Positions 1-64,000 of a stretch of 64,000 nt of DNA are shown here, piece by piece (position 1 is the first letter of the stretch; every line of letters starts with the position of its first letter). The position numbers and the translations under genes are program-made. The notes beneath the pieces are model-generated. The model saw nothing but the letters and a program-made list of their open reading frames with translations, did no database searches and was not told where the DNA came from. This DNA comes from Bdellovibrionales bacterium (lineage in GTDB: Bacteria > Bdellovibrionota > UBA1018 > JADZFF01). The stretch covers positions 1 through 64,000 of the forward strand of contig JADZFF010000103.1 in assembly GCA_020850015.1 (NCBI GenBank), in the 5' to 3' direction.

Positions 1-535
1 AGGCGATCGCGAGCGCGTTCGTCGGGTCCGCCTGCGCCGCCGCCTGGTTTACCGTCACTGTCGGGCCCACGGTGTCGTAGGTCACCGAGTTGTCCGTGCT
101 CGTCGACGCCGCGCTCGTGTTGCCGGCGAGCGTTGCTGCGGCCGCCGCCGCAAGCGTGGGAACCAAGGTCCCCTCGGTTCCCAGGCCAGTGGCGCGAAGA
201 ACGAAGTCCCTCTGGTTGCCCATGTCGGTGATCACCCAGGTGACCCCACCCGCCGTTCCGGTCTGCACGATGTCCGTGACGTCGAAGCTCAGCGGATCGA
301 TCGTCTCGGCGAAGGAGATCTCCCAAGAAACGGGAAGGGCGGTGGCGGGATCAGCCTGCACGACGCTCTGCTCGATCGTGACCGAGAACCCGTTGACGGT
401 CTGGAGGGTCTGCCCCCCGGCCCCGCCCCCGGCGCCATTCCCGAAAGGATTGCTGAACTGCGCACTGCAGCCCTGCAACGCTCCCGCGGCGAATAAGAAC
501 AGGCCAATCCTCGAAAGGCCGATTCCGTCCGTCAT
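1..535 (-). CDS. Repeat-containing surface lipoprotein, truncated by window edge
   Basis: Manual translation of minus strand from ATG at 535: MTDGIGLSRIGLFLFAAGALQGCSAQFSNPFGNG...SVTIEQSVVQADPATALPVSWEISF...VGPTVTVNQAAAQADPTNALAIA; lipobox LQGC and two copies of a (S/T)VT(I/V)xQxxxQADPxxAL unit; open at base 1, so absent from the ORF track. Confidence 0.8.
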   Translation of the reverse strand, partial: MTDGIGLSRIGLFLFAAGALQGCSAQFSNPFGNGAGGGAGGQTLQTVNGFSVTIEQSVVQADPATALPVSWEISFAETIDPLSFDVTDIVQTGTAGGVTWVITDMGNQRDFVLRATGLGTEGTLVPTLAAAAAATLAGNTSAASTSTDNSVTYDTVGPTVTVNQAAAQADPTNALAIA

Positions 536-612
536 CACAACAACCTACGTCCCTACGCACTGCCTTTTTCTCGGGGCTTTCGCGGACGAAGCCCCCTGGC
601 CATGCGCTCTAG

Positions 613-634
613 ATCTATAGTATACCATATAGAT
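613..634. repeat. AT-rich inverted repeat ATCTATA-N8-TATAGAT upstream of the lipoprotein gene
   Basis: Perfect 7-bp arms in a GC-rich context, between the end of the acyltransferase gene and the start at 535. Confidence 0.5.
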
Positions 635-640
635 ACACTA

Positions 641-1582
641 TCAGGAGTGGTCGGGTACGGCGGGGATGTGTCGCGTGGGACCCTCCGGCGCCCGGAAGCG
701 GCCCTCACGCCGAAGGCCGGCCATGAGCCGATCCTTTTCCACGAACCGCTCCACCAGCCAGGAATCCAATGCCTCGGCCGAGACCGGCAGATCCGACAGC
801 GGCGTGCGGCGCGCGTAGACGTGAACCTCCCGCACGCGTCCCTGGAACATTTGCCAAAGCGTGGGAATCCCGCCCGGAAACCCCAGAGTCAGGTCGATCA
901 CGGCGTCGGCGTGACCACGCAGCCCTTCCACGGCGGCGACGAAACCCCGAGTCCGGGGCAGCAGGACTTCCTGGAGATCGGGCAACCCGGCTCTCCGTCC
1001 GAAACGGCGCGAACGCTCACGCTTCGACTCCGTGATCCGCGTCCCTTCGGGGAACGTCATCAGCCAGAGGGGCAGCTTCTCGTCCCGGAAAGCGGCGAAG
1101 GTGGCCCGCACGGTCTCGCGATCCTCCGTCCAGGCGCGCTTCACGAACAGGCAGCCCAGCATCTGCATTCCCCAACCGATCAGGGGAACGTACTTGAGTC
1201 CGTGCTTCACCACCCACTTCATGTCGCCCAGGCGCCCCTGGCTCGCGGCCAGGCAGAGGAGCGCGGGGATGTCGGACATCTGCTGGTGGTTGCACACCAC
1301 GATCGCGTTCTCCCCAGGCAAGAGCCCGTCACCGCTCACCACCAGGCGCATGCCGTTGATCCGCGTGAGCCACCACGCGCAGATCCCCCACCAGAAGCCG
1401 GCGCAGGCGCGATTGATTCCTCGGTAGGCGCGCCGTGAGACCGGAAGCATCAAGACGCCCACGAGCTGGACGCCGTTGACCGGCAGAAGGGCGACGAGGA
1501 TCACCGTCGAGGAAACCGCGCCCCGAAGAAACCAGACCAGGCGGGCACCCAGGCCGCTGGCGGGCGGAAGTCGATACAGCAT
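641..1582 (-). CDS. Lysophospholipid acyltransferase family protein (PlsC/YihG-like)
   Basis: NHQQMSDIPALL (NHx4D-type motif) and FPEGTRITESKR; start trimmed to MLYRLPPASG. Confidence 0.85.
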   Translation of the reverse strand: MLYRLPPASGLGARLVWFLRGAVSSTVILVALLPVNGVQLVGVLMLPVSRRAYRGINRACAGFWWGICAWWLTRINGMRLVVSGDGLLPGENAIVVCNHQQMSDIPALLCLAASQGRLGDMKWVVKHGLKYVPLIGWGMQMLGCLFVKRAWTEDRETVRATFAAFRDEKLPLWLMTFPEGTRITESKRERSRRFGRRAGLPDLQEVLLPRTRGFVAAVEGLRGHADAVIDLTLGFPGGIPTLWQMFQGRVREVHVYARRTPLSDLPVSAEALDSWLVERFVEKDRLMAGLRREGRFRAPEGPTRHIPAVPDHS

Positions 1583-1702
1583 GACCCAAGGACTTATCAG
1601 GGGCCTGGGGCTCGCGCCAGCCCGCGGGAGCACCGTGCGGCTCGACGACCGCCTTCCGAAACGTGGTCGCGCTTTGACGCACTCCAAGGTACAGTAGGAG
1701 CC

Positions 1703-1891
1703 ATGTTCGGCTTGAGCTTAGGGCATGTCCTGATCCTGCTGGTCGTGGTGCTCCTGTTTGGCGCGAAGCGCCTGCCGGAGCTCGGCAGCGCCCTGGGCAA
1801 GGGCCTTCGGGCCTTCCGCAAGGGCATCGAAGGCCCCCTCGACGACGAGGGAACCAAGAAGGTCGAAGGCGACAAGGACCGGAAGGACTGA
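1703..1891 (+). CDS. tatA: Twin-arginine translocase TatA/TatE family subunit
   Basis: MFGLSLGHVLILLVVVLLFGAKRLPELGSALGKGLRAFRKG: TM plus amphipathic helix with FGxxRLPELG hinge. Confidence 0.93.
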   Translation: MFGLSLGHVLILLVVVLLFGAKRLPELGSALGKGLRAFRKGIEGPLDDEGTKKVEGDKDRKD

Positions 1892-1893
1892 CA

Positions 1894-1930
1894 GCAGCGC
1901 CTGCTCAGGCGGCGCTGCGGTTCTTTTTCT
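1894..1930 (+). terminator. Putative Rho-independent terminator of tatA
   Basis: GCAGCGCC-loop-GGCGCTGC followed by GGTTCTTTTTCT. Confidence 0.65.
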
Positions 1931-2028
1931 CCGCGGCCGGCTCGGGCACATGAACCTGGATCAACGCGGACGGCTCAGCCTGCCAGATTCGCATCCCGGC
2001 GCAGCGGCCCCGTCACTCACGTCGCACC

Positions 2029-2586
2029 TCAGAAACTCACCCCCACCACCAGCTGCGCCGCGGGAAGCCAGCCGCGCACCTCATCCACGTCCACTTCGCC
2101 GGTCAGGGGCCCATCGGTCACCCTCACGGTGGACGGCAGCTCCAGGTAGGCCAGCACCAGGGCCGGCCGAAGCCGCACCGGGCCCCAGGCAAACTGGTAT
2201 CCAGCCGAAACGAGCCCCCCCCAGGCCGTGAGCTCGCCAACGAGCGGGTCCTCGCCCGGCGGGCGGTCCTCGAACGCGGCCGGCAGCCGGAAGGCCCAGG
2301 CCGAAGCCACCCAGCCCGAACCCAGGGCCGAGCCCGTGAAGTGATGGTCCACATGCACGCCGATCCCGGTCCCGGAGATCGCCACGGTATCGAAGCTCAG
2401 GTCCATGCGCACGAGCTCCAGCCCCGCAGCCCACCGCTCGTGAAACGAGGCCGTGGCGCCCGCGAAAAAGAGCCCACTGACGAGCCCCACACCATCCGCC
2501 CAAATCCCAACGCGGGGCGGCTCAGCTCGCGAGGCATTCGCCCAGAAGAGAGCGCTCGACAGTGCAAAAAGAACTTTAATTCTCAC
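2029..2586 (-). CDS. Predicted outer-membrane beta-barrel protein
   Basis: Signal peptide MRIKVLFALSSALFWANASRA, alternating amphipathic strands, C-terminal aromatic ...VVGVSF. Confidence 0.6.
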   Translation of the reverse strand: MRIKVLFALSSALFWANASRAEPPRVGIWADGVGLVSGLFFAGATASFHERWAAGLELVRMDLSFDTVAISGTGIGVHVDHHFTGSALGSGWVASAWAFRLPAAFEDRPPGEDPLVGELTAWGGLVSAGYQFAWGPVRLRPALVLAYLELPSTVRVTDGPLTGEVDVDEVRGWLPAAQLVVGVSF

Positions 2587-2695
2587 AATTTAGCCGTGAA
2601 TTGCCGCTTGGATCGATGGGTTGACCGTTTTACTCGAATGGAATACGACCCGGGGGCAACTTCTCACGAAGCATTGGAAACGAAAAGGGGGCTCC

Positions 2696-4633
2696 ATGTC
2701 CGGCATCCGTCCGTTTGCGACCATCGCGGCAACGCTATGCGTCGTTATCTTTTCGGCCTCTGCCTTCGCGCTCGGAACCGTACGCCCGGAAGACGACGCC
2801 TTCCATGAATCCCTGGCCGCGAACATCCTCGAACCGCAGCAACCCGCCATCGCGATCGACATCGAGGGACTGGTGGAGCTGGTGGGTACCTCGGACGCCG
2901 CCCGCGATTACATCGAGCAGCTCCTCGCGCAGCTTCCCGCCGGATACCAGCTTTTCGCGCTCGACTCCTCCGAGAGAGCCGTCGCCGGCAGGCGTCCGCA
3001 GGCCGCGATCCGTAGGATGGCGGCCCTCCTCTCCCGCTACCGAATCCGGTACCTCCGAAACGACTTCGAGTTCTCGCCCTTCAACTCACACGAGCGGCGC
3101 TACAGCGAGGTGCAGCTCGAGAAGATCAAACGCATCAAGTTCGTCGAAAGCCTTCCCGTTGTGGGCGTGCTGGGGCGCCCCGTGCTCTCGGCTCCCCTCT
3201 ACGCGAATGCTGGAGTGAAGTGGATTCCGTTCAGCCGGCCGATCGTGGGTGAGCTTCCCGAGCTGGAGCGCAATCATCTGGCCTTCATCAACGGGCTGCT
3301 GAACCCCGACCGCGAACAGTGGCTCTGGGACGGGCTCAGCGCCTCGCGCGGCTCCTCCGGCAACTCCATCGAGTTCATCAGCTCGAACCCCGCCGCCGCG
3401 ACGGCTCTGCTCGATCTGGTGGAGAAGGCCGAAACCTTCATCCACGTCAGCAACTACGCGCTCGAGGACGACCCCTTCGGCCGCAGGCTCGAGGAGGCGC
3501 TTATCCGCCGCGCTCGCGCCGGCGTGAAGGTGCGCATGATCATCGACCGCGTCAGCATGGGCCCCTTTGGCTCCGACTACGGAATGGTGTGGCTCACCCG
3601 CCGCATGGTCCGCTCGCTGCGCGAGGGCGGCGTGGAGCTGCGTTTCCATGAGCTCATGCAAGACGGCGCGGGCGCGATGCCCGACCGCGGCCCCCTGACC
3701 CGCAGGCACCGCAAGTGGGTGATCGCCGACCGCGCCTCGGGCGGAACCCGCGAGATCGTGGCAATGGGAGGAAGCCGCGTGCTCGCGAGCTTCTCGTACG
3801 AGGATACGATCCCGCCCGTGACCACCAAGCTCCAGCGCCTGCTCGGCATCGGCTGGGGCCCGCACTGGGAGCTTAGTTTCCTCGCGCACGGGCCCGTCGT
3901 GGAGCGCATCCAGAGGCGTTTCGTGGAGGACTTCAAGTCCTACGGCGGGATTTTCACGCCCCAGGAAACCGCGGATCTCCTGGCGCCGCAAAGCCGCCAG
4001 GCCTCGAACACCACCCTGCGCTACGTACCGCACGAAACCTATCTGGATCAGAACTGCATCCAGGTGCTCCTCCGCCTGATGGAAGACCCGAACTCCGACA
4101 AGATCACGTTCGTGAACTCCTTCGTGCCCCCGGAGAGCTTCCTCCGCGCCATCGAGTCCGCCCGCGCGCGGGGCAAAAAGATCGAATGGATCATGGGCGG
4201 CGTGCACTTCGAGTTCAAGAAGCGGGTGAAACTCGTATCTCGGATGTTCCGCGCGGGGGTGGAGCTGCGCCTCATTCCGGTGCAGCTCCAGGTCAAACTC
4301 TACGGGAACGATCGGGTCTGGGCCTTCGGCACGCACAACCTCAAGAACCTCTCCCAGCGGGACACCGAGGACCTGATCGTCATGGAACGCGGCCAGGAGC
4401 AAGGGGCCGCGTTGGATGCCTACGTCGAGTCGCTCCGTCGGCGCTCGCACTTCGTGAACGACTACCTGAAGCCCGGCGCATCGAGCTCGGACGTGGAGGA
4501 GTTCGCGGAGGCGGCTCTGACCCCGAGCCCCGCGCCCGGACCTCAGGGAACCGCGGCTCAGGCGCAGAGCACCCTGGCCCAGTCCCTTTCAGCCGCCTGG
4601 AGTTTCCTCGTCACGCTTCCTTTTCACCATTGA
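2696..4633 (+). CDS. Secreted phospholipase D-like domain protein
   Basis: Signal peptide MSGIRPFATIAATLCVVIFSASAFA; HRKWVIAD (HxKxxxxD) and degenerate second motif QVKLYGNDRVWAFGTHN. Confidence 0.8.
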   Translation: MSGIRPFATIAATLCVVIFSASAFALGTVRPEDDAFHESLAANILEPQQPAIAIDIEGLVELVGTSDAARDYIEQLLAQLPAGYQLFALDSSERAVAGRRPQAAIRRMAALLSRYRIRYLRNDFEFSPFNSHERRYSEVQLEKIKRIKFVESLPVVGVLGRPVLSAPLYANAGVKWIPFSRPIVGELPELERNHLAFINGLLNPDREQWLWDGLSASRGSSGNSIEFISSNPAAATALLDLVEKAETFIHVSNYALEDDPFGRRLEEALIRRARAGVKVRMIIDRVSMGPFGSDYGMVWLTRRMVRSLREGGVELRFHELMQDGAGAMPDRGPLTRRHRKWVIADRASGGTREIVAMGGSRVLASFSYEDTIPPVTTKLQRLLGIGWGPHWELSFLAHGPVVERIQRRFVEDFKSYGGIFTPQETADLLAPQSRQASNTTLRYVPHETYLDQNCIQVLLRLMEDPNSDKITFVNSFVPPESFLRAIESARARGKKIEWIMGGVHFEFKKRVKLVSRMFRAGVELRLIPVQLQVKLYGNDRVWAFGTHNLKNLSQRDTEDLIVMERGQEQGAALDAYVESLRRRSHFVNDYLKPGASSSDVEEFAEAALTPSPAPGPQGTAAQAQSTLAQSLSAAWSFLVTLPFHH

Positions 4634-5083
4634 GGAGCGCCGGCCCAGTTCATTGAAGGTCTTGCCCGGCTCGTGTCCGTGCCGCGCGGCCGCGCCGAGA
4701 AGCCGCCGGCGCGCCCGCTCCGATTCGCGCTCGCCTCCCCAGGTCCGCGCCCGGCGCTCGAGCAGCTTCCTGAGCTCGGCCCCCTCGTCCGTGCCCAACT
4801 CCTCGTAGGCGCGCTCGATTTCGCCATCGGGCAGGGTCAGCCCCTCGCGCCGCGCAAGCAGGGCGATCGCCCTGGGGGAGTATCCCTTTCGAATCCAGCC
4901 GCGGATCCGTGCGGAAATGTAGAGGTCCTCCCTCAGCCAACCCTCGGAGGCCAGCTCTTCGGCGATTCGAAGGGCTTCGGCGCGCTCGCAGCCCCGCTTC
5001 TCCAGACCGGCCACGAGCTTCGCGCGGGAGAGATCCCGGCGCCCGAGCAGCCGAAGGGCCGTATTCTTGAAGTTCCGAGCCAT
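4589..5083 (-). CDS. recX: RecX-family regulatory protein
   Basis: MARNFKNTALRLLGRRDLSRAKLVAGLEKRGCE...ALRIAEELASEGWLREDLYISARIRGWIRKGYSPRAIALLARREGL. Confidence 0.8.
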   Translation of the reverse strand: MARNFKNTALRLLGRRDLSRAKLVAGLEKRGCERAEALRIAEELASEGWLREDLYISARIRGWIRKGYSPRAIALLARREGLTLPDGEIERAYEELGTDEGAELRKLLERRARTWGGERESERARRRLLGAAARHGHEPGKTFNELGRRSSMVKRKRDEETPGG

Positions 5084-5410
5084 CCCTCTGCTTATAGCTG
5101 ATCCTCGCCGACCGCGCGGGCTCAGAGGCAATTCCCGACCAGGCGAATCCGCTTCAAGTTCCCCGAGCTCGCGAGATCGGGCGCGTTCTCACACCAAGGC
5201 GCGTTTCGGCCCCGAGCGCCCTGCGCGGTTGACTCCCCCAGGCGATGGGTTACAAAGAGCGCGTCCGCGCCAAAAACCCCTGAGACTCCCGGGTCTTTCG
5301 CTGTTTTTTGAGCGGGCGGAATCTCCGATCGAACCCCTCCCGGGCTTCCGGCCCGAGTCTTGCGTTCGGACGGCGAGTCCATAAAACCAACATCCAAGGG
5401 GGAATTACCC

Positions 5411-7069
5411 GTGTCTGTGCTTTCCGCTCCTCGCGCCTCGATCGCGGGCCTCGTGCTGACCACTTTGCTCTTCGCAGCCTGCTCGGGCGACAAGAACACG
5501 CCCGTCTCCGAAGGCACCAAGAACCAGATTCTTCACATCGGAAACGGCACCGAGCCGGCCGACCTCGATCCCCATGTCGTCACCGGCGTCCCGGAGCACA
5601 AGCTCATCATGGCTTTCTTCGAAGGCCTCGTAATGCCGCACCCGAAGACGCTCGCCCCCGAGCCGGGCATGGCCGAGAGCTGGTCCGTCTCGCGCGATCA
5701 GAAGACCTACACCTTCAAGATCCGCAAGAACGGCAAGTGGTCCAACGGCGACTCCTACAACGCCAACGACGTTCTCTATTCCTGGAAACGCTGCCTTTCG
5801 CCGGCGCTCGGCTCCGAGTACGCCTACATGCTCTTCAGCGTGAAGAACGCCGAGCAGTACAACAAAGGCGAGCTCAAGGACTTCGCCGAGGTGGGCGTGA
5901 AGGCCCTGGACGACTACACGCTCCAGGTCACCCTCGCCAACCCGACGCCCTACTTCCTCTCCCTCCTGTCGCACTACTCCACCTGGCCCGTGCACAAGGC
6001 CACGATCGAGAAGTTCGGCAAGGTCGACGAGCGCGGCACGCCCTGGACGCGCGCCGGCAACTTGGTCGGCAACGGCCCGTTCATCCTCAAGAAGTGGGAG
6101 ATGAACAAGATCATCGTCGCCGAGCGCAACCCGAACTACTGGGACGCCGAGAAGGTGCGCCTGAAAGAGATCCACTTCTACCCCGTGGACAACCTGGCCA
6201 CCGAGGAGCGCATGTTCCGCTCGGGCCAGATCCACATCACGAGCACGGTGCCGCCGGATAAGATCGAGGTCTACGCCAAGGAAAACCCCGAGCTGATCCG
6301 CATCAACCCCTACCTGGGCACCTACTACTACCGGATCAACGTCACGAAAAAGCCCTTCGACGACGCCCGCGTCCGCCGCGCCTTCGCCATGTCCGTGGAC
6401 CGCAAGACGCTCGTGGAGAAGGTTTCCAAGGGCGGCGAGTTGCCCTCCTTCTCCTTCGTGCCGGCCGACACCGCCGGTTACACGCCCCAGCACTCGATCC
6501 CCTACGACATCGAAGGCGCGAAGAAGCTCCTCGCTGACGCGGGGTTCCCGGAAGGCAAAGGGCTGCCGAAGGCCGAGCTCCTCTACAACACCTCTGAAGG
6601 CCACCAGAAGATCGCCCAGGCCCTTCAGCAGATGTGGAAGGTGAACCTCGGCGTGGAAGTGGCTCTCGTGAACCAAGACTGGAAAGTCTACCTCGCGAGC
6701 CAAAAGGCCATGGACTACTTCATGGCCCGCGCCGGCTGGATCGGCGACTACGCCGATCCCACGACCTTTATGGACATGTTCGTCACCGGCGGCGGCAACA
6801 ACCAGACCGGCTGGTCGAACAAGGAGTACGATCGCCTGATCCGCCAGGCGGCCGAGACCGGCTCGCAGGAAGCCCGCTACGCGATCTTCCAGAAAGCCGA
6901 GAAGATCCTGCTCGAGGAAGCTCCCATCATCCCGCTCTACACCTACACGAACAAGGCGCTCATCTCGCCCGACGTGAAGGGCTGGGAAAAGAACATCCTC
7001 GACAACCACCCCTACAAGTACGTGCACCTCTCGTCGGAAGGCGAGGCGGGCACGCTCAGCAAGAAGTGA
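5411..7069 (+). CDS. oppA: Peptide ABC transporter substrate-binding lipoprotein (OppA)
   Basis: GTG start giving MSVLSAPRASIAGLVLTTLLFAAC lipobox; SBP family 5 features (PADLDPHVVTG, WSNGDSYNANDVLYSWKR, RRAFAMSVDRKTLV). Confidence 0.9.
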   Translation: MSVLSAPRASIAGLVLTTLLFAACSGDKNTPVSEGTKNQILHIGNGTEPADLDPHVVTGVPEHKLIMAFFEGLVMPHPKTLAPEPGMAESWSVSRDQKTYTFKIRKNGKWSNGDSYNANDVLYSWKRCLSPALGSEYAYMLFSVKNAEQYNKGELKDFAEVGVKALDDYTLQVTLANPTPYFLSLLSHYSTWPVHKATIEKFGKVDERGTPWTRAGNLVGNGPFILKKWEMNKIIVAERNPNYWDAEKVRLKEIHFYPVDNLATEERMFRSGQIHITSTVPPDKIEVYAKENPELIRINPYLGTYYYRINVTKKPFDDARVRRAFAMSVDRKTLVEKVSKGGELPSFSFVPADTAGYTPQHSIPYDIEGAKKLLADAGFPEGKGLPKAELLYNTSEGHQKIAQALQQMWKVNLGVEVALVNQDWKVYLASQKAMDYFMARAGWIGDYADPTTFMDMFVTGGGNNQTGWSNKEYDRLIRQAAETGSQEARYAIFQKAEKILLEEAPIIPLYTYTNKALISPDVKGWEKNILDNHPYKYVHLSSEGEAGTLSKK

Positions 7070-7075
7070 CGTGAG

Positions 7076-7112
7076 CCGGGCCCGGGCCGCCTCCGAGGCG
7101 CGCCCGGGCCGG
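7076..7112 (+). repeat. GC-rich stem-loop between oppA and oppB
   Basis: CCGGGCCCGGGC / GCCCGGGCCGG arms (one bulge) enclosing CGCCTC-C-GAGGCG. Confidence 0.65.
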
Positions 7113-7144
7113 TCCGTCCGAAGGCGTAGATCGGATCCAGGACG

Positions 7145-8080
7145 ATGTTGAAGTTCATCATCAAGCGTTTCGCGGCCGCGATCCCCGTGCTGCTCGTCGT
7201 GACCACGCTCACGTTTTTTCTCGTCCGCATCGCGCCGGGCGGCCCCTTCGACACCGAGAAGGCCGTGTCCGCCGAGGTGATGCAGGCCCTGAAGCGCCGC
7301 TACAACCTCGACCAGCCCGTCTACGTCCAGTACTTCGACTACATGAAGAACGCGATCCAGGGCGACCTGGGCCCCTCTTTCAAGTATCCCGGCCGCACCG
7401 TCACCGAGATGGTGAAGACAGGCTTGCCTGTGACCTTCGAGCTCGGCGTTTACGCCATGATCTGGGCCCTGCTCATCGGCGTCACCGCGGGCGTGGTGGC
7501 CTCGCTCCGGCCGAACACCGCGCAGGACTACGTGCCCATGACGATGTCGATGATCGGCATCTGCCTGCCGTCCGTGCTTCTGGGGCCGCTCTTAGTGCTC
7601 GTATTCGGCCTTTGGTTCGAATGGCTGCCCGTGTCCGGATGGGACTCCTGGCAGCACAAGATCCTGCCCTCGCTCACGCTGGGCTCCGGCTACGCGGCCT
7701 ACATCGCGCGCCTGAGCCGCGGCGGCATGCTGGAGATCCTTTCGCAGGACTTCATCCGCACCGCGCGCGCGAAAGGGCTCTCGAACACGGCGGTGGTCTT
7801 CAAGCACGCCATGCGCGGAGGCCTGGGCCCCGTGATCAGCTTCATCGGACCAGCCATCGCGGGCCTGCTCTCGGGCTCCTTCGTCACCGAAACCGTGTTC
7901 CAGATCCAGGGCATCGGCCGTTTCTACGTGCAGGCCGCCTTCAACCGCGACTACACGATGATCCTCGGAACCACGGTGCTCTTTTCGGTGATGATCGTGT
8001 TCTTCAACCTGCTCTCGGACATCATGGCGGTATGGGCCAACCCCCGCCTGAAGTTCGAAACCTCGAAGGGAGCGCGCTGA
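7145..8080 (+). CDS. oppB: Oligopeptide ABC transporter permease OppB
   Basis: BPD-transporter permease; conserved N-terminus MLKFIIKRFAAAIPVLLVVTTLTFFLVRIAPGGPFD; operon position. Confidence 0.92.
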   Translation: MLKFIIKRFAAAIPVLLVVTTLTFFLVRIAPGGPFDTEKAVSAEVMQALKRRYNLDQPVYVQYFDYMKNAIQGDLGPSFKYPGRTVTEMVKTGLPVTFELGVYAMIWALLIGVTAGVVASLRPNTAQDYVPMTMSMIGICLPSVLLGPLLVLVFGLWFEWLPVSGWDSWQHKILPSLTLGSGYAAYIARLSRGGMLEILSQDFIRTARAKGLSNTAVVFKHAMRGGLGPVISFIGPAIAGLLSGSFVTETVFQIQGIGRFYVQAAFNRDYTMILGTTVLFSVMIVFFNLLSDIMAVWANPRLKFETSKGAR

Positions 8081-8081
8081 G

Positions 8082-9011
8082 ATGTCGGCAGCCACTGAGA
8101 CCGTGAAATCGGCTCCAGGCAGCGATGAGCTTTCCCGCGCCCAGTCCGGGATGGACGTGGAGCAGGGCACTTCGCTCTGGACCGACGCCTGGATCCGCCT
8201 CAAGAGGAACCGCATGGCCCTCGCGGGCGGCATTTTTCTTGTGTCGCTTACTCTGATGGCGCTCGTGACGCCCTGGATCGCCCCCTACACCTACGAGGGC
8301 CAGGACCTGCAGCTCGGTGCCTCGGCGCCCTCGGCCGCCCACTGGCTGGGCACGGATACCTTGGGCCGCGACCTTCTCACCCGCATCATGTACGGCAGCC
8401 GGATTTCGCTCATGGTGGGGTTTCTCGCCACCGCCGTGGCGCTCCTGATCGGCGTGCTCTACGGCACGATCTCGGGCTTCCTCGGAGGCCGCGCGGACAT
8501 GCTCATGATGCGAATCGTGGACACGCTCTACGCCCTGCCCTTCATCATCTTCGTGATCCTGCTCATGGTGATCTTCGGCAGGAACCTGCTCCTGCTCTTC
8601 ATGGCGATCGGCGCGGTGGAGTGGCCCACGATGGCCCGCATCGTGCGCGGGCAGGTGCTGAACCTCAGGCGCCAGGAGTTCGTGGAGGCCGCGATCGCGA
8701 TGGGCCTTTCGAACCGCAAGATCATCCTGCGCCACCTGATCCCAAACGTGCTCGGCCCCATCATCGTGTACACCACGCTCACGATCCCGAGCGTGATGCT
8801 GCTCGAGGCCTTCCTGAGCTTCCTGGGTCTGGGCGTGCAGCCGCCCATGAGCTCCTGGGGCCTGCTGATCTCGGCGGGCGCCGAGAGCATGGAAGAGTAT
8901 CCCTGGCTCCTGATTTTCCCGGGCCTGGTGCTCTCCCTCACGCTCTTTTCGCTGAATTTCCTGGGCGACGGCCTGCGCGACGCGCTCGATCCCAAGGCCT
9001 CGAAGGACTGA
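8082..9011 (+). CDS. oppC: Oligopeptide ABC transporter permease OppC
   Basis: HWLGTDTLGRDLLTRIMYGSRISL and EAFLSFLGLGVQPPMSSWG motifs. Confidence 0.93.
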   Translation: MSAATETVKSAPGSDELSRAQSGMDVEQGTSLWTDAWIRLKRNRMALAGGIFLVSLTLMALVTPWIAPYTYEGQDLQLGASAPSAAHWLGTDTLGRDLLTRIMYGSRISLMVGFLATAVALLIGVLYGTISGFLGGRADMLMMRIVDTLYALPFIIFVILLMVIFGRNLLLLFMAIGAVEWPTMARIVRGQVLNLRRQEFVEAAIAMGLSNRKIILRHLIPNVLGPIIVYTTLTIPSVMLLEAFLSFLGLGVQPPMSSWGLLISAGAESMEEYPWLLIFPGLVLSLTLFSLNFLGDGLRDALDPKASKD

Positions 9012-9015
9012 GCCG

Positions 9016-10052
<1,037 letters not shown>

Positions 10053-10056
<4 letters not shown>

Positions 10057-11045
10057 ACGCCCAGACCCAGAACTTCCTCGAAGTTCGCGACGTCAAAACT
10101 CACTTCCCCGTTCACCAGGGCCTGATCTTCCAGAAGCAGGTGGGCGCCGTGCGCGCGGTGGACGGCATCACGCTATCCATGCGCCAGGGCGAGGTGCTGG
10201 GCCTAGTGGGCGAGTCAGGCTGCGGCAAGTCCACACTGGGCCGCACCATCATGCAGATCATCCCGCCCACCTTCGGCTCGGTGATGATCAACGGGCAGGT
10301 GGTGAGCAAACTCAGCGCGGGCGATCTCAAACGCGCCCGCCGCGAGTTCCAGATGATCTTCCAGGACCCCTACGCCTCGCTCAACCCTCGCATGACGGTG
10401 TTCGACACGCTTGCGGAGCCCCTGCTCTTCCACGGCCTGGCCACGAAGTCCGAGGTCACCGAGAAGGTCAGCGAGCTCATGCGCGAGGTGGGCCTCGCCC
10501 CGCGCTTCATGAAGAAGTACCCGCACGAGTTCAGTGGTGGCCAGCGCCAGCGCATCGCCATCGCGCGCGCGCTCGCGCTTCAACCCAAGCTCATCATCGC
10601 GGACGAACCGGTGTCGGCGCTCGACGTCTCGATCCAGTCGCAGATCCTGAATCTGCTCGTGGATCTCACCAAGCGCCGCAACCTCACCATGATCTTCATC
10701 AGCCATGACCTGGGCGTGGTGAAGCACATCTCCGACCGCGTGGCCGTGATGTACCTGGGCAAGATCGTGGAACTCGCCGAGACGAAGGCACTCTTCGCGC
10801 ACCCGCGCCATCCCTACACGCGTGCCCTTCTTTCGGCGGTGCCGCTACCCGATCCGGACAAAGAGAAGGCCCGCACCCGCATCCTGCTTGAGGGCGATCC
10901 GCCCTCGCCCATGAACCCGCCGCAGGGCTGCCGCTTCCACCCGCGCTGCTCCTACATGAAGGACGCCTGCAAGGCCTCCGAGCCCGAGCTCGAAAGCGCC
11001 GCTCCCGGACACGAGGTGGCCTGTCTGCGCCATCAGGAGATCTAG
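10053..11045 (+). CDS. oppF: Oligopeptide ABC transporter ATPase OppF
   Basis: GESGCGKST, FSGGQRQR, LIIADEPVSALD, CRFHPRCSYMKDAC; 4-bp overlap with oppD. Confidence 0.93.
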
Positions 11046-11749
11046 GTCTCCGAGAGGTCCCAGGTTCCCGCGGCCGGCTCGGCGCCGCCACCCCGAAGAT
11101 CCACTTCCACGTCGAAGGGCAGAGCACCCGCCACCTGGATCGCGCCCAGGAAGTGCCGGGGCGGGAGGATGCCGAACTCCTGGATCTGGATCACTCCGGA
11201 GGCCGTCCAGAGCTTGGGCTGAAGCTCGTTGAAGTCGAGCGTCAACCGCTTCAGCATTCCTCGAATGGTGAGTTCCCCGAGAACCCTTAGGATGCCACTG
11301 CCCACCGCTTCGCGACGCGCGGCCCGGAGGCTCGGACGCGGCGCCGGCAGATGAATCACCGAAAGCGGCCGGAAGCGGATCTCCGGATGGGCGCGGGCAT
11401 CGAGCACCGGCCCCAGCAGCTTTTCCATGAGGCGGCTTTCATCCCTGGGCGACTTCAACGGACGCACAAGGCCCAGGGATCGCACGACCAGGGCCACCTC
11501 CCCCGCGGCTGAGCGCGAGCTCAGGGCGCTGAAAGAAGCCCGAACCTCTCCGAAGCGCAGCTCGATGGGTTCCACGATGGCCGTGAGCGCGCCCTGGAAA
11601 ACCGGCCGCAGCTTCACCCGGGCCTGCCGCGCATCGAGGTTCAGAGGCAGAAGGGACGACACCCATTCCAGCGGGCTCGGCGCGCGCGCGGAGCCGCCGG
11701 GATAATCTCCGGAGTGATCGTCGCCCTCGTCGAACGGTGGAAAGCTCAC
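11042..11749 (-). CDS. YceI-like lipocalin-fold domain protein
   Basis: HPEIRFRPLSVI...LGELTIRGMLKRLTLDF...ASGVIQIQEFGI pattern. Confidence 0.65.
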   Translation of the reverse strand: MSFPPFDEGDDHSGDYPGGSARAPSPLEWVSSLLPLNLDARQARVKLRPVFQGALTAIVEPIELRFGEVRASFSALSSRSAAGEVALVVRSLGLVRPLKSPRDESRLMEKLLGPVLDARAHPEIRFRPLSVIHLPAPRPSLRAARREAVGSGILRVLGELTIRGMLKRLTLDFNELQPKLWTASGVIQIQEFGILPPRHFLGAIQVAGALPFDVEVDLRGGGAEPAAGTWDLSET

Positions 11750-11753
11750 CCCT

Positions 11754-13409
11754 TCAGTGTGCCATGCACATCATGGGGTCGGAAGGGTGACCTAAGTCCA
11801 GCACTGAAAGATCAGGGGCCTCGCAGGTCTCGCCGTCGAAGTCCTGGATGGAGCAGCCCACGCTGCCCGGCTGGGTGTCGGGCTCGCCGCCTAGGCAGGT
11901 GCCGATGCGGCTAATCGCGATTTCGCCGGGTGAGACCTCACCGCCGGACGAAGCAGAGACGGCCGGCCTCTCGGGGCTCCCGTTTCGGCCCGTGAACTGC
12001 AGCCAGTGCAGACCGCCGATGTAGGAGTTCCCGTAGCGAATGCCGGCCGTGGCCAGCATCAGGAGTACCGGGCGCTTGCCCAGCACCGACTGGAGCCCGC
12101 GCTCCACGCCCGCGAGCAGCTGATAGCGGCTGTTGCTGGAACTGGCCAGGAAGGCGCCCCACTGCGCTCCGTTCTGGAGCGGGTCCGGGAGCTCGCCGCG
12201 CTCCTGACCCGTGATCTCGTAGATCCCGTGGGTGAGCGCGGTGCCCGCGAGGCCCGCGGCCCCGCCGATCACCGCGAACTGCCCGCTCTTGTAGAGGAAC
12301 GAAGACACGCGCTGACCCAGGGAGTACGGCGATCCGCCGGGCACGTTGGCCTCGAAGGCGTTTTGGGGGAGCGTGGAGAGGTAGTCGCGCCCGCGGTTCA
12401 GCCAACCGGTGCGTTGGGCCTTGGGCCGCAGGCGGTGCGCGAGCTGGGGCGTGAGGAAGTACACGAGCGCGAAGTCCACGAACATCACCGACACCACGTC
12501 CACCGTGATGAGATCCATGGAGTTCCAGAACTCCTCGCCCGGGCGCGTGGTGTAGTAGCTCGCGATCGTGGTGGTGACGCCGATGGCCTGCTCCACCGCG
12601 AGCTTCATGAAGAAAGCCGGATCGGCCAGGATGCGGTTGCGAAGCCCCGGGCTGAAACGAAGCGCGGCGCCGACGACAGGCATGCCGTCGAGCTTCATGT
12701 AGCGGACCACGGCCTCGTCGGCCACGAGCCCTTCCGAGGTGGCACCGCGCAGCTGCGGGAGCACGTCGCGCGCGCGGACGCCTCGGGCATTCAGGAGGCG
12801 AAGCAGCTCGTCGCGGTTGAAGATCTTGGCCGCGGTCGTGGTGGCCGTGCCGCCGGTCTCGGCGGCGAGGAAAGATTCGGCCGTGGAAGCCAAGCTGCCC
12901 TCGGGAACCCGCGCGAGGAAATCCACCCGCCTTGGGAAAAGCTCGTCCGCCATCCGAAGCAGCCGCTCGCGGGCGGCGGCCGTCAGGCGCGTGCCCAAGA
13001 GCCCCTGCGAACGAAGCCGCGACTCCATGCGGCCCAGGTTCCCTTTCAGGAGCTTCACCTCGTCGAGGTTTTGGATCGCGGCGAGCTCCTCGGCGCTCAG
13101 GCGCCGCAACAGACGGCCCAGGGGCTCGCTCGAATTCAAGGGCATCCCCAGAGTGCGCTGGATTTTCTCCACGGCGAGACCGGAGAACTCGCGCGCTCGC
13201 AGACTGGAGCTGAGGGCATAGCGCCCCACCAGGGACTCCACGGCGCGGATCAGGATCCGGCCCTCTGAGGCCTCAGCCAGCCCCGACCCAAGAATCAGGC
13301 CCAGGGCGAGCGCCACCCCCAGGCGAATCACCACCCGCCGGAGTGTAGTACTTTCCTTTGAAATTGCAGCATGTTGCAAGTGCGGCACTTCCTTGCTCTC
13401 CCCGCCCAC
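11754..13409 (-). CDS. Hypothetical membrane/secreted protein
   Basis: 551-aa ORF with hydrophobic N-terminal segment (VVIRLGVALALGLILGSGLAEA); no recognised family; start uncertain. Confidence 0.6.
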   Translation of the reverse strand: MGGESKEVPHLQHAAISKESTTLRRVVIRLGVALALGLILGSGLAEASEGRILIRAVESLVGRYALSSSLRAREFSGLAVEKIQRTLGMPLNSSEPLGRLLRRLSAEELAAIQNLDEVKLLKGNLGRMESRLRSQGLLGTRLTAAARERLLRMADELFPRRVDFLARVPEGSLASTAESFLAAETGGTATTTAAKIFNRDELLRLLNARGVRARDVLPQLRGATSEGLVADEAVVRYMKLDGMPVVGAALRFSPGLRNRILADPAFFMKLAVEQAIGVTTTIASYYTTRPGEEFWNSMDLITVDVVSVMFVDFALVYFLTPQLAHRLRPKAQRTGWLNRGRDYLSTLPQNAFEANVPGGSPYSLGQRVSSFLYKSGQFAVIGGAAGLAGTALTHGIYEITGQERGELPDPLQNGAQWGAFLASSSNSRYQLLAGVERGLQSVLGKRPVLLMLATAGIRYGNSYIGGLHWLQFTGRNGSPERPAVSASSGGEVSPGEIAISRIGTCLGGEPDTQPGSVGCSIQDFDGETCEAPDLSVLDLGHPSDPMMCMAH

Positions 13410-13474
13410 TTCTGGGCCCCAAGGGATTTACCGCAGCGCAACAAGGAGTCAACGCGCCGTGTAAATTTTTCTAT

Positions 13475-14134
13475 TCATCTCCCGAGCCACAGGCGCCGGG
13501 CGATGAAGAAATGCGCCCAGCCCAGCACTCCCAGACAGCCGAGGTAGGGCCAGGGGCCCCAGCCCCAGCGGCGGCCCAGCACGAGCGGGAGAAAGAGCAA
13601 CAGGACCTCGAGCACGTAAGAGCCAATCAGGATGATCCAAGCCGCGAACCGCAGGCGAAGGTCGAGGTAACCCGTGATCCTCTCGGTCATGAGCTGCATG
13701 GTGATGCCCGTGTTGACGAGCCAGAACACCCCGAGCACCGAGGCCATGAGGAACTCCACGTACTCGAGGCGGAGGTAGATCAGGAAGCGCCACACGGAAT
13801 GCGACAGAAAGGGCGCGACGAAACACAGGAGCAGATACGGGAGCCAGAACACGCCCGCCCGCACCTGAAGCCAGGCGAAGAGCCGCTTGCGGGGTACGGG
13901 AAGGGAGAGCAGGTAGTTCCTGGACATGACGTGCTGGGATCGCCAGGTCACGCCTATCAGGCCCGCGAGGGGGCTCACCGCGAAGAAGAAGTACATGTAT
14001 GAAAGCACGAACATCGGACGGTCGGGGTCGTCGACGGCGTTGAGATAGGGCACCGCCAGCGCGCTCGCCACGAGCAGCACGATCCAGAACACGCGGTAGG
14101 TGACGAAGTCCCTGCGGAGAAAGTGCGCGAGCAT
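13475..14134 (-). CDS. ABC exporter membrane protein
   Basis: Multiple TM segments; 1-nt overlap with downstream-paired ATPase gene. Confidence 0.65.
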   Translation of the reverse strand: MLAHFLRRDFVTYRVFWIVLLVASALAVPYLNAVDDPDRPMFVLSYMYFFFAVSPLAGLIGVTWRSQHVMSRNYLLSLPVPRKRLFAWLQVRAGVFWLPYLLLCFVAPFLSHSVWRFLIYLRLEYVEFLMASVLGVFWLVNTGITMQLMTERITGYLDLRLRFAAWIILIGSYVLEVLLLFLPLVLGRRWGWGPWPYLGCLGVLGWAHFFIARRLWLGR

Positions 14135-14847
14135 CAGGCGTGCTCCAGCAGCTCGGCCACGCGGAGCGAGAATGTCCGCGGCCGCGCGGCCTCGATGAAC
14201 GCGGGCACGGGCGACTCATGAATGAGCCTCCCCTCGCGCAGGAGCGCGATCCGCGTCGCATGGTGCTCCAGATCCTCGAGGATGTTGGTGGCCATCACCA
14301 CGGCGCAGCCGTAGGTGGCGCGAAGCTCGCTCAGGGTTTCCATGAAACGCCGGCGGCCAATGATATCGAGCACCGCTGTCACCTCGTCCACGACCACCAC
14401 CCGGGGCTGGATGGCGAGGGCCGCGACGATCTGGGCGCGGCGGATCTCCCCGGCCGAGAGGTTTCCGATGCGCTCGCCGGTCCGCACCTTGAAGCGGGCC
14501 GAGAGCGCGCTTTCCCGCTCCAGCGAGTAGCGCGGGTAAAAGGCGCGATGGAACGCCAGGAAATCGCCCATGGACCAGTCGCCCGGGAGGTCCACCTTCT
14601 CCGAGAGGTAGGCGATCTGGGCTCGCGACTGCCAGGGGTCGAGGTGCGGGGCTTCGCCGAGCACCCTCACGTCGCCCGACGAGGGCGCGCGGAAACCGAG
14701 CAGAAGATCAAGCAACGTCGTCTTGCCCGCGCCGTTCTCGCCCAGCACCGCCAGAAAGTCCCCCTCGGAGACCTCCAACCGCACACGATCCAAGATAGGC
14801 GGACGCCCCTTCACGTGCACGGAAACGTCCTTGAGCTGAAACACCAT
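14134..14847 (-). CDS. ABC transporter ATP-binding protein
   Basis: GENGAGKTTLLDLLLG, LSAGEIRRAQI, VVVVDEVT. Confidence 0.9.
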   Translation of the reverse strand: MVFQLKDVSVHVKGRPPILDRVRLEVSEGDFLAVLGENGAGKTTLLDLLLGFRAPSSGDVRVLGEAPHLDPWQSRAQIAYLSEKVDLPGDWSMGDFLAFHRAFYPRYSLERESALSARFKVRTGERIGNLSAGEIRRAQIVAALAIQPRVVVVDEVTAVLDIIGRRRFMETLSELRATYGCAVVMATNILEDLEHHATRIALLREGRLIHESPVPAFIEAARPRTFSLRVAELLEHA

Positions 14848-14967
14848 CGCAGGAAAGTTGTATCCCGCCGCTGAGAGCCGTTCAAACCGGCAGCCTCCTG
14901 ACTTGATGCGGCACTGTCGGACCCTTTCAGCTTGTCGGGTCTCCCCGGAAACCCCTAAGCTTGAACA

Positions 14968-15429
14968 ATGAACATTTACTCCGCTCTTGGAACGGTCCTG
15001 GGGTTCTGTTTCTGGGCCGCGCTCCCCGCCGCGCGGGCCGCCGTTGCCCCCGCCTTCAGCTGCGTGGACGGCGAGGGCGAGCCAGTGACCCTGGGTGTGG
15101 TGCTCTCCGATGAGGTCGACCGCATGGGCGGAAACCTGATCTCGGGTTTTCTGGGCGCTGAGGAATCCGACGACGACACCTTCGGCGTGGTTCAGGTGAT
15201 GCGCCCCGGAGAGCAGTCGGCCTCCCTGGCCTATACCGTGGACTCGGTCACCGAAACCTCCGACCTCCTGAGCCTCAAGCTTCGGCCCCAGGGCAACGCG
15301 GCGGCCGAGGCGGGATACCAGGAGCTCCGGATCCCCCCTTCCCGGCCCGAGCGTTCCCGGGTGGTCCGGGCCGATGGAGAGCGCGCCTTGCGCTGCGAGG
15401 CGGCCCCTGCCCGCCCCGATCGCCCTTGA
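14968..15429 (+). CDS. Hypothetical secreted protein
   Basis: Signal peptide MNIYSALGTVLGFCFWAALPAARA; no recognised family. Confidence 0.6.
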   Translation: MNIYSALGTVLGFCFWAALPAARAAVAPAFSCVDGEGEPVTLGVVLSDEVDRMGGNLISGFLGAEESDDDTFGVVQVMRPGEQSASLAYTVDSVTETSDLLSLKLRPQGNAAAEAGYQELRIPPSRPERSRVVRADGERALRCEAAPARPDRP

Positions 15430-15486
15430 AACGAGCCTGGCCTGGCGCCTTTCCGGCCCTAGAGGCCCGTGCTAGCGTCCCGTCCC

Positions 15487-16299
15487 ATGAAGAAACTCTC
15501 CGGTATGTGGGCGGTGGTCACGGGTGCATCCAGCGGCATCGGCGAGGAATACGCGCGGCAACTCGCTGAGATGGGAGCCTCGATTCTCGTCGTGGCCCGC
15601 CGCGAAGAGCGGCTGCGCAAGCTCTGCGAGGAGCTCAAATCGAAACACGGAGTGGAGACCGACTTCCTCCCCTTGGACCTGACCCAGGACGATTCGGCCG
15701 AGCGCCTTTTCGCCCACGCCTCGCGCGGCGGACGGAAGGTTCAGATCCTCGTGAACAACGCCGGCACCGGCGCCTACGGCCCCTTCACGGAGCGCCCCCT
15801 CACCAAGCACCGCGACACGGTGAAGCTCAACCTGAGCTCCCTGACGGATACCTCCTATCTCTTCGTGAACCACATGCGCGCGCACGGCCTTCCCTCCTAC
15901 ATCTCCAACGTGGCGTCGATCGCGGCGTTCCTGAACGTGCCGAACTTCGCCGTGTATTCGGGCACAAAATTCTATGTGCGCGCCTTCTCCGAAGCGCTCC
16001 ACTTCGAGCTCAAGAGCACGAATGTCGCCGTTTCCTGTCTCTGTCCGGGCGGCACCACCACCGAGTTCCTGGAGAACGCGGGCCAGAAGCTCACCGCGCA
16101 GGGCCGCATGGCCATGATGCCGGCCTCGGCCGTGGCGCGCGTGGGCATCCGCGCGATGCTCGCGGGCAAGGTCACGGTGGCTCCGGGCCTCATGAACAAG
16201 TTCATCACCCTCCTGCCGCGCTTCCTTCCCACCTGGCTCTTCATCCCGGTGGCCGCCTTCACGATGAAGCAGAGCGTTAATATGGTGGAAGCGAAGTAA
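15487..16299 (+). CDS. Short-chain dehydrogenase/reductase
   Basis: TGASSGIGEEYARQL, NNAGTGAYG, YSGTKFYVRAFSEAL. Confidence 0.92.
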   Translation: MKKLSGMWAVVTGASSGIGEEYARQLAEMGASILVVARREERLRKLCEELKSKHGVETDFLPLDLTQDDSAERLFAHASRGGRKVQILVNNAGTGAYGPFTERPLTKHRDTVKLNLSSLTDTSYLFVNHMRAHGLPSYISNVASIAAFLNVPNFAVYSGTKFYVRAFSEALHFELKSTNVAVSCLCPGGTTTEFLENAGQKLTAQGRMAMMPASAVARVGIRAMLAGKVTVAPGLMNKFITLLPRFLPTWLFIPVAAFTMKQSVNMVEAK

Positions 16300-16358
16300 G
16301 CCGCGCAATCTGGCGCCGGAAAGTTGACAGGCCCTCCCCGCTGAATGAGCCTGGGCGC

Positions 16359-18575
16359 ATGCGCAACTCCGCCTCTGCCCGGCTGCTGTCCTGGATCCTC
16401 ATTTCCGCGTTGACCCTGCCCGCCTTCTCCGGCGCGGCGCAGGCGGATCCCACGCAACCCAATCCCGAGCGCGCGCGGCGCGAGGGCGTATCAGACGGTC
16501 AGCCCGACGGCGGACGCGAGGGCCGCGAGCGCGGGCGCCACGAGGGCGAGCGCGAAGGACGCGTGGAAGGCTATCGCAACGGCTTCGCCCGCTGCGAGCG
16601 CGAAGAGCGCGAGCGCCACTACCAGCAGGGTTATCGCGACGGATTCAGCTACGGCGAGCAGGAAGGCTTCAACTACGGGTTGGGTCAGGGTGAGGCGGAG
16701 GGATCCGAGCGCGGGCGCCGTGAGGGCACGGCCGACGGGCGCGCGCGTGCCGATCGCGACGCACGGGCCGAGGCCGAACCGCTGGGCGCCGCCCAAGGGA
16801 TCGCGCAGGCCAACGCATCGGATGCAGGCGCTCAGGGGCAGTCCCAGGGCGCCGCGGCCGGCGAAGAAGAAGCCCGCCAGACCGCGCTTCGCGTGGATTA
16901 CCCGCGGGGACGCAAGGATTACCGCGACGAGCGTTTCGCGGAAGCCGTCGCTCACGAGGACGCCTTCTCCCAGCGCCCCACCACCGAGCGCGACACTGAG
17001 ACCGAGACGATCACCGAGACCGCGACGGAGACGGAGACCGACTCCGCCCGCGCCGTCCCCGATTTCCGCTACAACAACCCCCGCCGCACCTACCCTCACG
17101 CCTCCGAGAACCAGGCCTATCACCAGGGCTATCGCGACGGGTACATCCAGGGCTTCAACGGCAGCTATCGCTCCACCTACAACCAGCACTACCAGATGGC
17201 CTACCGCCCGGCCGAGGACCAAGGCTGCTGGGAAGCCAGGCGCCAGAACTACCGCCCCGAGTACGACCGCGGCTTTGCCCAGGGCCGTTCCGAGGGATAC
17301 CGCCGCGGCTTCGACCGCGGCTACCAGCAGGCCTTCCAGAACGCCTACGCCCGCGAGTTCGGGCCGGCCTCCGAAAACACCTACCGCGCCGAGTACCCGG
17401 GCTTCTACCAGCGGCACTTCGAGGCCGCCCGCGCCCGCGCCTACTCCGAGCGCTACCGCGAGCTCTTCGACGCCGCCTTCCAGGTAGCCAAGCGCGAGCG
17501 CTTCGAAGCGCGCTATCCCGTGCTCGCCCGCGAGCAGTACGCGCGCGGCCGGGCTGACGAGGCCGAAGACTTCCGCCTGAAACCCGCCCGCCTCTTGGGC
17601 GCCGAGATCAGCGAGACCTGGGTGAACGGCGTGCTCGAGCCCGAGGAGACGCTTCGGGTGAAGCTGAACCTGCGCAACTTCGCGGCCTCGGGGCTCGACG
17701 CCCGCGACGTTCGCGTGAGCGTGAGGGCGCTCGATGCCGGCGTGACCGCGATCCCGGTCGCCGATGAGGCTCTGGTTCGGGGGCTGCGCGCGAAGAGCGT
17801 CACCGCCGTCTCTGACGCGCTCGATGTGCGCCTCCTCGGCGCCGCCGTGGGCCGGCCCGTGCGACTGGCCGTCCGCGTGACCTACCAGGGCCGCGACGGG
17901 GGCGAGGTCACCCTCACGCTGAACGCGCGCTGGGCGTTGCAGCTCCAACTCGACGCCGACCCGCAGTTCAGCGAGGGCATACCGACGCCGGTGCGGCTGC
18001 GCACGACGAACGTGTCGAGCGAGCCGATCCCAGCCGGCGTGGCCCTGAACTTCCGCTCGCGGCCCGAGATCCTGGAGGTCACTCAGGGCTCGGCGGGGCT
18101 GCCCGCGCTCGCGCCGGGTGAGTCGCGCGTGGTGGAGTTCACCGCCATTGCCCGCAAGGCGGGCGCGGCGGTCGCGATCCCCATGCTCTTCGAGGGCCTG
18201 GCCGCGGGCCGACGCTGGGGTTACCTCGACCTCACGCGCGAGCTGCCCGTCGTGAACGACTACTCGATCCGCCTGGCCACCGACGTGGCGAAGCTCAAGA
18301 CCCAGGGCGTGACCCGCGTGGAGTACGTGATCCGCAACGAGAGCGCGCGCCTGGGGTTCCAGGGCCTGCAGCTTCACACGCGGGTCTTGGGGAGTTCGGG
18401 CTCGGAAATCCAGGTCATCGGGCCGAACCCGCAGCTGCTCGCGCCGCTCGTGCCGGGCCAGGCCGTGAGTTTCCTCGTTCCGGTGCTCGCGCTTCGCGAC
18501 GGGCTCTCGGGCACGCTCGAGCTTGAAGTACAGGAAAACGGTCGCACCGTCGTCGTGCACCGGAAGGAGTTCTAA
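16359..18575 (+). CDS. Secreted period-4 Gly/Tyr repeat protein with C-terminal beta-sandwich-like region
   Basis: Signal peptide MRNSASARLLSWILISALTLPAFSGAAQA; xxxG repeats (DGGREGRERGRHEGEREGRVEGYRNGF, QGYRDGFSYGEQEGFNYG) and second block (YHQGYRDGYIQGF, YRRGFDRGYQQAFQNAYAREF). Confidence 0.8.
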   Translation: MRNSASARLLSWILISALTLPAFSGAAQADPTQPNPERARREGVSDGQPDGGREGRERGRHEGEREGRVEGYRNGFARCEREERERHYQQGYRDGFSYGEQEGFNYGLGQGEAEGSERGRREGTADGRARADRDARAEAEPLGAAQGIAQANASDAGAQGQSQGAAAGEEEARQTALRVDYPRGRKDYRDERFAEAVAHEDAFSQRPTTERDTETETITETATETETDSARAVPDFRYNNPRRTYPHASENQAYHQGYRDGYIQGFNGSYRSTYNQHYQMAYRPAEDQGCWEARRQNYRPEYDRGFAQGRSEGYRRGFDRGYQQAFQNAYAREFGPASENTYRAEYPGFYQRHFEAARARAYSERYRELFDAAFQVAKRERFEARYPVLAREQYARGRADEAEDFRLKPARLLGAEISETWVNGVLEPEETLRVKLNLRNFAASGLDARDVRVSVRALDAGVTAIPVADEALVRGLRAKSVTAVSDALDVRLLGAAVGRPVRLAVRVTYQGRDGGEVTLTLNARWALQLQLDADPQFSEGIPTPVRLRTTNVSSEPIPAGVALNFRSRPEILEVTQGSAGLPALAPGESRVVEFTAIARKAGAAVAIPMLFEGLAAGRRWGYLDLTRELPVVNDYSIRLATDVAKLKTQGVTRVEYVIRNESARLGFQGLQLHTRVLGSSGSEIQVIGPNPQLLAPLVPGQAVSFLVPVLALRDGLSGTLELEVQENGRTVVVHRKEF

Positions 18576-18576
18576 G

Positions 18577-19092
18577 ATGCGCGTTCAATCTGTGATCCAC
18601 TCTGCGAAGTTTCTGGCACTGACGCTCGTGGCCGGCGCCGCCACCGGCTGCGGCCTGGTGCCGAGCGAGTACCGCGGCAGCTTCCGCGACGCGCAGACCA
18701 ACGTCAGCGCCGAGATCGGCGCCCGCAAGGGCACCTTCCGCACCGCCGACGGGCGCGAGCTCAAGCTCAAGGCCGATCGCTCGGACTTCGAGCGCGTGGC
18801 CTCGGGCAAACCCGGCATCCTCGTCGAGACCAACGCGCACTCCGGCTACCTGCTCGACTCCTTCTGGGTCTCTCCACGCATGGACACCTACGCCGAGGGC
18901 GGCGGCATGGCCTGGTTCGAAGCCGAAGTGCTCTACACCCAGTTCGACTCCCGCGTGAAGGACCCCGTGCGCCGGCTTCAGTTCTTCCACTGCGTGAACG
19001 GCCAGGTGCTGCTCGACACGGTGGAGCAGCGCTGGCAGATGGGCTGCCCCGCGGGCCCGGCGTACTACGAGCTCCGGCGGCAGGGCGACTGA
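18577..19092 (+). CDS. Hypothetical lipoprotein, probable operon partner of upstream repeat protein
   Basis: Lipobox LVAGAATGC; starts 1 nt after upstream stop codon. Confidence 0.75.
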   Translation: MRVQSVIHSAKFLALTLVAGAATGCGLVPSEYRGSFRDAQTNVSAEIGARKGTFRTADGRELKLKADRSDFERVASGKPGILVETNAHSGYLLDSFWVSPRMDTYAEGGGMAWFEAEVLYTQFDSRVKDPVRRLQFFHCVNGQVLLDTVEQRWQMGCPAGPAYYELRRQGD

Positions 19093-19138
19093 GACGCCAA
19101 GGCGACGGACGTTGCAAAATGTTCCATTTTTCGTTCAA

Positions 19139-19161
19139 GCGCCGCCGTCTGGCGCGCTTTT
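19139..19161 (+). terminator. Candidate terminator between convergent genes
   Basis: GCGCC-GCCGTCT-GGCGC followed by GCTTTT. Confidence 0.4.
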
Positions 19162-19178
19162 GAAACAATTTGTTTCAA
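19160..19178. repeat. Perfect 19-bp palindrome TTGAAACAA-T-TTGTTTCAA
   Basis: Read directly; 9-bp arms with 1-nt centre. Confidence 0.8.
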
Positions 19179-19234
19179 CTCTTGTCGCCCGGACCTTCAA
19201 GCGTCATAGCGAAGGCGCTCGAGGCATCAGGAGC

Positions 19235-20089
19235 CTAAGCCCCCACCGGGTGCCAGGCCGTCTTGTACTCCATGAAAGAAGTGATGCGCTTCAGGGGCGG
19301 GGTGTCCGCGCCGTAAGCCACCACGCGTTTCATATTCTCCACGCCGGCCTTCTGGATGAGCGCGAGCGTGGCGCGGTCTTCGTGGCGGTAGCTCAGGGCC
19401 CGAATCTCCATGTGGGATCCGAACCAGGGCGCGAGCTCGGCGAGCTCGCCCGTGAGCAGGTTCACCACTCCGCCCGGAAGGTCGGAGGTGGCGAGGCACT
19501 CGGCCAGAGGTGCGAGCACGGCGGGGCAGCCGCCCTTGCCGCCATCCCCCAGAGGCAGGAGCGCCACGACGGAGTTTCCACCCGCGAGGATGGAGGCCAG
19601 GTCGTCGCACATCGCGCCGAACGAAAACGCGTCGGGCAGGATCAGGCCCACCACCCCCACGGGCTCAGGCGTGGTGAACACGTGGTGGCGTGAGGCCACG
19701 GGGTTCACGGCGCCTCGCACCTGCGAGAGCTTGTCGGTGAAACCGGCGTAGTACACAAAAGCGTCGATCCCTGCGTCGATCTCGCGGTTCGCGCGAGCGG
19801 CGTCCCAGCCCAGGGTATCAGCGAAGAGCTGAGCGAACTCGGGCCGACGCCCCTCGATCATCTCGGCCGCGCGGTACAGGATCTGCCCGCGGTTGTAAGC
19901 GCTGGCCTTGGCCCAGCCGCCCGCGGCGGCTTCGGCCGCTTCCACGGCCTGGCGCAGGTCCTTGCGCGAGGCCACGCAGAGGTTCGCTTCGTTTGCACCT
20001 AGCTTCACGGCCACTACTCGGCCGGACTCGGTGCGCGGAAACGCGCCGCCGATGAAGAGCTTCACCGTCTTGAAGACTTTTACGCTCAC
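19235..20089 (-). CDS. Aldehyde dehydrogenase-like half protein lacking catalytic region
   Basis: 284 aa resembling the ALDH N-terminal/NAD-binding part (FIGGAFPRTESGR, EPVGVVGLILP, DLPGGVVNLLTG) but no ELGGK glutamate motif or catalytic-cysteine motif. Confidence 0.8.
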   Translation of the reverse strand: MSVKVFKTVKLFIGGAFPRTESGRVVAVKLGANEANLCVASRKDLRQAVEAAEAAAGGWAKASAYNRGQILYRAAEMIEGRRPEFAQLFADTLGWDAARANREIDAGIDAFVYYAGFTDKLSQVRGAVNPVASRHHVFTTPEPVGVVGLILPDAFSFGAMCDDLASILAGGNSVVALLPLGDGGKGGCPAVLAPLAECLATSDLPGGVVNLLTGELAELAPWFGSHMEIRALSYRHEDRATLALIQKAGVENMKRVVAYGADTPPLKRITSFMEYKTAWHPVGA

Positions 20090-21690
20090 GCTACACCCCC
20101 GGTCACTTTCAGATAGGCCTCAAGGCCGTGAATGCCGCCCTCGCGCCCGTAGCCGCTTTCCATGAAGCCGCCGAAGGGCGCCGTGGGATCGAACTTGTTG
20201 TAGGTGTTCGTCCACACCACGCCTGCCTTGAGCTGCGAGGCTGTCCAGTAGATCTTCGAACCCTTTTCCGACCAGATGCCGGCCGCGAGGCCGTACTGCG
20301 TGTCGTTCGCCTTCGCTACGGCTTCTGCCGGTGTGCGGAAGGTGGTCACGGCCAGCACGGGGCCGAAGACCTCGGTGCGGAAGATGGTGCTCGCCGAGGC
20401 CACGTTCGAGAACACGCAGGGCGCGTGCCAGAAACCCTTCTTCGGCGCGTTGAAGCGCGAGGGCTGGAAGTACTCCGCCCCCTCGCCGCGGGCCTGGGCC
20501 ACGAGCTTTTGGATCGTTTCAAGCTGCGAGGCCGAGTTGATGGCGCCGATGTCAGTGTTCTTGTCGAGCGGGTCGCCCACACGGATCTGCTCCATGCGAC
20601 GCTTCAGTTTGCGAAGCACCTCGTCGGCAACGCTCTCCTCCACGAGCAGGCGCGAACCCGCGCAGCACACGTGGCCCTGGTTGAAGAAGATGCCGTTCAC
20701 GATGCCTTCCACGGCCTGGTCGATCGCGGCGTCCTCGTAGATGATGTGGGCGCTCTTGCCGCCCAACTCCAGGGTGAGCCGCTTGTCGGTGCCAGCCACG
20801 CTCTTCGCGATGAGCTTGCCCACGGCGGTGGAGCCCGTGAAGGCCACCTTGTCCACGCCTCGATGCTCCACGAGCGCCTTGCCGGCGGTGGGACCACCCG
20901 TAAGGATATTCACCACGCCCTCGGGGAGCTCGGCCTGCTGGCAGATCTCGGCCAGCATGAGCGCTGTGAGAGGCGTGGTTTCGGCGGGCTTCAGCACCAC
21001 GGTGTTCCCCGTGGCCAAAGCCGGCGCGATCTTCCAGGCCGCCATGAGGAGCGGGAAGTTCCAGGGGATCACCTGGCCCGCCACGCCGATCGGCGCCACG
21101 CGGGCTCCGGGGAAAGCGTGCTCCAGCTTGTCGGCCCAGCCGGCGTGATAGAAAAAGTGCGCGGCGGCCAGGGGCACGTCGACATCGCGCGACTCGCGGA
21201 TGGGCTTGCCCCCGTCCATCGTCTCCACGACGGCGAGCTCACGCGCGCGTTCCTGGATGATGCGGGCGATGCGGAACAGGTACCGGCCCCGCTCCTTGCC
21301 GCTCATCTTGCCCCACACGCCCTCGTAGGCCTTGCGGGCGCTCTCAACGGCAAGCGCGACGTCGGCCTCGCCGGCGTCGGCGATTTCGGCGATCTTGGTT
21401 TCGCGGGCAGGGTTGATCGTGTCGAAGCGCTTGCCGCTCTTCGGTTCCATGAACTTACCGCCGATGAAGAGCCCATAGGAGGGCTTCAGCTTCACGAAGT
21501 CGGCCTCCTGGGGCGCGGCATCGTAGTCCTGGATGAAGCGGTTGGGCCGCCCGCTCGTGGTGGCAAGCCGGGCGCCTTCGCCGTTCACGTGCGTGGCCGA
21601 CTTTCCGCGCGCGGGTTTCGCCGCGCCCTTCGCCGCGCTTTTTGGAGCGGCCAATTTCTTCTTCTTCGCTGACGTTTTTTCGAGTGCCAT
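20086..21690 (-). CDS. Aldehyde dehydrogenase
   Basis: LELGGKSAHI and FFNQGHVCCAGSRL catalytic motifs; PWNFPLLMAAWKIAPAL; ends in 4-bp overlap with next gene. Confidence 0.9.
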   Translation of the reverse strand: MALEKTSAKKKKLAAPKSAAKGAAKPARGKSATHVNGEGARLATTSGRPNRFIQDYDAAPQEADFVKLKPSYGLFIGGKFMEPKSGKRFDTINPARETKIAEIADAGEADVALAVESARKAYEGVWGKMSGKERGRYLFRIARIIQERARELAVVETMDGGKPIRESRDVDVPLAAAHFFYHAGWADKLEHAFPGARVAPIGVAGQVIPWNFPLLMAAWKIAPALATGNTVVLKPAETTPLTALMLAEICQQAELPEGVVNILTGGPTAGKALVEHRGVDKVAFTGSTAVGKLIAKSVAGTDKRLTLELGGKSAHIIYEDAAIDQAVEGIVNGIFFNQGHVCCAGSRLLVEESVADEVLRKLKRRMEQIRVGDPLDKNTDIGAINSASQLETIQKLVAQARGEGAEYFQPSRFNAPKKGFWHAPCVFSNVASASTIFRTEVFGPVLAVTTFRTPAEAVAKANDTQYGLAAGIWSEKGSKIYWTASQLKAGVVWTNTYNKFDPTAPFGGFMESGYGREGGIHGLEAYLKVTGGVA

Positions 21691-21701
21691 CGCTTGAGTC
21701 C

Positions 21702-22667
21702 TCAATCGAGGGAAAATGCGCGCCGATCCGCGTACCGACCCGTGATCTGTTTGTACATTTGCCGAAGGATGTCGTTCAGGAGCACCGAGGCGCCGAAACG
21801 GAACAGGTCCGGAGTGAGCCAGGAGGCGCCCAGCGTCTCTCTCACCATGCAGAGATACTGAATGGCCTGCTTCGCGGTGCGAATCCCGCCCGCGGGTTTC
21901 ATGCCGATCATCTTGCCCGTCTCGGCGTGGTAATCGGCGATGGCCTGGAGCATGACGAGCGTATTGCCCGGCGTGGCGTTCACGGCGGCCTTGCCCGTGG
22001 AGGTCTTGATGAAGTCGCCGCCCGCTTCCATGGCGAGCCAGGAGGCGAAGCGGATCTTGTCGTAGGTCTGGAGCTCGCCCGTCTCAAGGATCACCTTGAG
22101 GTGCGTGTGCCCGCAGACGTCTTTCACCGCCACGATCTCGTCGAACACGGTCTGGTAGTCGCCGCGCAGAAACGCGTCCCGGTCGATCACCATGTCGATC
22201 TCAGTGGCACCGAGCTCGATCGTGCGCTTCACGTCCTTGAGTTTCAGATCGCGCGGGAGCTGCCCGGAGGGGAAGGCCGTGGACACGGCCGCGATCTCGA
22301 TGTTCGTGCCCTTCAAGGCCTCCGCCGCCACCGGCACCTGCTTCGGGTACACGCACACCGCCGCGACCGAGGGAATCATCGGGTACTCGGCTTCCTTTCC
22401 CGACGTGATCTCAGCCCACTGCGCGGGAGAGATAGGCTGACGGGCCTTGCCGCACATCTGCCTCACCTTGCCGGGGGTGTCGGCCCCTTCCAGCGTGGTG
22501 AGATCCACCATCTGGAGCGCCAGGGTCAGGGCGTCGAACTTCGAGCCCTTCTTGATGGAGCGGGTGGCGAAGTGGGCGGCTCGTTCCTCAATCCCCACCT
22601 GGTCCACCGGCGTACCGGGGATGACCGTCGTCCCCCCGCCCGGAATCCGGAGCTTCACGTCACGCAT
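21702..22667 (-). CDS. deoC: Deoxyribose-phosphate aldolase
   Basis: LKVILETGEL, DFIKTSTGKAAVNATPG, MKPAGGIRTAKQA. Confidence 0.93.
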   Translation of the reverse strand: MRDVKLRIPGGGTTVIPGTPVDQVGIEERAAHFATRSIKKGSKFDALTLALQMVDLTTLEGADTPGKVRQMCGKARQPISPAQWAEITSGKEAEYPMIPSVAAVCVYPKQVPVAAEALKGTNIEIAAVSTAFPSGQLPRDLKLKDVKRTIELGATEIDMVIDRDAFLRGDYQTVFDEIVAVKDVCGHTHLKVILETGELQTYDKIRFASWLAMEAGGDFIKTSTGKAAVNATPGNTLVMLQAIADYHAETGKMIGMKPAGGIRTAKQAIQYLCMVRETLGASWLTPDLFRFGASVLLNDILRQMYKQITGRYADRRAFSLD

Positions 22668-22763
22668 AGACCCCAGGCATACGAAGCCGGGGCGGCACAG
22701 TCAACTTATAAGCCTTCAGTTCCACGGGGGTTTTTGGCTCCTTGTAGGCTCTCGCATATCATG

Positions 22764-22780
22764 ATAATGCAGTGCATTAT
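22764..22780. promoter_or_regulatory. Operator-like palindrome ATAATGCA-G-TGCATTAT in the deoC/ADA divergent intergenic region
   Basis: Perfect 8-bp arms with 1-nt centre, overlapping the preferred ADA start codon. Confidence 0.5.
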
Positions 22781-24308
22781 GTCTCTAACTTCACGAGGAC
22801 TTCTGGTCGCAGGCCTTTTCCTGACCCTCACGTCGCAGGCCGACGCCGCCACCCTGCCCGCGCCCCTGAACGCCAAGCTCGAGCGCATCTACCAGCGCTG
22901 GGACGAGGCGGCCGCCTCGCTCGTGGATCAGGTGGGCAACGGGGGCGCTCCGATCGCCCGCGCCGACTGGGAGCGCATGCTCGGCTCCGACGAAACCGCC
23001 TTCACCCTGACTCCGGCCGAGCGGCGCAGCCTGGAGCGCTACCACTCCGATCTGATCACCGAGGCCCGCGCCCGCGCGCTTCGGGCCTCCCTCTCGACCC
23101 AGATCGATCTCGACACCGTCCGCGCCGACGGGGGGCTCGCTTCGCGATTCTGCACCGATTTGCCCAAGGGCGGGATGCTGCACCTTCATCCTTGGGGCAC
23201 GCTCAGCACCACGGGTGTGGAGCGCGTGGTGGGCGCGGTAAACCCGGAGATCGACCTCGGGCGCCTGCAGAGGATCCTCTACGGCCCCAACGAGCCGGGG
23301 AATTTCTATCCGGGCGAGATCGACTTCCTTACGCCTTTTGGCCAGAAGTTCCGCTACAGCGCGCTTCCCGTCGCCGACCAGCGTAAGGTGCGCTCGCTCT
23401 TCCACCTCCCCTCAGGCACGCACTCCTTCAAACGCTTCATGGGCGTGTTCAGCTTCGTGTCGGCCCTCGTGTTCTCGAATCCCCAGGTGGACCCCGAGCC
23501 CATCATGTGGGACCAGTTCCTGCGCGACGCGCGCTCCTCGAACGTGACCTACGTGGAGATGACCCAGAACTTCAAACGCTATCCCGCCTGGCCCGAGGAG
23601 CAGCGCCGGCTCCTTGAGCCCATCGCCGCCCACTGGGGCGTGACCGTGAAGCTGCTCGCCGCCTTCAACCGCATGGGCAACCCCGAGCGCAACCGCGACG
23701 CGGCCAACAAGCTCCTGGAGCTTCCTGCCACCGATCTGATCGTGGGCGCGAACCTGCTCGCGGACGAGACCGAACACCCCACGCTCGAGAGAGGCCAGAC
23801 CGTGTACGCCACGCTCGCCCACGCGCGCGGCCAGGGCCGCACGAATCTGCGGTTCACCCAGCACGCAGGCGAGCTCGGCGATCCCCGCAACGCGCGCGAC
23901 GCCATCCTGATGGGCTCCGAGCGCCTCGGCCACGCCGTGAAACTCCGCGACGACGCCCTGGCCCTGGAGCTCGCGCGCCGCCGGCGCCTGGCCGTGGAGA
24001 CGAATCTCGAGAGCAACATCCGACTGGGGATCGTGGCCGACCTACGCGAGCATCCTTTCCTGGATTTCCATCGCCTGGGCCTGCCCGTGAGCCTTTCCAC
24101 GGACGACGAGGGCATGTTCCGCTCCAATATCATCACCGAGTGTCGTCACGCCCTGGCCGCCACTGATATCCAGTACAGCGAGCTCCGCGAGATCATCGCC
24201 GACTCGATCCGCACCTCCTTCGCCGATGAGTCCACCCAGGCCCGCTTGGCTGGCGAGCTGGACGCTTCGCTGGCGCGCTTCGAACGGGAGTGGCAGGCCG
24301 CGCACTGA
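22779..24308 (+). CDS. Secreted adenosine deaminase-family protein
   Basis: Signal peptide MSLTSRGLLVAGLFLTLTSQADA; LHLHPWG, TQHAGE, ERLGHAVKL, VETNLESNIRL, LSTDDEGMF. Upstream in-frame ATGs at 22761/22767 possible. Confidence 0.85.
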   Translation: MSLTSRGLLVAGLFLTLTSQADAATLPAPLNAKLERIYQRWDEAAASLVDQVGNGGAPIARADWERMLGSDETAFTLTPAERRSLERYHSDLITEARARALRASLSTQIDLDTVRADGGLASRFCTDLPKGGMLHLHPWGTLSTTGVERVVGAVNPEIDLGRLQRILYGPNEPGNFYPGEIDFLTPFGQKFRYSALPVADQRKVRSLFHLPSGTHSFKRFMGVFSFVSALVFSNPQVDPEPIMWDQFLRDARSSNVTYVEMTQNFKRYPAWPEEQRRLLEPIAAHWGVTVKLLAAFNRMGNPERNRDAANKLLELPATDLIVGANLLADETEHPTLERGQTVYATLAHARGQGRTNLRFTQHAGELGDPRNARDAILMGSERLGHAVKLRDDALALELARRRRLAVETNLESNIRLGIVADLREHPFLDFHRLGLPVSLSTDDEGMFRSNIITECRHALAATDIQYSELREIIADSIRTSFADESTQARLAGELDASLARFEREWQAAH

Positions 24309-24417
24309 GGCTCTAGGGCGCGGGAGGATTGCACTCCACCTGAGACACGCCGCCCATCGTGGGAGCGGATGCGCCCGAGCCGCCGCTTCGAGAGGAGTGT
24401 CCCGTCTGACACTCGAT

Positions 24418-25452
24418 CTAGTCGCGCTCCCACTTGAAGATCGCTGAGGCCAGGGCCAGCAAGAAGGCCCCCGTGAGGGCCAGCGCGAACAGGTGCCCCT
24501 GGACCTGGGCCAGGCCCGCCCCGTCGTTCATGATGGCCCGCGAGGCCTTCACCAGGTGGGTGAGCGGGAGCTGCCCGGCCGCGGCGCGCACCCAGCCAGG
24601 GGCGCTCTCGAGCGAGAACCAGACCTCCGAGAGAAACATCATGGGCATGGACACGAAGTTCAGGATCCCGTTGGCGAACTCCTCGCTCTGCGTGCGCGAG
24701 GCCACAAGCAGGCCGATCGCAATCATGCTCACGGCCCCGAGCGCGAAAGTGAACCCGAGAAGCGCCAAAGAGCCCCGGCATTCGAATCGGTAAATAAGCC
24801 AGATCGTGCCGTACACGAAGGCCGCTACGCCCACGAGCAGGAGGATCCGCGACAGGATCTGCGCCGACAGGAACTCGAAGGCTGAAACCGGTGTAGCCCT
24901 CAGCCGTTTCAATACGCCGTTCTTCCGGTATCGCACCACCACCCAGCCCACTCCCCAGAGCGCGCTGAACATCAGGTTCATGCCCAATACGCCGGGAAAT
25001 ACCCATTCGACGTACGGGATATCGCGGCCCGACACTGCCTCACGGCTCAGGCCGGCCGCGCTCCCGGCCGCGCCGCCGCCCGAGAGAAGCAGCTTCTCCG
25101 CGAAGTAGCCCTTCGGAGAACTCTCGCTGATCCAGTACCTGGGAGGGCTCGCGCCCGGGTCTAGGAGCAGATCCAGGCGATGGTGGCGCACCCGATCGAG
25201 GCCCCTCTCCGCAGAGTCCACTACGACGAAGCTCGTGTGTTTCGCGGCCAGGAGCTCCGCGAAGGCGGGGCGGGCGGCCTCCGGTCCGCCCACGATCCCC
25301 ACCTGGATGAGCTGCGAAGCGCGCCCGCTGAAGATCAGCGCGAACCCCGCGACGATCAGCAGGGGGAACGCGAGATTCCAGCCCAGCGACGAGCGGTCGC
25401 GGAAGAACTCCCGGTTCCGCGTGCGCATCATCCAAAGAATCCGCCGCATCAT
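24418..25452 (-). CDS. ABC-2 type transporter permease
   Basis: FPGVLGMNLMFSALWGVGWVVVRYRKNGVLKRLRATP and C-terminal TM block. Confidence 0.88.
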   Translation of the reverse strand: MMRRILWMMRTRNREFFRDRSSLGWNLAFPLLIVAGFALIFSGRASQLIQVGIVGGPEAARPAFAELLAAKHTSFVVVDSAERGLDRVRHHRLDLLLDPGASPPRYWISESSPKGYFAEKLLLSGGGAAGSAAGLSREAVSGRDIPYVEWVFPGVLGMNLMFSALWGVGWVVVRYRKNGVLKRLRATPVSAFEFLSAQILSRILLLVGVAAFVYGTIWLIYRFECRGSLALLGFTFALGAVSMIAIGLLVASRTQSEEFANGILNFVSMPMMFLSEVWFSLESAPGWVRAAAGQLPLTHLVKASRAIMNDGAGLAQVQGHLFALALTGAFLLALASAIFKWERD

Positions 25453-26363
25453 GCGCGCAGGTCCTTCCCCGTGAGCAGGAGGAAGAGATCCTCGAGGTTC
25501 CGCGAGCGCACGCTCATGCGCGAAAGGTCAAAGCCCCGCTCGAGCAGCGCGCGCACGGTGGCGCTCACGTCCTCGGTCAGGACTTCCACGCCTTCCCCTG
25601 TGTCGAAGGCCTTCCAGGGCAGGCCCGAGAGCGCCGCCGCCCCCGTGGCGCCCGGAAGCACCACCGAGGCGCCGGCGCAGTGTTTGTCGAGCAGTTCGCG
25701 GGGCGTGCCCTCGGCGATGATCTTCCCATGATCCATGATCACCAGGCGATCGCAGAGGATCTGCGCCTCCTCCATGTAGTGGGTGGTGAGGATCACGGTT
25801 TTCCCCCTTGCCCTCACGCGCTGAACGATATCCCAGAGATGGCGTCGGGCTTGCGGGTCGAGCCCCGTGGTGGGCTCGTCCAGAAACACCAGGTCCGGAT
25901 CGTTCACGAGGGCCATGGCCAGCAGCAGTCGCTGCTTCTGCCCCCCCGAGATCTTGCGGTTGTCGCGCTCGAGGATATCGTCCAGCCGGCAGAGCGCGAT
26001 GAGCTCGGCGAGAGGCATGCGCCTCGTGAACAGGTTCGAGAAGAACTCCAGGGTCTCGCGCACCGAAAGATACAGAGGCAGCTCCGTATTCTGGAACTGC
26101 ACGCCCACTTCCTCGCGGAACCCCGGGCCCCGCGCCGCGCCCTTGTAGAGAACCTCGCCCGAAGTGGCGCTCAAGATCCCCTCCGCGATTTCGAGCGTGG
26201 TGGACTTGCCCGCGCCGTTCGGGCCCAAAAGGCCGAAACACTCGCCCGAACGCACGCTGAAGCTCACGCCGTCCACGGCGCGCACCACCCCAGCCTTTCC
26301 CCGGGGCGCGGGATAGATTTTCCGAAGGTCGCGGATCTCAAGCAGCGGCTGCACGCAAGACAT
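25449..26363 (-). CDS. ABC-2 type transporter ATP-binding protein
   Basis: LLGPNGAGKSTT, ISGGQKQRLLLAMAL, LVFLDEPTTGLDPQARR; 4-bp overlap with permease. Confidence 0.93.
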   Translation of the reverse strand: MSCVQPLLEIRDLRKIYPAPRGKAGVVRAVDGVSFSVRSGECFGLLGPNGAGKSTTLEIAEGILSATSGEVLYKGAARGPGFREEVGVQFQNTELPLYLSVRETLEFFSNLFTRRMPLAELIALCRLDDILERDNRKISGGQKQRLLLAMALVNDPDLVFLDEPTTGLDPQARRHLWDIVQRVRARGKTVILTTHYMEEAQILCDRLVIMDHGKIIAEGTPRELLDKHCAGASVVLPGATGAAALSGLPWKAFDTGEGVEVLTEDVSATVRALLERGFDLSRMSVRSRNLEDLFLLLTGKDLRA

Positions 26364-26394
26364 CTACCCCAGGGAAAGCGCGGGAGCCAGCGGC

Positions 26395-27735
26395 TCAGGC
26401 CGCTTGGGCGCCGGAGGCCTTGCTGAGATAGCGCTCGAACCGCTCGCGCTCCTCGGGCCAGATCCGGGCGGCGTCGTACACCAGCCCCTCGGCGCTCTCA
26501 AGGAGCCCGGCCTTGATCGAGGTGCGGATCAGGGTCTCGTACACGACCTGATCCTGGAGACCTGAGCGGAGCAGCCTCCTCCCCTGGTCGATCGTGCGGG
26601 ACACCGTCCCGAGCGCGCTGCCGATCAGGAGATCCATGCTGAGATAGTCCGACCCGCGCTGGTGCTCGGGAGGGAAATCCTTAAGGAAACGCTCGGCCTC
26701 CTGGTGTTTTCCGTGCTCCACCAGGGAAGTGATGATCCGCCTGAGCACGAGCGTGTGTTTGTTCGCCGTGACCGAGGCTTTCTGGAAGACATCAACGGCC
26801 TCCTGAACGCGCTCATTTCCCAGGAAGTGGCGGCCACCCTCGATCAACGCGCGCGAAACGGCTTGCGCCAGGTTCTCGGGCTTGAACTCAAGCCCGGTAT
26901 AGACCTCGAAGTATCGGCCCACGTGATCGAAGTGGCCCGTCTCCACGGCCAGGCTCACGGCGGCGTCGAGCCGGCGCGGGCTCACGGGGAACCTCTCCAG
27001 GAGGACCTTCATCACCTCATAGGCCTCCTCGCAGCGGTACTCCGATCGCAGAAGCTCGAAGAGGCCGGTGAGGCAGCGGTAGTGGATCTCGTTGAAGACC
27101 AGGCCGGCGCGGTAGTGCTCCTCGGCGTCGCGGGGCCGCCCTTCCGCGAGATAGGCTTGGGCGAGATAGTAGTACGCCAGCGCGGGGCGCTCCGAATGGA
27201 TTGTGGCCTCGGTGAAGAGCAGCGTGGCGTTGTCGAACTCCTTGCGCGCGAGCGCCGCCTTTCCGCGCTCGATCCGGGCGATATAGGGGCCCGGGTGCAG
27301 CTTCGCCGTCACCGACTGAAACAGGTAGTCGCGCAGACCCTCATGCGTGAAGGGCTTCAGAACGTAGCGGTCCACGTCCTCCTCGGCGGCCTCGGCCACA
27401 ACAGACTGCGAGGAGTTCACGGTTACGAGCACGAAGAGCCGGTCGCGCCCCTCGGGGTGCAGGCGTTTCAGCAGAGGGGCGAGCCTCAGGCCGCAGGTCC
27501 CTGCCAGGTGATAGTCGCAGATCACGATGTGCGGCCGGTGGTCGGCCATGGCCTCCACGGCCGCGGCGAACCCGTTCACGACCTTCAGGTGGGGTGGCCG
27601 GGCCCCCAGCTCCTGGAGCACGCGCGTGATGCAGGCCCGGGTGGATGGACCCACATCGGCCACAAGCACCCTGCGGGCACCCAGCCACTCGGCGACGGCC
27701 TGCTCTTTAGGATCACGGTCCTGGCGCTGAAACAC
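26395..27735 (-). CDS. Response regulator receiver plus TPR-repeat protein
   Basis: Receiver landmarks VLVADVGPST, IVICDYHLAG, YVLKPFTHEGL, then TPR-like helices (LAYYYLAQAYLAEGRPRDAEEHYRAGL). Confidence 0.85.
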   Translation of the reverse strand: MFQRQDRDPKEQAVAEWLGARRVLVADVGPSTRACITRVLQELGARPPHLKVVNGFAAAVEAMADHRPHIVICDYHLAGTCGLRLAPLLKRLHPEGRDRLFVLVTVNSSQSVVAEAAEEDVDRYVLKPFTHEGLRDYLFQSVTAKLHPGPYIARIERGKAALARKEFDNATLLFTEATIHSERPALAYYYLAQAYLAEGRPRDAEEHYRAGLVFNEIHYRCLTGLFELLRSEYRCEEAYEVMKVLLERFPVSPRRLDAAVSLAVETGHFDHVGRYFEVYTGLEFKPENLAQAVSRALIEGGRHFLGNERVQEAVDVFQKASVTANKHTLVLRRIITSLVEHGKHQEAERFLKDFPPEHQRGSDYLSMDLLIGSALGTVSRTIDQGRRLLRSGLQDQVVYETLIRTSIKAGLLESAEGLVYDAARIWPEERERFERYLSKASGAQAA

Positions 27736-27823
27736 GGTCGGACACCCCCACCGTTCTCATCGGCGGAACTCCAGGAGCTCAGGAGATGTCAGCGGGTTGG
27801 CGGAGCTGGGGGCGGCCGGGGAC

Positions 27824-28681
27824 TTACGACTTGTCGTCGCCCCGGTGCTCCCCCGAGGCGAGGTCCGGATTCTCTTGCCGCACAGCGTCGAAATAACTTT
27901 TCAGACCCGCCTGCTCGCGGTCTCCGAGGGGTGGCATCCCCGTCACGCCGTCGTGGGTGGGAAGCGTTCGGCGGAAACCGAGCAGCTTTTTGGAAAGCGT
28001 ATCGCCCATCGGCCAGTCGCTTCGGCCATGGCAACCCATGCAGGTCTTCACGAACAGTCGCTCGCCCCGCATGCGGCGCGGATCCGAGCGGTTCTTCAGG
28101 AACACGCTCGGGAACTGCTGGCGGTAGTTCGCAAGCTCGATCTCCACGAGCCCCGGCACGAAGTAGCTCTCCACCGGAAGCAGCTCCTGCTGCATCTCGC
28201 GTGAGCCGGTGTTGGCCACGACCGTCCGGATGGGCCCGCCGTCGGCGATGGCCACTCCGTTGCGTTTCAGCGCGAGCACGATCGGATATTTATTGATGAA
28301 AGACCGCGGAAGAATGGATCGTGCGCCCTCGCCGCTCTTGAGCACCACGAGATCGATCTCGAAAGACCGGGCCTCCGGCGAAGCCTCGAGCGCGGGATTG
28401 ATCAGGTCGGTGATGAGCACGCCCTGCCAGGAGGAGGAATCCTGCTGGGGAGCCGCGCGCCCCTGAATCGCGCTCTGTTTCAAAGCGCGCAGGTCCTCGA
28501 CCCGGTATTCCCGAAGGGGAACCACGCGCCCGGCCTGACGCACGGAAAGCCGGAGCACGGGCCGCGAGGGCGACTCCTCAGCCCGGGTATCCCCCGAAAA
28601 CGTGAAGACGAGACCCAGAAGAAGGAGGCTGGCCCCTAACACGGGCCCCTTTCCGAACTTTTCCACTCCTTTATTGTGCAC
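27824..28681 (-). CDS. Cytochrome c-type protein with N-terminal molybdopterin-oxidoreductase (SUOX-like) fold
   Basis: CMGCH heme motif with downstream MPPL; N-terminal WQGVLITDLI ... IVLALKRNGVAIADGGPIRTVVAN resembles the PF00174 core. Confidence 0.65.
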   Translation of the reverse strand: MHNKGVEKFGKGPVLGASLLLLGLVFTFSGDTRAEESPSRPVLRLSVRQAGRVVPLREYRVEDLRALKQSAIQGRAAPQQDSSSWQGVLITDLINPALEASPEARSFEIDLVVLKSGEGARSILPRSFINKYPIVLALKRNGVAIADGGPIRTVVANTGSREMQQELLPVESYFVPGLVEIELANYRQQFPSVFLKNRSDPRRMRGERLFVKTCMGCHGRSDWPMGDTLSKKLLGFRRTLPTHDGVTGMPPLGDREQAGLKSYFDAVRQENPDLASGEHRGDDKS

Positions 28682-28805
28682 CGAGGGGTGGCGGTCTTGT
28701 CAAGAATTGACCTTTTTTGTCAATAATTTGCAGCAGCTCATCCTTGGCTTAGCCTTCTCACCTGTGCTACAGGCAGGGAGTTCCCTAGGATGTTCACTCA
28801 ACGGA

Positions 28806-28831
28806 GTGGGCCTCGAGCCCGCTTTTTTTTT
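28806..28831 (+). terminator. Short hairpin followed by T9 in the rimP-nusA-infB leader
   Basis: GTGGGC-CTCGA-GCCCGC (one G-T pair) then nine T, 18 nt before the rimP ATG. Confidence 0.45.
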
Positions 28832-28849
28832 GCTTAAAATTCCGAGGAT

Positions 28850-29560
28850 ATGAACCTCGCCACTCCCCAAGGCGCCGTGGAGGCTCCATCGATGAATCGC
28901 ACGAATCAGGACGCGCAAGCCGCCCTTGAATTCGCGCGCGCCGCAGAGGCGGAACTCTGGCACGTGACGTCCCAGGGACTGGCTCCGCTTGGCTACGACG
29001 TCGTCGCGGTCGAGGTGATCGCCAGCCGTCAAAAAAAGCTCAGCGTCTACATCGACCGCACCGACGGCGCGGGGGTGGGAATCGAGGACTGCGTGCTGGC
29101 CACGAAGGCCCTGGATCCCGTGCTCGACGCCGCCCCCGAGGTCGCGAAGGTTTTCAAGGGCGCCTACGAGCTCGAGGTTTCGTCGCCCGGCCTGGAGCGC
29201 CCCCTGCGGCGCCCGGTCGATTTCGAGAAATTTCAGGGAAAGCGGGCCCGCATCCACGTGCTCCGTCCGCTGACTCCGGAGGAAACGGGCAACGCCGCCT
29301 ACCAGGCGCGCAACCCCCGTCAGAAGAACTACCTGGGTTTCCTCGCGGGGTTCCGCGGGGATTCGGTCCTGCTTCGGGTCGTTCCCGACAGCGGCCCCGC
29401 TCCCTCCCTGAAGGGGCGCAAACCCGGAAAATCCGCCCGCAAGGCCGCCGCCGAGAGCGTGCCCGCGGGTGAGGAACTCAGGATCCCCTTCGCGCTCGTG
29501 GGCAAAGCCCATCTGGAGCCCGAGTTGGATCCCGACCTCGACGACGAAAGGAAGAAGTGA
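28850..29560 (+). CDS. rimP: Ribosome maturation factor RimP
   Basis: YELEVSSPGLERPLRRPVDFEKFQGKRARI and position before nusA. Confidence 0.93.
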   Translation: MNLATPQGAVEAPSMNRTNQDAQAALEFARAAEAELWHVTSQGLAPLGYDVVAVEVIASRQKKLSVYIDRTDGAGVGIEDCVLATKALDPVLDAAPEVAKVFKGAYELEVSSPGLERPLRRPVDFEKFQGKRARIHVLRPLTPEETGNAAYQARNPRQKNYLGFLAGFRGDSVLLRVVPDSGPAPSLKGRKPGKSARKAAAESVPAGEELRIPFALVGKAHLEPELDPDLDDERKK

Positions 29561-29563
29561 GCC

Positions 29564-30994
29564 ATGTCCCTGAATCCCACCGAACTCGCGCGAGTGATTG
29601 AGGCCGTCGGCAAAGACCGCGGCATCAAGCGGGAGATCATCGTAGGCGCCCTGGAGCAGGCCATGCTGAGCGCCGCCCAGAAGAAGTACGGCGCGAACGC
29701 CATCATGGAGGCGCACTACAACACCGACTCGGGCGAGATCGACGTGTTCCTCTTCAAGAAGGTCGTCGATAGCGACGACGCCATGCTCGAGGAGGCCGAG
29801 GAGATCAAGATCGAGAACGCCAAGGAGCTCGACCCCGAGGTCCAGATCGGCGACGAGATCGGCATCAAGGTCGAGGCGAGCTTCGGCCGCATCGACGCGC
29901 AGACCGCCAAACAGGTGATCTTCCAGAAGGTGCGCGACGCCGAGCGCGAGATCATCTTCAATGAGTACATCACGCGCAAGGGCGAGATCATCACCGGCAT
30001 CGCCCGCCGCATCGAGCGCGGGAACCTGGTGATCGACCTCGGCAAGACGGACGCCCTCCTGCCCCGCCGCCACATCATCCCCGGCGAGACCTTCCGACCG
30101 GGCGATCGCGTGCAGGCCTACCTGATGGACGTGATGCTCTCCACCCGCGGCCCGCAGATCTACCTGAGCCGCACGGTGCCCGAGTACCTCATCAAGCTGT
30201 TCGAGATGGAAGTGCCCGAGATGCGCGACGGCATCATCGAGGTGAAGGCCTGCGCCCGTGAGCCGGGGGCGCGCTGCAAGATCGCCGTCATCTCCAAGGA
30301 CAGCGACATCGATCCGGTGGGCGCATGCGTGGGGATGAAGGGCGTGCGCGTGCAGGCCGTCATCCAGGAGCTCAAGGGCGAGAAGATCGACATCATCCCC
30401 TGGAGCGACAACCCCATCGTGTTCGTGCGCTCGGCGCTCGCGCCGGCCGACATCTCGTCGATCCGCGTGGACGAGCGCAACGGCGCCATGGAGATCATGG
30501 TCGAGGACGACCAGCTCTCGCTGGCCATCGGCCGCAAGGGTCAGAACGTGCGCCTGGCGGCCCAGCTCACCGGCTGGCGCCTGGACATCATCTCGAAGTC
30601 CAAGCTTTCGAAGCGGACGGAGGAGGCGGTGTTCAACCTTCAGCACATCGAGGGCGTGACCGACACCCTGGCGCAGGCCATCTACCAGGCAGGTTATCTG
30701 AACCTTAAACAGGTAGCCGACGGCGAGCTGACCGCGCTCATGAAGATTCCGGGCTTCGACAACGAGGAAGCCGCCAAGGGACTCAAGGCGAAGGCCGCGG
30801 CCGTGGTGGAAAAGGTGGGCGATCTGCTCGCCGGCCCCGCCAGCGCGGGTGGGCCATCAGACAAGGGATCCTTCACCGCTCAGCCGATGATGCGCGATGC
30901 GAAGCAGCTCGCCGAAGAGCGCCTGAAGGAAATGCTGAAGCAAGACGCTGCCAAGTCCACGGGGAATGCCGGCAACGAGGGGGAGTCCCGGTAG
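29564..30994 (+). CDS. nusA: Transcription termination/antitermination factor NusA
   Basis: S1 and KH landmarks: DPVGACVGMKGVRVQAVIQELKGEKIDI, AIGRKGQNVRLAAQLTGW. Confidence 0.96.
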   Translation: MSLNPTELARVIEAVGKDRGIKREIIVGALEQAMLSAAQKKYGANAIMEAHYNTDSGEIDVFLFKKVVDSDDAMLEEAEEIKIENAKELDPEVQIGDEIGIKVEASFGRIDAQTAKQVIFQKVRDAEREIIFNEYITRKGEIITGIARRIERGNLVIDLGKTDALLPRRHIIPGETFRPGDRVQAYLMDVMLSTRGPQIYLSRTVPEYLIKLFEMEVPEMRDGIIEVKACAREPGARCKIAVISKDSDIDPVGACVGMKGVRVQAVIQELKGEKIDIIPWSDNPIVFVRSALAPADISSIRVDERNGAMEIMVEDDQLSLAIGRKGQNVRLAAQLTGWRLDIISKSKLSKRTEEAVFNLQHIEGVTDTLAQAIYQAGYLNLKQVADGELTALMKIPGFDNEEAAKGLKAKAAAVVEKVGDLLAGPASAGGPSDKGSFTAQPMMRDAKQLAEERLKEMLKQDAAKSTGNAGNEGESR

Positions 30995-31027
30995 GTGAAT
31001 ACTCCGGGAGCTCAGGAGAACACGCGA

Positions 31028-33835
<2,808 letters not shown>

Positions 33836-33846
33836 GGCAAGATCAG

Positions 33847-34242
33847 GTGGACGCCACTCGCAGAGCGCGCGTCGAGGCGCTGATCCTCGAGGAGCTGACC
33901 GTGCTCATCCGCCGCGGGATCAAGGACCCGCGGGTGGACGGGGCCTCCGTGACTCGGGTGGAGCTCACCGAGGACGCGCGCCAGGCCACGGTGTACGTCT
34001 CCGCGCTGGGCTTCGACGCCCTCCCCGCGGACGACGACACGCTCGCGCGCTGCGTGGAAGGCCTGAGCTCCGCGGCGGGTTTCCTTCGCCGGAAGCTCGG
34101 GCCCTCGCTCCAGATCCGGCACATCCCGGAGCTCCTGTTCCGCGCGGACCGCGGGCTTTCGAACACTCTTCGCGTGGAGGAGTTGCTCCGCCAGCTTGAA
34201 GCCGAGAAAGCGGGCAGGAAATCCGATCCCGAGGGAGCCTGA
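33847..34242 (+). CDS. rbfA: Ribosome-binding factor A
   Basis: DATRRARVEALILEELTVLIRRGIKDPRVDGASVTRVELTEDARQATVYVS; GTG start. Confidence 0.92.
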   Translation: MDATRRARVEALILEELTVLIRRGIKDPRVDGASVTRVELTEDARQATVYVSALGFDALPADDDTLARCVEGLSSAAGFLRRKLGPSLQIRHIPELLFRADRGLSNTLRVEELLRQLEAEKAGRKSDPEGA

Positions 34243-34246
34243 GCCC

Positions 34247-35233
34247 GTGTCCACCGAGCCGGGCGGCGTCCTGCTCGTCGACAAGCCCGAAGGCCTGACC
34301 TCCTTCGACGTCGTGGCCCGCGTGAAGGGCGCCTTCCGCGCCGGACAGAAGATTCAGCGCTCGCGCGACCTCCCGAAGTTCGGGCACGGGGGCACGCTCG
34401 ATCCCTTCGCCACGGGGCTGCTCGTGGTGGCCGTGGGAAGCGGCACCAAGCTCGCGCGTTATTTCCTCGGATCGCGCAAGGAATACCGGTTCACGATGCG
34501 GTTCGGCGCCACGAACGCGGCCGGCGACCGCACGGAACCCGTGACCCAGACCACCGACCAGCTTCCCCCTTCCCTGGCGGCGATCCGCGCGGAAGCTGCG
34601 GCGCTTGCGGCGTTGAATCCTTACCCGCAGGTGCCGCCCATGCATTCGGCGAAGAAGCGCGACGGGAAGCGGCTCTACGAGCTCGCGCGCGAGGGCATCG
34701 AGGTGGATCGCGAAGCCGTGCCCGTTCGCCTGCACCGGCTGGAGATCCAGAGCTATGAGCCGCCCTTGGCCTCGGGCGAGGTGGCCTGCTCGGCGGGCAC
34801 CTATATCCGCGTGCTGGCGCAGGACCTGGGGCGCCGGCTGGGGAGCCTGGCCCTGCTCGAAGCGCTCAGCCGGACCGCGAGCGGGAGCTTCCGACTGGAG
34901 GACGCCCTGCCCCTCGATGAAGTGAGGGAACGCCTCGCCTCCGGGCTCGCTCCCGAAGGGCTTTCCTGCTGGCGCCCGCTCAACACCCTCCTGGCCGGCA
35001 TGGACTCCGTGGATGCGGAGCTTTCCGAGGCGCGGGACCTCGTGCAGGGTAGGCAGGGCGCCCTCCCCGTCCTGGCCCGGCGGGCCCGGAATCCGGAGGG
35101 CGCGGGAGCCGATCTCGGGCCAGATTCACGGATGGCCATCTTCTGCGCGAAACGGCTGATCGCCGTGGCCCACTGCGCGCCCGAGCAGGGTTGGGGCCTG
35201 GAGCGGGTGTTCCCGGAAAACCTCCCGGCCTGA
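34247..35233 (+). CDS. truB: tRNA pseudouridine(55) synthase TruB
   Basis: LLVDKPEGLTSFD, GHGGTLDPFATGLLVVAVG, PMHSAKKRDGKRLYELAREG; start uncertain (34196 or GTG 34247). Confidence 0.93.
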   Translation: MSTEPGGVLLVDKPEGLTSFDVVARVKGAFRAGQKIQRSRDLPKFGHGGTLDPFATGLLVVAVGSGTKLARYFLGSRKEYRFTMRFGATNAAGDRTEPVTQTTDQLPPSLAAIRAEAAALAALNPYPQVPPMHSAKKRDGKRLYELAREGIEVDREAVPVRLHRLEIQSYEPPLASGEVACSAGTYIRVLAQDLGRRLGSLALLEALSRTASGSFRLEDALPLDEVRERLASGLAPEGLSCWRPLNTLLAGMDSVDAELSEARDLVQGRQGALPVLARRARNPEGAGADLGPDSRMAIFCAKRLIAVAHCAPEQGWGLERVFPENLPA

Positions 35234-35237
35234 GCCC

Positions 35238-36986
35238 CTAGTCGCGGGAGGAGAGTTTCAGCGGAAAGAGCTTTTCCGCCTTTCCTGCGCTCCACTTCAA
35301 GGTCACGACGTCGCCGCGGTCGCCCCGAAGCGCGCGCCCGATCTCCCAAAGATCGAGGTCGCCCGCCGGCACCCCGTTCACCTCGGTGATCCTCATGCTC
35401 TCTTTCAGGCCCGCCTGCGCCAACGCGCGGGCCTGGGGCCCCGCGGGACTGAGCGCGGTCACGCGGAGCGCGCGCTCGCCCCTCTCGAAATGAAACGCCA
35501 GGCCGATCCCGGCAGGCGCGGCCACGAAGCTCCGCTCGAGCCCCTTGCGGTCGAACCAAAGCCGCCCCGACGCGAAATCCAGCACGAAGGGGCCGCGCCC
35601 CAGGAAATCCGCTCCTGCTTTCCATTCCTTGGCATTCGCCCGGTCGATCGGGGCCGCCCCCGCGAGGTCGAGCCCCGAACAGGCCACGCTCGCCTTGCCG
35701 GTGCCGGGACCCGCGAGCGTGAATCGGGAAACAGGCGCCCAGGAGAGCTGCGCTTCCTTGCCCTGGATGGTGCAGAGGCTCGACCAGCCATCGCCCCTCG
35801 CTGCCGTCTCCACCCAGTACCAGTCGCCCGGGGCCGGCGGCGAGAAGCGGTCCCGGTCCCAAATCCGAATGTGGTTGCCCTCGGCGCCCGGGCGGAACTC
35901 CACGGCGTAGCGGTTCAGGAAATCCTGCCCCAGCACGCCGTCGCAGCAGGCGCTCAGGTGTTCGGGGGGAAGGAAAACTTTGGTCTCCGTGAGCACGAAG
36001 GCGTCTATTCCCGTGGGGAATCCACCGATCTCCACCACGTCTGCGAAGACGGTGCGGCCCGCGCGTTTCTCGCCCTGCCAGTCCAGCGTCTCGGGCTCAC
36101 CGAGCTGGCCCACGAGCTGGGCCACGCCCGCGCCCTGGGTCTCGAAGAACGACGGCGAGAGGAGATTGTGCCGGCTCGAGGGATCGATGAGGAACTGGCC
36201 GTTCAGCCGGAGACCTCCGATCTCCACCGTGGCGCGGAGGGAGAAGGCCCCGGCCCAACGCCTCGAGGGCGCGCGGGCCAGCAGGAGCGGCTTCGGCTTC
36301 TCGGCGCGCGGATCCATCAGCTCGGCCCAGCCGGGGAGCGGCCTGGGCCCGGGCGCCCCGGGCCGGCAGGCCCCGGTTTTCTTGGCGTCCGCCGCCATCT
36401 CTTTCCACGCGAAACGCGCGGCCGCGGGCAGGTCCTCGGCGCGCCACGCCCGTTCCTGCCGCCTGACCCAGGCGCGCAGCTGGCGCCGAGCCTCGCGCTC
36501 GGCGCTGAGGCCTTCGGGGGCCGAGAGCCGGCGGATCGTGGCCTCGAGCGAAGGCCTGCCGCGGTCCAGGCGCTTGATCCAAAGACTCGCCGCGCGCCGG
36601 CCCGCCGACTCCGCGCCCGAGCGGGTGAGAAACCTCTCGTCGAAGGAGACGCCGCAGGGAAACCTCGACTCGGGCAGGTAGCGGCGGCTCCCCAGGCCAC
36701 GCAGGTGCACACGCGCGGCGACGATCAGGCCGTTCACGCTCACGGCGAACCCTCCGTTTCTCCGCTCCACGGCCGCGAGGCCCACGAGGTCCGCGTCGTG
36801 CTCCACGAGCCAGCCCGCCCGGTGGGAGTTCACCGAGCCCGGATCGAGCCTCCATGCCCTCTCGGTGGTGAGGGGAGCGGGATCCAGGATCACCTCGCCT
36901 TGCATCGGGATGCGCGGATCTTCGGCGCGGACTTCCGCAGCGAACAGCAGCGCGCCCCAGAGCAGGAATCCAGCCGTCCGGATCAT
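35238..36986 (-). CDS. Retropepsin-like and PDZ domain protein
   Basis: GQFLIDPSSRHNLLSPSFF, CDGVLGQDFLNRYAVEF, C-terminal PDZ-like LKESMRITEVNGVPAGDLDLWEI. Confidence 0.65.
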   Translation of the reverse strand: MIRTAGFLLWGALLFAAEVRAEDPRIPMQGEVILDPAPLTTERAWRLDPGSVNSHRAGWLVEHDADLVGLAAVERRNGGFAVSVNGLIVAARVHLRGLGSRRYLPESRFPCGVSFDERFLTRSGAESAGRRAASLWIKRLDRGRPSLEATIRRLSAPEGLSAEREARRQLRAWVRRQERAWRAEDLPAAARFAWKEMAADAKKTGACRPGAPGPRPLPGWAELMDPRAEKPKPLLLARAPSRRWAGAFSLRATVEIGGLRLNGQFLIDPSSRHNLLSPSFFETQGAGVAQLVGQLGEPETLDWQGEKRAGRTVFADVVEIGGFPTGIDAFVLTETKVFLPPEHLSACCDGVLGQDFLNRYAVEFRPGAEGNHIRIWDRDRFSPPAPGDWYWVETAARGDGWSSLCTIQGKEAQLSWAPVSRFTLAGPGTGKASVACSGLDLAGAAPIDRANAKEWKAGADFLGRGPFVLDFASGRLWFDRKGLERSFVAAPAGIGLAFHFERGERALRVTALSPAGPQARALAQAGLKESMRITEVNGVPAGDLDLWEIGRALRGDRGDVVTLKWSAGKAEKLFPLKLSSRD

Positions 36987-38281
36987 CCGCGCGCCCCTCG
37001 AGCCGGCGGGAACTGATCCAATCTCAGCTTCTTCGCCCAGGTCTGGTCGATCCGCACTTTGCAGAAGATCCCCTTGTCGAGGTACCGAAGCGCCTCCACC
37101 TGGCCGTGGGCGTGGAGCTGGGCTTCGAGCTTCCCGTTCGAGTACGGAATCAGCACCTCCCAGGTTTCCATGCAGCCCCGGAAGTGCTCCACGATCGCGT
37201 CGCGGAGCTTGTCGACATCCGCGGGTATGAGCGCCGAGATCCTGAGCGCGCCGGGCGAGAGCACTCGAAGCGCGTTCACGCCGGCCGGGCCGCGGGCCAG
37301 GTCGGCCTTGTTGAGCACCACGAGCCTTGGCGTCTCGTGCACCTCGAGCTCCTTCAGGATCTCTTCCGTGACACGGATCTCGTCGCGCGCCGTGGTCGAC
37401 GATCCGTCGACGACGTGAAGCAGGAGGTCCGCGTCTTCGAGCTCTTCGAGCGTGGCTCGGAAGGAGGCCACGAGGCCCGTGGGAAGGTTGCGGATGAAGC
37501 CCACCGTGTCGATCGCCACGAGGGGCGGATGGCTGAAAGGATCGAGCGTGCGGACGGAGGGGTCGAGCGTGACGAAGAGCTTGTCTTCCGCGACGACGTG
37601 GCTCCGGGTGAGCGCGTTGAGGAGCGTGGACTTGCCGGCGTTCGTGTAGCCCACGAGCGCCACCTTAAGCACGTCCTTGCGCGCCGAGCGTCGGATCGCG
37701 CGCTCTTTCCCGATCTCAGCGAGCCGCTTCTTGAGCAGCGCCACCCGGCGCGCGATGAGCCGGCGATCCACCTCGATCTGCTTCTCGCCCTGGCCGCGCG
37801 AGGCGCCTCCGCCGCCGCCGGCACCCCCGCTGCGCTGGCGGTCGAGGTGGGTCCAGAGGTGCGCGAGGCGCGACTGAAGGTAAAGCAGGCGCGCCAGCTC
37901 CACCTGCACCTTGGACTCCTTGGTGCGGGCGTGGCGCGAGAAGATCTCCAGGATCACGCCGTAGCGATCCATCACGGGGCGCTTCACGGCCTTTTCCAGG
38001 TTTCGTGCCTGGTTGGGAGAGAGATCGGTGTCCACAACGGCGAGGTCTGCGTCGGCCGCCTCAAGCGCGCGCTCCAATTCCTCCACCTTCCCTTGGCCGA
38101 TGTAGGTCGCAGGGTGGACTTTGCGCAGGGCCACCATCATCGCCTCGGCGCTCTCCACGTCGGCGGTGTCGAGCAGGCGACGCATCTCGGCCACGGAGGC
38201 GTCGTCGAAGCCCACGATCACCGCGCGCGCCTTCACGCCTTCCTTACCCGGGGGCATCAGTGAGCCTTCGAGACCGAACAT
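36983..38281 (-). CDS. hflX: GTPase HflX
   Basis: VVDTDLSPNQARNLEKAVKRPVMDRYGVILEIFSRHARTKESKVQVELARLLYL; VALVGYTNAGKSTLLNALT. Confidence 0.95.
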   Translation of the reverse strand: MFGLEGSLMPPGKEGVKARAVIVGFDDASVAEMRRLLDTADVESAEAMMVALRKVHPATYIGQGKVEELERALEAADADLAVVDTDLSPNQARNLEKAVKRPVMDRYGVILEIFSRHARTKESKVQVELARLLYLQSRLAHLWTHLDRQRSGGAGGGGGASRGQGEKQIEVDRRLIARRVALLKKRLAEIGKERAIRRSARKDVLKVALVGYTNAGKSTLLNALTRSHVVAEDKLFVTLDPSVRTLDPFSHPPLVAIDTVGFIRNLPTGLVASFRATLEELEDADLLLHVVDGSSTTARDEIRVTEEILKELEVHETPRLVVLNKADLARGPAGVNALRVLSPGALRISALIPADVDKLRDAIVEHFRGCMETWEVLIPYSNGKLEAQLHAHGQVEALRYLDKGIFCKVRIDQTWAKKLRLDQFPPARGARG

Positions 38282-38318
38282 GTTTCCTTTCGCGCCTTGG
38301 AACGCTATCGTCGCGTGG

Positions 38319-39242
38319 ATGCAACATAACACGGATGGAATGTGGGTGAACATCGGCGGCCGCCTGATGGAGCCAGCCGCCGCGTCGGTTCCGGTGCTCG
38401 ATCGGGGCTTCCTTTACGGCGACAGCCTGTACGAGGTGGCCCGGACTTACGGCGGCGCATTATTTCTTCTCGATGAGCATCTGGAGCGCATGGAGGGCTC
38501 GGCCCGCCTGGCCCGCATGGTGCTGAGCCAGCGGCGCGAGGAGTACGCGCAGGAGATGATCCGCACGGTGGAGGCGGTTCGCAAGTCGCCCGGCCGGGGG
38601 AACAGCGACGTGTACTGCCGGATCATCGTCACGCGCGGCACGGGGAAGATCGGCTTTTCCCTCAAGAACGTGGAGACCCCCACCCAATACGCCATCATCG
38701 CCGAGCCGATCGACCGTTTCCTCCCTCCCGATTTCGAGAAGGGTTCAAGCCTGCGTATCGTGGAGCGCTTCCGGAACGACCGCCGGGCGCTCGATCCCGC
38801 GATGAAGTCGGGCAACTACCTCAACAGCCTCCTCGCCTACCTGGAGGCCGTGGCCTCGGGCGACGCCGACGACGCCATCCTCTGCAACGCGCAGGGCTTC
38901 GTCACCGAGGGCACCACCTTCAACGTGGGTTACGTGCGCCGAGGGATTCTGGCCACGCCGCCCCTGGACTCCGGGATCCTGGAGGGCCTCACGCGCAGGC
39001 ACCTGCTCAGGATCGCGCGTGAGCTCGGGATCGAAACCCGCGAGGTGGATTTCCCGAAGGAGCGCCTGCACGAGGCCGACGAGGTGTTCACAGCCAGCAC
39101 GCTGAAAGAGATCTACCCCGTCACGCGGCTCGACGGCCGGCCGGTCGGGAACGGAAAGGCCGGGCCCGTGACCCGTCGCCTGGCCAAGGCCTTCTCGGCC
39201 TGGGCGCGAGCGAGCGTGGGCCGGGCGGCGGGGGCCGCATGA
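38319..39242 (+). CDS. Aminotransferase class IV
   Basis: PVLDRGFLYGDSLYEVARTYGG, MKSGNYLNSLLAYLEA, VTEGTTFNVGYV, EVFTASTLKEIYPV. Confidence 0.9.
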   Translation: MQHNTDGMWVNIGGRLMEPAAASVPVLDRGFLYGDSLYEVARTYGGALFLLDEHLERMEGSARLARMVLSQRREEYAQEMIRTVEAVRKSPGRGNSDVYCRIIVTRGTGKIGFSLKNVETPTQYAIIAEPIDRFLPPDFEKGSSLRIVERFRNDRRALDPAMKSGNYLNSLLAYLEAVASGDADDAILCNAQGFVTEGTTFNVGYVRRGILATPPLDSGILEGLTRRHLLRIARELGIETREVDFPKERLHEADEVFTASTLKEIYPVTRLDGRPVGNGKAGPVTRRLAKAFSAWARASVGRAAGAA

Positions 39243-40096
39243 AACCCGCCGGGCCAGGAAACGAAGCGAGCCCGCCCGCCTCGCTGCTCCGTGAGCTCGA
39301 GCGCGCCTGCACGGACGCGGCGGCCGCCGGAGGCGCGGTGCTCAGGCGCCACTACGGCCGGCTGCTCCGGATCAATGAAAAGTCCGACGGCACCGGGCTC
39401 GTCACGAACGCGGACCTGGGCTCGGAGAACGCGATTCTGCGCAAGCTCAAGAAGGCCCGGCCCGATTTCGGCGTGCTGGCCGAGGAAAGCGGCAAGGCCG
39501 CTGGGCGCGGGGGGGAGCCGGAGGGGCGCTGGATCATCGACCCCTTGGACGGCACGAACAACTTCGTCCACGGATTCCCGATGTTCTGCGTCTCGATCGC
39601 GGCCGAGTGGCGCGGCACGCTCGTGGCCGGGGTGATCTACCATCCCGTGCTCGACGAGATGTACGTCGGCATCCGTGGCAAGGGCGCGCGAATGAACGGA
39701 CGCAGGATCCGCGTGTCGAACCGGGGCCGGATCGAGGATGCGCTCCTCACCACGGGATTCACCTACCAGAAGCACAAGTGGCTGAAGGTTGAGATGCGGG
39801 CCTTTGAGCATCTGAGCTCGCTCGCTCGCGCCGTGCGGCGCCCCGGAAGCGCGGCCCTCGACCTCGCCTACACCGCGCGTGGGGTCTTCGACGGCTTCTG
39901 GGAACGGCGGCTTGCCCCCTGGGACGTGGCCGCCGGAGCCGTGCTCGTGCGAGAAGCCGGGGGCACGGTGAGCGCCTTCGACAGCGGCCCCTTCGATCCC
40001 GAAGGCCGCGAGATCCTCGCGGCCAATCGCCTGCTGCATCCCCAGCTCTCGCGCGTGCTCAGCCGGCGCGACTGCCAGGCGCCGTCAGCCGTTTGA
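39239..40096 (+). CDS. suhB: Inositol monophosphatase family protein
   Basis: LAEESG, WIIDPLDGTNNFVHGFPMFCVSIA, WERRLAPWDVAAGAVLVREAGG. Confidence 0.92.
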   Translation: MKPAGPGNEASPPASLLRELERACTDAAAAGGAVLRRHYGRLLRINEKSDGTGLVTNADLGSENAILRKLKKARPDFGVLAEESGKAAGRGGEPEGRWIIDPLDGTNNFVHGFPMFCVSIAAEWRGTLVAGVIYHPVLDEMYVGIRGKGARMNGRRIRVSNRGRIEDALLTTGFTYQKHKWLKVEMRAFEHLSSLARAVRRPGSAALDLAYTARGVFDGFWERRLAPWDVAAGAVLVREAGGTVSAFDSGPFDPEGREILAANRLLHPQLSRVLSRRDCQAPSAV

Positions 40097-40108
40097 CCTC
40101 TCCGGTTT

Positions 40109-40138
40109 TTGACAAGCTTCCGCGGGGGCCGATATCCT
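40109..40138 (+). promoter_or_regulatory. Sigma70-like promoter
   Basis: TTGACA - 18 nt - TATCCT upstream of the 40210 gene. Confidence 0.5.
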
Positions 40139-40153
40139 GAGAGGATCGATGGG

Positions 40154-40184
40154 GGGCCTTTAGGTGCGATGCGCCGAAAGGCCC
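40154..40184 (+). promoter_or_regulatory. 5'-leader hairpin
   Basis: GGGCCTTT-A-GGTGC-GAT-GCGCC-G-AAAGGCCC: 13 pairs with one A/G mismatch, between promoter and start codon. Confidence 0.6.
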
Positions 40185-40209
40185 GCGATACCCAGGGAGG
40201 GGTGTGGCG

Positions 40210-41217
40210 ATGGAATCTTGGATTCGGATATTTTCTGAGTTCACCCCCGAGGCCTTGTTCTTCGAGGCACTCGGGATACTGCTGCTCTGCGCAGCTTACT
40301 CGGCCTACTGGGTCGTGGCCAAGAGGCGTGTCGGCGTGGCCTACCAGGCGATGCCTCCCGGCGTGGTTCGCGGCTACCTGAATCAGCTGATCGTGGACGC
40401 CGAAGGCCTGCGCTCGCAGCTCTTCGGGCTGCTGACGGACACGGGCGCGGGCGCTGCGCGGGTGCCGGTCGGCGTTTCGGTCTCGCCCGCGTCGGACAAG
40501 GCCGCCCCCGCCGACCCCGACATCGCCAAGCGTCTCCAGGCGCTGGAGCAGAAGCTCGCTGAGCAAAACCTCGCCATGAGCTCGCTCATGACCGACAAGG
40601 CCAAGTTGGAGGCGGAGCTCGCGGCCGCGAAAACGAAGCAGGCGGCGGCGGGCCCGGCCGCGGCGGCCACGGACAACGGCGAGAACGACAAGCTCAAGAA
40701 GAAAATCCAGGAACTTGAGGAGCGTTTGGCGGAGTACTCCGTGATCGAAGACGACCTGGCCAACCTGAAGCGCATGCAGCAGGAGAACTCGCAGCTCAAG
40801 GCGCAGCTCTCGCTGAAGGCCGGCGGCGCGGCACTCGGCGCTGCGGCGGTCGTAGCTGCCGCGGCTCCGGAGGTTGCGGCCGCGCCCGCCCCCGCGGCTC
40901 CGGCGCCGAAGCTCACAGAAACGAACTCCGACGGCGTCGCGCCCGAGCCCTCGGCCCAGGCCGATGCATTTGAGGGGCTGGTGGACGAGGTGGAGAAATC
41001 CCTGGGGGCGCCCGCCTCGGGCGCATCAAGCCAGGATGTCACGGCCGCGATCATGCAGCCCCAGGCGCCCGCCTCCGAGGCCAGCGAGGCCGCCGCGCCC
41101 GCGGCGCCTCCGGCGAACGAACCCGCCGCGGGCGGTGAAACCCCCACACCGTTGGAAGGAATGGGCAAAGGCGATGAAGATCTTCTGGCAGAGTTCGAGA
41201 AAATGCTCAACTCCTGA
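40210..41217 (+). CDS. Membrane-anchored coiled-coil, Ala/Pro-rich hypothetical protein
   Basis: N-terminal TM-like segment, coiled coil (DKLKKKIQELEERLAEYSVIEDDLANLKRMQQENSQLKAQ), low-complexity A/P tail. Confidence 0.75.
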   Translation: MESWIRIFSEFTPEALFFEALGILLLCAAYSAYWVVAKRRVGVAYQAMPPGVVRGYLNQLIVDAEGLRSQLFGLLTDTGAGAARVPVGVSVSPASDKAAPADPDIAKRLQALEQKLAEQNLAMSSLMTDKAKLEAELAAAKTKQAAAGPAAAATDNGENDKLKKKIQELEERLAEYSVIEDDLANLKRMQQENSQLKAQLSLKAGGAALGAAAVVAAAAPEVAAAPAPAAPAPKLTETNSDGVAPEPSAQADAFEGLVDEVEKSLGAPASGASSQDVTAAIMQPQAPASEASEAAAPAAPPANEPAAGGETPTPLEGMGKGDEDLLAEFEKMLNS

Positions 41218-42022
41218 GCGGGCGGCCGCTCTGCTCTTCGCCTTCGCGGTGAGCGTCGCGGCCGTACCCGCGCCCGCGCTGGCGTCTACTCCTCTCGGCG
41301 AGATCCGAGAGGACCTCGCCGACCGCGAAGGCCGCGACTTCACGAAGCTCCTCGTCACCTGGAAGCGCCGCTACGGAACCGCGGCCGTTCCGCATCTTCT
41401 GAAGATCGCGCGCGATCGCACCGCGCCCGATCCCGATCGTTACATCTCCACGCTTGCGGTGGCCCGGCTCGGCGGCGGCGCCACGGCCGAGTGGTTGGCC
41501 CCGCTCCTCAAGGACGGCTCCTGGATGGTCCGCATGGCCGCGCTCCGCGCTCTCACGGTGCTCCGCGAGCAGCGCACGGCGCCCCTCGTGCTCGCCCTGC
41601 TGCGCGATCCCGCGCTGGTCGTCCGCCGCGAGGCCGCGGAGGCCGTTGCGGTGCTGAAGCCGGCCGGATCGGCCGAGGCGCTGCTTGAGTCCCTGAAGGA
41701 TCACGGAAACTACCGCAACGGCAAAGCGCAGTGGGTACCCCAGCGAGCGCTCGACGCTCTCACCCAGGTCGGAGCGCCTCGCGCGATGCTCCCCGCGCTC
41801 GCTTTTCTTCTTGATCGCCACAAGGATCCTGATCTCCAGCGAGCCACGGTCCGCGCGCTCGATCGCCTCTCCGGAGAGCCGGATCGCGCCCCGGCTTCGA
41901 CGAAGGACCTGGCCGAGCGCGTGAAACGCTGGAAGGACCAGCTCACGAAGCCGAGCGCGGGCCGCGAGGCGGCCGGCGCCGCGCGCGGGCCCAGGGGCGC
42001 CGGTACTCCTCCGACGGGCTAG
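41174..42022 (+). CDS. HEAT-repeat protein
   Basis: Signal-like N-terminus; repeats AEWLAPLLKDGSWMVRMAALRALTVLREQRTAPLVLALLRDPALVVRREAAEAVAVL. Confidence 0.8.
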   Translation: MKIFWQSSRKCSTPERAAALLFAFAVSVAAVPAPALASTPLGEIREDLADREGRDFTKLLVTWKRRYGTAAVPHLLKIARDRTAPDPDRYISTLAVARLGGGATAEWLAPLLKDGSWMVRMAALRALTVLREQRTAPLVLALLRDPALVVRREAAEAVAVLKPAGSAEALLESLKDHGNYRNGKAQWVPQRALDALTQVGAPRAMLPALAFLLDRHKDPDLQRATVRALDRLSGEPDRAPASTKDLAERVKRWKDQLTKPSAGREAAGAARGPRGAGTPPTG

Positions 42023-42158
42023 AGCTGGCCCGGAGCTAAGCGAGCCTTCATATTTCGGGTCCGCCCTGACCCAGGGGAATCCGCCCTGTTCCCGGTCACA
42101 TGCTGTGGGCTCATCCTCGCTGAGCCGCGTGCTGGAACGAAAGGGAGCCGGTGAATTC

Positions 42159-42629
42159 ATGAATGGCCGAAGAAAGTCCGGCATTTCCCGCGCAACCTTA
42201 CGAGCCATCCTCGTCCTGATCGCGCTTCAGGCCGTGCTCCCGCCGGCTCGGGCCGGCGACGACTACTTCCCAGACCCGCAGATGGACCGCGCCATGGAGC
42301 TGCTTCGCCCGCCCAAATCGCGATGCCGAGGCGAGGCCTCGTTTGCGGCCCCGCGGAACCTGTTTCCGCCGGGCTCCGAGTGCCATGCCCTGGGCAAGAA
42401 CTGGGAGGCGCTGCGGCCCACCGACCGCTTCTGCGAGCGCGACTCGGACTGCGTGCTTGCGAGGGGCACGTGCTTCGAGGCCGCGCTCTCGAAGCGGGCC
42501 GCGCGCGACCCACGCTGGTCGAAACCCCCTTGCCCGGATCCCGAGGGCGGCATGTGCCCGCCCTCGCCGGAGTCGCGGGCGACCTGCCTTCAGGGATGCT
42601 GCGTGGCTGTCCGCAGCCCGGAATCTTGA
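42159..42629 (+). CDS. Secreted cysteine-rich hypothetical protein
   Basis: Signal peptide MNGRRKSGISRATLRAILVLIALQAVLPPARA; multiple Cys in a short mature region. Confidence 0.6.
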   Translation: MNGRRKSGISRATLRAILVLIALQAVLPPARAGDDYFPDPQMDRAMELLRPPKSRCRGEASFAAPRNLFPPGSECHALGKNWEALRPTDRFCERDSDCVLARGTCFEAALSKRAARDPRWSKPPCPDPEGGMCPPSPESRATCLQGCCVAVRSPES

Positions 42630-42635
42630 GCTGGG

Positions 42636-43007
42636 CTAGCTCTTCATCCCCGACGCATCGAAGTAGACCTCGTTCCGCGTGATGATCCGGTCGCGCAGGA
42701 GCACGAGGTCCATGCCCTGCGTGCGCAGATTCTTGCCAGCAGCGAGCGGGATCTCAGCGTCCCACTTCACCACGAACCCCTCCATCACGGGGAAGATGAG
42801 GTTCATGCTCCAGCGCCAGTCCGGGTTCTTCGCGAGCAGCTTCTGGAAGTAGGGCAGGATCTGCGCATGGCCGCGCAGGCCCCCGGGGTTCGCGGGATCC
42901 TGGTAGTAGGCCGAGGGATCGTAGAATTTGATGAGCTCGTCCGGGCGGTTGCCGCTCCAGGCGGCGAGCCAACGCTTACAGAAGTCCTTGAGCGATTCTT
43001 GAGACAT
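42636..43007 (-). CDS. SnoaL/NTF2-like protein
   Basis: FCKRWLAAWSGNRPDELIKFYDPSAYYQDPANPGGLRGHAQILPYFQKLL. Confidence 0.8.
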   Translation of the reverse strand: MSQESLKDFCKRWLAAWSGNRPDELIKFYDPSAYYQDPANPGGLRGHAQILPYFQKLLAKNPDWRWSMNLIFPVMEGFVVKWDAEIPLAAGKNLRTQGMDLVLLRDRIITRNEVYFDASGMKS

Positions 43008-43026
43008 GAGCCCTCAGTTTAGCCGC

Positions 43027-43383
43027 TTAGAATGCAGCTTTCCACTCGGGTTCCTTAAACCCCAGAAGCCCCGCGCCACCGTGCAGAAGCAGGAAGGGCC
43101 GCTTGACGAGCTTGCCGTGGCGGGCCAGGAGCGCCAGCGCTTCGGCCTCGCTCATCTGCGGGAGCTTCGCGCCGATCTGCAGCTCCCGGTAGACCTGCCC
43201 CGAGGTGTTGAACAGCTTTCGAAGCTCCCCGCTCTGAGCCTTGAGCATCGCCTTGAGCTCGGCCAAAGACGGGGGCTGCTCGGTCACGTCGACCGAGGTG
43301 AAGTCCACCTTGCGGGCGGCAAGGAACTTCAGCGCCCGGCGGCAGGTGTCGCACTTGGGATACTGGTAGATCTTGAGCGGCAT
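43027..43383 (-). CDS. ArsC/Spx-family thioredoxin-fold protein
   Basis: IYQYPKCDTCRRALKFL with CxxC and C-terminal VKRPFLLLHG. Confidence 0.85.
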   Translation of the reverse strand: MPLKIYQYPKCDTCRRALKFLAARKVDFTSVDVTEQPPSLAELKAMLKAQSGELRKLFNTSGQVYRELQIGAKLPQMSEAEALALLARHGKLVKRPFLLLHGGAGLLGFKEPEWKAAF

Positions 43384-43395
43384 GCGCCTCAAACC

Positions 43396-44589
43396 CTAGC
43401 TGAAACTCAATACCGAAGCCACCGCCAGGCTCCGGCTCAGCACCTGGTTCTGGTGCCCCGGATGTATGAACAGAACCTTCGCATCCCGGTACGCCCGCTG
43501 AAATGAAAGGGCGCTGGCCATGGCCTGGCGGCCCGGCGTCGACTCCAGGATGGGAATTAGACCGAGAATTCGCGCCTTCTGCCTCACGACCAGAGGGACG
43601 TGCGCCCCTCCCCGAGTGCGGTACTGCGCGATCTCGGCGCCGGGCCCCTCATCCGCCAGGGAAAGCGGTACTCGAATCTGTGCGAAGAGGAATCGCGTCA
43701 GTTCGCTGAGGGCGTCCAGGGGACGGCCCGCCAGGTGGCTGGCTTCACCTTGGTCTTCCAGAAAGACCACCGGCCTCTTCTCATTGCCGATCGTCCGAAG
43801 GACGCGAATCAGAAAAATCGACTCGAATGCGCTCAGAAGGCCCCGGAGAGTGGGCGTGGATACCCGCGTTCGTCGGGCGAGCGACGTGAGATCCAGAGGT
43901 TCGCCCTGATTCACGGCCAGGCTCACGAGCACGTTCCGAAGCGTGGAGTAAGGGAGACGCGTGGCGAGGACCAGTCTCAGGTCGCGATCGAGAATGGTCT
44001 CCAGCTGCGACTCAAAGCGCTGCGCCCTCAGCGCAGCTGAACGTACGAAGCAGGCACCCGGAAGACCACCGGTGGCGAGGTAGCGGCTGACCCGTAGTGC
44101 GCCGTCGCCTGCGGGCCCTTTCTCGAGGAAGTTCCAGTTTCCACGCATTGCATCAAAGAGAGAGCCCCGAAGGGGGCGACGATCCATTTCCGACTGGGAC
44201 AGGGGGAGAAGTTCTAGGTGCACGATCCTTCCCGTGAGGGACTCCCGGATCGCCTTTCTCGAAGTGAACCTGACCGATCCCGAGAGTAGAAACTGCCCGG
44301 GTCGGCGATTCCTGCGTACCTGCTCCTTCAGCGCGGGAAAAAGGTCCGGGGCGAGTTGAGCCTCGTCGATCGCGAAAGGGAACTTCGTTGCGTCATTCAA
44401 GAAAGCCGTAGGATCCGCCTCGACTCTCATCAGATCGGCCCTGAGGTCCAGAGTCACGTAGTCCTTGCTGAGCTTCGAGATCAGCGTGGTCTTGCCCACC
44501 TGACGATGACCAAACACGCCGACGATCGGGCTAAAGCTCAGAAGCTTCGTTAGCCAGGGTTCTGCATGCCGGATGCGATCATGAGGCAT
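43396..44589 (-). CDS. AAA+ ATPase of the ATP-binding/DUF4143 type
   Basis: GVFGHRQVGKTTLISKLSKDYVTLDLR, FAIDEAQLAPDLFPALK, FLLSGSVRF. Confidence 0.85.
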   Translation of the reverse strand: MPHDRIRHAEPWLTKLLSFSPIVGVFGHRQVGKTTLISKLSKDYVTLDLRADLMRVEADPTAFLNDATKFPFAIDEAQLAPDLFPALKEQVRRNRRPGQFLLSGSVRFTSRKAIRESLTGRIVHLELLPLSQSEMDRRPLRGSLFDAMRGNWNFLEKGPAGDGALRVSRYLATGGLPGACFVRSAALRAQRFESQLETILDRDLRLVLATRLPYSTLRNVLVSLAVNQGEPLDLTSLARRTRVSTPTLRGLLSAFESIFLIRVLRTIGNEKRPVVFLEDQGEASHLAGRPLDALSELTRFLFAQIRVPLSLADEGPGAEIAQYRTRGGAHVPLVVRQKARILGLIPILESTPGRQAMASALSFQRAYRDAKVLFIHPGHQNQVLSRSLAVASVLSFS

Positions 44590-44694
44590 GGGTGCAGGAT
44601 CTCATACCCCTGTAAATTTGGAAAGGTACATGTCCGAATTTACCTCTATGGATCCAGAGGAGCTTCAGCCCTACGAAACCCAATTCAAGTGGAG

Positions 44695-44728
44695 CCATGG
44701 AAGCATGTGCGGGGCCAGGCTTCCATGG
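44695..44728. repeat. Inverted repeat CCATGGAAGC-N14-GCTTCCATGG
   Basis: Perfect 10-bp arms, intergenic. Confidence 0.75.
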
Positions 44729-44771
44729 GCGGTGTGGTTGGCCTAGCCCTGATGGGCCGGCGCCCCCCCGC

Positions 44772-45308
44772 TCAGAACCCCGACTGCTCGAGCTCCCTGC
44801 GCGTCTTCTCTTCCTCGAGCCTGGCCATCTTCAGGCGGATGTAGATGATCCGGCCCACGCGATACAGCATGGTGTTCTCGTCGTAGGAATCCGTGGGCAC
44901 GGGACGCCAGCCCTCGAGCACGTCCTGCTGCACCATCTGCTCCTTGATCACGGAAACCTTCACGGACTGCTGACCGTTGTAGAAGCCCTTCTCCACGTTC
45001 ACCTTGAAGCGGAACTGCGCCTTCAGGTAGGTCGAGGCGCCCGCGAAGGAGTCCACGAAGTTCTTCTGCGCGGTGTTGTCGTTCCACTTCGTGAGGATGG
45101 ACCCGGCCTCGCGATTGGAAACATCGAGCGGATAGCTCTTGAGTGAGTCGAGCACGCTCTGCCAGGCAGTGTTGAAGTCCGTGAGGAAAATCTTGGAGAA
45201 GGTGCGCTCAGTATCGCCGCCCACGCTCTTGATGTACGCGCCCATGCAGCCGCCCGTTCCGAGGAGCAGCATGGCGCAAAATCCCAGTACGGAGAGGCGC
45301 GAGCGCAT
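44772..45308 (-). CDS. Lipoprotein of unknown family
   Basis: MRSRLSVLGFCAMLLLGTGGC lipobox. Confidence 0.75.
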   Translation of the reverse strand: MRSRLSVLGFCAMLLLGTGGCMGAYIKSVGGDTERTFSKIFLTDFNTAWQSVLDSLKSYPLDVSNREAGSILTKWNDNTAQKNFVDSFAGASTYLKAQFRFKVNVEKGFYNGQQSVKVSVIKEQMVQQDVLEGWRPVPTDSYDENTMLYRVGRIIYIRLKMARLEEEKTRRELEQSGF

Positions 45309-45340
45309 CCCCCCCATTGTCCCGGTCCGGCCCGGATGCG

Positions 45341-45715
45341 TCAATGCAGGTCGCTCTGAGTCCGCGCGAAACGGGCCAATCGCTCCCAGACGCGCACCCC
45401 GTCCACCCGATCGGCGTCAAAACCCGCACCGAAGTCGAGCGTCAGGTGCGACACCTGCGCCGGCTTGGACGTGAGCACTCCCGGCTGAGCCGTTGGAACC
45501 TCCACGCGGCCCGCGCCGGGCAGCACCAGGATTTTCCAGAGCGGGCGCCGGGCCTGCCCTTCCACCTCCTCGAACACCGCGCCGGCCACGCCGGTAGCGG
45601 GCGCCTCGAGCACGATGCGCTCGGGCAGCGGCCCGGGGGGCATGGGCGGCGGCGCCGCGAGGTAGGCCCCAGGGCGCACTTCGGCGCCGGGGTTCTTCGA
45701 CACGATTCCCGTCAC
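45341..45715 (-). CDS. Hypothetical protein, possibly the detached C-terminus of the upstream gene
   Basis: Same frame as 45731..46732, separated only by a TAG and five codons. Confidence 0.5.
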   Translation of the reverse strand: MTGIVSKNPGAEVRPGAYLAAPPPMPPGPLPERIVLEAPATGVAGAVFEEVEGQARRPLWKILVLPGAGRVEVPTAQPGVLTSKPAQVSHLTLDFGAGFDADRVDGVRVWERLARFARTQSDLH

Positions 45716-45730
45716 GCGGTCGGAGCCGCT

Positions 45731-46732
45731 CTAAGCCACGGTCACCACGTGCTCGGTGCCCATCGCGGGAGCGGGGGTGACGAGCTGCACGCTCTTCAAC
45801 CCCGCCGGGTTCTCGTGGTTCATCGCGGCCTTGAGATCGGTCGGGATCAGCGTGCGCCGAGACCCGTCCAGATCCGTCATCGCCACCACGAGCACGTCCG
45901 CGGCGAAGGGCGGCTGGCTCGGGCTCACCCGATGCCGGCTTCGCAGATCCGTCGTGCCGGAAAAATTCAGCACGCGCCCTTCCTCGGCGGTGAACTCCGC
46001 GCTCATGCCGAGGCGCCTGAAGCGAAGCTGATTCAGAAGGTCCACCGTGAATTTGCCGCTCTGGTAGGCCAGCAGGAGGTCGGAAACGGCCGCCTCGCCT
46101 TGCACCCCCACGAGCTTGAGGCGCGCGCCCCGCTCCAGCGGCAGGCGCCAGGTTTCCTTGTTCACCGACACCGGCCCCATGGGCGTGTACACCGTCTGCC
46201 TCGGCATCACGACGTTCGAGGGGATCTCGCGGGGGCCGAGGATGTCGACCGAGTCCTTCAGGGGCGAAATGAAGTCAGCCTGGCGGAAGTGCAATAGGTT
46301 CGAGGCGCTGACGGGACGAAAGACCGCGCCCGCGGACACGGAACCGAAGGCCGGAGCCTTCCAGCCTCCGAGCTGCCCGCGCACGACGGCGGGCGAGGCC
46401 CCCTCCCCGAGGGCACGCAGTTGGATCGTAAGCCTGCCCGTCCTCACTCCGACGACGGTAACGGCCGTGTAGCCCTCGCGCGAGGCCGTGATCTGCGTGG
46501 GGCCACCGGCGCCCAGAGTGGTGATATCCACCCGCGCGTCCGTGAGCGGCTGCGCCGTGAGCTCGTCGACCGCCCTGACGGAAAGCTCCCGGGACTCCTG
46601 CGGCTCCAAGCTGAACCCAAGCGAGGCGGCGTCGGCCTTTCCGGCGGCCGCGAGGGCCGCGCCCAGGAAAACCAGCGCCAGGTGGGCCCAGAAAAGGCCC
46701 TGCTTCCGCCCCGATCCCCCTCGATAGCTCAT
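45731..46732 (-). CDS. Secreted hypothetical protein, possibly truncated by in-frame amber
   Basis: Signal peptide MSYRGGSGRKQGLFWAHLALVFLGAALAAAGKADA; C-terminus ...TEHVVTVA*. Confidence 0.65.
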   Translation of the reverse strand: MSYRGGSGRKQGLFWAHLALVFLGAALAAAGKADAASLGFSLEPQESRELSVRAVDELTAQPLTDARVDITTLGAGGPTQITASREGYTAVTVVGVRTGRLTIQLRALGEGASPAVVRGQLGGWKAPAFGSVSAGAVFRPVSASNLLHFRQADFISPLKDSVDILGPREIPSNVVMPRQTVYTPMGPVSVNKETWRLPLERGARLKLVGVQGEAAVSDLLLAYQSGKFTVDLLNQLRFRRLGMSAEFTAEEGRVLNFSGTTDLRSRHRVSPSQPPFAADVLVVAMTDLDGSRRTLIPTDLKAAMNHENPAGLKSVQLVTPAPAMGTEHVVTVA

Positions 46733-46762
46733 GCGATTCCCCCTCCGTGAGTGTTGGCTAGG

Positions 46763-46792
46763 AGGGTACTGAAACGGCGTTGAGCTTGTCAA
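46763..46792 (-). promoter_or_regulatory. Sigma70-like promoter for 46732 gene
   Basis: Minus strand TTGACA - 18 nt - TACCCT. Confidence 0.4.
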
Positions 46793-46817
46793 ACCGGCAT
46801 GGCAAGTTGAACTCACC

Positions 46818-47801
46818 GTGGATGTCGCAGAAATCGTGAATCGTGTGCTGAAAAACGAGGGGGAGGCCATCCTCGCCTGCTCGGAACGCCTGAGGCGGGA
46901 GCCGGCGCGCGCGGCCTTGCTCAAGAGCGTGGGCCTGCTTCGCGCAGCGCTCGACGCCGGCGGGAAGATCATCGTCACGGGCATCGGCAAGTCGGGCAAG
47001 GTAGGGCAGAAGATCGCCGCCACGCTTTCGAGCACGGGAAGCCTCGCCGTTTTTCTGCACCCCACCGAGGGCCTTCACGGCGACCTGGGCATCGTGCAGA
47101 CCAGCGACTGCATCCTGGCCCTGAGCCATTCCGGAACGACGGAGGAGCTGGTGCGGCTCTTCCCGGCCTTCCGCTCGCGGGGCACGCCCATAGTAGGAGT
47201 GGGCGGCAACCCGGAATCGCCGCTTTCCCGCGGCTGCGACGCCTGGATCGACGCGCGGATCTCCGAGGAAGCCTCGCCCGGAAACCTCGCGCCCACCACG
47301 AGCACGACGCTCGCCCTCGCCATCGGCGACGCCCTGGCCGTGGCGCTCATGGAGCTTCGCGGATTCAACGCCGACGCCTTCGCGCGAAACCATCCGGGAG
47401 GAGCGCTGGGCAAGCGGCTCAACCTCAAGGTCTCGGATCTCATGCATGCCCCCTCCGAAGTGGGGCAGCTGCCACCCACGGCCAACATGGACGCCGTCGT
47501 GGTGGAATCCACCCGCAAGAAACTCGGCGCGGTGGTGATCATGGACGGCGGCCGCTGGGTGGGCATGATCACGGACGGCGACATCCGCCGTGCCCTCCAG
47601 GCCCGCGAGAAATTCTTCACGCTCAAGGCAGAGGAAGTGATGACTCGCAAGCCAGTGACGGTAACGCCTGATCTTCTCGCTTACGACGCCCTGCGCATCA
47701 TGGAAAACCGCGAGAGCCAGATCAGCGTACTGCTTGTGGTCGACGCCGCCGGGAAGTGGCAGGGGCTGCTCCGCCTTCATGACATCGCCCGAAACCTCTG
47801 A
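46818..47801 (+). CDS. kdsD: D-arabinose-5-phosphate isomerase (KpsF/GutQ family)
   Basis: IIVTGIGKSGKVGQKIAATLSSTG, FLHPTEGLHGDLG, NHPGGALGKRLNLKVSDLM and CBS pair; GTG start. Confidence 0.93.
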   Translation: MDVAEIVNRVLKNEGEAILACSERLRREPARAALLKSVGLLRAALDAGGKIIVTGIGKSGKVGQKIAATLSSTGSLAVFLHPTEGLHGDLGIVQTSDCILALSHSGTTEELVRLFPAFRSRGTPIVGVGGNPESPLSRGCDAWIDARISEEASPGNLAPTTSTTLALAIGDALAVALMELRGFNADAFARNHPGGALGKRLNLKVSDLMHAPSEVGQLPPTANMDAVVVESTRKKLGAVVIMDGGRWVGMITDGDIRRALQAREKFFTLKAEEVMTRKPVTVTPDLLAYDALRIMENRESQISVLLVVDAAGKWQGLLRLHDIARNL

Positions 47802-48069
47802 TCCGAAGTCGCCTGAAGAGGGCTGCCCCCGCTGCGGCGGACCTCTCGCCCTTCGGCCGGTGCGCGCGCAGCCCGTGCTGCTTCAGGCGATCTTCGGCGG
47901 CAGCTTTCTGGCGTTTCTCGGATTTTCCTCTTGGGGCAGCCTGCCCCGGGAAGCCGCGTGGATCTGGACGGCGGCGCAGGTGGCCCTGGGCGTAGCGCTC
48001 GCGCGCGCGCGCATGATCGCGAAACGCAGAGTTTCCCGTTGCTTGCGCTGTGACACAGCCTTACGATGA
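47779..48069 (+). CDS. Small membrane protein with paired CxxC (zinc-ribbon-like) motifs
   Basis: CPRCGG ... CLRCDTALR around a hydrophobic region. Confidence 0.55.
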   Translation: MTSPETSDPKSPEEGCPRCGGPLALRPVRAQPVLLQAIFGGSFLAFLGFSSWGSLPREAAWIWTAAQVALGVALARARMIAKRRVSRCLRCDTALR

Positions 48070-48120
48070 GTTCTGGTTTTTACCTGTAGTTTCATCCAAT
48101 CACCCGCACGGGGAGGCATC

Positions 48121-49179
48121 GTGAATTCGAAAGCAACCGTTCTCTCGTTGGTCGGCATCGCGGTTTTGTCGGCCGCGCTTGCCGCCTGCACCGAAGGCTC
48201 CGCGAAAGTGAAGCCGAACCTGGTTTACAAAGCCGCCCCGTCCGCCGACGTCGTGGCCAAGATCAACGGCCAGACCATCACCATGGAAGACCTCGTGGGC
48301 GACGAGAAGGTCGCCTACTTCGATCTCGAGAAGAAGCTTTTCGAGTTCAAGATGGCGCGGCTGAAAGCCGTCATGGTCGACCGCCTGGTGGGCTCCGAGG
48401 CCAAGGGCAAGAGCATGAGCACCGCGGAGTACGTGGAGAAACACGTCACGAAGGGCAAACTCAAGGTCTCGGACAAGGAGTACAACGACTTCGTGAAGGA
48501 GAAGCGCATCCCCGAGAGCTCCATCAACCCCTCCCTTAAGGAGCGGATCATGGCGTACCTCGAAGAGAACAAGCGCGAGGAGGTGGTCGACGCCTACGTG
48601 GCCAAGATCACGAAGTCGAACCCGGTGGAGGTTTACTTCACGAAGCCGAAGATGGACATCAAGGTCGAGATCGGCAACGCACCCACTATGGGCGGCGACA
48701 AAGCCCCTGTGACGATCGTGGAGTTCTCCGACTTCCAATGCCCTTTCTGCTCGCGTGGCGCGACCACGATGCATGAGGTGGCCAAGAAGTACGGCAGCAA
48801 GGTGAAGATCGCCTTCAAGCACTTCCCCCTGCCCATGCACCGCGAAGCCAAGCCGGCTTCCGAGGCCTCCATGTGCGTGAACGAGCAGGACTCCAAGAAG
48901 TTCTGGAAGTTCCACGACCTCGTGTTCGAGAACCAGAAGGCCTTGGACGACGCCTCGCTCGAGAAATATGCCCAGCAGGTCGGCGCGGACATGAAGAAGT
49001 TCAAGGAGTGCTACGGCTCGAAGAAGTACGCGAAGACCGTGGATGAGGACATGGCCTACGGCGAGAAGCTCGGCGTTCGCTCCACCCCGACCTTCTTCGT
49101 GAACGGCGAGCTCGTAAGCGGCGCGGTGCCGATCGAGCAGTTCTCCGAGGTCATCGACTCGGTGCTCGAAGACAGTTGA
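48121..49179 (+). CDS. DsbA-like thioredoxin-fold lipoprotein
   Basis: Lipobox AALAAC; VEFSDFQCPFCSRGATTMHEV; GVRSTPTFFVNGELVSG. Confidence 0.88.
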   Translation: MNSKATVLSLVGIAVLSAALAACTEGSAKVKPNLVYKAAPSADVVAKINGQTITMEDLVGDEKVAYFDLEKKLFEFKMARLKAVMVDRLVGSEAKGKSMSTAEYVEKHVTKGKLKVSDKEYNDFVKEKRIPESSINPSLKERIMAYLEENKREEVVDAYVAKITKSNPVEVYFTKPKMDIKVEIGNAPTMGGDKAPVTIVEFSDFQCPFCSRGATTMHEVAKKYGSKVKIAFKHFPLPMHREAKPASEASMCVNEQDSKKFWKFHDLVFENQKALDDASLEKYAQQVGADMKKFKECYGSKKYAKTVDEDMAYGEKLGVRSTPTFFVNGELVSGAVPIEQFSEVIDSVLEDS

Positions 49180-49198
49180 TCATCTAGTTCAGATTCAA

Positions 49199-49238
49199 GA
49201 GAAAGGCCCACCCAGGGAAACCGGGGTGGGCCTTTCTC
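49199..49238. terminator. Hairpin terminator
   Basis: Perfect 15-bp arms GAGAAAGGCCCACCC / GGGTGGGCCTTTCTC, 10-nt loop. Confidence 0.8.
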
Positions 49239-49246
49239 ATTTCGGC

Positions 49247-49302
49247 ACCCGGCAACGGGCAACCGTTACCCGCACCGGTACCCCGTACCAGTACCTGTTG
49301 CC
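49247..49302. repeat. 56-bp quasi-palindromic repeat, copy 1
   Basis: acccggcaacgggcaaccgttacccgcaccggtaccccgtaccagtacctgttgcc; 51/56 identical to copy 2. Confidence 0.9.
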
Positions 49303-49327
49303 TGGCTGCCAGGGTGCCCGTCCCAGT

Positions 49328-49627
49328 TCACGGGCGGCAGAGTTTGTAGAGGTGCGCTCCAAGCTTGTCAGCGGTAACTACCGCCGTTCCGAGTGCCTCA
49401 GGTTCCAGCGCAATCACGGATTGGACCTCCCGGCACGAGGCTAAGGCGATGGAGTAGAATCTGAGTCTATCCTTGGCCGACGCCTTCGCCGAGCCTTCCC
49501 CAAGATTGAGGCAAATGCTCGATGCCGCCCTTAGGAGCTGATCCTTGAGGTGATGCGGCAGGCGCACCTGCCTGCACTCTCGGTAGAAAACCAGGGCCAA
49601 GTCATACGTCCGGAAACCACGAATCAT
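49328..49627 (-). CDS. Four-helix-bundle protein (23S rRNA IVP/S23 family), copy A
   Basis: MIRGFRTYDLALVFYRECRQVRLPHHLKDQLLRAASSICLNLGEGSAKASAKDRLRFYSIALASCREVQS; SD AAGGAGG. Confidence 0.9.
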   Translation of the reverse strand: MIRGFRTYDLALVFYRECRQVRLPHHLKDQLLRAASSICLNLGEGSAKASAKDRLRFYSIALASCREVQSVIALEPEALGTAVVTADKLGAHLYKLCRP

Positions 49628-49633
49628 AGAAAC

Positions 49634-49711
49634 CTCCTTGGGTTGGTTTTGAAAAACTCACGGGTCCTGCCCTGGCGAGACCCGTGAGTTTTTCAAAACC
49701 AACCCAAGGAG
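49634..49711. repeat. Perfect inverted repeat, 33-bp arms, 12-nt loop, between divergent four-helix-bundle genes
   Basis: Left 49634-49666 ctccttgggttggttttgaaaaactcacgggtc; right 49679-49711 gacccgtgagtttttcaaaaccaacccaaggag; each outer end carries AAGGAG. Confidence 0.95.
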
Positions 49712-49719
49712 AGCGCTCA

Positions 49720-50112
49720 ATGATCAAAGGTTTCCGGACGTATGACTTGGCCCTGGAGCTTTACCGTGGCTGCGAAAAGGTATCCGCGCCGCATCACCTC
49801 AAGGATCAGCTCCTGAGGGCTTCACTCAGCGTGGTGCTCAACACTGCGGAAGGATCGGCGAAACCGACGGCCAAGGAACGGAGGCGCATGTACTCCATCG
49901 CCTTGGCGTCGTGCCGGGAGACCCAGGCCCTGATTCAGATCCTGAACAGGAAGGAACTCTGGGAAGTGGCCCACCGCACGGGCGGGTGCCTGTACCGGTT
50001 GGTGCATGGACGCGCTCTATCACTCGGACTCGCCGATGGTGGGAGTGCGGTTTTAAGGGAGCTACCAGACGATTCCGGCCCCGAGGATAAACCCCGACAC
50101 CACGACTGCTGA
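49720..50112 (+). CDS. Four-helix-bundle protein (23S rRNA IVP/S23 family), copy B
   Basis: MIKGFRTYDLALELYRGCEKVSAPHHLKDQLLRASLSVVLNTAEGSAKPTAKERRRMYSIALASCRETQALIQ; C-terminal extension relative to copy A. Confidence 0.9.
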   Translation: MIKGFRTYDLALELYRGCEKVSAPHHLKDQLLRASLSVVLNTAEGSAKPTAKERRRMYSIALASCRETQALIQILNRKELWEVAHRTGGCLYRLVHGRALSLGLADGGSAVLRELPDDSGPEDKPRHHDC

Positions 50113-50643
50113 GCCCCCCTTCACCTGGTACCTGACGTGAAGGTAGAAACGATGTGGGCTCTCTGGTCGACCAAAGAGGTACTGCAGGGAAAGGTCGCCT
50201 CCGGCCGCAAACTTACCCAATTCAACGTCGTCGTCAGAGTTGTAGGCGTGAATCCCAATCCCCACGCCCGCGCCTACGATCCAGGCCGGCGAGAGCGCCA
50301 CGCGAGCGAAGGGGCCAATGATCTGCTGCATGAAGGAGTCGCCCGTCGGAACTTCGCCCTTGCGCCACGCATCGAATCCCACGTCGACACGCACGCCCAA
50401 CGTCCAGTGTCGGCCAGGCATCGTCCAGTGCACAGCAAGCGTGGACGCCCCACTCAATTGCGAATGCCCGCTCTCGCTCGGCGCTACGAAGGCCCCTGAA
50501 TGACTCCGCGACCCGAACCCGAGCTGGTAGTCGAAGTAGTAGTCCTCCGGGAATGTCTCCGCTTGTGCAGGCCGCGTGAACGCGGTCGCCAGGAGCAGCA
50601 CTGAAACCGCTGTGTGAAAGGTCCATCGAGTCAGCCAAGTCAT
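50062..50643 (-). CDS. Predicted outer-membrane beta-barrel protein
   Basis: Signal peptide ...VSVLLLATAFTRPAQA, beta-strand pattern, C-terminal W. Confidence 0.65.
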   Translation of the reverse strand: MTWLTRWTFHTAVSVLLLATAFTRPAQAETFPEDYYFDYQLGFGSRSHSGAFVAPSESGHSQLSGASTLAVHWTMPGRHWTLGVRVDVGFDAWRKGEVPTGDSFMQQIIGPFARVALSPAWIVGAGVGIGIHAYNSDDDVELGKFAAGGDLSLQYLFGRPESPHRFYLHVRYQVKGGSAVVVSGFILGAGIVW

Positions 50644-50732
50644 CTAGCTATGCTCACAGGTCATGGGTGATGCGGTCAACGACCTCGTCCATTAGAGACC
50701 AGCCCAACTAACGCGGCCCACCCAAAAACAGA

Positions 50733-50788
50733 ACCCGGCAACGGGCAACCGTTACCCGAACCGGTAACCCGTATCGGTACCCGTTGCC
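50733..50788. repeat. 56-bp quasi-palindromic repeat, copy 2
   Basis: acccggcaacgggcaaccgttacccgaaccggtaacccgtatcggtacccgttgcc; direct orientation to copy 1. Confidence 0.9.
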
Positions 50789-50847
50789 GGAGTGCCCGAT
50801 TGCCGGTCCCCGTTCACCGCCCCGCTCCCCAGTGTTATGCTCCGCCC

Positions 50848-51120
50848 ATGACCACCCCCACCGCCCCCCGCCCCGCCGCCCCCTGGATCCTCACCTTGAT
50901 CTTCGCCATCCTGGGCGGCCTGCTCTCGAGCTACTCCGCCCCGAAGGCCATCGCCTGGTACTTCGAGCCTCCCACCGAGATCGGCATCAACTGCCGCCCC
51001 GCCACCGAGTGGGCCATGGAGAAGCTCGTGTACGCGCAGGCGGGCGGAATCCTCCTGGGTGGGATCATCGGGCTCGCCCTCGTGATGATGATCCGGAGCA
51101 GGCGCCGGGCAGCCGCATGA
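50848..51120 (+). CDS. Small two-TM membrane protein
   Basis: MTTPTAPRPAAPWILTLIFAILGGLLSSYSAPKA...; ATGA overlap with murF. Confidence 0.65.
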   Translation: MTTPTAPRPAAPWILTLIFAILGGLLSSYSAPKAIAWYFEPPTEIGINCRPATEWAMEKLVYAQAGGILLGGIIGLALVMMIRSRRRAAA

Positions 51121-52550
51121 ACCTTCAGGCCACCTTCGTGCTGCAGGCGCTGGGAGCTTCCGCTCGGGCCTCGGGCCGGAGCGAGGCCCTCGTCTTCTCA
51201 GGGGTCACCTCGGACTCGCGGAAAGCCGGGCCAGGCCTACTCTTCGTGGCCGTGCCGGGCGAGAAATTCGACGGTCATGCCTTCATCCCCCAGGCGCTCG
51301 CCGCGGGCGCGGGCGGCGTGATCTGCCGCAAGGGTACCCCGAGGGCGGCGGGCTCCGCGCTCTTCATCGAGGTCGACGATACGATCGAGGCCTACAGGAC
51401 GCTGGCCGCCGCCTGGCGCGCGCGATTCAAGATCCCGTTGCTGGCCGTGGCGGGCAGCGTGGGAAAAACCACCACGAAGGAATTCCTGGCAGCCCTGATG
51501 CGCGGAAAGCACAAGAAGGTGCTCAAAACCGAAGGAAGCCAGAACGGGTTCCTGGGCGTGGCGATGACGCTCCTTGAGCTCCGGCCCCATCACGGCGCGG
51601 CCGTGGTGGAGATCGGCATCGACGAGCCGGGCGCGATGATTCGCCACCTCGAGGTGGTGCGGCCCACGAGCTGCGTGCTGACCGCGATCGGGCCGGAGCA
51701 CCTGGAGAAACTCAAGGACCTCGACACCGTGGCCCGAGAGGAAGGCCTCGCATTCGACTTCACCGCCCGCGCGGGTGGTGCGGTGGCCGTGAACCTCGAC
51801 GATCCTTGGATCGCGCCTTGGGCGGAGAAGCTCCAGCGCGAGCCTTACCGCGCGCGCGCGCTTCTGGGATTCAAGCTCGGACCCGAGGAGGCGGGCGCCC
51901 TGAGAAGCCAACCGAACATGCGCACGCTCGTCGGCATCCCGCTCAGCCCCGAGCGCATGCGCCTCGGTGGGACCGCCCTCCCGGGCAAGGGTGAAACCCT
52001 GCGCTGCCCGCTCCCGGGCAGCCACAACCAACGCAACCTCCTCGCAGCGCTCGCGCTCGCGATGCTCGAGGGGCTTACGCCGCGCGAGGCCCGCCGAGGC
52101 CTCGAATCCTTCGAAGGCGCGGGCGGGCGCACTCAGGTACTGAAGGGAAAACGCGGCCTGCATCTCCTGGCCGACCACTACAACGCCAATCCCACCTCGG
52201 TTGAAGCGGCCCTCAAGCTGCTCGCGAACCTGAAGCAGAGCAAGCAGGCCAGTTCCTGGGCCTGCCTCGGCGACATGCTCGAGCTCGGCCCTGGCGAGGA
52301 GCGTTTCCACCGCGAGCTCGGGCCCGCGCTCGAGCGGAGCGGCGTGCGCGGCGTGTTCCTCTACGGGCCTCGGATGGCGCATCTGCTGGACGAACTCCGC
52401 CACCGCCGCTTCACGGGGATCGTGGAGCACTATGAGTCGCACGGAGCCCTGGCGGCGCGGATCGGGGCGCTCGCGCGAAAAGGGGACTGGGTGCTGATCA
52501 AGGGCTCGCGCGGCATGAAGATGGAAAAGGTGCTTGAGTCGCTGAAATAG
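51117..52550 (+). CDS. murF: UDP-N-acetylmuramoyl-tripeptide--D-alanyl-D-alanine ligase
   Basis: VAGSVGKTTTKEFLAAL, KTEGSQNGFLGVAMTLLEL, DHYNANPTSVEAAL, CLGDMLELG. Confidence 0.93.
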   Translation: MNLQATFVLQALGASARASGRSEALVFSGVTSDSRKAGPGLLFVAVPGEKFDGHAFIPQALAAGAGGVICRKGTPRAAGSALFIEVDDTIEAYRTLAAAWRARFKIPLLAVAGSVGKTTTKEFLAALMRGKHKKVLKTEGSQNGFLGVAMTLLELRPHHGAAVVEIGIDEPGAMIRHLEVVRPTSCVLTAIGPEHLEKLKDLDTVAREEGLAFDFTARAGGAVAVNLDDPWIAPWAEKLQREPYRARALLGFKLGPEEAGALRSQPNMRTLVGIPLSPERMRLGGTALPGKGETLRCPLPGSHNQRNLLAALALAMLEGLTPREARRGLESFEGAGGRTQVLKGKRGLHLLADHYNANPTSVEAALKLLANLKQSKQASSWACLGDMLELGPGEERFHRELGPALERSGVRGVFLYGPRMAHLLDELRHRRFTGIVEHYESHGALAARIGALARKGDWVLIKGSRGMKMEKVLESLK

Positions 52551-52567
52551 GGTATTTTCCGAAGCCG

Positions 52568-53647
52568 ATGCGCACGCTCAGGGCAGACGAATCCGGACTG
52601 GCCGAAGCCGTGTCGCTGCTGCGCGCGGGCGATCTTGTGGCGATTCCGACGGAAACCGTCTACGGCCTCGCGGGCGACGGCAGGAGCGCCGATGCGGTGG
52701 CCCGGATTTTCGCCGCCAAGCAGCGCCCGACCTTCGATCCCCTGATTCTGCACCTTCCCGCGTCCTGGAAAACGGATTTCGAATCCCGCTCCGTCGTCGA
52801 TCTCCAGGGGCTGCATCCCACGGACGCGAACCTCGCCCGCGCCCTCGCCGCGAAGTTCTGGCCTGGCCCGCTCACCCTGGTCCTCCCGCGCCATCCTTCG
52901 GTTCCCGATCTCGTGACGAGCGGGCTCGACTCGGTGGCGGTGCGGGTACCCGCGCACCCGACCGCGCAGGAACTTCTCGAGCGCTTCGGGGGCCCTCTTG
53001 CCGCCCCGAGCGCAAACCGCTTCGGCCGCATCAGCCCCACGCATGCGGCGCACGTGATTCAGGAACTCTCGGGCCGCGCGGCCGCGGTGATCGACGGCGG
53101 CCCTTGCGCGATCGGGCTTGAGTCCACCGTGATCCGCCCCACCGGGCGGGCGGGGGAGTGGCAGCTGCTCAGGCCGGGGGCGCTGCCGCGCGAGGCGATC
53201 GAGGCATTGCTGGGCGCGCCGCTCATCGAACCGCCCCCTTCGGGGCGATCTTCGCCAGGTCTGGCGCAGCCCTCGCCGGGCCTGATCGAAACCCACTACG
53301 CTCCCTCCAAGCCTCTTGAGCTTTTGGTCGGCGCGGGCGCTCACGACTGGGCCTGCGCTCTTGCGGATCACGAAGGAGCGGCCCTTCTTTTCTTCAGCGA
53401 CGCCTCCCGGGACCGCGCCCTCGCCGGAGCCGAAATCACCCGCCCCTGCCGCGTACTAAGCCCCACGGGCTCCGACGTCGAGGCGGCGCGCAACCTGTTC
53501 TCGGCCCTTCGCGAGCTCGACGCATCTCCGGCCCCCTCGCTCCTCGCGGAGCTGCCTCTCGGCACTCAGGGCCTCATCCCAGCGATCCGCGACCGGCTGG
53601 AACGCGCGGGTTGCCGCTATCCCACCTCAACTGGAGGAACTCCCTGA
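52568..53647 (+). CDS. L-threonylcarbamoyladenylate synthase (Sua5/TsaC family, long form)
   Basis: AIPTETVYGLAGDG, KFWPGPLTLVLPRH, PLAAPSANRFGRISPTHAAHV, SPGLIETHYAPSKPL. Confidence 0.93.
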   Translation: MRTLRADESGLAEAVSLLRAGDLVAIPTETVYGLAGDGRSADAVARIFAAKQRPTFDPLILHLPASWKTDFESRSVVDLQGLHPTDANLARALAAKFWPGPLTLVLPRHPSVPDLVTSGLDSVAVRVPAHPTAQELLERFGGPLAAPSANRFGRISPTHAAHVIQELSGRAAAVIDGGPCAIGLESTVIRPTGRAGEWQLLRPGALPREAIEALLGAPLIEPPPSGRSSPGLAQPSPGLIETHYAPSKPLELLVGAGAHDWACALADHEGAALLFFSDASRDRALAGAEITRPCRVLSPTGSDVEAARNLFSALRELDASPAPSLLAELPLGTQGLIPAIRDRLERAGCRYPTSTGGTP

Positions 53648-54885
53648 TGAAGTCCCTGCGCTCGGCCCTCCCGCTGCTCGTTCTGCTCATTGTGCTCTTT
53701 TTTACCCGACTCGCTCCGCCCGCCCTGGGCGCGGGCTACTCGCCCGAGACCGCGAGCGTGGAGCTCCATGCCCACCTTTTCATGAAAGAGGGGATGCCGC
53801 TCTTCGTCCGGGGCGAGTTTTTCGGGGAGCTGGGGGCCAGCTCTTGGAAGGACCGCTTCTCTTCCATGGCCACGCCCGAGCTCCTGCGCGATTCCGGAAT
53901 CGGCGTCCTGGTGGTCTCTCTTTACGCGCATCCGCTCATGGTGCTCGATCTCCGCGATTCCGTGCGCCGCCAGATCAAGCTCGCGAACCAACTCCTCCGC
54001 GACCACCCGGAGTGGGTCATGCCCCGCGACGGCGCCGAGGCGCTTGAGGCCTTCAGGAAGGGCAAACGCATCCTGATCCTCGCCCTGGAAGGCGCGGCCG
54101 GTGTGCTCGAGACGGACGGCGACCTGCGGGAGTTCATCGACCGCGAAGGCATCCGCATCGTCACGCTCCTGCACCTCACGGACGATCGTTTCGGCGGAGT
54201 GGCCTTCCTGCGCGGCCTCATGAGCCTGGCTTCGCCCTGGGCATGGGTCCGCACCCTGTTCGACGGCCCGGGGCCTGACGGCACACGTGTGAACGACCGC
54301 GGCCTCACCCAGGACGGCGAAGGGCTCGCGAAGAAGCTCATGGATCGCGGCGTGTGGATCGACCTCGCCCACTCGTCGGATCTGGCGCAGGCCCGGCTCG
54401 CTGAGCTTCACGCCGAGCGTGGCCTGCCTCACCTCGTCACCCACACGGCCCTCCGAAGCCATCTGGGCGCGGAGCGTGGGATATCGGACGCCCAGCTTCG
54501 CGCCTTGGGCTCGTCGGGCGGCGCGCTCGGCCTGATGCCGAGCCCCGAGTTGTACCGCGCCACCCCCGGACTGAAAGAGGGCTGCACGGGAGGCGTGCAC
54601 TCGCTCGCGCGCCAACACGCCGAGGCCGCCGCCGCCGCGGGTCCGGAGGCCGTGAGCCTCGGCACCGACTACACCGGCGGCATCCCTCACCTTCCCCCGA
54701 GCCCCTGCCCCACGGGAACGACTTTGGATACCGAGGGCTTCTGGAACATCGGGCAGGCGGCCGAGGTCTGGCGCTCGCTTCAGGCGGCGGGCGCGCCCGT
54801 GCCTCAGCGGCTCGGGAGCACGGCCGAGAAATTCCTCACGACCTGGGCCCGCGTGGGCGCGAAGGCCCAGCCGCCGCGCGACTAG
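53647..54885 (+). CDS. Membrane dipeptidase-like (peptidase M19) secreted protein
   Basis: VELHAHLF, RIVTLLHLTDDRFGG, MDRGVWIDLAHSSD, VSLGTDYTGGI; TGATG overlap with upstream gene. Confidence 0.8.
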   Translation: MKSLRSALPLLVLLIVLFFTRLAPPALGAGYSPETASVELHAHLFMKEGMPLFVRGEFFGELGASSWKDRFSSMATPELLRDSGIGVLVVSLYAHPLMVLDLRDSVRRQIKLANQLLRDHPEWVMPRDGAEALEAFRKGKRILILALEGAAGVLETDGDLREFIDREGIRIVTLLHLTDDRFGGVAFLRGLMSLASPWAWVRTLFDGPGPDGTRVNDRGLTQDGEGLAKKLMDRGVWIDLAHSSDLAQARLAELHAERGLPHLVTHTALRSHLGAERGISDAQLRALGSSGGALGLMPSPELYRATPGLKEGCTGGVHSLARQHAEAAAAAGPEAVSLGTDYTGGIPHLPPSPCPTGTTLDTEGFWNIGQAAEVWRSLQAAGAPVPQRLGSTAEKFLTTWARVGAKAQPPRD

Positions 54886-54893
54886 GCCCTGAG

Positions 54894-55640
54894 CTAGGCC
54901 TTTCCGCCGAGCTCGACGAATACCCTCACCATCTCGGAATGCAACTGCCCGATGCGCTCCTCGAGCTCGGCATCCGTCCACGCCCCGGTGCCCCTGACAG
55001 GCTCCATGTACCTCATCCGGATCGTGCCGGGCCGCATGAGCCAGGAACCGCGAGGCATGAGCTCGAAAGCCCCCTGCACCACCACCGGATGGATGGGAAT
55101 GTCTCCGCGACGCGCGATCTGGAATGCCCCCTTCTTGAAGGGCGCGAACCGGCCGTTGCGCGTGCGCGTGCCCTCAGGCGCGAGAATGAGTGAACGCTTT
55201 TCCGCCACCACCCGTTCCGATACGCCCTGAAGCGCCTCCAGCGCCTTCGCGGTGTTGCCCCGGTCGATCCGGATGAAGCGGAAGGCCCACCAGATCACGT
55301 TCACGATTGGCACCCAGATCACTTCCTTCTTGCCGATCGCGAGCACGCGGGCCGGGCACATGCCCGCGCCCCAGATCAGATCAAGCCCGCTCTGGTGGTT
55401 GCAGATGATCACGCGCGGCGCGGCCTCGTCCCATGGGTTGGGCCGATTCACCTCGAGCCGGATCCCGATGAGCCTAAGGGAAGCGGACGCCCAGAAGCGC
55501 GAGGCCCACACGAACCAACGGTCCGGCAGCTGACGAAGCGCCAGAAGATAGAGAGACAGAAATCCCGACCAGAAGATCGCCGCGAAAACCCAAACGGCGA
55601 TGGTACCCACGACGGCTCGAAGCCCGCGCCACGCGTTCAT
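54894..55640 (-). CDS. plsC: 1-acyl-sn-glycerol-3-phosphate acyltransferase
   Basis: CNHQSGLDLIWGAG, FIRIDRGNTAKALEAL, LAPEGTRTRNG. Confidence 0.92.
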   Translation of the reverse strand: MNAWRGLRAVVGTIAVWVFAAIFWSGFLSLYLLALRQLPDRWFVWASRFWASASLRLIGIRLEVNRPNPWDEAAPRVIICNHQSGLDLIWGAGMCPARVLAIGKKEVIWVPIVNVIWWAFRFIRIDRGNTAKALEALQGVSERVVAEKRSLILAPEGTRTRNGRFAPFKKGAFQIARRGDIPIHPVVVQGAFELMPRGSWLMRPGTIRMRYMEPVRGTGAWTDAELEERIGQLHSEMVRVFVELGGKA

Positions 55641-56674
55641 CGCTTACCCTCGCTCGTCGTTTTCCAGCTCAGTGCAAACCAGTCGCCCTCACTGCGCCGC
55701 TCTTCCGTGCCGCTCAGCCCGCGAGCGCGAAGCGCCTCCGCAAAGGCCCGCGCCACGGACTCCACGTCGGGCTCGATGAGCCCCGAAAGCACGAGCGTGC
55801 CGGCCGGCCTCAGGCGCGCAACGAGCGCCTCGCGGAACTCCAAGAGCACCGGCCGCAAGATGTTGGCCACCACGAGGTCGTAGGGACCGTCGTGCCCACC
55901 CGGCCCCTTCAGCAAGGATTCCCCGACTCGCATCGATCCCTCCACGCCGTTGAGCCTCGCGTTTTCCCGCGCGTTGTCGTTGGCCATGGAGTCGATCTCC
56001 ACCGCGTCGGCGCGCGCCCCCAGAGCCGCTGCGCCGATGGCGAGAATCCCCGAGCCGCTGCCGAAGTCGAGCACCCGTTTGCCTTGGAGCCCCCCCGCGC
56101 GCCCCGCGTCCCCGATCAGGGACAGGCAGAGCCGGGTGGTTTCGTGGGTTCCGGTGCCGAAGCCAGCCCCCGGATTGATGACGAGCCTCAGGCCTTCGCC
56201 TTTCAGGGGCTCCTCCGCGCGCCAGGGCGGTACGACCTGGAAATGCGGGGGGACATCGATTCCCGTGAAGGAGGCCTTCCAGACGGCGTTCCAGTCCTGG
56301 TCCTGCAGAATCTTCGGTCCGGTCAGCACCAGCCCCGGGAACTCCCGGGCCAGAAGAGCCGCGCAGTCGCGCGCGCCGGCTTCGCCCCGAAAATACAGCT
56401 CCGTAGCCACGTTCGCAGCCTGCCCTACCCAATCCCGAAAAGGATCCGCAAGGCCCGCCTCAAGCACGGGCGCGCCCCAGGGCTCGACGCCCGCTCCGAA
56501 GTCGCCCTCGAAGACGCTGCCCTCGTGCACGCCCTCCAGCCCGGAAGACGCGCAACGCTCCCAGATCCAAGCCAGGATTTCGTCACGCGACAGCTCCCGC
56601 CCGTCCGAAACCCGAGTCGCGGAGGGTGGGAGCGTCACCTGAAAAGTGAAGAGTGGTACCGAGGGAGAGGCCAT
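55637..56674 (-). CDS. prmA: Ribosomal protein L11 methyltransferase-like
   Basis: LVINPGAGFGTGTHETTRLCL, VLDFGSGSGILAIGAAALGA, LVVANILRPVLLEF. Confidence 0.92.
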   Translation of the reverse strand: MASPSVPLFTFQVTLPPSATRVSDGRELSRDEILAWIWERCASSGLEGVHEGSVFEGDFGAGVEPWGAPVLEAGLADPFRDWVGQAANVATELYFRGEAGARDCAALLAREFPGLVLTGPKILQDQDWNAVWKASFTGIDVPPHFQVVPPWRAEEPLKGEGLRLVINPGAGFGTGTHETTRLCLSLIGDAGRAGGLQGKRVLDFGSGSGILAIGAAALGARADAVEIDSMANDNARENARLNGVEGSMRVGESLLKGPGGHDGPYDLVVANILRPVLLEFREALVARLRPAGTLVLSGLIEPDVESVARAFAEALRARGLSGTEERRSEGDWFALSWKTTSEGKR

Positions 56675-56683
56675 GCTCCCAGC

Positions 56684-59623
56684 TCAGGAGATCGGATTGG
56701 TCCTTCCGCCCGAGCGTTCAGTGCCGGGACCGCGACGGCCGCCTCTGCGGCCGCGCCGACGGCGTTTGTCGCCCTCGGCTCCGCCACCACCACCGGCTCC
56801 TCCGCCGCCGCCGCCACCGCCGCCACGCGGCCCGCGGCCGCGGTTGACGTAGTCAGCGCTCGGAGAAGCCATGGGCGCTGCTCCGCGAGCAATGGCCGCG
56901 TCCTGCGCGGCCTGAGCCCGAAGGAAAGCCAGCCGGTCTTCCTCGTTCTCGAATCCGTCCTGAGGCGCCTCCAGGCGCTTCAGTCCACCCTCGGTCTGGC
57001 CCTCCGGTGCGGCCAATCGGTTACCGAAAGATTCTTCGTCGCCGCCTGGAGCCTGGCCGCCCGGCTCGCGCGCGTTCTGTTCCAGCGGCTCATCCTGCAT
57101 CCCGGCTCCGTTCAGGCGTTGAGGCGCGGCATCCTGGGACTCCGTCTCTTCACCCCGGCCTTGCGGACGGCTCTCCTCGCGGCTGCGGTCGCCGCCGCGT
57201 CCGCCGCGGTCACGCCCGCCGCGTCCGCCGCGGTCACGTCCACCCCGGTCGCCACGATCGCCGCGATCGCGGCCCTGCTGCCGGTTCTGCTGCGGCTGAG
57301 CGGCGCGCTCGGTGCGTTCCGTCGTCAGCTCGAACTGCTCCACGTGGTAGTCGCCGATGGCCTGGAGGAAGAACTCCTTCTTGTACTTGCGCTCGAGCCC
57401 GTCGAGGGTCTCGCGGAAGTCGATCGCCAGCATGTCGATCACGTCGGGGTTCGCCTGCACGAGCACGCGGCGCACGTCGCGCTGAACGCCTTCGCGCTCG
57501 AGCTCACGCAGCACCTCGTAGGCCACGGTTTCCTTGCCCTTCACGAAGCCCTTGCCCTCGCAGTGCACACAGGAAGTGCAAAGCGCGCGCACGAGCGAGT
57601 CGCGGGTCCGTTTCCGAGTCATCTCAATGAGGCCGAGTTCGGTCATCTTGACGATCGTGGGGCGGGCGCGATCCTTCTTGAGCTCCTCTTCGAGGGCCCG
57701 AACGATGCGCTGGCGGTTCTCTTCCTTATCCATGTCGATCAGATCGAGGATGATGATGCCGCCGAGGTTCCGGAGCCGCAGCTGATACGCGATCTCCTTC
57801 ACGGCCTCGAGGTTCGTCTTCACGATGGTGTCTTCGAGGCTCTTCTTGCCGACGTAACGGCCGGTGTTCACGTCGATGGCCACGAGGGCCTCGGCCTGAT
57901 CCACCACGATGTAGCCACCCGACTTCAGCCACACGCGACGCTCGAGCGCCCGGTGCAGCTCTTGCGAGATGCCGTAGGCGTCGAAGATCGGCAGATCGCC
58001 CTGGTAGAGCTCGATCTTGCCCTGCATCTGCGGCATGAAGCGCGCCACGAAACGCTGGATCCCGTTGAAGTGATAGCGGGAGTCCACGATCACCTTCTTG
58101 ATGTCCTCCGTCACCCAGTCGCGCACGGCGCGGATGATGGAGTTGTTGTCCTCGTACACCATCGCCGGGGCCGAGACCTGACCGGCGCGGTCCATGATCT
58201 CGTTCCAGGTGTTGGTGAGGTAGTCCATGTCCTGCTTGATCCAGTCCTCGGCGTTGCGGCCGCCGCTCGCGGTACGGACGATGAAGCCCATGCCCTTCTG
58301 GCGGTTGCGCGTGACGAAATCTCGGAGACCGCGGCGTTCCTCGTCTCGCTCGATCCGGCGCGACACGCCGATGTGGTCCACCGTCGGCATGCAGACCAGG
58401 TGGCGGCCCGGCAGGCTGACGTGGCAGGTGAGGCGCGCACCCTTGGTGGCGATCGGATCCTTCGCCACCTGAACGATCACCTCCTGCCCTTCCTGGAGCA
58501 GATCCTGGATGTTCACGTGCCGGCGCGAGGGCTTCATGCTCGGGCGCGACTTCACGCGGCGATCCCGGCTCCGAGGCTCCTTGAACTCCGGCTTGCGGCC
58601 GCGCGGGGGGCGTGCGCCGCGGTGTTCGCCGCGATTGCCCTGCTGCTCGCCCGAAGCGGGGTGCTGCGGACGTTCCGCGTCTTCTTCCACCGAGGCCGTG
58701 GCCTGGCGGTCGCGCGCGTCTTTTTCGCGGTCGATGTGCCAGCGATCCGACTGGAGGTCGGCGCCGTCGTTGTCCAAGTTTTCGCGGAACGGTTCAGGAG
58801 CGTTGTCGAAATTGCCTTCCTCGACGCCCGGCGCCGCTGGAGCGCCGGCGGTGTGGGCCGGGCGTTCCGGACGCGGGCCGCGGTGTCCCTGCGGCTGGCC
58901 CTCACGGCCGCCTTCCATGCCCGCCACGGGCCCACGCCCTCCACGGCGTCCACGGCCACGGCGCCGACGGCGGCGGCCACGGCCGCCTCCATCGCCTTGC
59001 CCGGGAAGACCTTGTCCGCCTACGCCGGGAGCGCCGTTGCCTGGGGCGCCTTCACCCGATCCGCCTACGGCGGAAAATCCTTCATCGCTGCCGGAACCTT
59101 CGGGGCCGCCCTCGTCGGCGCCGCCAAAGTCAGAGCCCGCGTCGTCACCCGGGCTCATCGTGCCGCTGGGCTCGTCGTCGCCTTCGCCCGGCGCCGCTTC
59201 CATGTCCACGGGCGCGCCGTCTTGCGGATCTTCGTCGTCGCCCTCTTCCACGTCGCCCGAGAGGTGCGCTTCGGCCTCATGCTCGGCGGCATCGCCGCTC
59301 GTCACTTCGAGCCCGGTGTCTTCGCCTTCGGCGGCGCCTTCGGACTGCCCGCCGTCGGGGTGACCGCCGCCGTCCGACTCGTCGTCGAAGTTCTCGGGGT
59401 GCACGTACACGTCGTCGACGTACAGGAACGCGGCCTTGTCGAGGCCGATGTCCACGAAGGCCGCCTGCATGCCCGGAAGCACGCGGGTCACGCGGCCCTT
59501 GTAGATGTTGCCGACAATGCCTTTTTCACCAGGACGCTCGATGAGCATCTCCTGGATCTCGCCGTCCTCGACCAAAGCGATGCGCGTCTCCGGCAAGGAG
59601 GCGTTAATGATGAGTTCTGCCAT
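56684..59623 (-). CDS. rng: Ribonuclease E/G family protein with large insert in S1 region
   Basis: GNIYKGRVTRVLPGMQAAFVDIGLDKAAFLYVDDV ... QDLLQEGQEVIVQVAKDPIATKGARLT ... GYIVVDQAEALVAIDVNTGRYVGK ... GGIIILDLIDM. Confidence 0.93.
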   Translation of the reverse strand: MAELIINASLPETRIALVEDGEIQEMLIERPGEKGIVGNIYKGRVTRVLPGMQAAFVDIGLDKAAFLYVDDVYVHPENFDDESDGGGHPDGGQSEGAAEGEDTGLEVTSGDAAEHEAEAHLSGDVEEGDDEDPQDGAPVDMEAAPGEGDDEPSGTMSPGDDAGSDFGGADEGGPEGSGSDEGFSAVGGSGEGAPGNGAPGVGGQGLPGQGDGGGRGRRRRRRGRGRRGGRGPVAGMEGGREGQPQGHRGPRPERPAHTAGAPAAPGVEEGNFDNAPEPFRENLDNDGADLQSDRWHIDREKDARDRQATASVEEDAERPQHPASGEQQGNRGEHRGARPPRGRKPEFKEPRSRDRRVKSRPSMKPSRRHVNIQDLLQEGQEVIVQVAKDPIATKGARLTCHVSLPGRHLVCMPTVDHIGVSRRIERDEERRGLRDFVTRNRQKGMGFIVRTASGGRNAEDWIKQDMDYLTNTWNEIMDRAGQVSAPAMVYEDNNSIIRAVRDWVTEDIKKVIVDSRYHFNGIQRFVARFMPQMQGKIELYQGDLPIFDAYGISQELHRALERRVWLKSGGYIVVDQAEALVAIDVNTGRYVGKKSLEDTIVKTNLEAVKEIAYQLRLRNLGGIIILDLIDMDKEENRQRIVRALEEELKKDRARPTIVKMTELGLIEMTRKRTRDSLVRALCTSCVHCEGKGFVKGKETVAYEVLRELEREGVQRDVRRVLVQANPDVIDMLAIDFRETLDGLERKYKKEFFLQAIGDYHVEQFELTTERTERAAQPQQNRQQGRDRGDRGDRGGRDRGGRGGRDRGGRGGDRSREESRPQGRGEETESQDAAPQRLNGAGMQDEPLEQNAREPGGQAPGGDEESFGNRLAAPEGQTEGGLKRLEAPQDGFENEEDRLAFLRAQAAQDAAIARGAAPMASPSADYVNRGRGPRGGGGGGGGGAGGGGGAEGDKRRRRGRRGGRRGPGTERSGGRTNPIS

Positions 59624-59638
59624 ACTGGTGTTCTCCCT

Positions 59639-60061
59639 TTAGAGTTTTAGGGAAACCACCGGCATCCAATATCGCGTGTCTGATGGGATTGCGGCCAAGG
59701 GCCGCCGTCGGAAAGATGAAGCGCTCGACCACGCATCACCGCGGTGGCCCGGTAGGGCCGCCTTGCGGTCATCGTCGTCATCTCCTGCGATCCATCCATA
59801 AATGAGAATTCCCAGACCCACTCCCGCACCGGCCGCCGCACCTAGAGCAATGTTCTCCAGGTGGTCGCCAGGCGTTTCATAAAAAGGGAGGGTCGAAGCT
59901 CCCAGAACCGTTCCCACCATGGCGCTGACGCCGATGGTTTCTATAATTGAACCGCCCTTGGCCCCCTGGGGCATGACCAGCGCCACGAGGGCAGCCAGCG
60001 CACCAGAAGTCAGTATCAGCAGATTCCTGCCACTCGCCTTACGACGAGCAGTGAACCTCAT
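59639..60061 (-). CDS. Small glycine-zipper-like hypothetical membrane protein
   Basis: ALGAAAGAGVGLGILIYGWIAGDD. Confidence 0.5.
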   Translation of the reverse strand: MRFTARRKASGRNLLILTSGALAALVALVMPQGAKGGSIIETIGVSAMVGTVLGASTLPFYETPGDHLENIALGAAAGAGVGLGILIYGWIAGDDDDDRKAALPGHRGDAWSSASSFRRRPLAAIPSDTRYWMPVVSLKL

Positions 60062-60485
60062 AGGAGCGTCTCGAATCCGTTTTTCATCCGCCGACTCGCT
60101 CCCGCTCGCCCGCTCCCGCCCAGCACCATCGCGCCGGTTGGGGGGCCTCAGGGGTCAAACCTTGTTTATATTTGAGCTATAGCTTCTTTAGGCTCTTGCT
60201 CGGGTTGTATGTCATCGAGGCTGAACGCCTCGTGCCTGTTTCGGAAGGGGCAGGACCTGAACCGTTTTCCCGGGGACCGGATTCGTTCTCGGCGTCACCC
60301 AGCGGAATTCCAGAGCCTCACTCTTCTTCCTATAAAGAGGAGTATCCCACGGGAGCATGGGCCGGCAAGAGGTAAAACCACCCCTGCGCCAACTTTCCCT
60401 GCGGTGACGCGCTTTTACGGCAACTTCTGCCGAAACGCATGGGGGCTTCCCCCGAGGCCCCCCCTGGATTATTCAGGAGAATCTC

Positions 60486-61724
60486 ATGGCGACACGCACC
60501 AATGCATTTGACCGGGTGATCTGGGTAATCCTCGACGGCGTAGGGGCGGGCGCCCTGCCCGACGCCCCCGGTTATGGCGACGTCGGAGCCGACACCTTGG
60601 GCAACCTCTCGCGCGCCCTGGGCCGGCCTCTTGAGCTTCCGAACCTGCGCGCCATGGGGCTCGGAAACCTCACGCCCATGGCCCACGTCACCCCTCTCGC
60701 ACCCGGCGAGGGCTCGGGCGCCTACGGCCGCGCGCGAGAGAAGAGCGCGGGCAAGGATACCTCCTCCGGACACTGGGAGATGGCGGGCCTCGTGGTGAGC
60801 GATCCCTTCCCCGTCTTTGAGCAGGGCTTCCCCGCCGACATCGTGGATCGTTGGGTGAAAGAGAACGGTCTTCCCGGCGTGCTCGGCAACAAAGCCGCGA
60901 GCGGCACCACCATCCTCGATGAGCTCGGCGCCGAGCACCTGCGCACGGGCAAGCCCATCCTCTACACCTCGGCCGACTCGGTCTGGCAGGTGGCCGCGCA
61001 CGAAGAGTCCTTCGGCCTGGAGCGGCTCGACTCCATCTGCGAAAGCGCGCGCGTGATCTGCGACGAGCTCCGCGTGGGCCGCGTGATCTCGCGCCCCTTC
61101 TTGGGCGAGGGCACGAAAGAGAAGCCCTTCAAGCGCACCTACAACCGCAAGGACTACTCGCTCGAGCCGCCGGCCGACTCCTACCTGGACTTCCTGGTGA
61201 AAGCCGGCGTGCCCACGCTCGGCATCGGCAAGATCACCTACATCTACGCGGGCCGGGGCATCGAGGAGAACCTCTTCACCGAAGGCAACACCGACGGCAT
61301 CCGCGTGCTCCTGGAGCAGACGCGCGAACGCAGACGCGGCCTGCTCTACTGCAACCTCATCGACTTCGACATGCTCTGGGGCCACCGCCGCGACGTGAAA
61401 GGCTTCGCCGCCGCGCTCGAGGAGTTCGACCGCGCCCTGCCCGCCCTCCAGGCCGCCATGGGCCCGCGCGACCTGCTCCTGCTCGCCGCCGATCACGGCA
61501 ACGACCCCACCTTCCGCGGCTCCGACCACACGCGCGAGCACATTCCGGTGCTGGCCTGGTCGCCCGCGATGGGCAAAGGCGCGCGCCCGATCGGCGATCT
61601 CGACTCCTTCGCCGACATCGGCGCCACCGTGTTTCACGCGCTCACGGGCGAGGCCGAGCCCGGCCCGAAGTTCAAGCTCGCGGGCCGCTCGTTCCTGCAC
61701 GCCCTCGGGCTGGGCGGAGCCTGA
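60486..61724 (+). CDS. deoB: Phosphopentomutase
   Basis: WVILDGVGAGALPDAPGYGDVGADTLGNL, GKDTSSGHWEMAGL, AADHGNDPTFRGSDHTREHIPVLAW. Confidence 0.96.
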   Translation: MATRTNAFDRVIWVILDGVGAGALPDAPGYGDVGADTLGNLSRALGRPLELPNLRAMGLGNLTPMAHVTPLAPGEGSGAYGRAREKSAGKDTSSGHWEMAGLVVSDPFPVFEQGFPADIVDRWVKENGLPGVLGNKAASGTTILDELGAEHLRTGKPILYTSADSVWQVAAHEESFGLERLDSICESARVICDELRVGRVISRPFLGEGTKEKPFKRTYNRKDYSLEPPADSYLDFLVKAGVPTLGIGKITYIYAGRGIEENLFTEGNTDGIRVLLEQTRERRRGLLYCNLIDFDMLWGHRRDVKGFAAALEEFDRALPALQAAMGPRDLLLLAADHGNDPTFRGSDHTREHIPVLAWSPAMGKGARPIGDLDSFADIGATVFHALTGEAEPGPKFKLAGRSFLHALGLGGA

Positions 61725-61727
61725 TCC

Positions 61728-63086
61728 GTGCGTTTACCCTCCGAGATCATCCGCGACAAACGCGACGGCAAGGAGCTCTCCGCTGAGGATATCCGAAGCT
61801 TCGTGGAGGGGCTCACGAGCGGCCAGGTCACGGACTATCAGGCCACGGCCTTCCTCATGGCCGTGTACTTCCAGCGCATGAGCTTCAGCGAGACCGCAGC
61901 TCTCACCCAAGCCATGCTCGCAAGCGGCGAGCGTTACGACTTCGCCAAGCTCGAGGGGGTTTTCGTCGACAAACACTCCACCGGCGGCATCGGCGACAAG
62001 GTCTCGCTCATCCTTGCACCCCTCGCCGCCGCCTGCGGGCTCAAGGTGCCCATGATGTCGGGCCGAGGCTTGGGCCACAGCGGGGGCACGCTCGACAAAC
62101 TCGACGCGATCCCCGGCTACCGCCACGATCTTTCGCGCGAACGCTTCGAGCAGATCCTCGCCGAGGTGGGCTGCTCCATCATCGGCCAGAGCGCGCGCAT
62201 GGCCCCGGCCGACAAAAAGCTCTATGCCCTCCGCGACGTCACCGCGACCGTGGAGTGCATCCCGCTCATCTGCGGATCCATCCTCTCGAAAAAGCTCGCC
62301 GAGGGCGCGCAGGGCCTCCTGCTCGACGTAAAAACCGGCAGCGGCGCCTTCATGCCCACGCCGGCCCGGGCCCGCGAGCTCGCGCGCTGGCTCGTGAAGG
62401 TGGCCACGAAACTCGGGCTCCCCGCGCGCGCGGTCGTCACCGACATGAGCCAGCCTCTGGGGTACTCGGTGGGCAACGCGCTCGAGGTCATCGAGAGCGT
62501 GGAGATCCTCAAGGGTGAACGTCTGCTCTGCCCCGAAGGCAAGCCGCCCGGCACCCCGCTCGAGCGCTGCTCGGCTGATTTGAAGGAGCTTACGATCGCC
62601 CTTTGCGCGCACATGCTTGAGATCGGCAAGAAGGTGAAGAACCTGGCCGAAGGGCGCAGGCTCGCGCACGCTAGGCTCGCCGACGGCTCTGCCTGGAAAC
62701 GCTTCCAGGAAATGGTGCGCGCGCACGGCGGCGACGCCTCAGCGCTCGACCGCGTGGAACGCATGGGACTTGCGCCGCGTACGGTGAGTTGGAACGCGAA
62801 AAAGAAGGGCTTCCTCGCGAAGATGGACGCCCGCGAGATCGGCCTTCTGCTCGTGGAGCTCGGGGGTGGGCGGAAACGGGCCGAAGACCGCGTGGATCCC
62901 GGCGTGGGTTTCGTCTTTCATCGAAAATTGGGCTCCCGCGTCATAGTTGGCGATCCGCTCGTCACGGTCTACGCCCCCGCCTCCCTGGACCTGGCCCCGC
63001 TCGAGGCCCGATTCCATGCGGCAATTAAATATGCCGCATCGCGCCCAAGCCTCCCGAAACTGATCCTTGACGCCGCTGCAAAATAG
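61728..63086 (+). CDS. deoA: Thymidine/pyrimidine-nucleoside phosphorylase
   Basis: VDKHSTGGIGDKVSLILAPLAAACGLKVPMMSGRGLGHSGGTLDKLDAIPG; GTG start. Confidence 0.96.
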   Translation: MRLPSEIIRDKRDGKELSAEDIRSFVEGLTSGQVTDYQATAFLMAVYFQRMSFSETAALTQAMLASGERYDFAKLEGVFVDKHSTGGIGDKVSLILAPLAAACGLKVPMMSGRGLGHSGGTLDKLDAIPGYRHDLSRERFEQILAEVGCSIIGQSARMAPADKKLYALRDVTATVECIPLICGSILSKKLAEGAQGLLLDVKTGSGAFMPTPARARELARWLVKVATKLGLPARAVVTDMSQPLGYSVGNALEVIESVEILKGERLLCPEGKPPGTPLERCSADLKELTIALCAHMLEIGKKVKNLAEGRRLAHARLADGSAWKRFQEMVRAHGGDASALDRVERMGLAPRTVSWNAKKKGFLAKMDAREIGLLLVELGGGRKRAEDRVDPGVGFVFHRKLGSRVIVGDPLVTVYAPASLDLAPLEARFHAAIKYAASRPSLPKLILDAAAK

Positions 63087-63105
63087 GTGAGAAAATCTCT
63101 GCGGT

Positions 63106-64000
63106 ATGTCGCAAGTGCAGGGGACAGTTGAACAAAAGCCGTCCCAGAAAAGTATCTACCAGAAGCTGAGGGATGCGGTCGCCGCAGTCCAAGGCCGCAC
63201 TTCGCTTAAGCCGGAAGTCGGCGTGATCCTCGGCTCCGGTCTCGGCTCCATCGCCGACGAGCTCACCGAAGGCGTCGCGATCTCCTACAGCGACATCCCG
63301 CACTTCCACGGAACCTCCGTCGAAGGCCACAGCGGACGCATGGTGCTCGGGAGATTCCACGGCGTGCCCGCAGTGTTCCTCCAGGGCCGCTTCCACTACT
63401 ACGAAGGTTACCCGATGGACGAGGTGGTGTTCCCCACGCGCGTGATCAGCGCGCTCGGAATTCAAACGCTCGTGCTCACGAACGCCGCCGGCGGCATCAA
63501 TACGCGCTTCCGCCCCGGCGACCTCATGCTCATCGAAGACCACATCAACCTCATGGGCGACAACCCGCTCAAGGGCCCGCACCTCGCGGAGCTCGGGCCC
63601 CGATTCCCCGACATGAGCGAGGCCTACAACCGCGGCTGCGTGAGCGTGATCGCCGCGGCCGCCGCCGAAGAGAGCCTCTCCGTCCACCGCGGCGTTTACG
63701 CCGGCCTGCTCGGGCCCACCTACGAAACCCCGGCCGAGGTGCGCATGCTCAGAGCCATGGGCGCCGACGCCGTGGGCATGTCCACCGTGCCCGAGAGCAT
63801 CGCCGCGAACCACCTCGGCGTGCAGGTGGCCGGCATCAGCGCCATCACGAACCTCGCCGCCGGCGCCTCTCCGAACCGTCTCACCCATGCTGAGGTGATC
63901 GAAAACTCGCGGGAATGCGCGGAAAAAATGGCCCTGATCCTGAAGCGCGCGGTTCCGCGCCTCTCGAAGAGCGTGGCCGCGCGCCCTGCTGAACGCCGCG
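63106..64000 (+). CDS. Purine-nucleoside phosphorylase, truncated by window edge
   Basis: Manual translation: MSQVQGTVEQKPSQKSIYQKLRDAVAAVQG...GVILGSGLGSIADEL...EGHSGRMVLG...LTNAAGGINTRFRPGDLMLIEDHINLMGDNPL...GLLGPTYETPAEVRMLRAMGADAVGMSTVPE; no stop before 64000, absent from ORF track. Confidence 0.95.
   Translation, partial: MSQVQGTVEQKPSQKSIYQKLRDAVAAVQGRTSLKPEVGVILGSGLGSIADELTEGVAISYSDIPHFHGTSVEGHSGRMVLGRFHGVPAVFLQGRFHYYEGYPMDEVVFPTRVISALGIQTLVLTNAAGGINTRFRPGDLMLIEDHINLMGDNPLKGPHLAELGPRFPDMSEAYNRGCVSVIAAAAAEESLSVHRGVYAGLLGPTYETPAEVRMLRAMGADAVGMSTVPESIAANHLGVQVAGISAITNLAAGASPNRLTHAEVIENSRECAEKMALILKRAVPRLSKSVAARPAERR

Follow-up and report, generated by a model that had tools for sequence, protein, structure and literature searches.

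Proteins of the IVP/S23 family were discovered decades ago in inserts of 23S rRNA genes, and we know of no account of their role or of how the 23S inserts spread. The 23S rRNA intervening sequence (IVS) of Coxiella burnetii, which encodes an IVP/S23p protein and has been described as a selfish element, carries GACAGAT heptamers, and hence CAG at 7-nt intervals, immediately upstream of the S23p open reading frame (PMC4990558). A Xanthomonas IVP relative is a homopentamer (PMC4990558), and the structure entries of two solved relatives, 2GSC and 2RLD, each contain five chains. Avd, the accessory protein of DGRs, is a homologous four-helix-bundle protein (PMC10053308). Heptanucleotide repeats are described in cyanobacteria (STRRs), in Xanthomonas and Nostoc as quadruplex repeats (PMC4692102), and in Beggiatoaceae as TAACTGA repeats (PMC4679880); PMC4692102 reports no general association of heptamer repeats with mobile elements, and IVP genes are not mentioned in either of these two accounts. 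The 23S rRNA IVP is also listed among CRISPR-associated domains (PMC10910872). No description of IVP cassettes with array ends was found in the open-access literature.

The window analyzed here is a 64,000-nt stretch of a Bdellovibrionales genome, a fragmented MAG (G000; 200 contigs, 88% complete). Between a dsbA-like gene and murF, and not inside a 23S rRNA gene, the window carries a unit that spans positions 49243 to 50832. The initial annotation had proposed two divergent IVP-type genes at this position, and both are members of PF05635/TIGR02436: gene A (49328 to 49627, minus strand; 99 aa, a four-helix bundle; Pfam, 3.4e-14; TIGR02436, 7.7e-16) and gene B (49720 to 50112, plus strand; 130 aa; Pfam, 3.7e-14). 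The perfect palindrome reported between them is present as a central hairpin (49634 to 49711) with 33-bp arms (49634-49666 and 49679-49711) and a 12-nt loop. Exact shared runs of 28 nt (49730-49757/49588-49615) and 27 nt (49788-49814/49525-49551), as had been described, are directly readable in both genes and sit in a 161-nt inverted repeat of 75% identity. The left boundary is the host terminator of the dsbA-like gene (49199 to 49238; inverted repeat 49199-49216/49221-49238), followed by an array of 15 units with C-N-G every 6 to 7 nt (49243 to 49340), and a second CNG array of 16 units (50729 to 50832) forms the right end.

Inside the arrays lies an orphan gene encoding an outer-membrane-protein-like product (50062 to 50643, minus strand; 193 aa), which has no match in Pfam, NCBIfam, or PHROG and no homologue in 55 relatives; it is probably cargo, in agreement with the earlier suggestion of an OMP cargo gene. 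The IVP domain of gene B is followed by a tail of ~34 aa that runs into this gene. An 88% identical DNA copy of gene B is found elsewhere in the genome (G000:C42; dN/dS of 0.07 between the two), and the last ~34 residues lie beyond the point where the copies diverge, which marks the junction with the cargo. The unit itself encodes no nuclease, integrase, or polymerase. A small membrane protein gene (50848 to 51120, plus strand) occupies the interval between the unit and murF and was not detected beside dsbA/murF in relatives. The unit thus shares its protein family with the 23S IVS, in which the gene lies between complementary ends, but it differs in being located between protein genes and, in Bdellovibrionota generally, in having two genes, a central hairpin, outer degenerate arrays, and optional cargo. 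Both the relationship to Avd and the IVS and the "inside-out" likeness to the 23S IVS drawn in the initial annotation fit this anatomy.

At eight loci from as many genomes of the order (L263, L270, L271, L275, and L277-L280), the arrangement is kdsD - dsbA-like - murF with ~100 bp from dsbA to murF, and therefore empty sites exist. In the two relatives whose sequence was read directly, a terminator hairpin comes after dsbA, with murF immediately behind it; in the window, the left array begins right after the dsbA terminator, and the unit stops at the right array. By this comparison, the unit between dsbA and murF is an insertion. The mobility proposed at the outset, for which a search for an empty site had been suggested as a check, is thus borne out by empty orthologous sites in relatives, together with related units elsewhere in the host genome. 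The block found between dsbA and murF is probably an inserted small mobile (selfish) cassette, organized as [CNG array]-IVP A(-)-hairpin-IVP B(+)-cargo-[CNG array].

Beyond what had been noted from the window alone, the architecture recurs phylum-wide, and a one-gene version occurs in cyanobacteria; the overall comparison covered about 130 related loci. The host genome has four IVP loci, of which three carry head-to-head pairs (C104, the window unit; C61; and C174) and one (C42) a single B gene with arrays around it. The C61 and C174 pairs have perfect 30-bp palindromes of unrelated sequence. The C174 unit apparently has an extra gene between the IVP pair and the outer array (L008, 6073-6722). 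IVP genes are carried by 19 of 56 genomes in the order and by 68 of 236 genomes in the phylum sample, with up to 18 matches in a single genome. A genome-wide scan yielded 80 loci, whose named records are of Bdellovibrionota type (Oligoflexia, Bacteriovoracia, Bdellovibrionales, and similar). A search for units of the window type on phages or plasmids returned only one weak viral contig and no plasmid or phage match. The architecture therefore recurs with unrelated hairpins, is present in copies at several sites per genome, and has empty sites. These observations bear on whether the locus is an ordinary chromosomal regulatory pair, i.e., duplicated IVP genes sharing a divergent promoter palindrome next to functionless repeats. 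The genes are indeed conserved and under selection, and both SD sites lie in the palindrome, but such a pair is contradicted by the empty sites, and the several copies at unrelated loci in one genome, the patchy distribution in the phylum, and the recurrent arrays make it extremely improbable.

Other arrangements of IVP genes were also observed. Convergent (tail-to-tail) pairs occur at L143, L149, G172:C36, and G172:C42. In two different families of the order, IVP units directly follow a hypoxanthine phosphoribosyltransferase-like gene (L028, ~5000-5600, and L086), reflecting either a shared site or vertical inheritance. A tRNA gene lies a few hundred nucleotides from single full-length IVP genes of another subtype in Bdellovibrionota at 6 of the 20 loci searched (L201-L203 and L206-L208), which represents either conserved synteny or a tRNA-linked site.

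As RNA, the window hairpin has a folding energy of -66.1 kcal/mol (z = -11.4), and its outer arm ends hold the ribosome-binding sites of both IVP genes (CTCCT/AGGAG). Among 37 distinct divergent IVP pairs across Bdellovibrionota, 33 reach a hairpin score of at least 18, whereas none of 3,099 random segments taken from these loci does. The arms of these 33 hairpins measure 18 to 68 bp (median, 25), 25 of the stems have no single mismatch, and SD-like motifs are present in both outer arms in 25 of them. The arm sequences vary from element to element and are completely different between elements of one genome. Two copies in another genome (G005) differ by one change that is present on both arms; pairing is therefore kept up, either through selection or through hairpin-templated correction. 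Of the 80 loci, 20 have a contig end within 230 nt on the 5' side of an IVP gene, and only 2 have one within 230 nt on the 3' side. This bias is consistent with failed assembly across the hairpin, so that many genes recorded as "single" may represent one half of a pair. Comparison with known RNAs gave only subthreshold matches reflecting the perfect stem. A general bidirectional terminator would fit the window hairpin, but in the other elements the stem is not consistently followed by a U-run, and this interpretation was rejected.

A recent inverted duplication inside each element was rejected as the origin of part of the pairs, as A-type genes and B-type genes of different elements group together. 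In the protein tree, gene A of the window groups with the A-type genes of other pairs (A-group support, 81/76), in an alignment of 98 columns only that leaves the A/B split unresolved for several pairs. Gene conversion near the pair center is likely.

The direct repeats of 56 bp that had been reported at the borders are each contained in one of the two end arrays. Their direct orientation is real, but the repeats are longer than described (85 nt at 85% identity; 49247-49331 and 50733-50817), and they are not supported as a specific recombination pair, because degenerate CNG arrays of this kind occur at about 120 IVP loci. The two border stretches are the highest-scoring CNG arrays of the 64 kb, at 27.6 bits (left) and 28.3 bits (right), whereas a shuffled window reaches 18 bits 0.55 times per window. 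Their direct orientation was counted against the cassette model, although they are self-complementary; the end arrays are only partly complementary. A further candidate at 16996-17046 proved to be coding sequence. A 738-aa open reading frame with many RGYxxG/YRDG-type repeats and a signal-peptide-like start occupies 16359-18575.

Across Bdellovibrionota, motif density falls from 11.5 per kb over the 75 nt that follow the IVP stop codon to ~1.2 per kb farther out, and the 3' flanks of IVP genes show autocorrelation at lags 6 and 7. Unsupervised EM on 128 of these 3' flanks recovered the unit [A/C]-C(0.98)-N(0.25/0.27/0.20/0.28)-G(0.95)-W-W, with an extra base 40% of the time, and an enumeration of two-base patterns ranked CNG first at period 6 (53 flanks versus 4.6 expected) and at period 7 (46 versus 5.2 expected). 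The commonest array length is 10 or 12 units. Strong arrays number 132 in the 615 kb covered; 123 of them are no farther than 300 nt from an IVP gene, and the other 9 are more distant, the loci having been found via IVP genes and the flanks beyond 300 nt serving as the control. Several of these nine look like the outer end of a unit on the far side of a cargo gene, the arrangement seen in the window and at C174 (L008), and the one at L134 resembles the distal end of a solitary-gene unit.

The array pattern, in which C and G are fixed and N is free, recalls a DGR-like retroelement, in which the IVP protein, a homolog of Avd (PMC10053308), would act with a reverse transcriptase and the arrays would result from adenine mutagenesis of a (CAGAAA)n-type template. 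The base spectra differ between positions (position 3 is uniform, positions 5 and 6 are A/T, and position 1 is A/C), unlike the product of a single mutagenic process. The host genome also differs from DGR carriers in having no reverse transcriptase: the RT domain (RVT_1) had 0 matches in G000 (88% complete) and none in nine other IVP-bearing genomes; incompleteness of the MAGs makes any one of these absences less certain, but not all of them taken together. A retroelement of this type is therefore very unlikely.

Relatives of the solved IVP 2GSC are found as single genes on cyanobacterial plasmids, often within operons, at sites that include cas10-cmr3, cas6-cas4 (two cases), and the interval between two ribonucleotide-reductase genes. 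Cassettes L227, L229, and L230 thus lie inside type III-B (cas10-cmr3) and type I-D (cas6-cas4) CRISPR operons, which may explain the listing of IVP in PMC10910872. An array with a period of 6 to 8 nt (mostly 7 nt) is present on at least one side of 71% of the 17 cyanobacterial IVP genes (null, 2.5%) and on both sides of 35% (null, 0.14%). For 8 of the 17 genes, the flanks are inverted complements of at least 13 nt (null, 0.4%). The null rates were drawn from two plasmids only. A CNG motif common to cyanobacteria was not supported, the heptamers there being pyrimidine-rich and not CNG-specific; this difference and the lack of arrays at some of the cyanobacterial IVP genes were counted against the model. 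These arrays are short intergenic 7-nt tandem arrays like the heptanucleotide repeats introduced above (the cyanobacterial STRRs and those of Xanthomonas, Nostoc, and Beggiatoaceae), but they are paired, inverted, and bound a gene cassette.

Empty alleles were found in relatives for four cyanobacterial IVP loci. In the clearest case, Nostoc pNsp_a, the empty allele reads AGGTTCTAGGTTATGCAA and the filled one AGGTTCTA-[CAGAAGT array - IVP - ACTTCTG array]-TTCTAGTTATGCAA. The insertion separates the stop codon of one gene from the start codon of the following one; 5 bp (TTCTA) are duplicated, and at the right edge a single base is changed or lost. The 5-bp target site duplication (TSD) is that of the L240 cassette, which ends at its arrays. 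These alleles show that, in cyanobacteria, a one-gene version bounded by inverted heptamer arrays is inserted between genes of operons. In the predicted transcript fold of a Nostoc one-gene cassette (L226), the arrays pair into a long terminal stem whose loop contains the gene (z = -6.4), an anatomy nearer to that of the 23S IVS. An array-bounded insert without an IVP gene (L245, Nostoc pNsp_c) occupies the same site as the L226 cassette and is likely a nonautonomous derivative or a remnant.

Like MITEs and REP/RAYT systems, the Bdellovibrionota units are small, multicopy, and hairpin containing and lack a transposase of their own; they differ in encoding conserved, selected proteins, in having a hairpin sequence specific to each element, in having arrays as ends, and in not requiring Y1. 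In 13 within-genome comparisons of IVP copies, dN/dS was 0 to 0.18; recent copies are under strong purifying selection, so the IVP proteins matter to whatever keeps the units. The two G005 copies (957 bp, 97.7% identity) have identical ends at unrelated sites. Their outer ends are inverted and TIR-like (GGCTCTCCCTC/GAGGGAGATTCC), imperfect duplications of ~8 bp (TSDs) lie outside the arrays, and a third copy has the same left end. These features, MITE-like in combining TIRs with TSDs, suggest that the units might be passengers moved in trans by an ordinary IS transposase acting on ends outside the arrays, and the G005 lineage may have had help from a foreign transposase. As a general explanation this is rather unlikely: in other genomes the flanks showed no common TIR, and the recurrent ends are the arrays; L240 ends at its arrays with a 5-bp duplication; and the purifying selection on IVP is unexpected for pure passengers, a MITE having no functional protein of its own.

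A second possibility is a REP/RAYT-like system, in which a Y1 (TnpA-REP) transposase would act on the hairpins. Y1 enzymes usually have hairpins as substrates, and Y1 genes are common in the order, with four in the host genome; one genome (G002) has an unusually large number, 21 Y1_Tnp (RAYT-like) genes. On the other side, no Y1 gene was found in five IVP-bearing genomes, two of which have 6 to 8 IVP matches, absences that MAG incompleteness weakens singly but not as a set, and the hairpins of one genome are unrelated in their arms, unlike REP families, in which one conserved palindrome occurs genome-wide. We consider such a system highly improbable. Neither reverse transcriptase nor Y1 transposase is consistently present, and co-occurrence supports neither as a requirement.

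To our knowledge, nothing described so far explains how a paired-IVP cassette of this kind moves. For the mobile cassette favored here, the IVP proteins would form pentameric rings like their solved relatives, probably with A and B mixed. By analogy with TRAP, which wraps RNA on spaced triplets, our leading inference is that these pentamers recognize the periodic arrays and/or the hairpin of their own cassette. The rings would pair the two ends of the cassette, and cutting and copying to a new intergenic site would fall to replication or repair enzymes of the host. With the ribosome-binding sites of both genes inside the hairpin, the IVP genes would not be translatable from read-through transcripts, and sequestration of the SD sites would thus limit both activity and host cost. 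In transcripts, inverted arrays could pair to form a stem that encloses the gene, like that of the 23S rRNA IVS, so insertion into operons would be tolerated.

We tentatively suggest, as a possibility short of probable, that IVP/S23 proteins are the founding factors of widespread mobile cassettes without a known transposase, whose rings read the short-period arrays that form the cassette ends (CNG every 6 to 7 nt in Bdellovibrionota and heptamers in cyanobacteria); the 23S IVSs would be those cassettes that had inserted into rRNA genes, and at least part of the unexplained bacterial heptamer repeats (STRRs) would be cassette ends or their remains. The comparison provides a general anatomy for IVP elements in two bacterial phyla, together with natural pairs of empty and filled sites, and a candidate recognition code that can be tested at the bench (i.e., CNG every 6 to 7 nt plus a hairpin over both start regions). 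It would explain the presence of IVP genes within CRISPR and other operons and would give some cyanobacterial heptamer repeats, long without explanation, a role.
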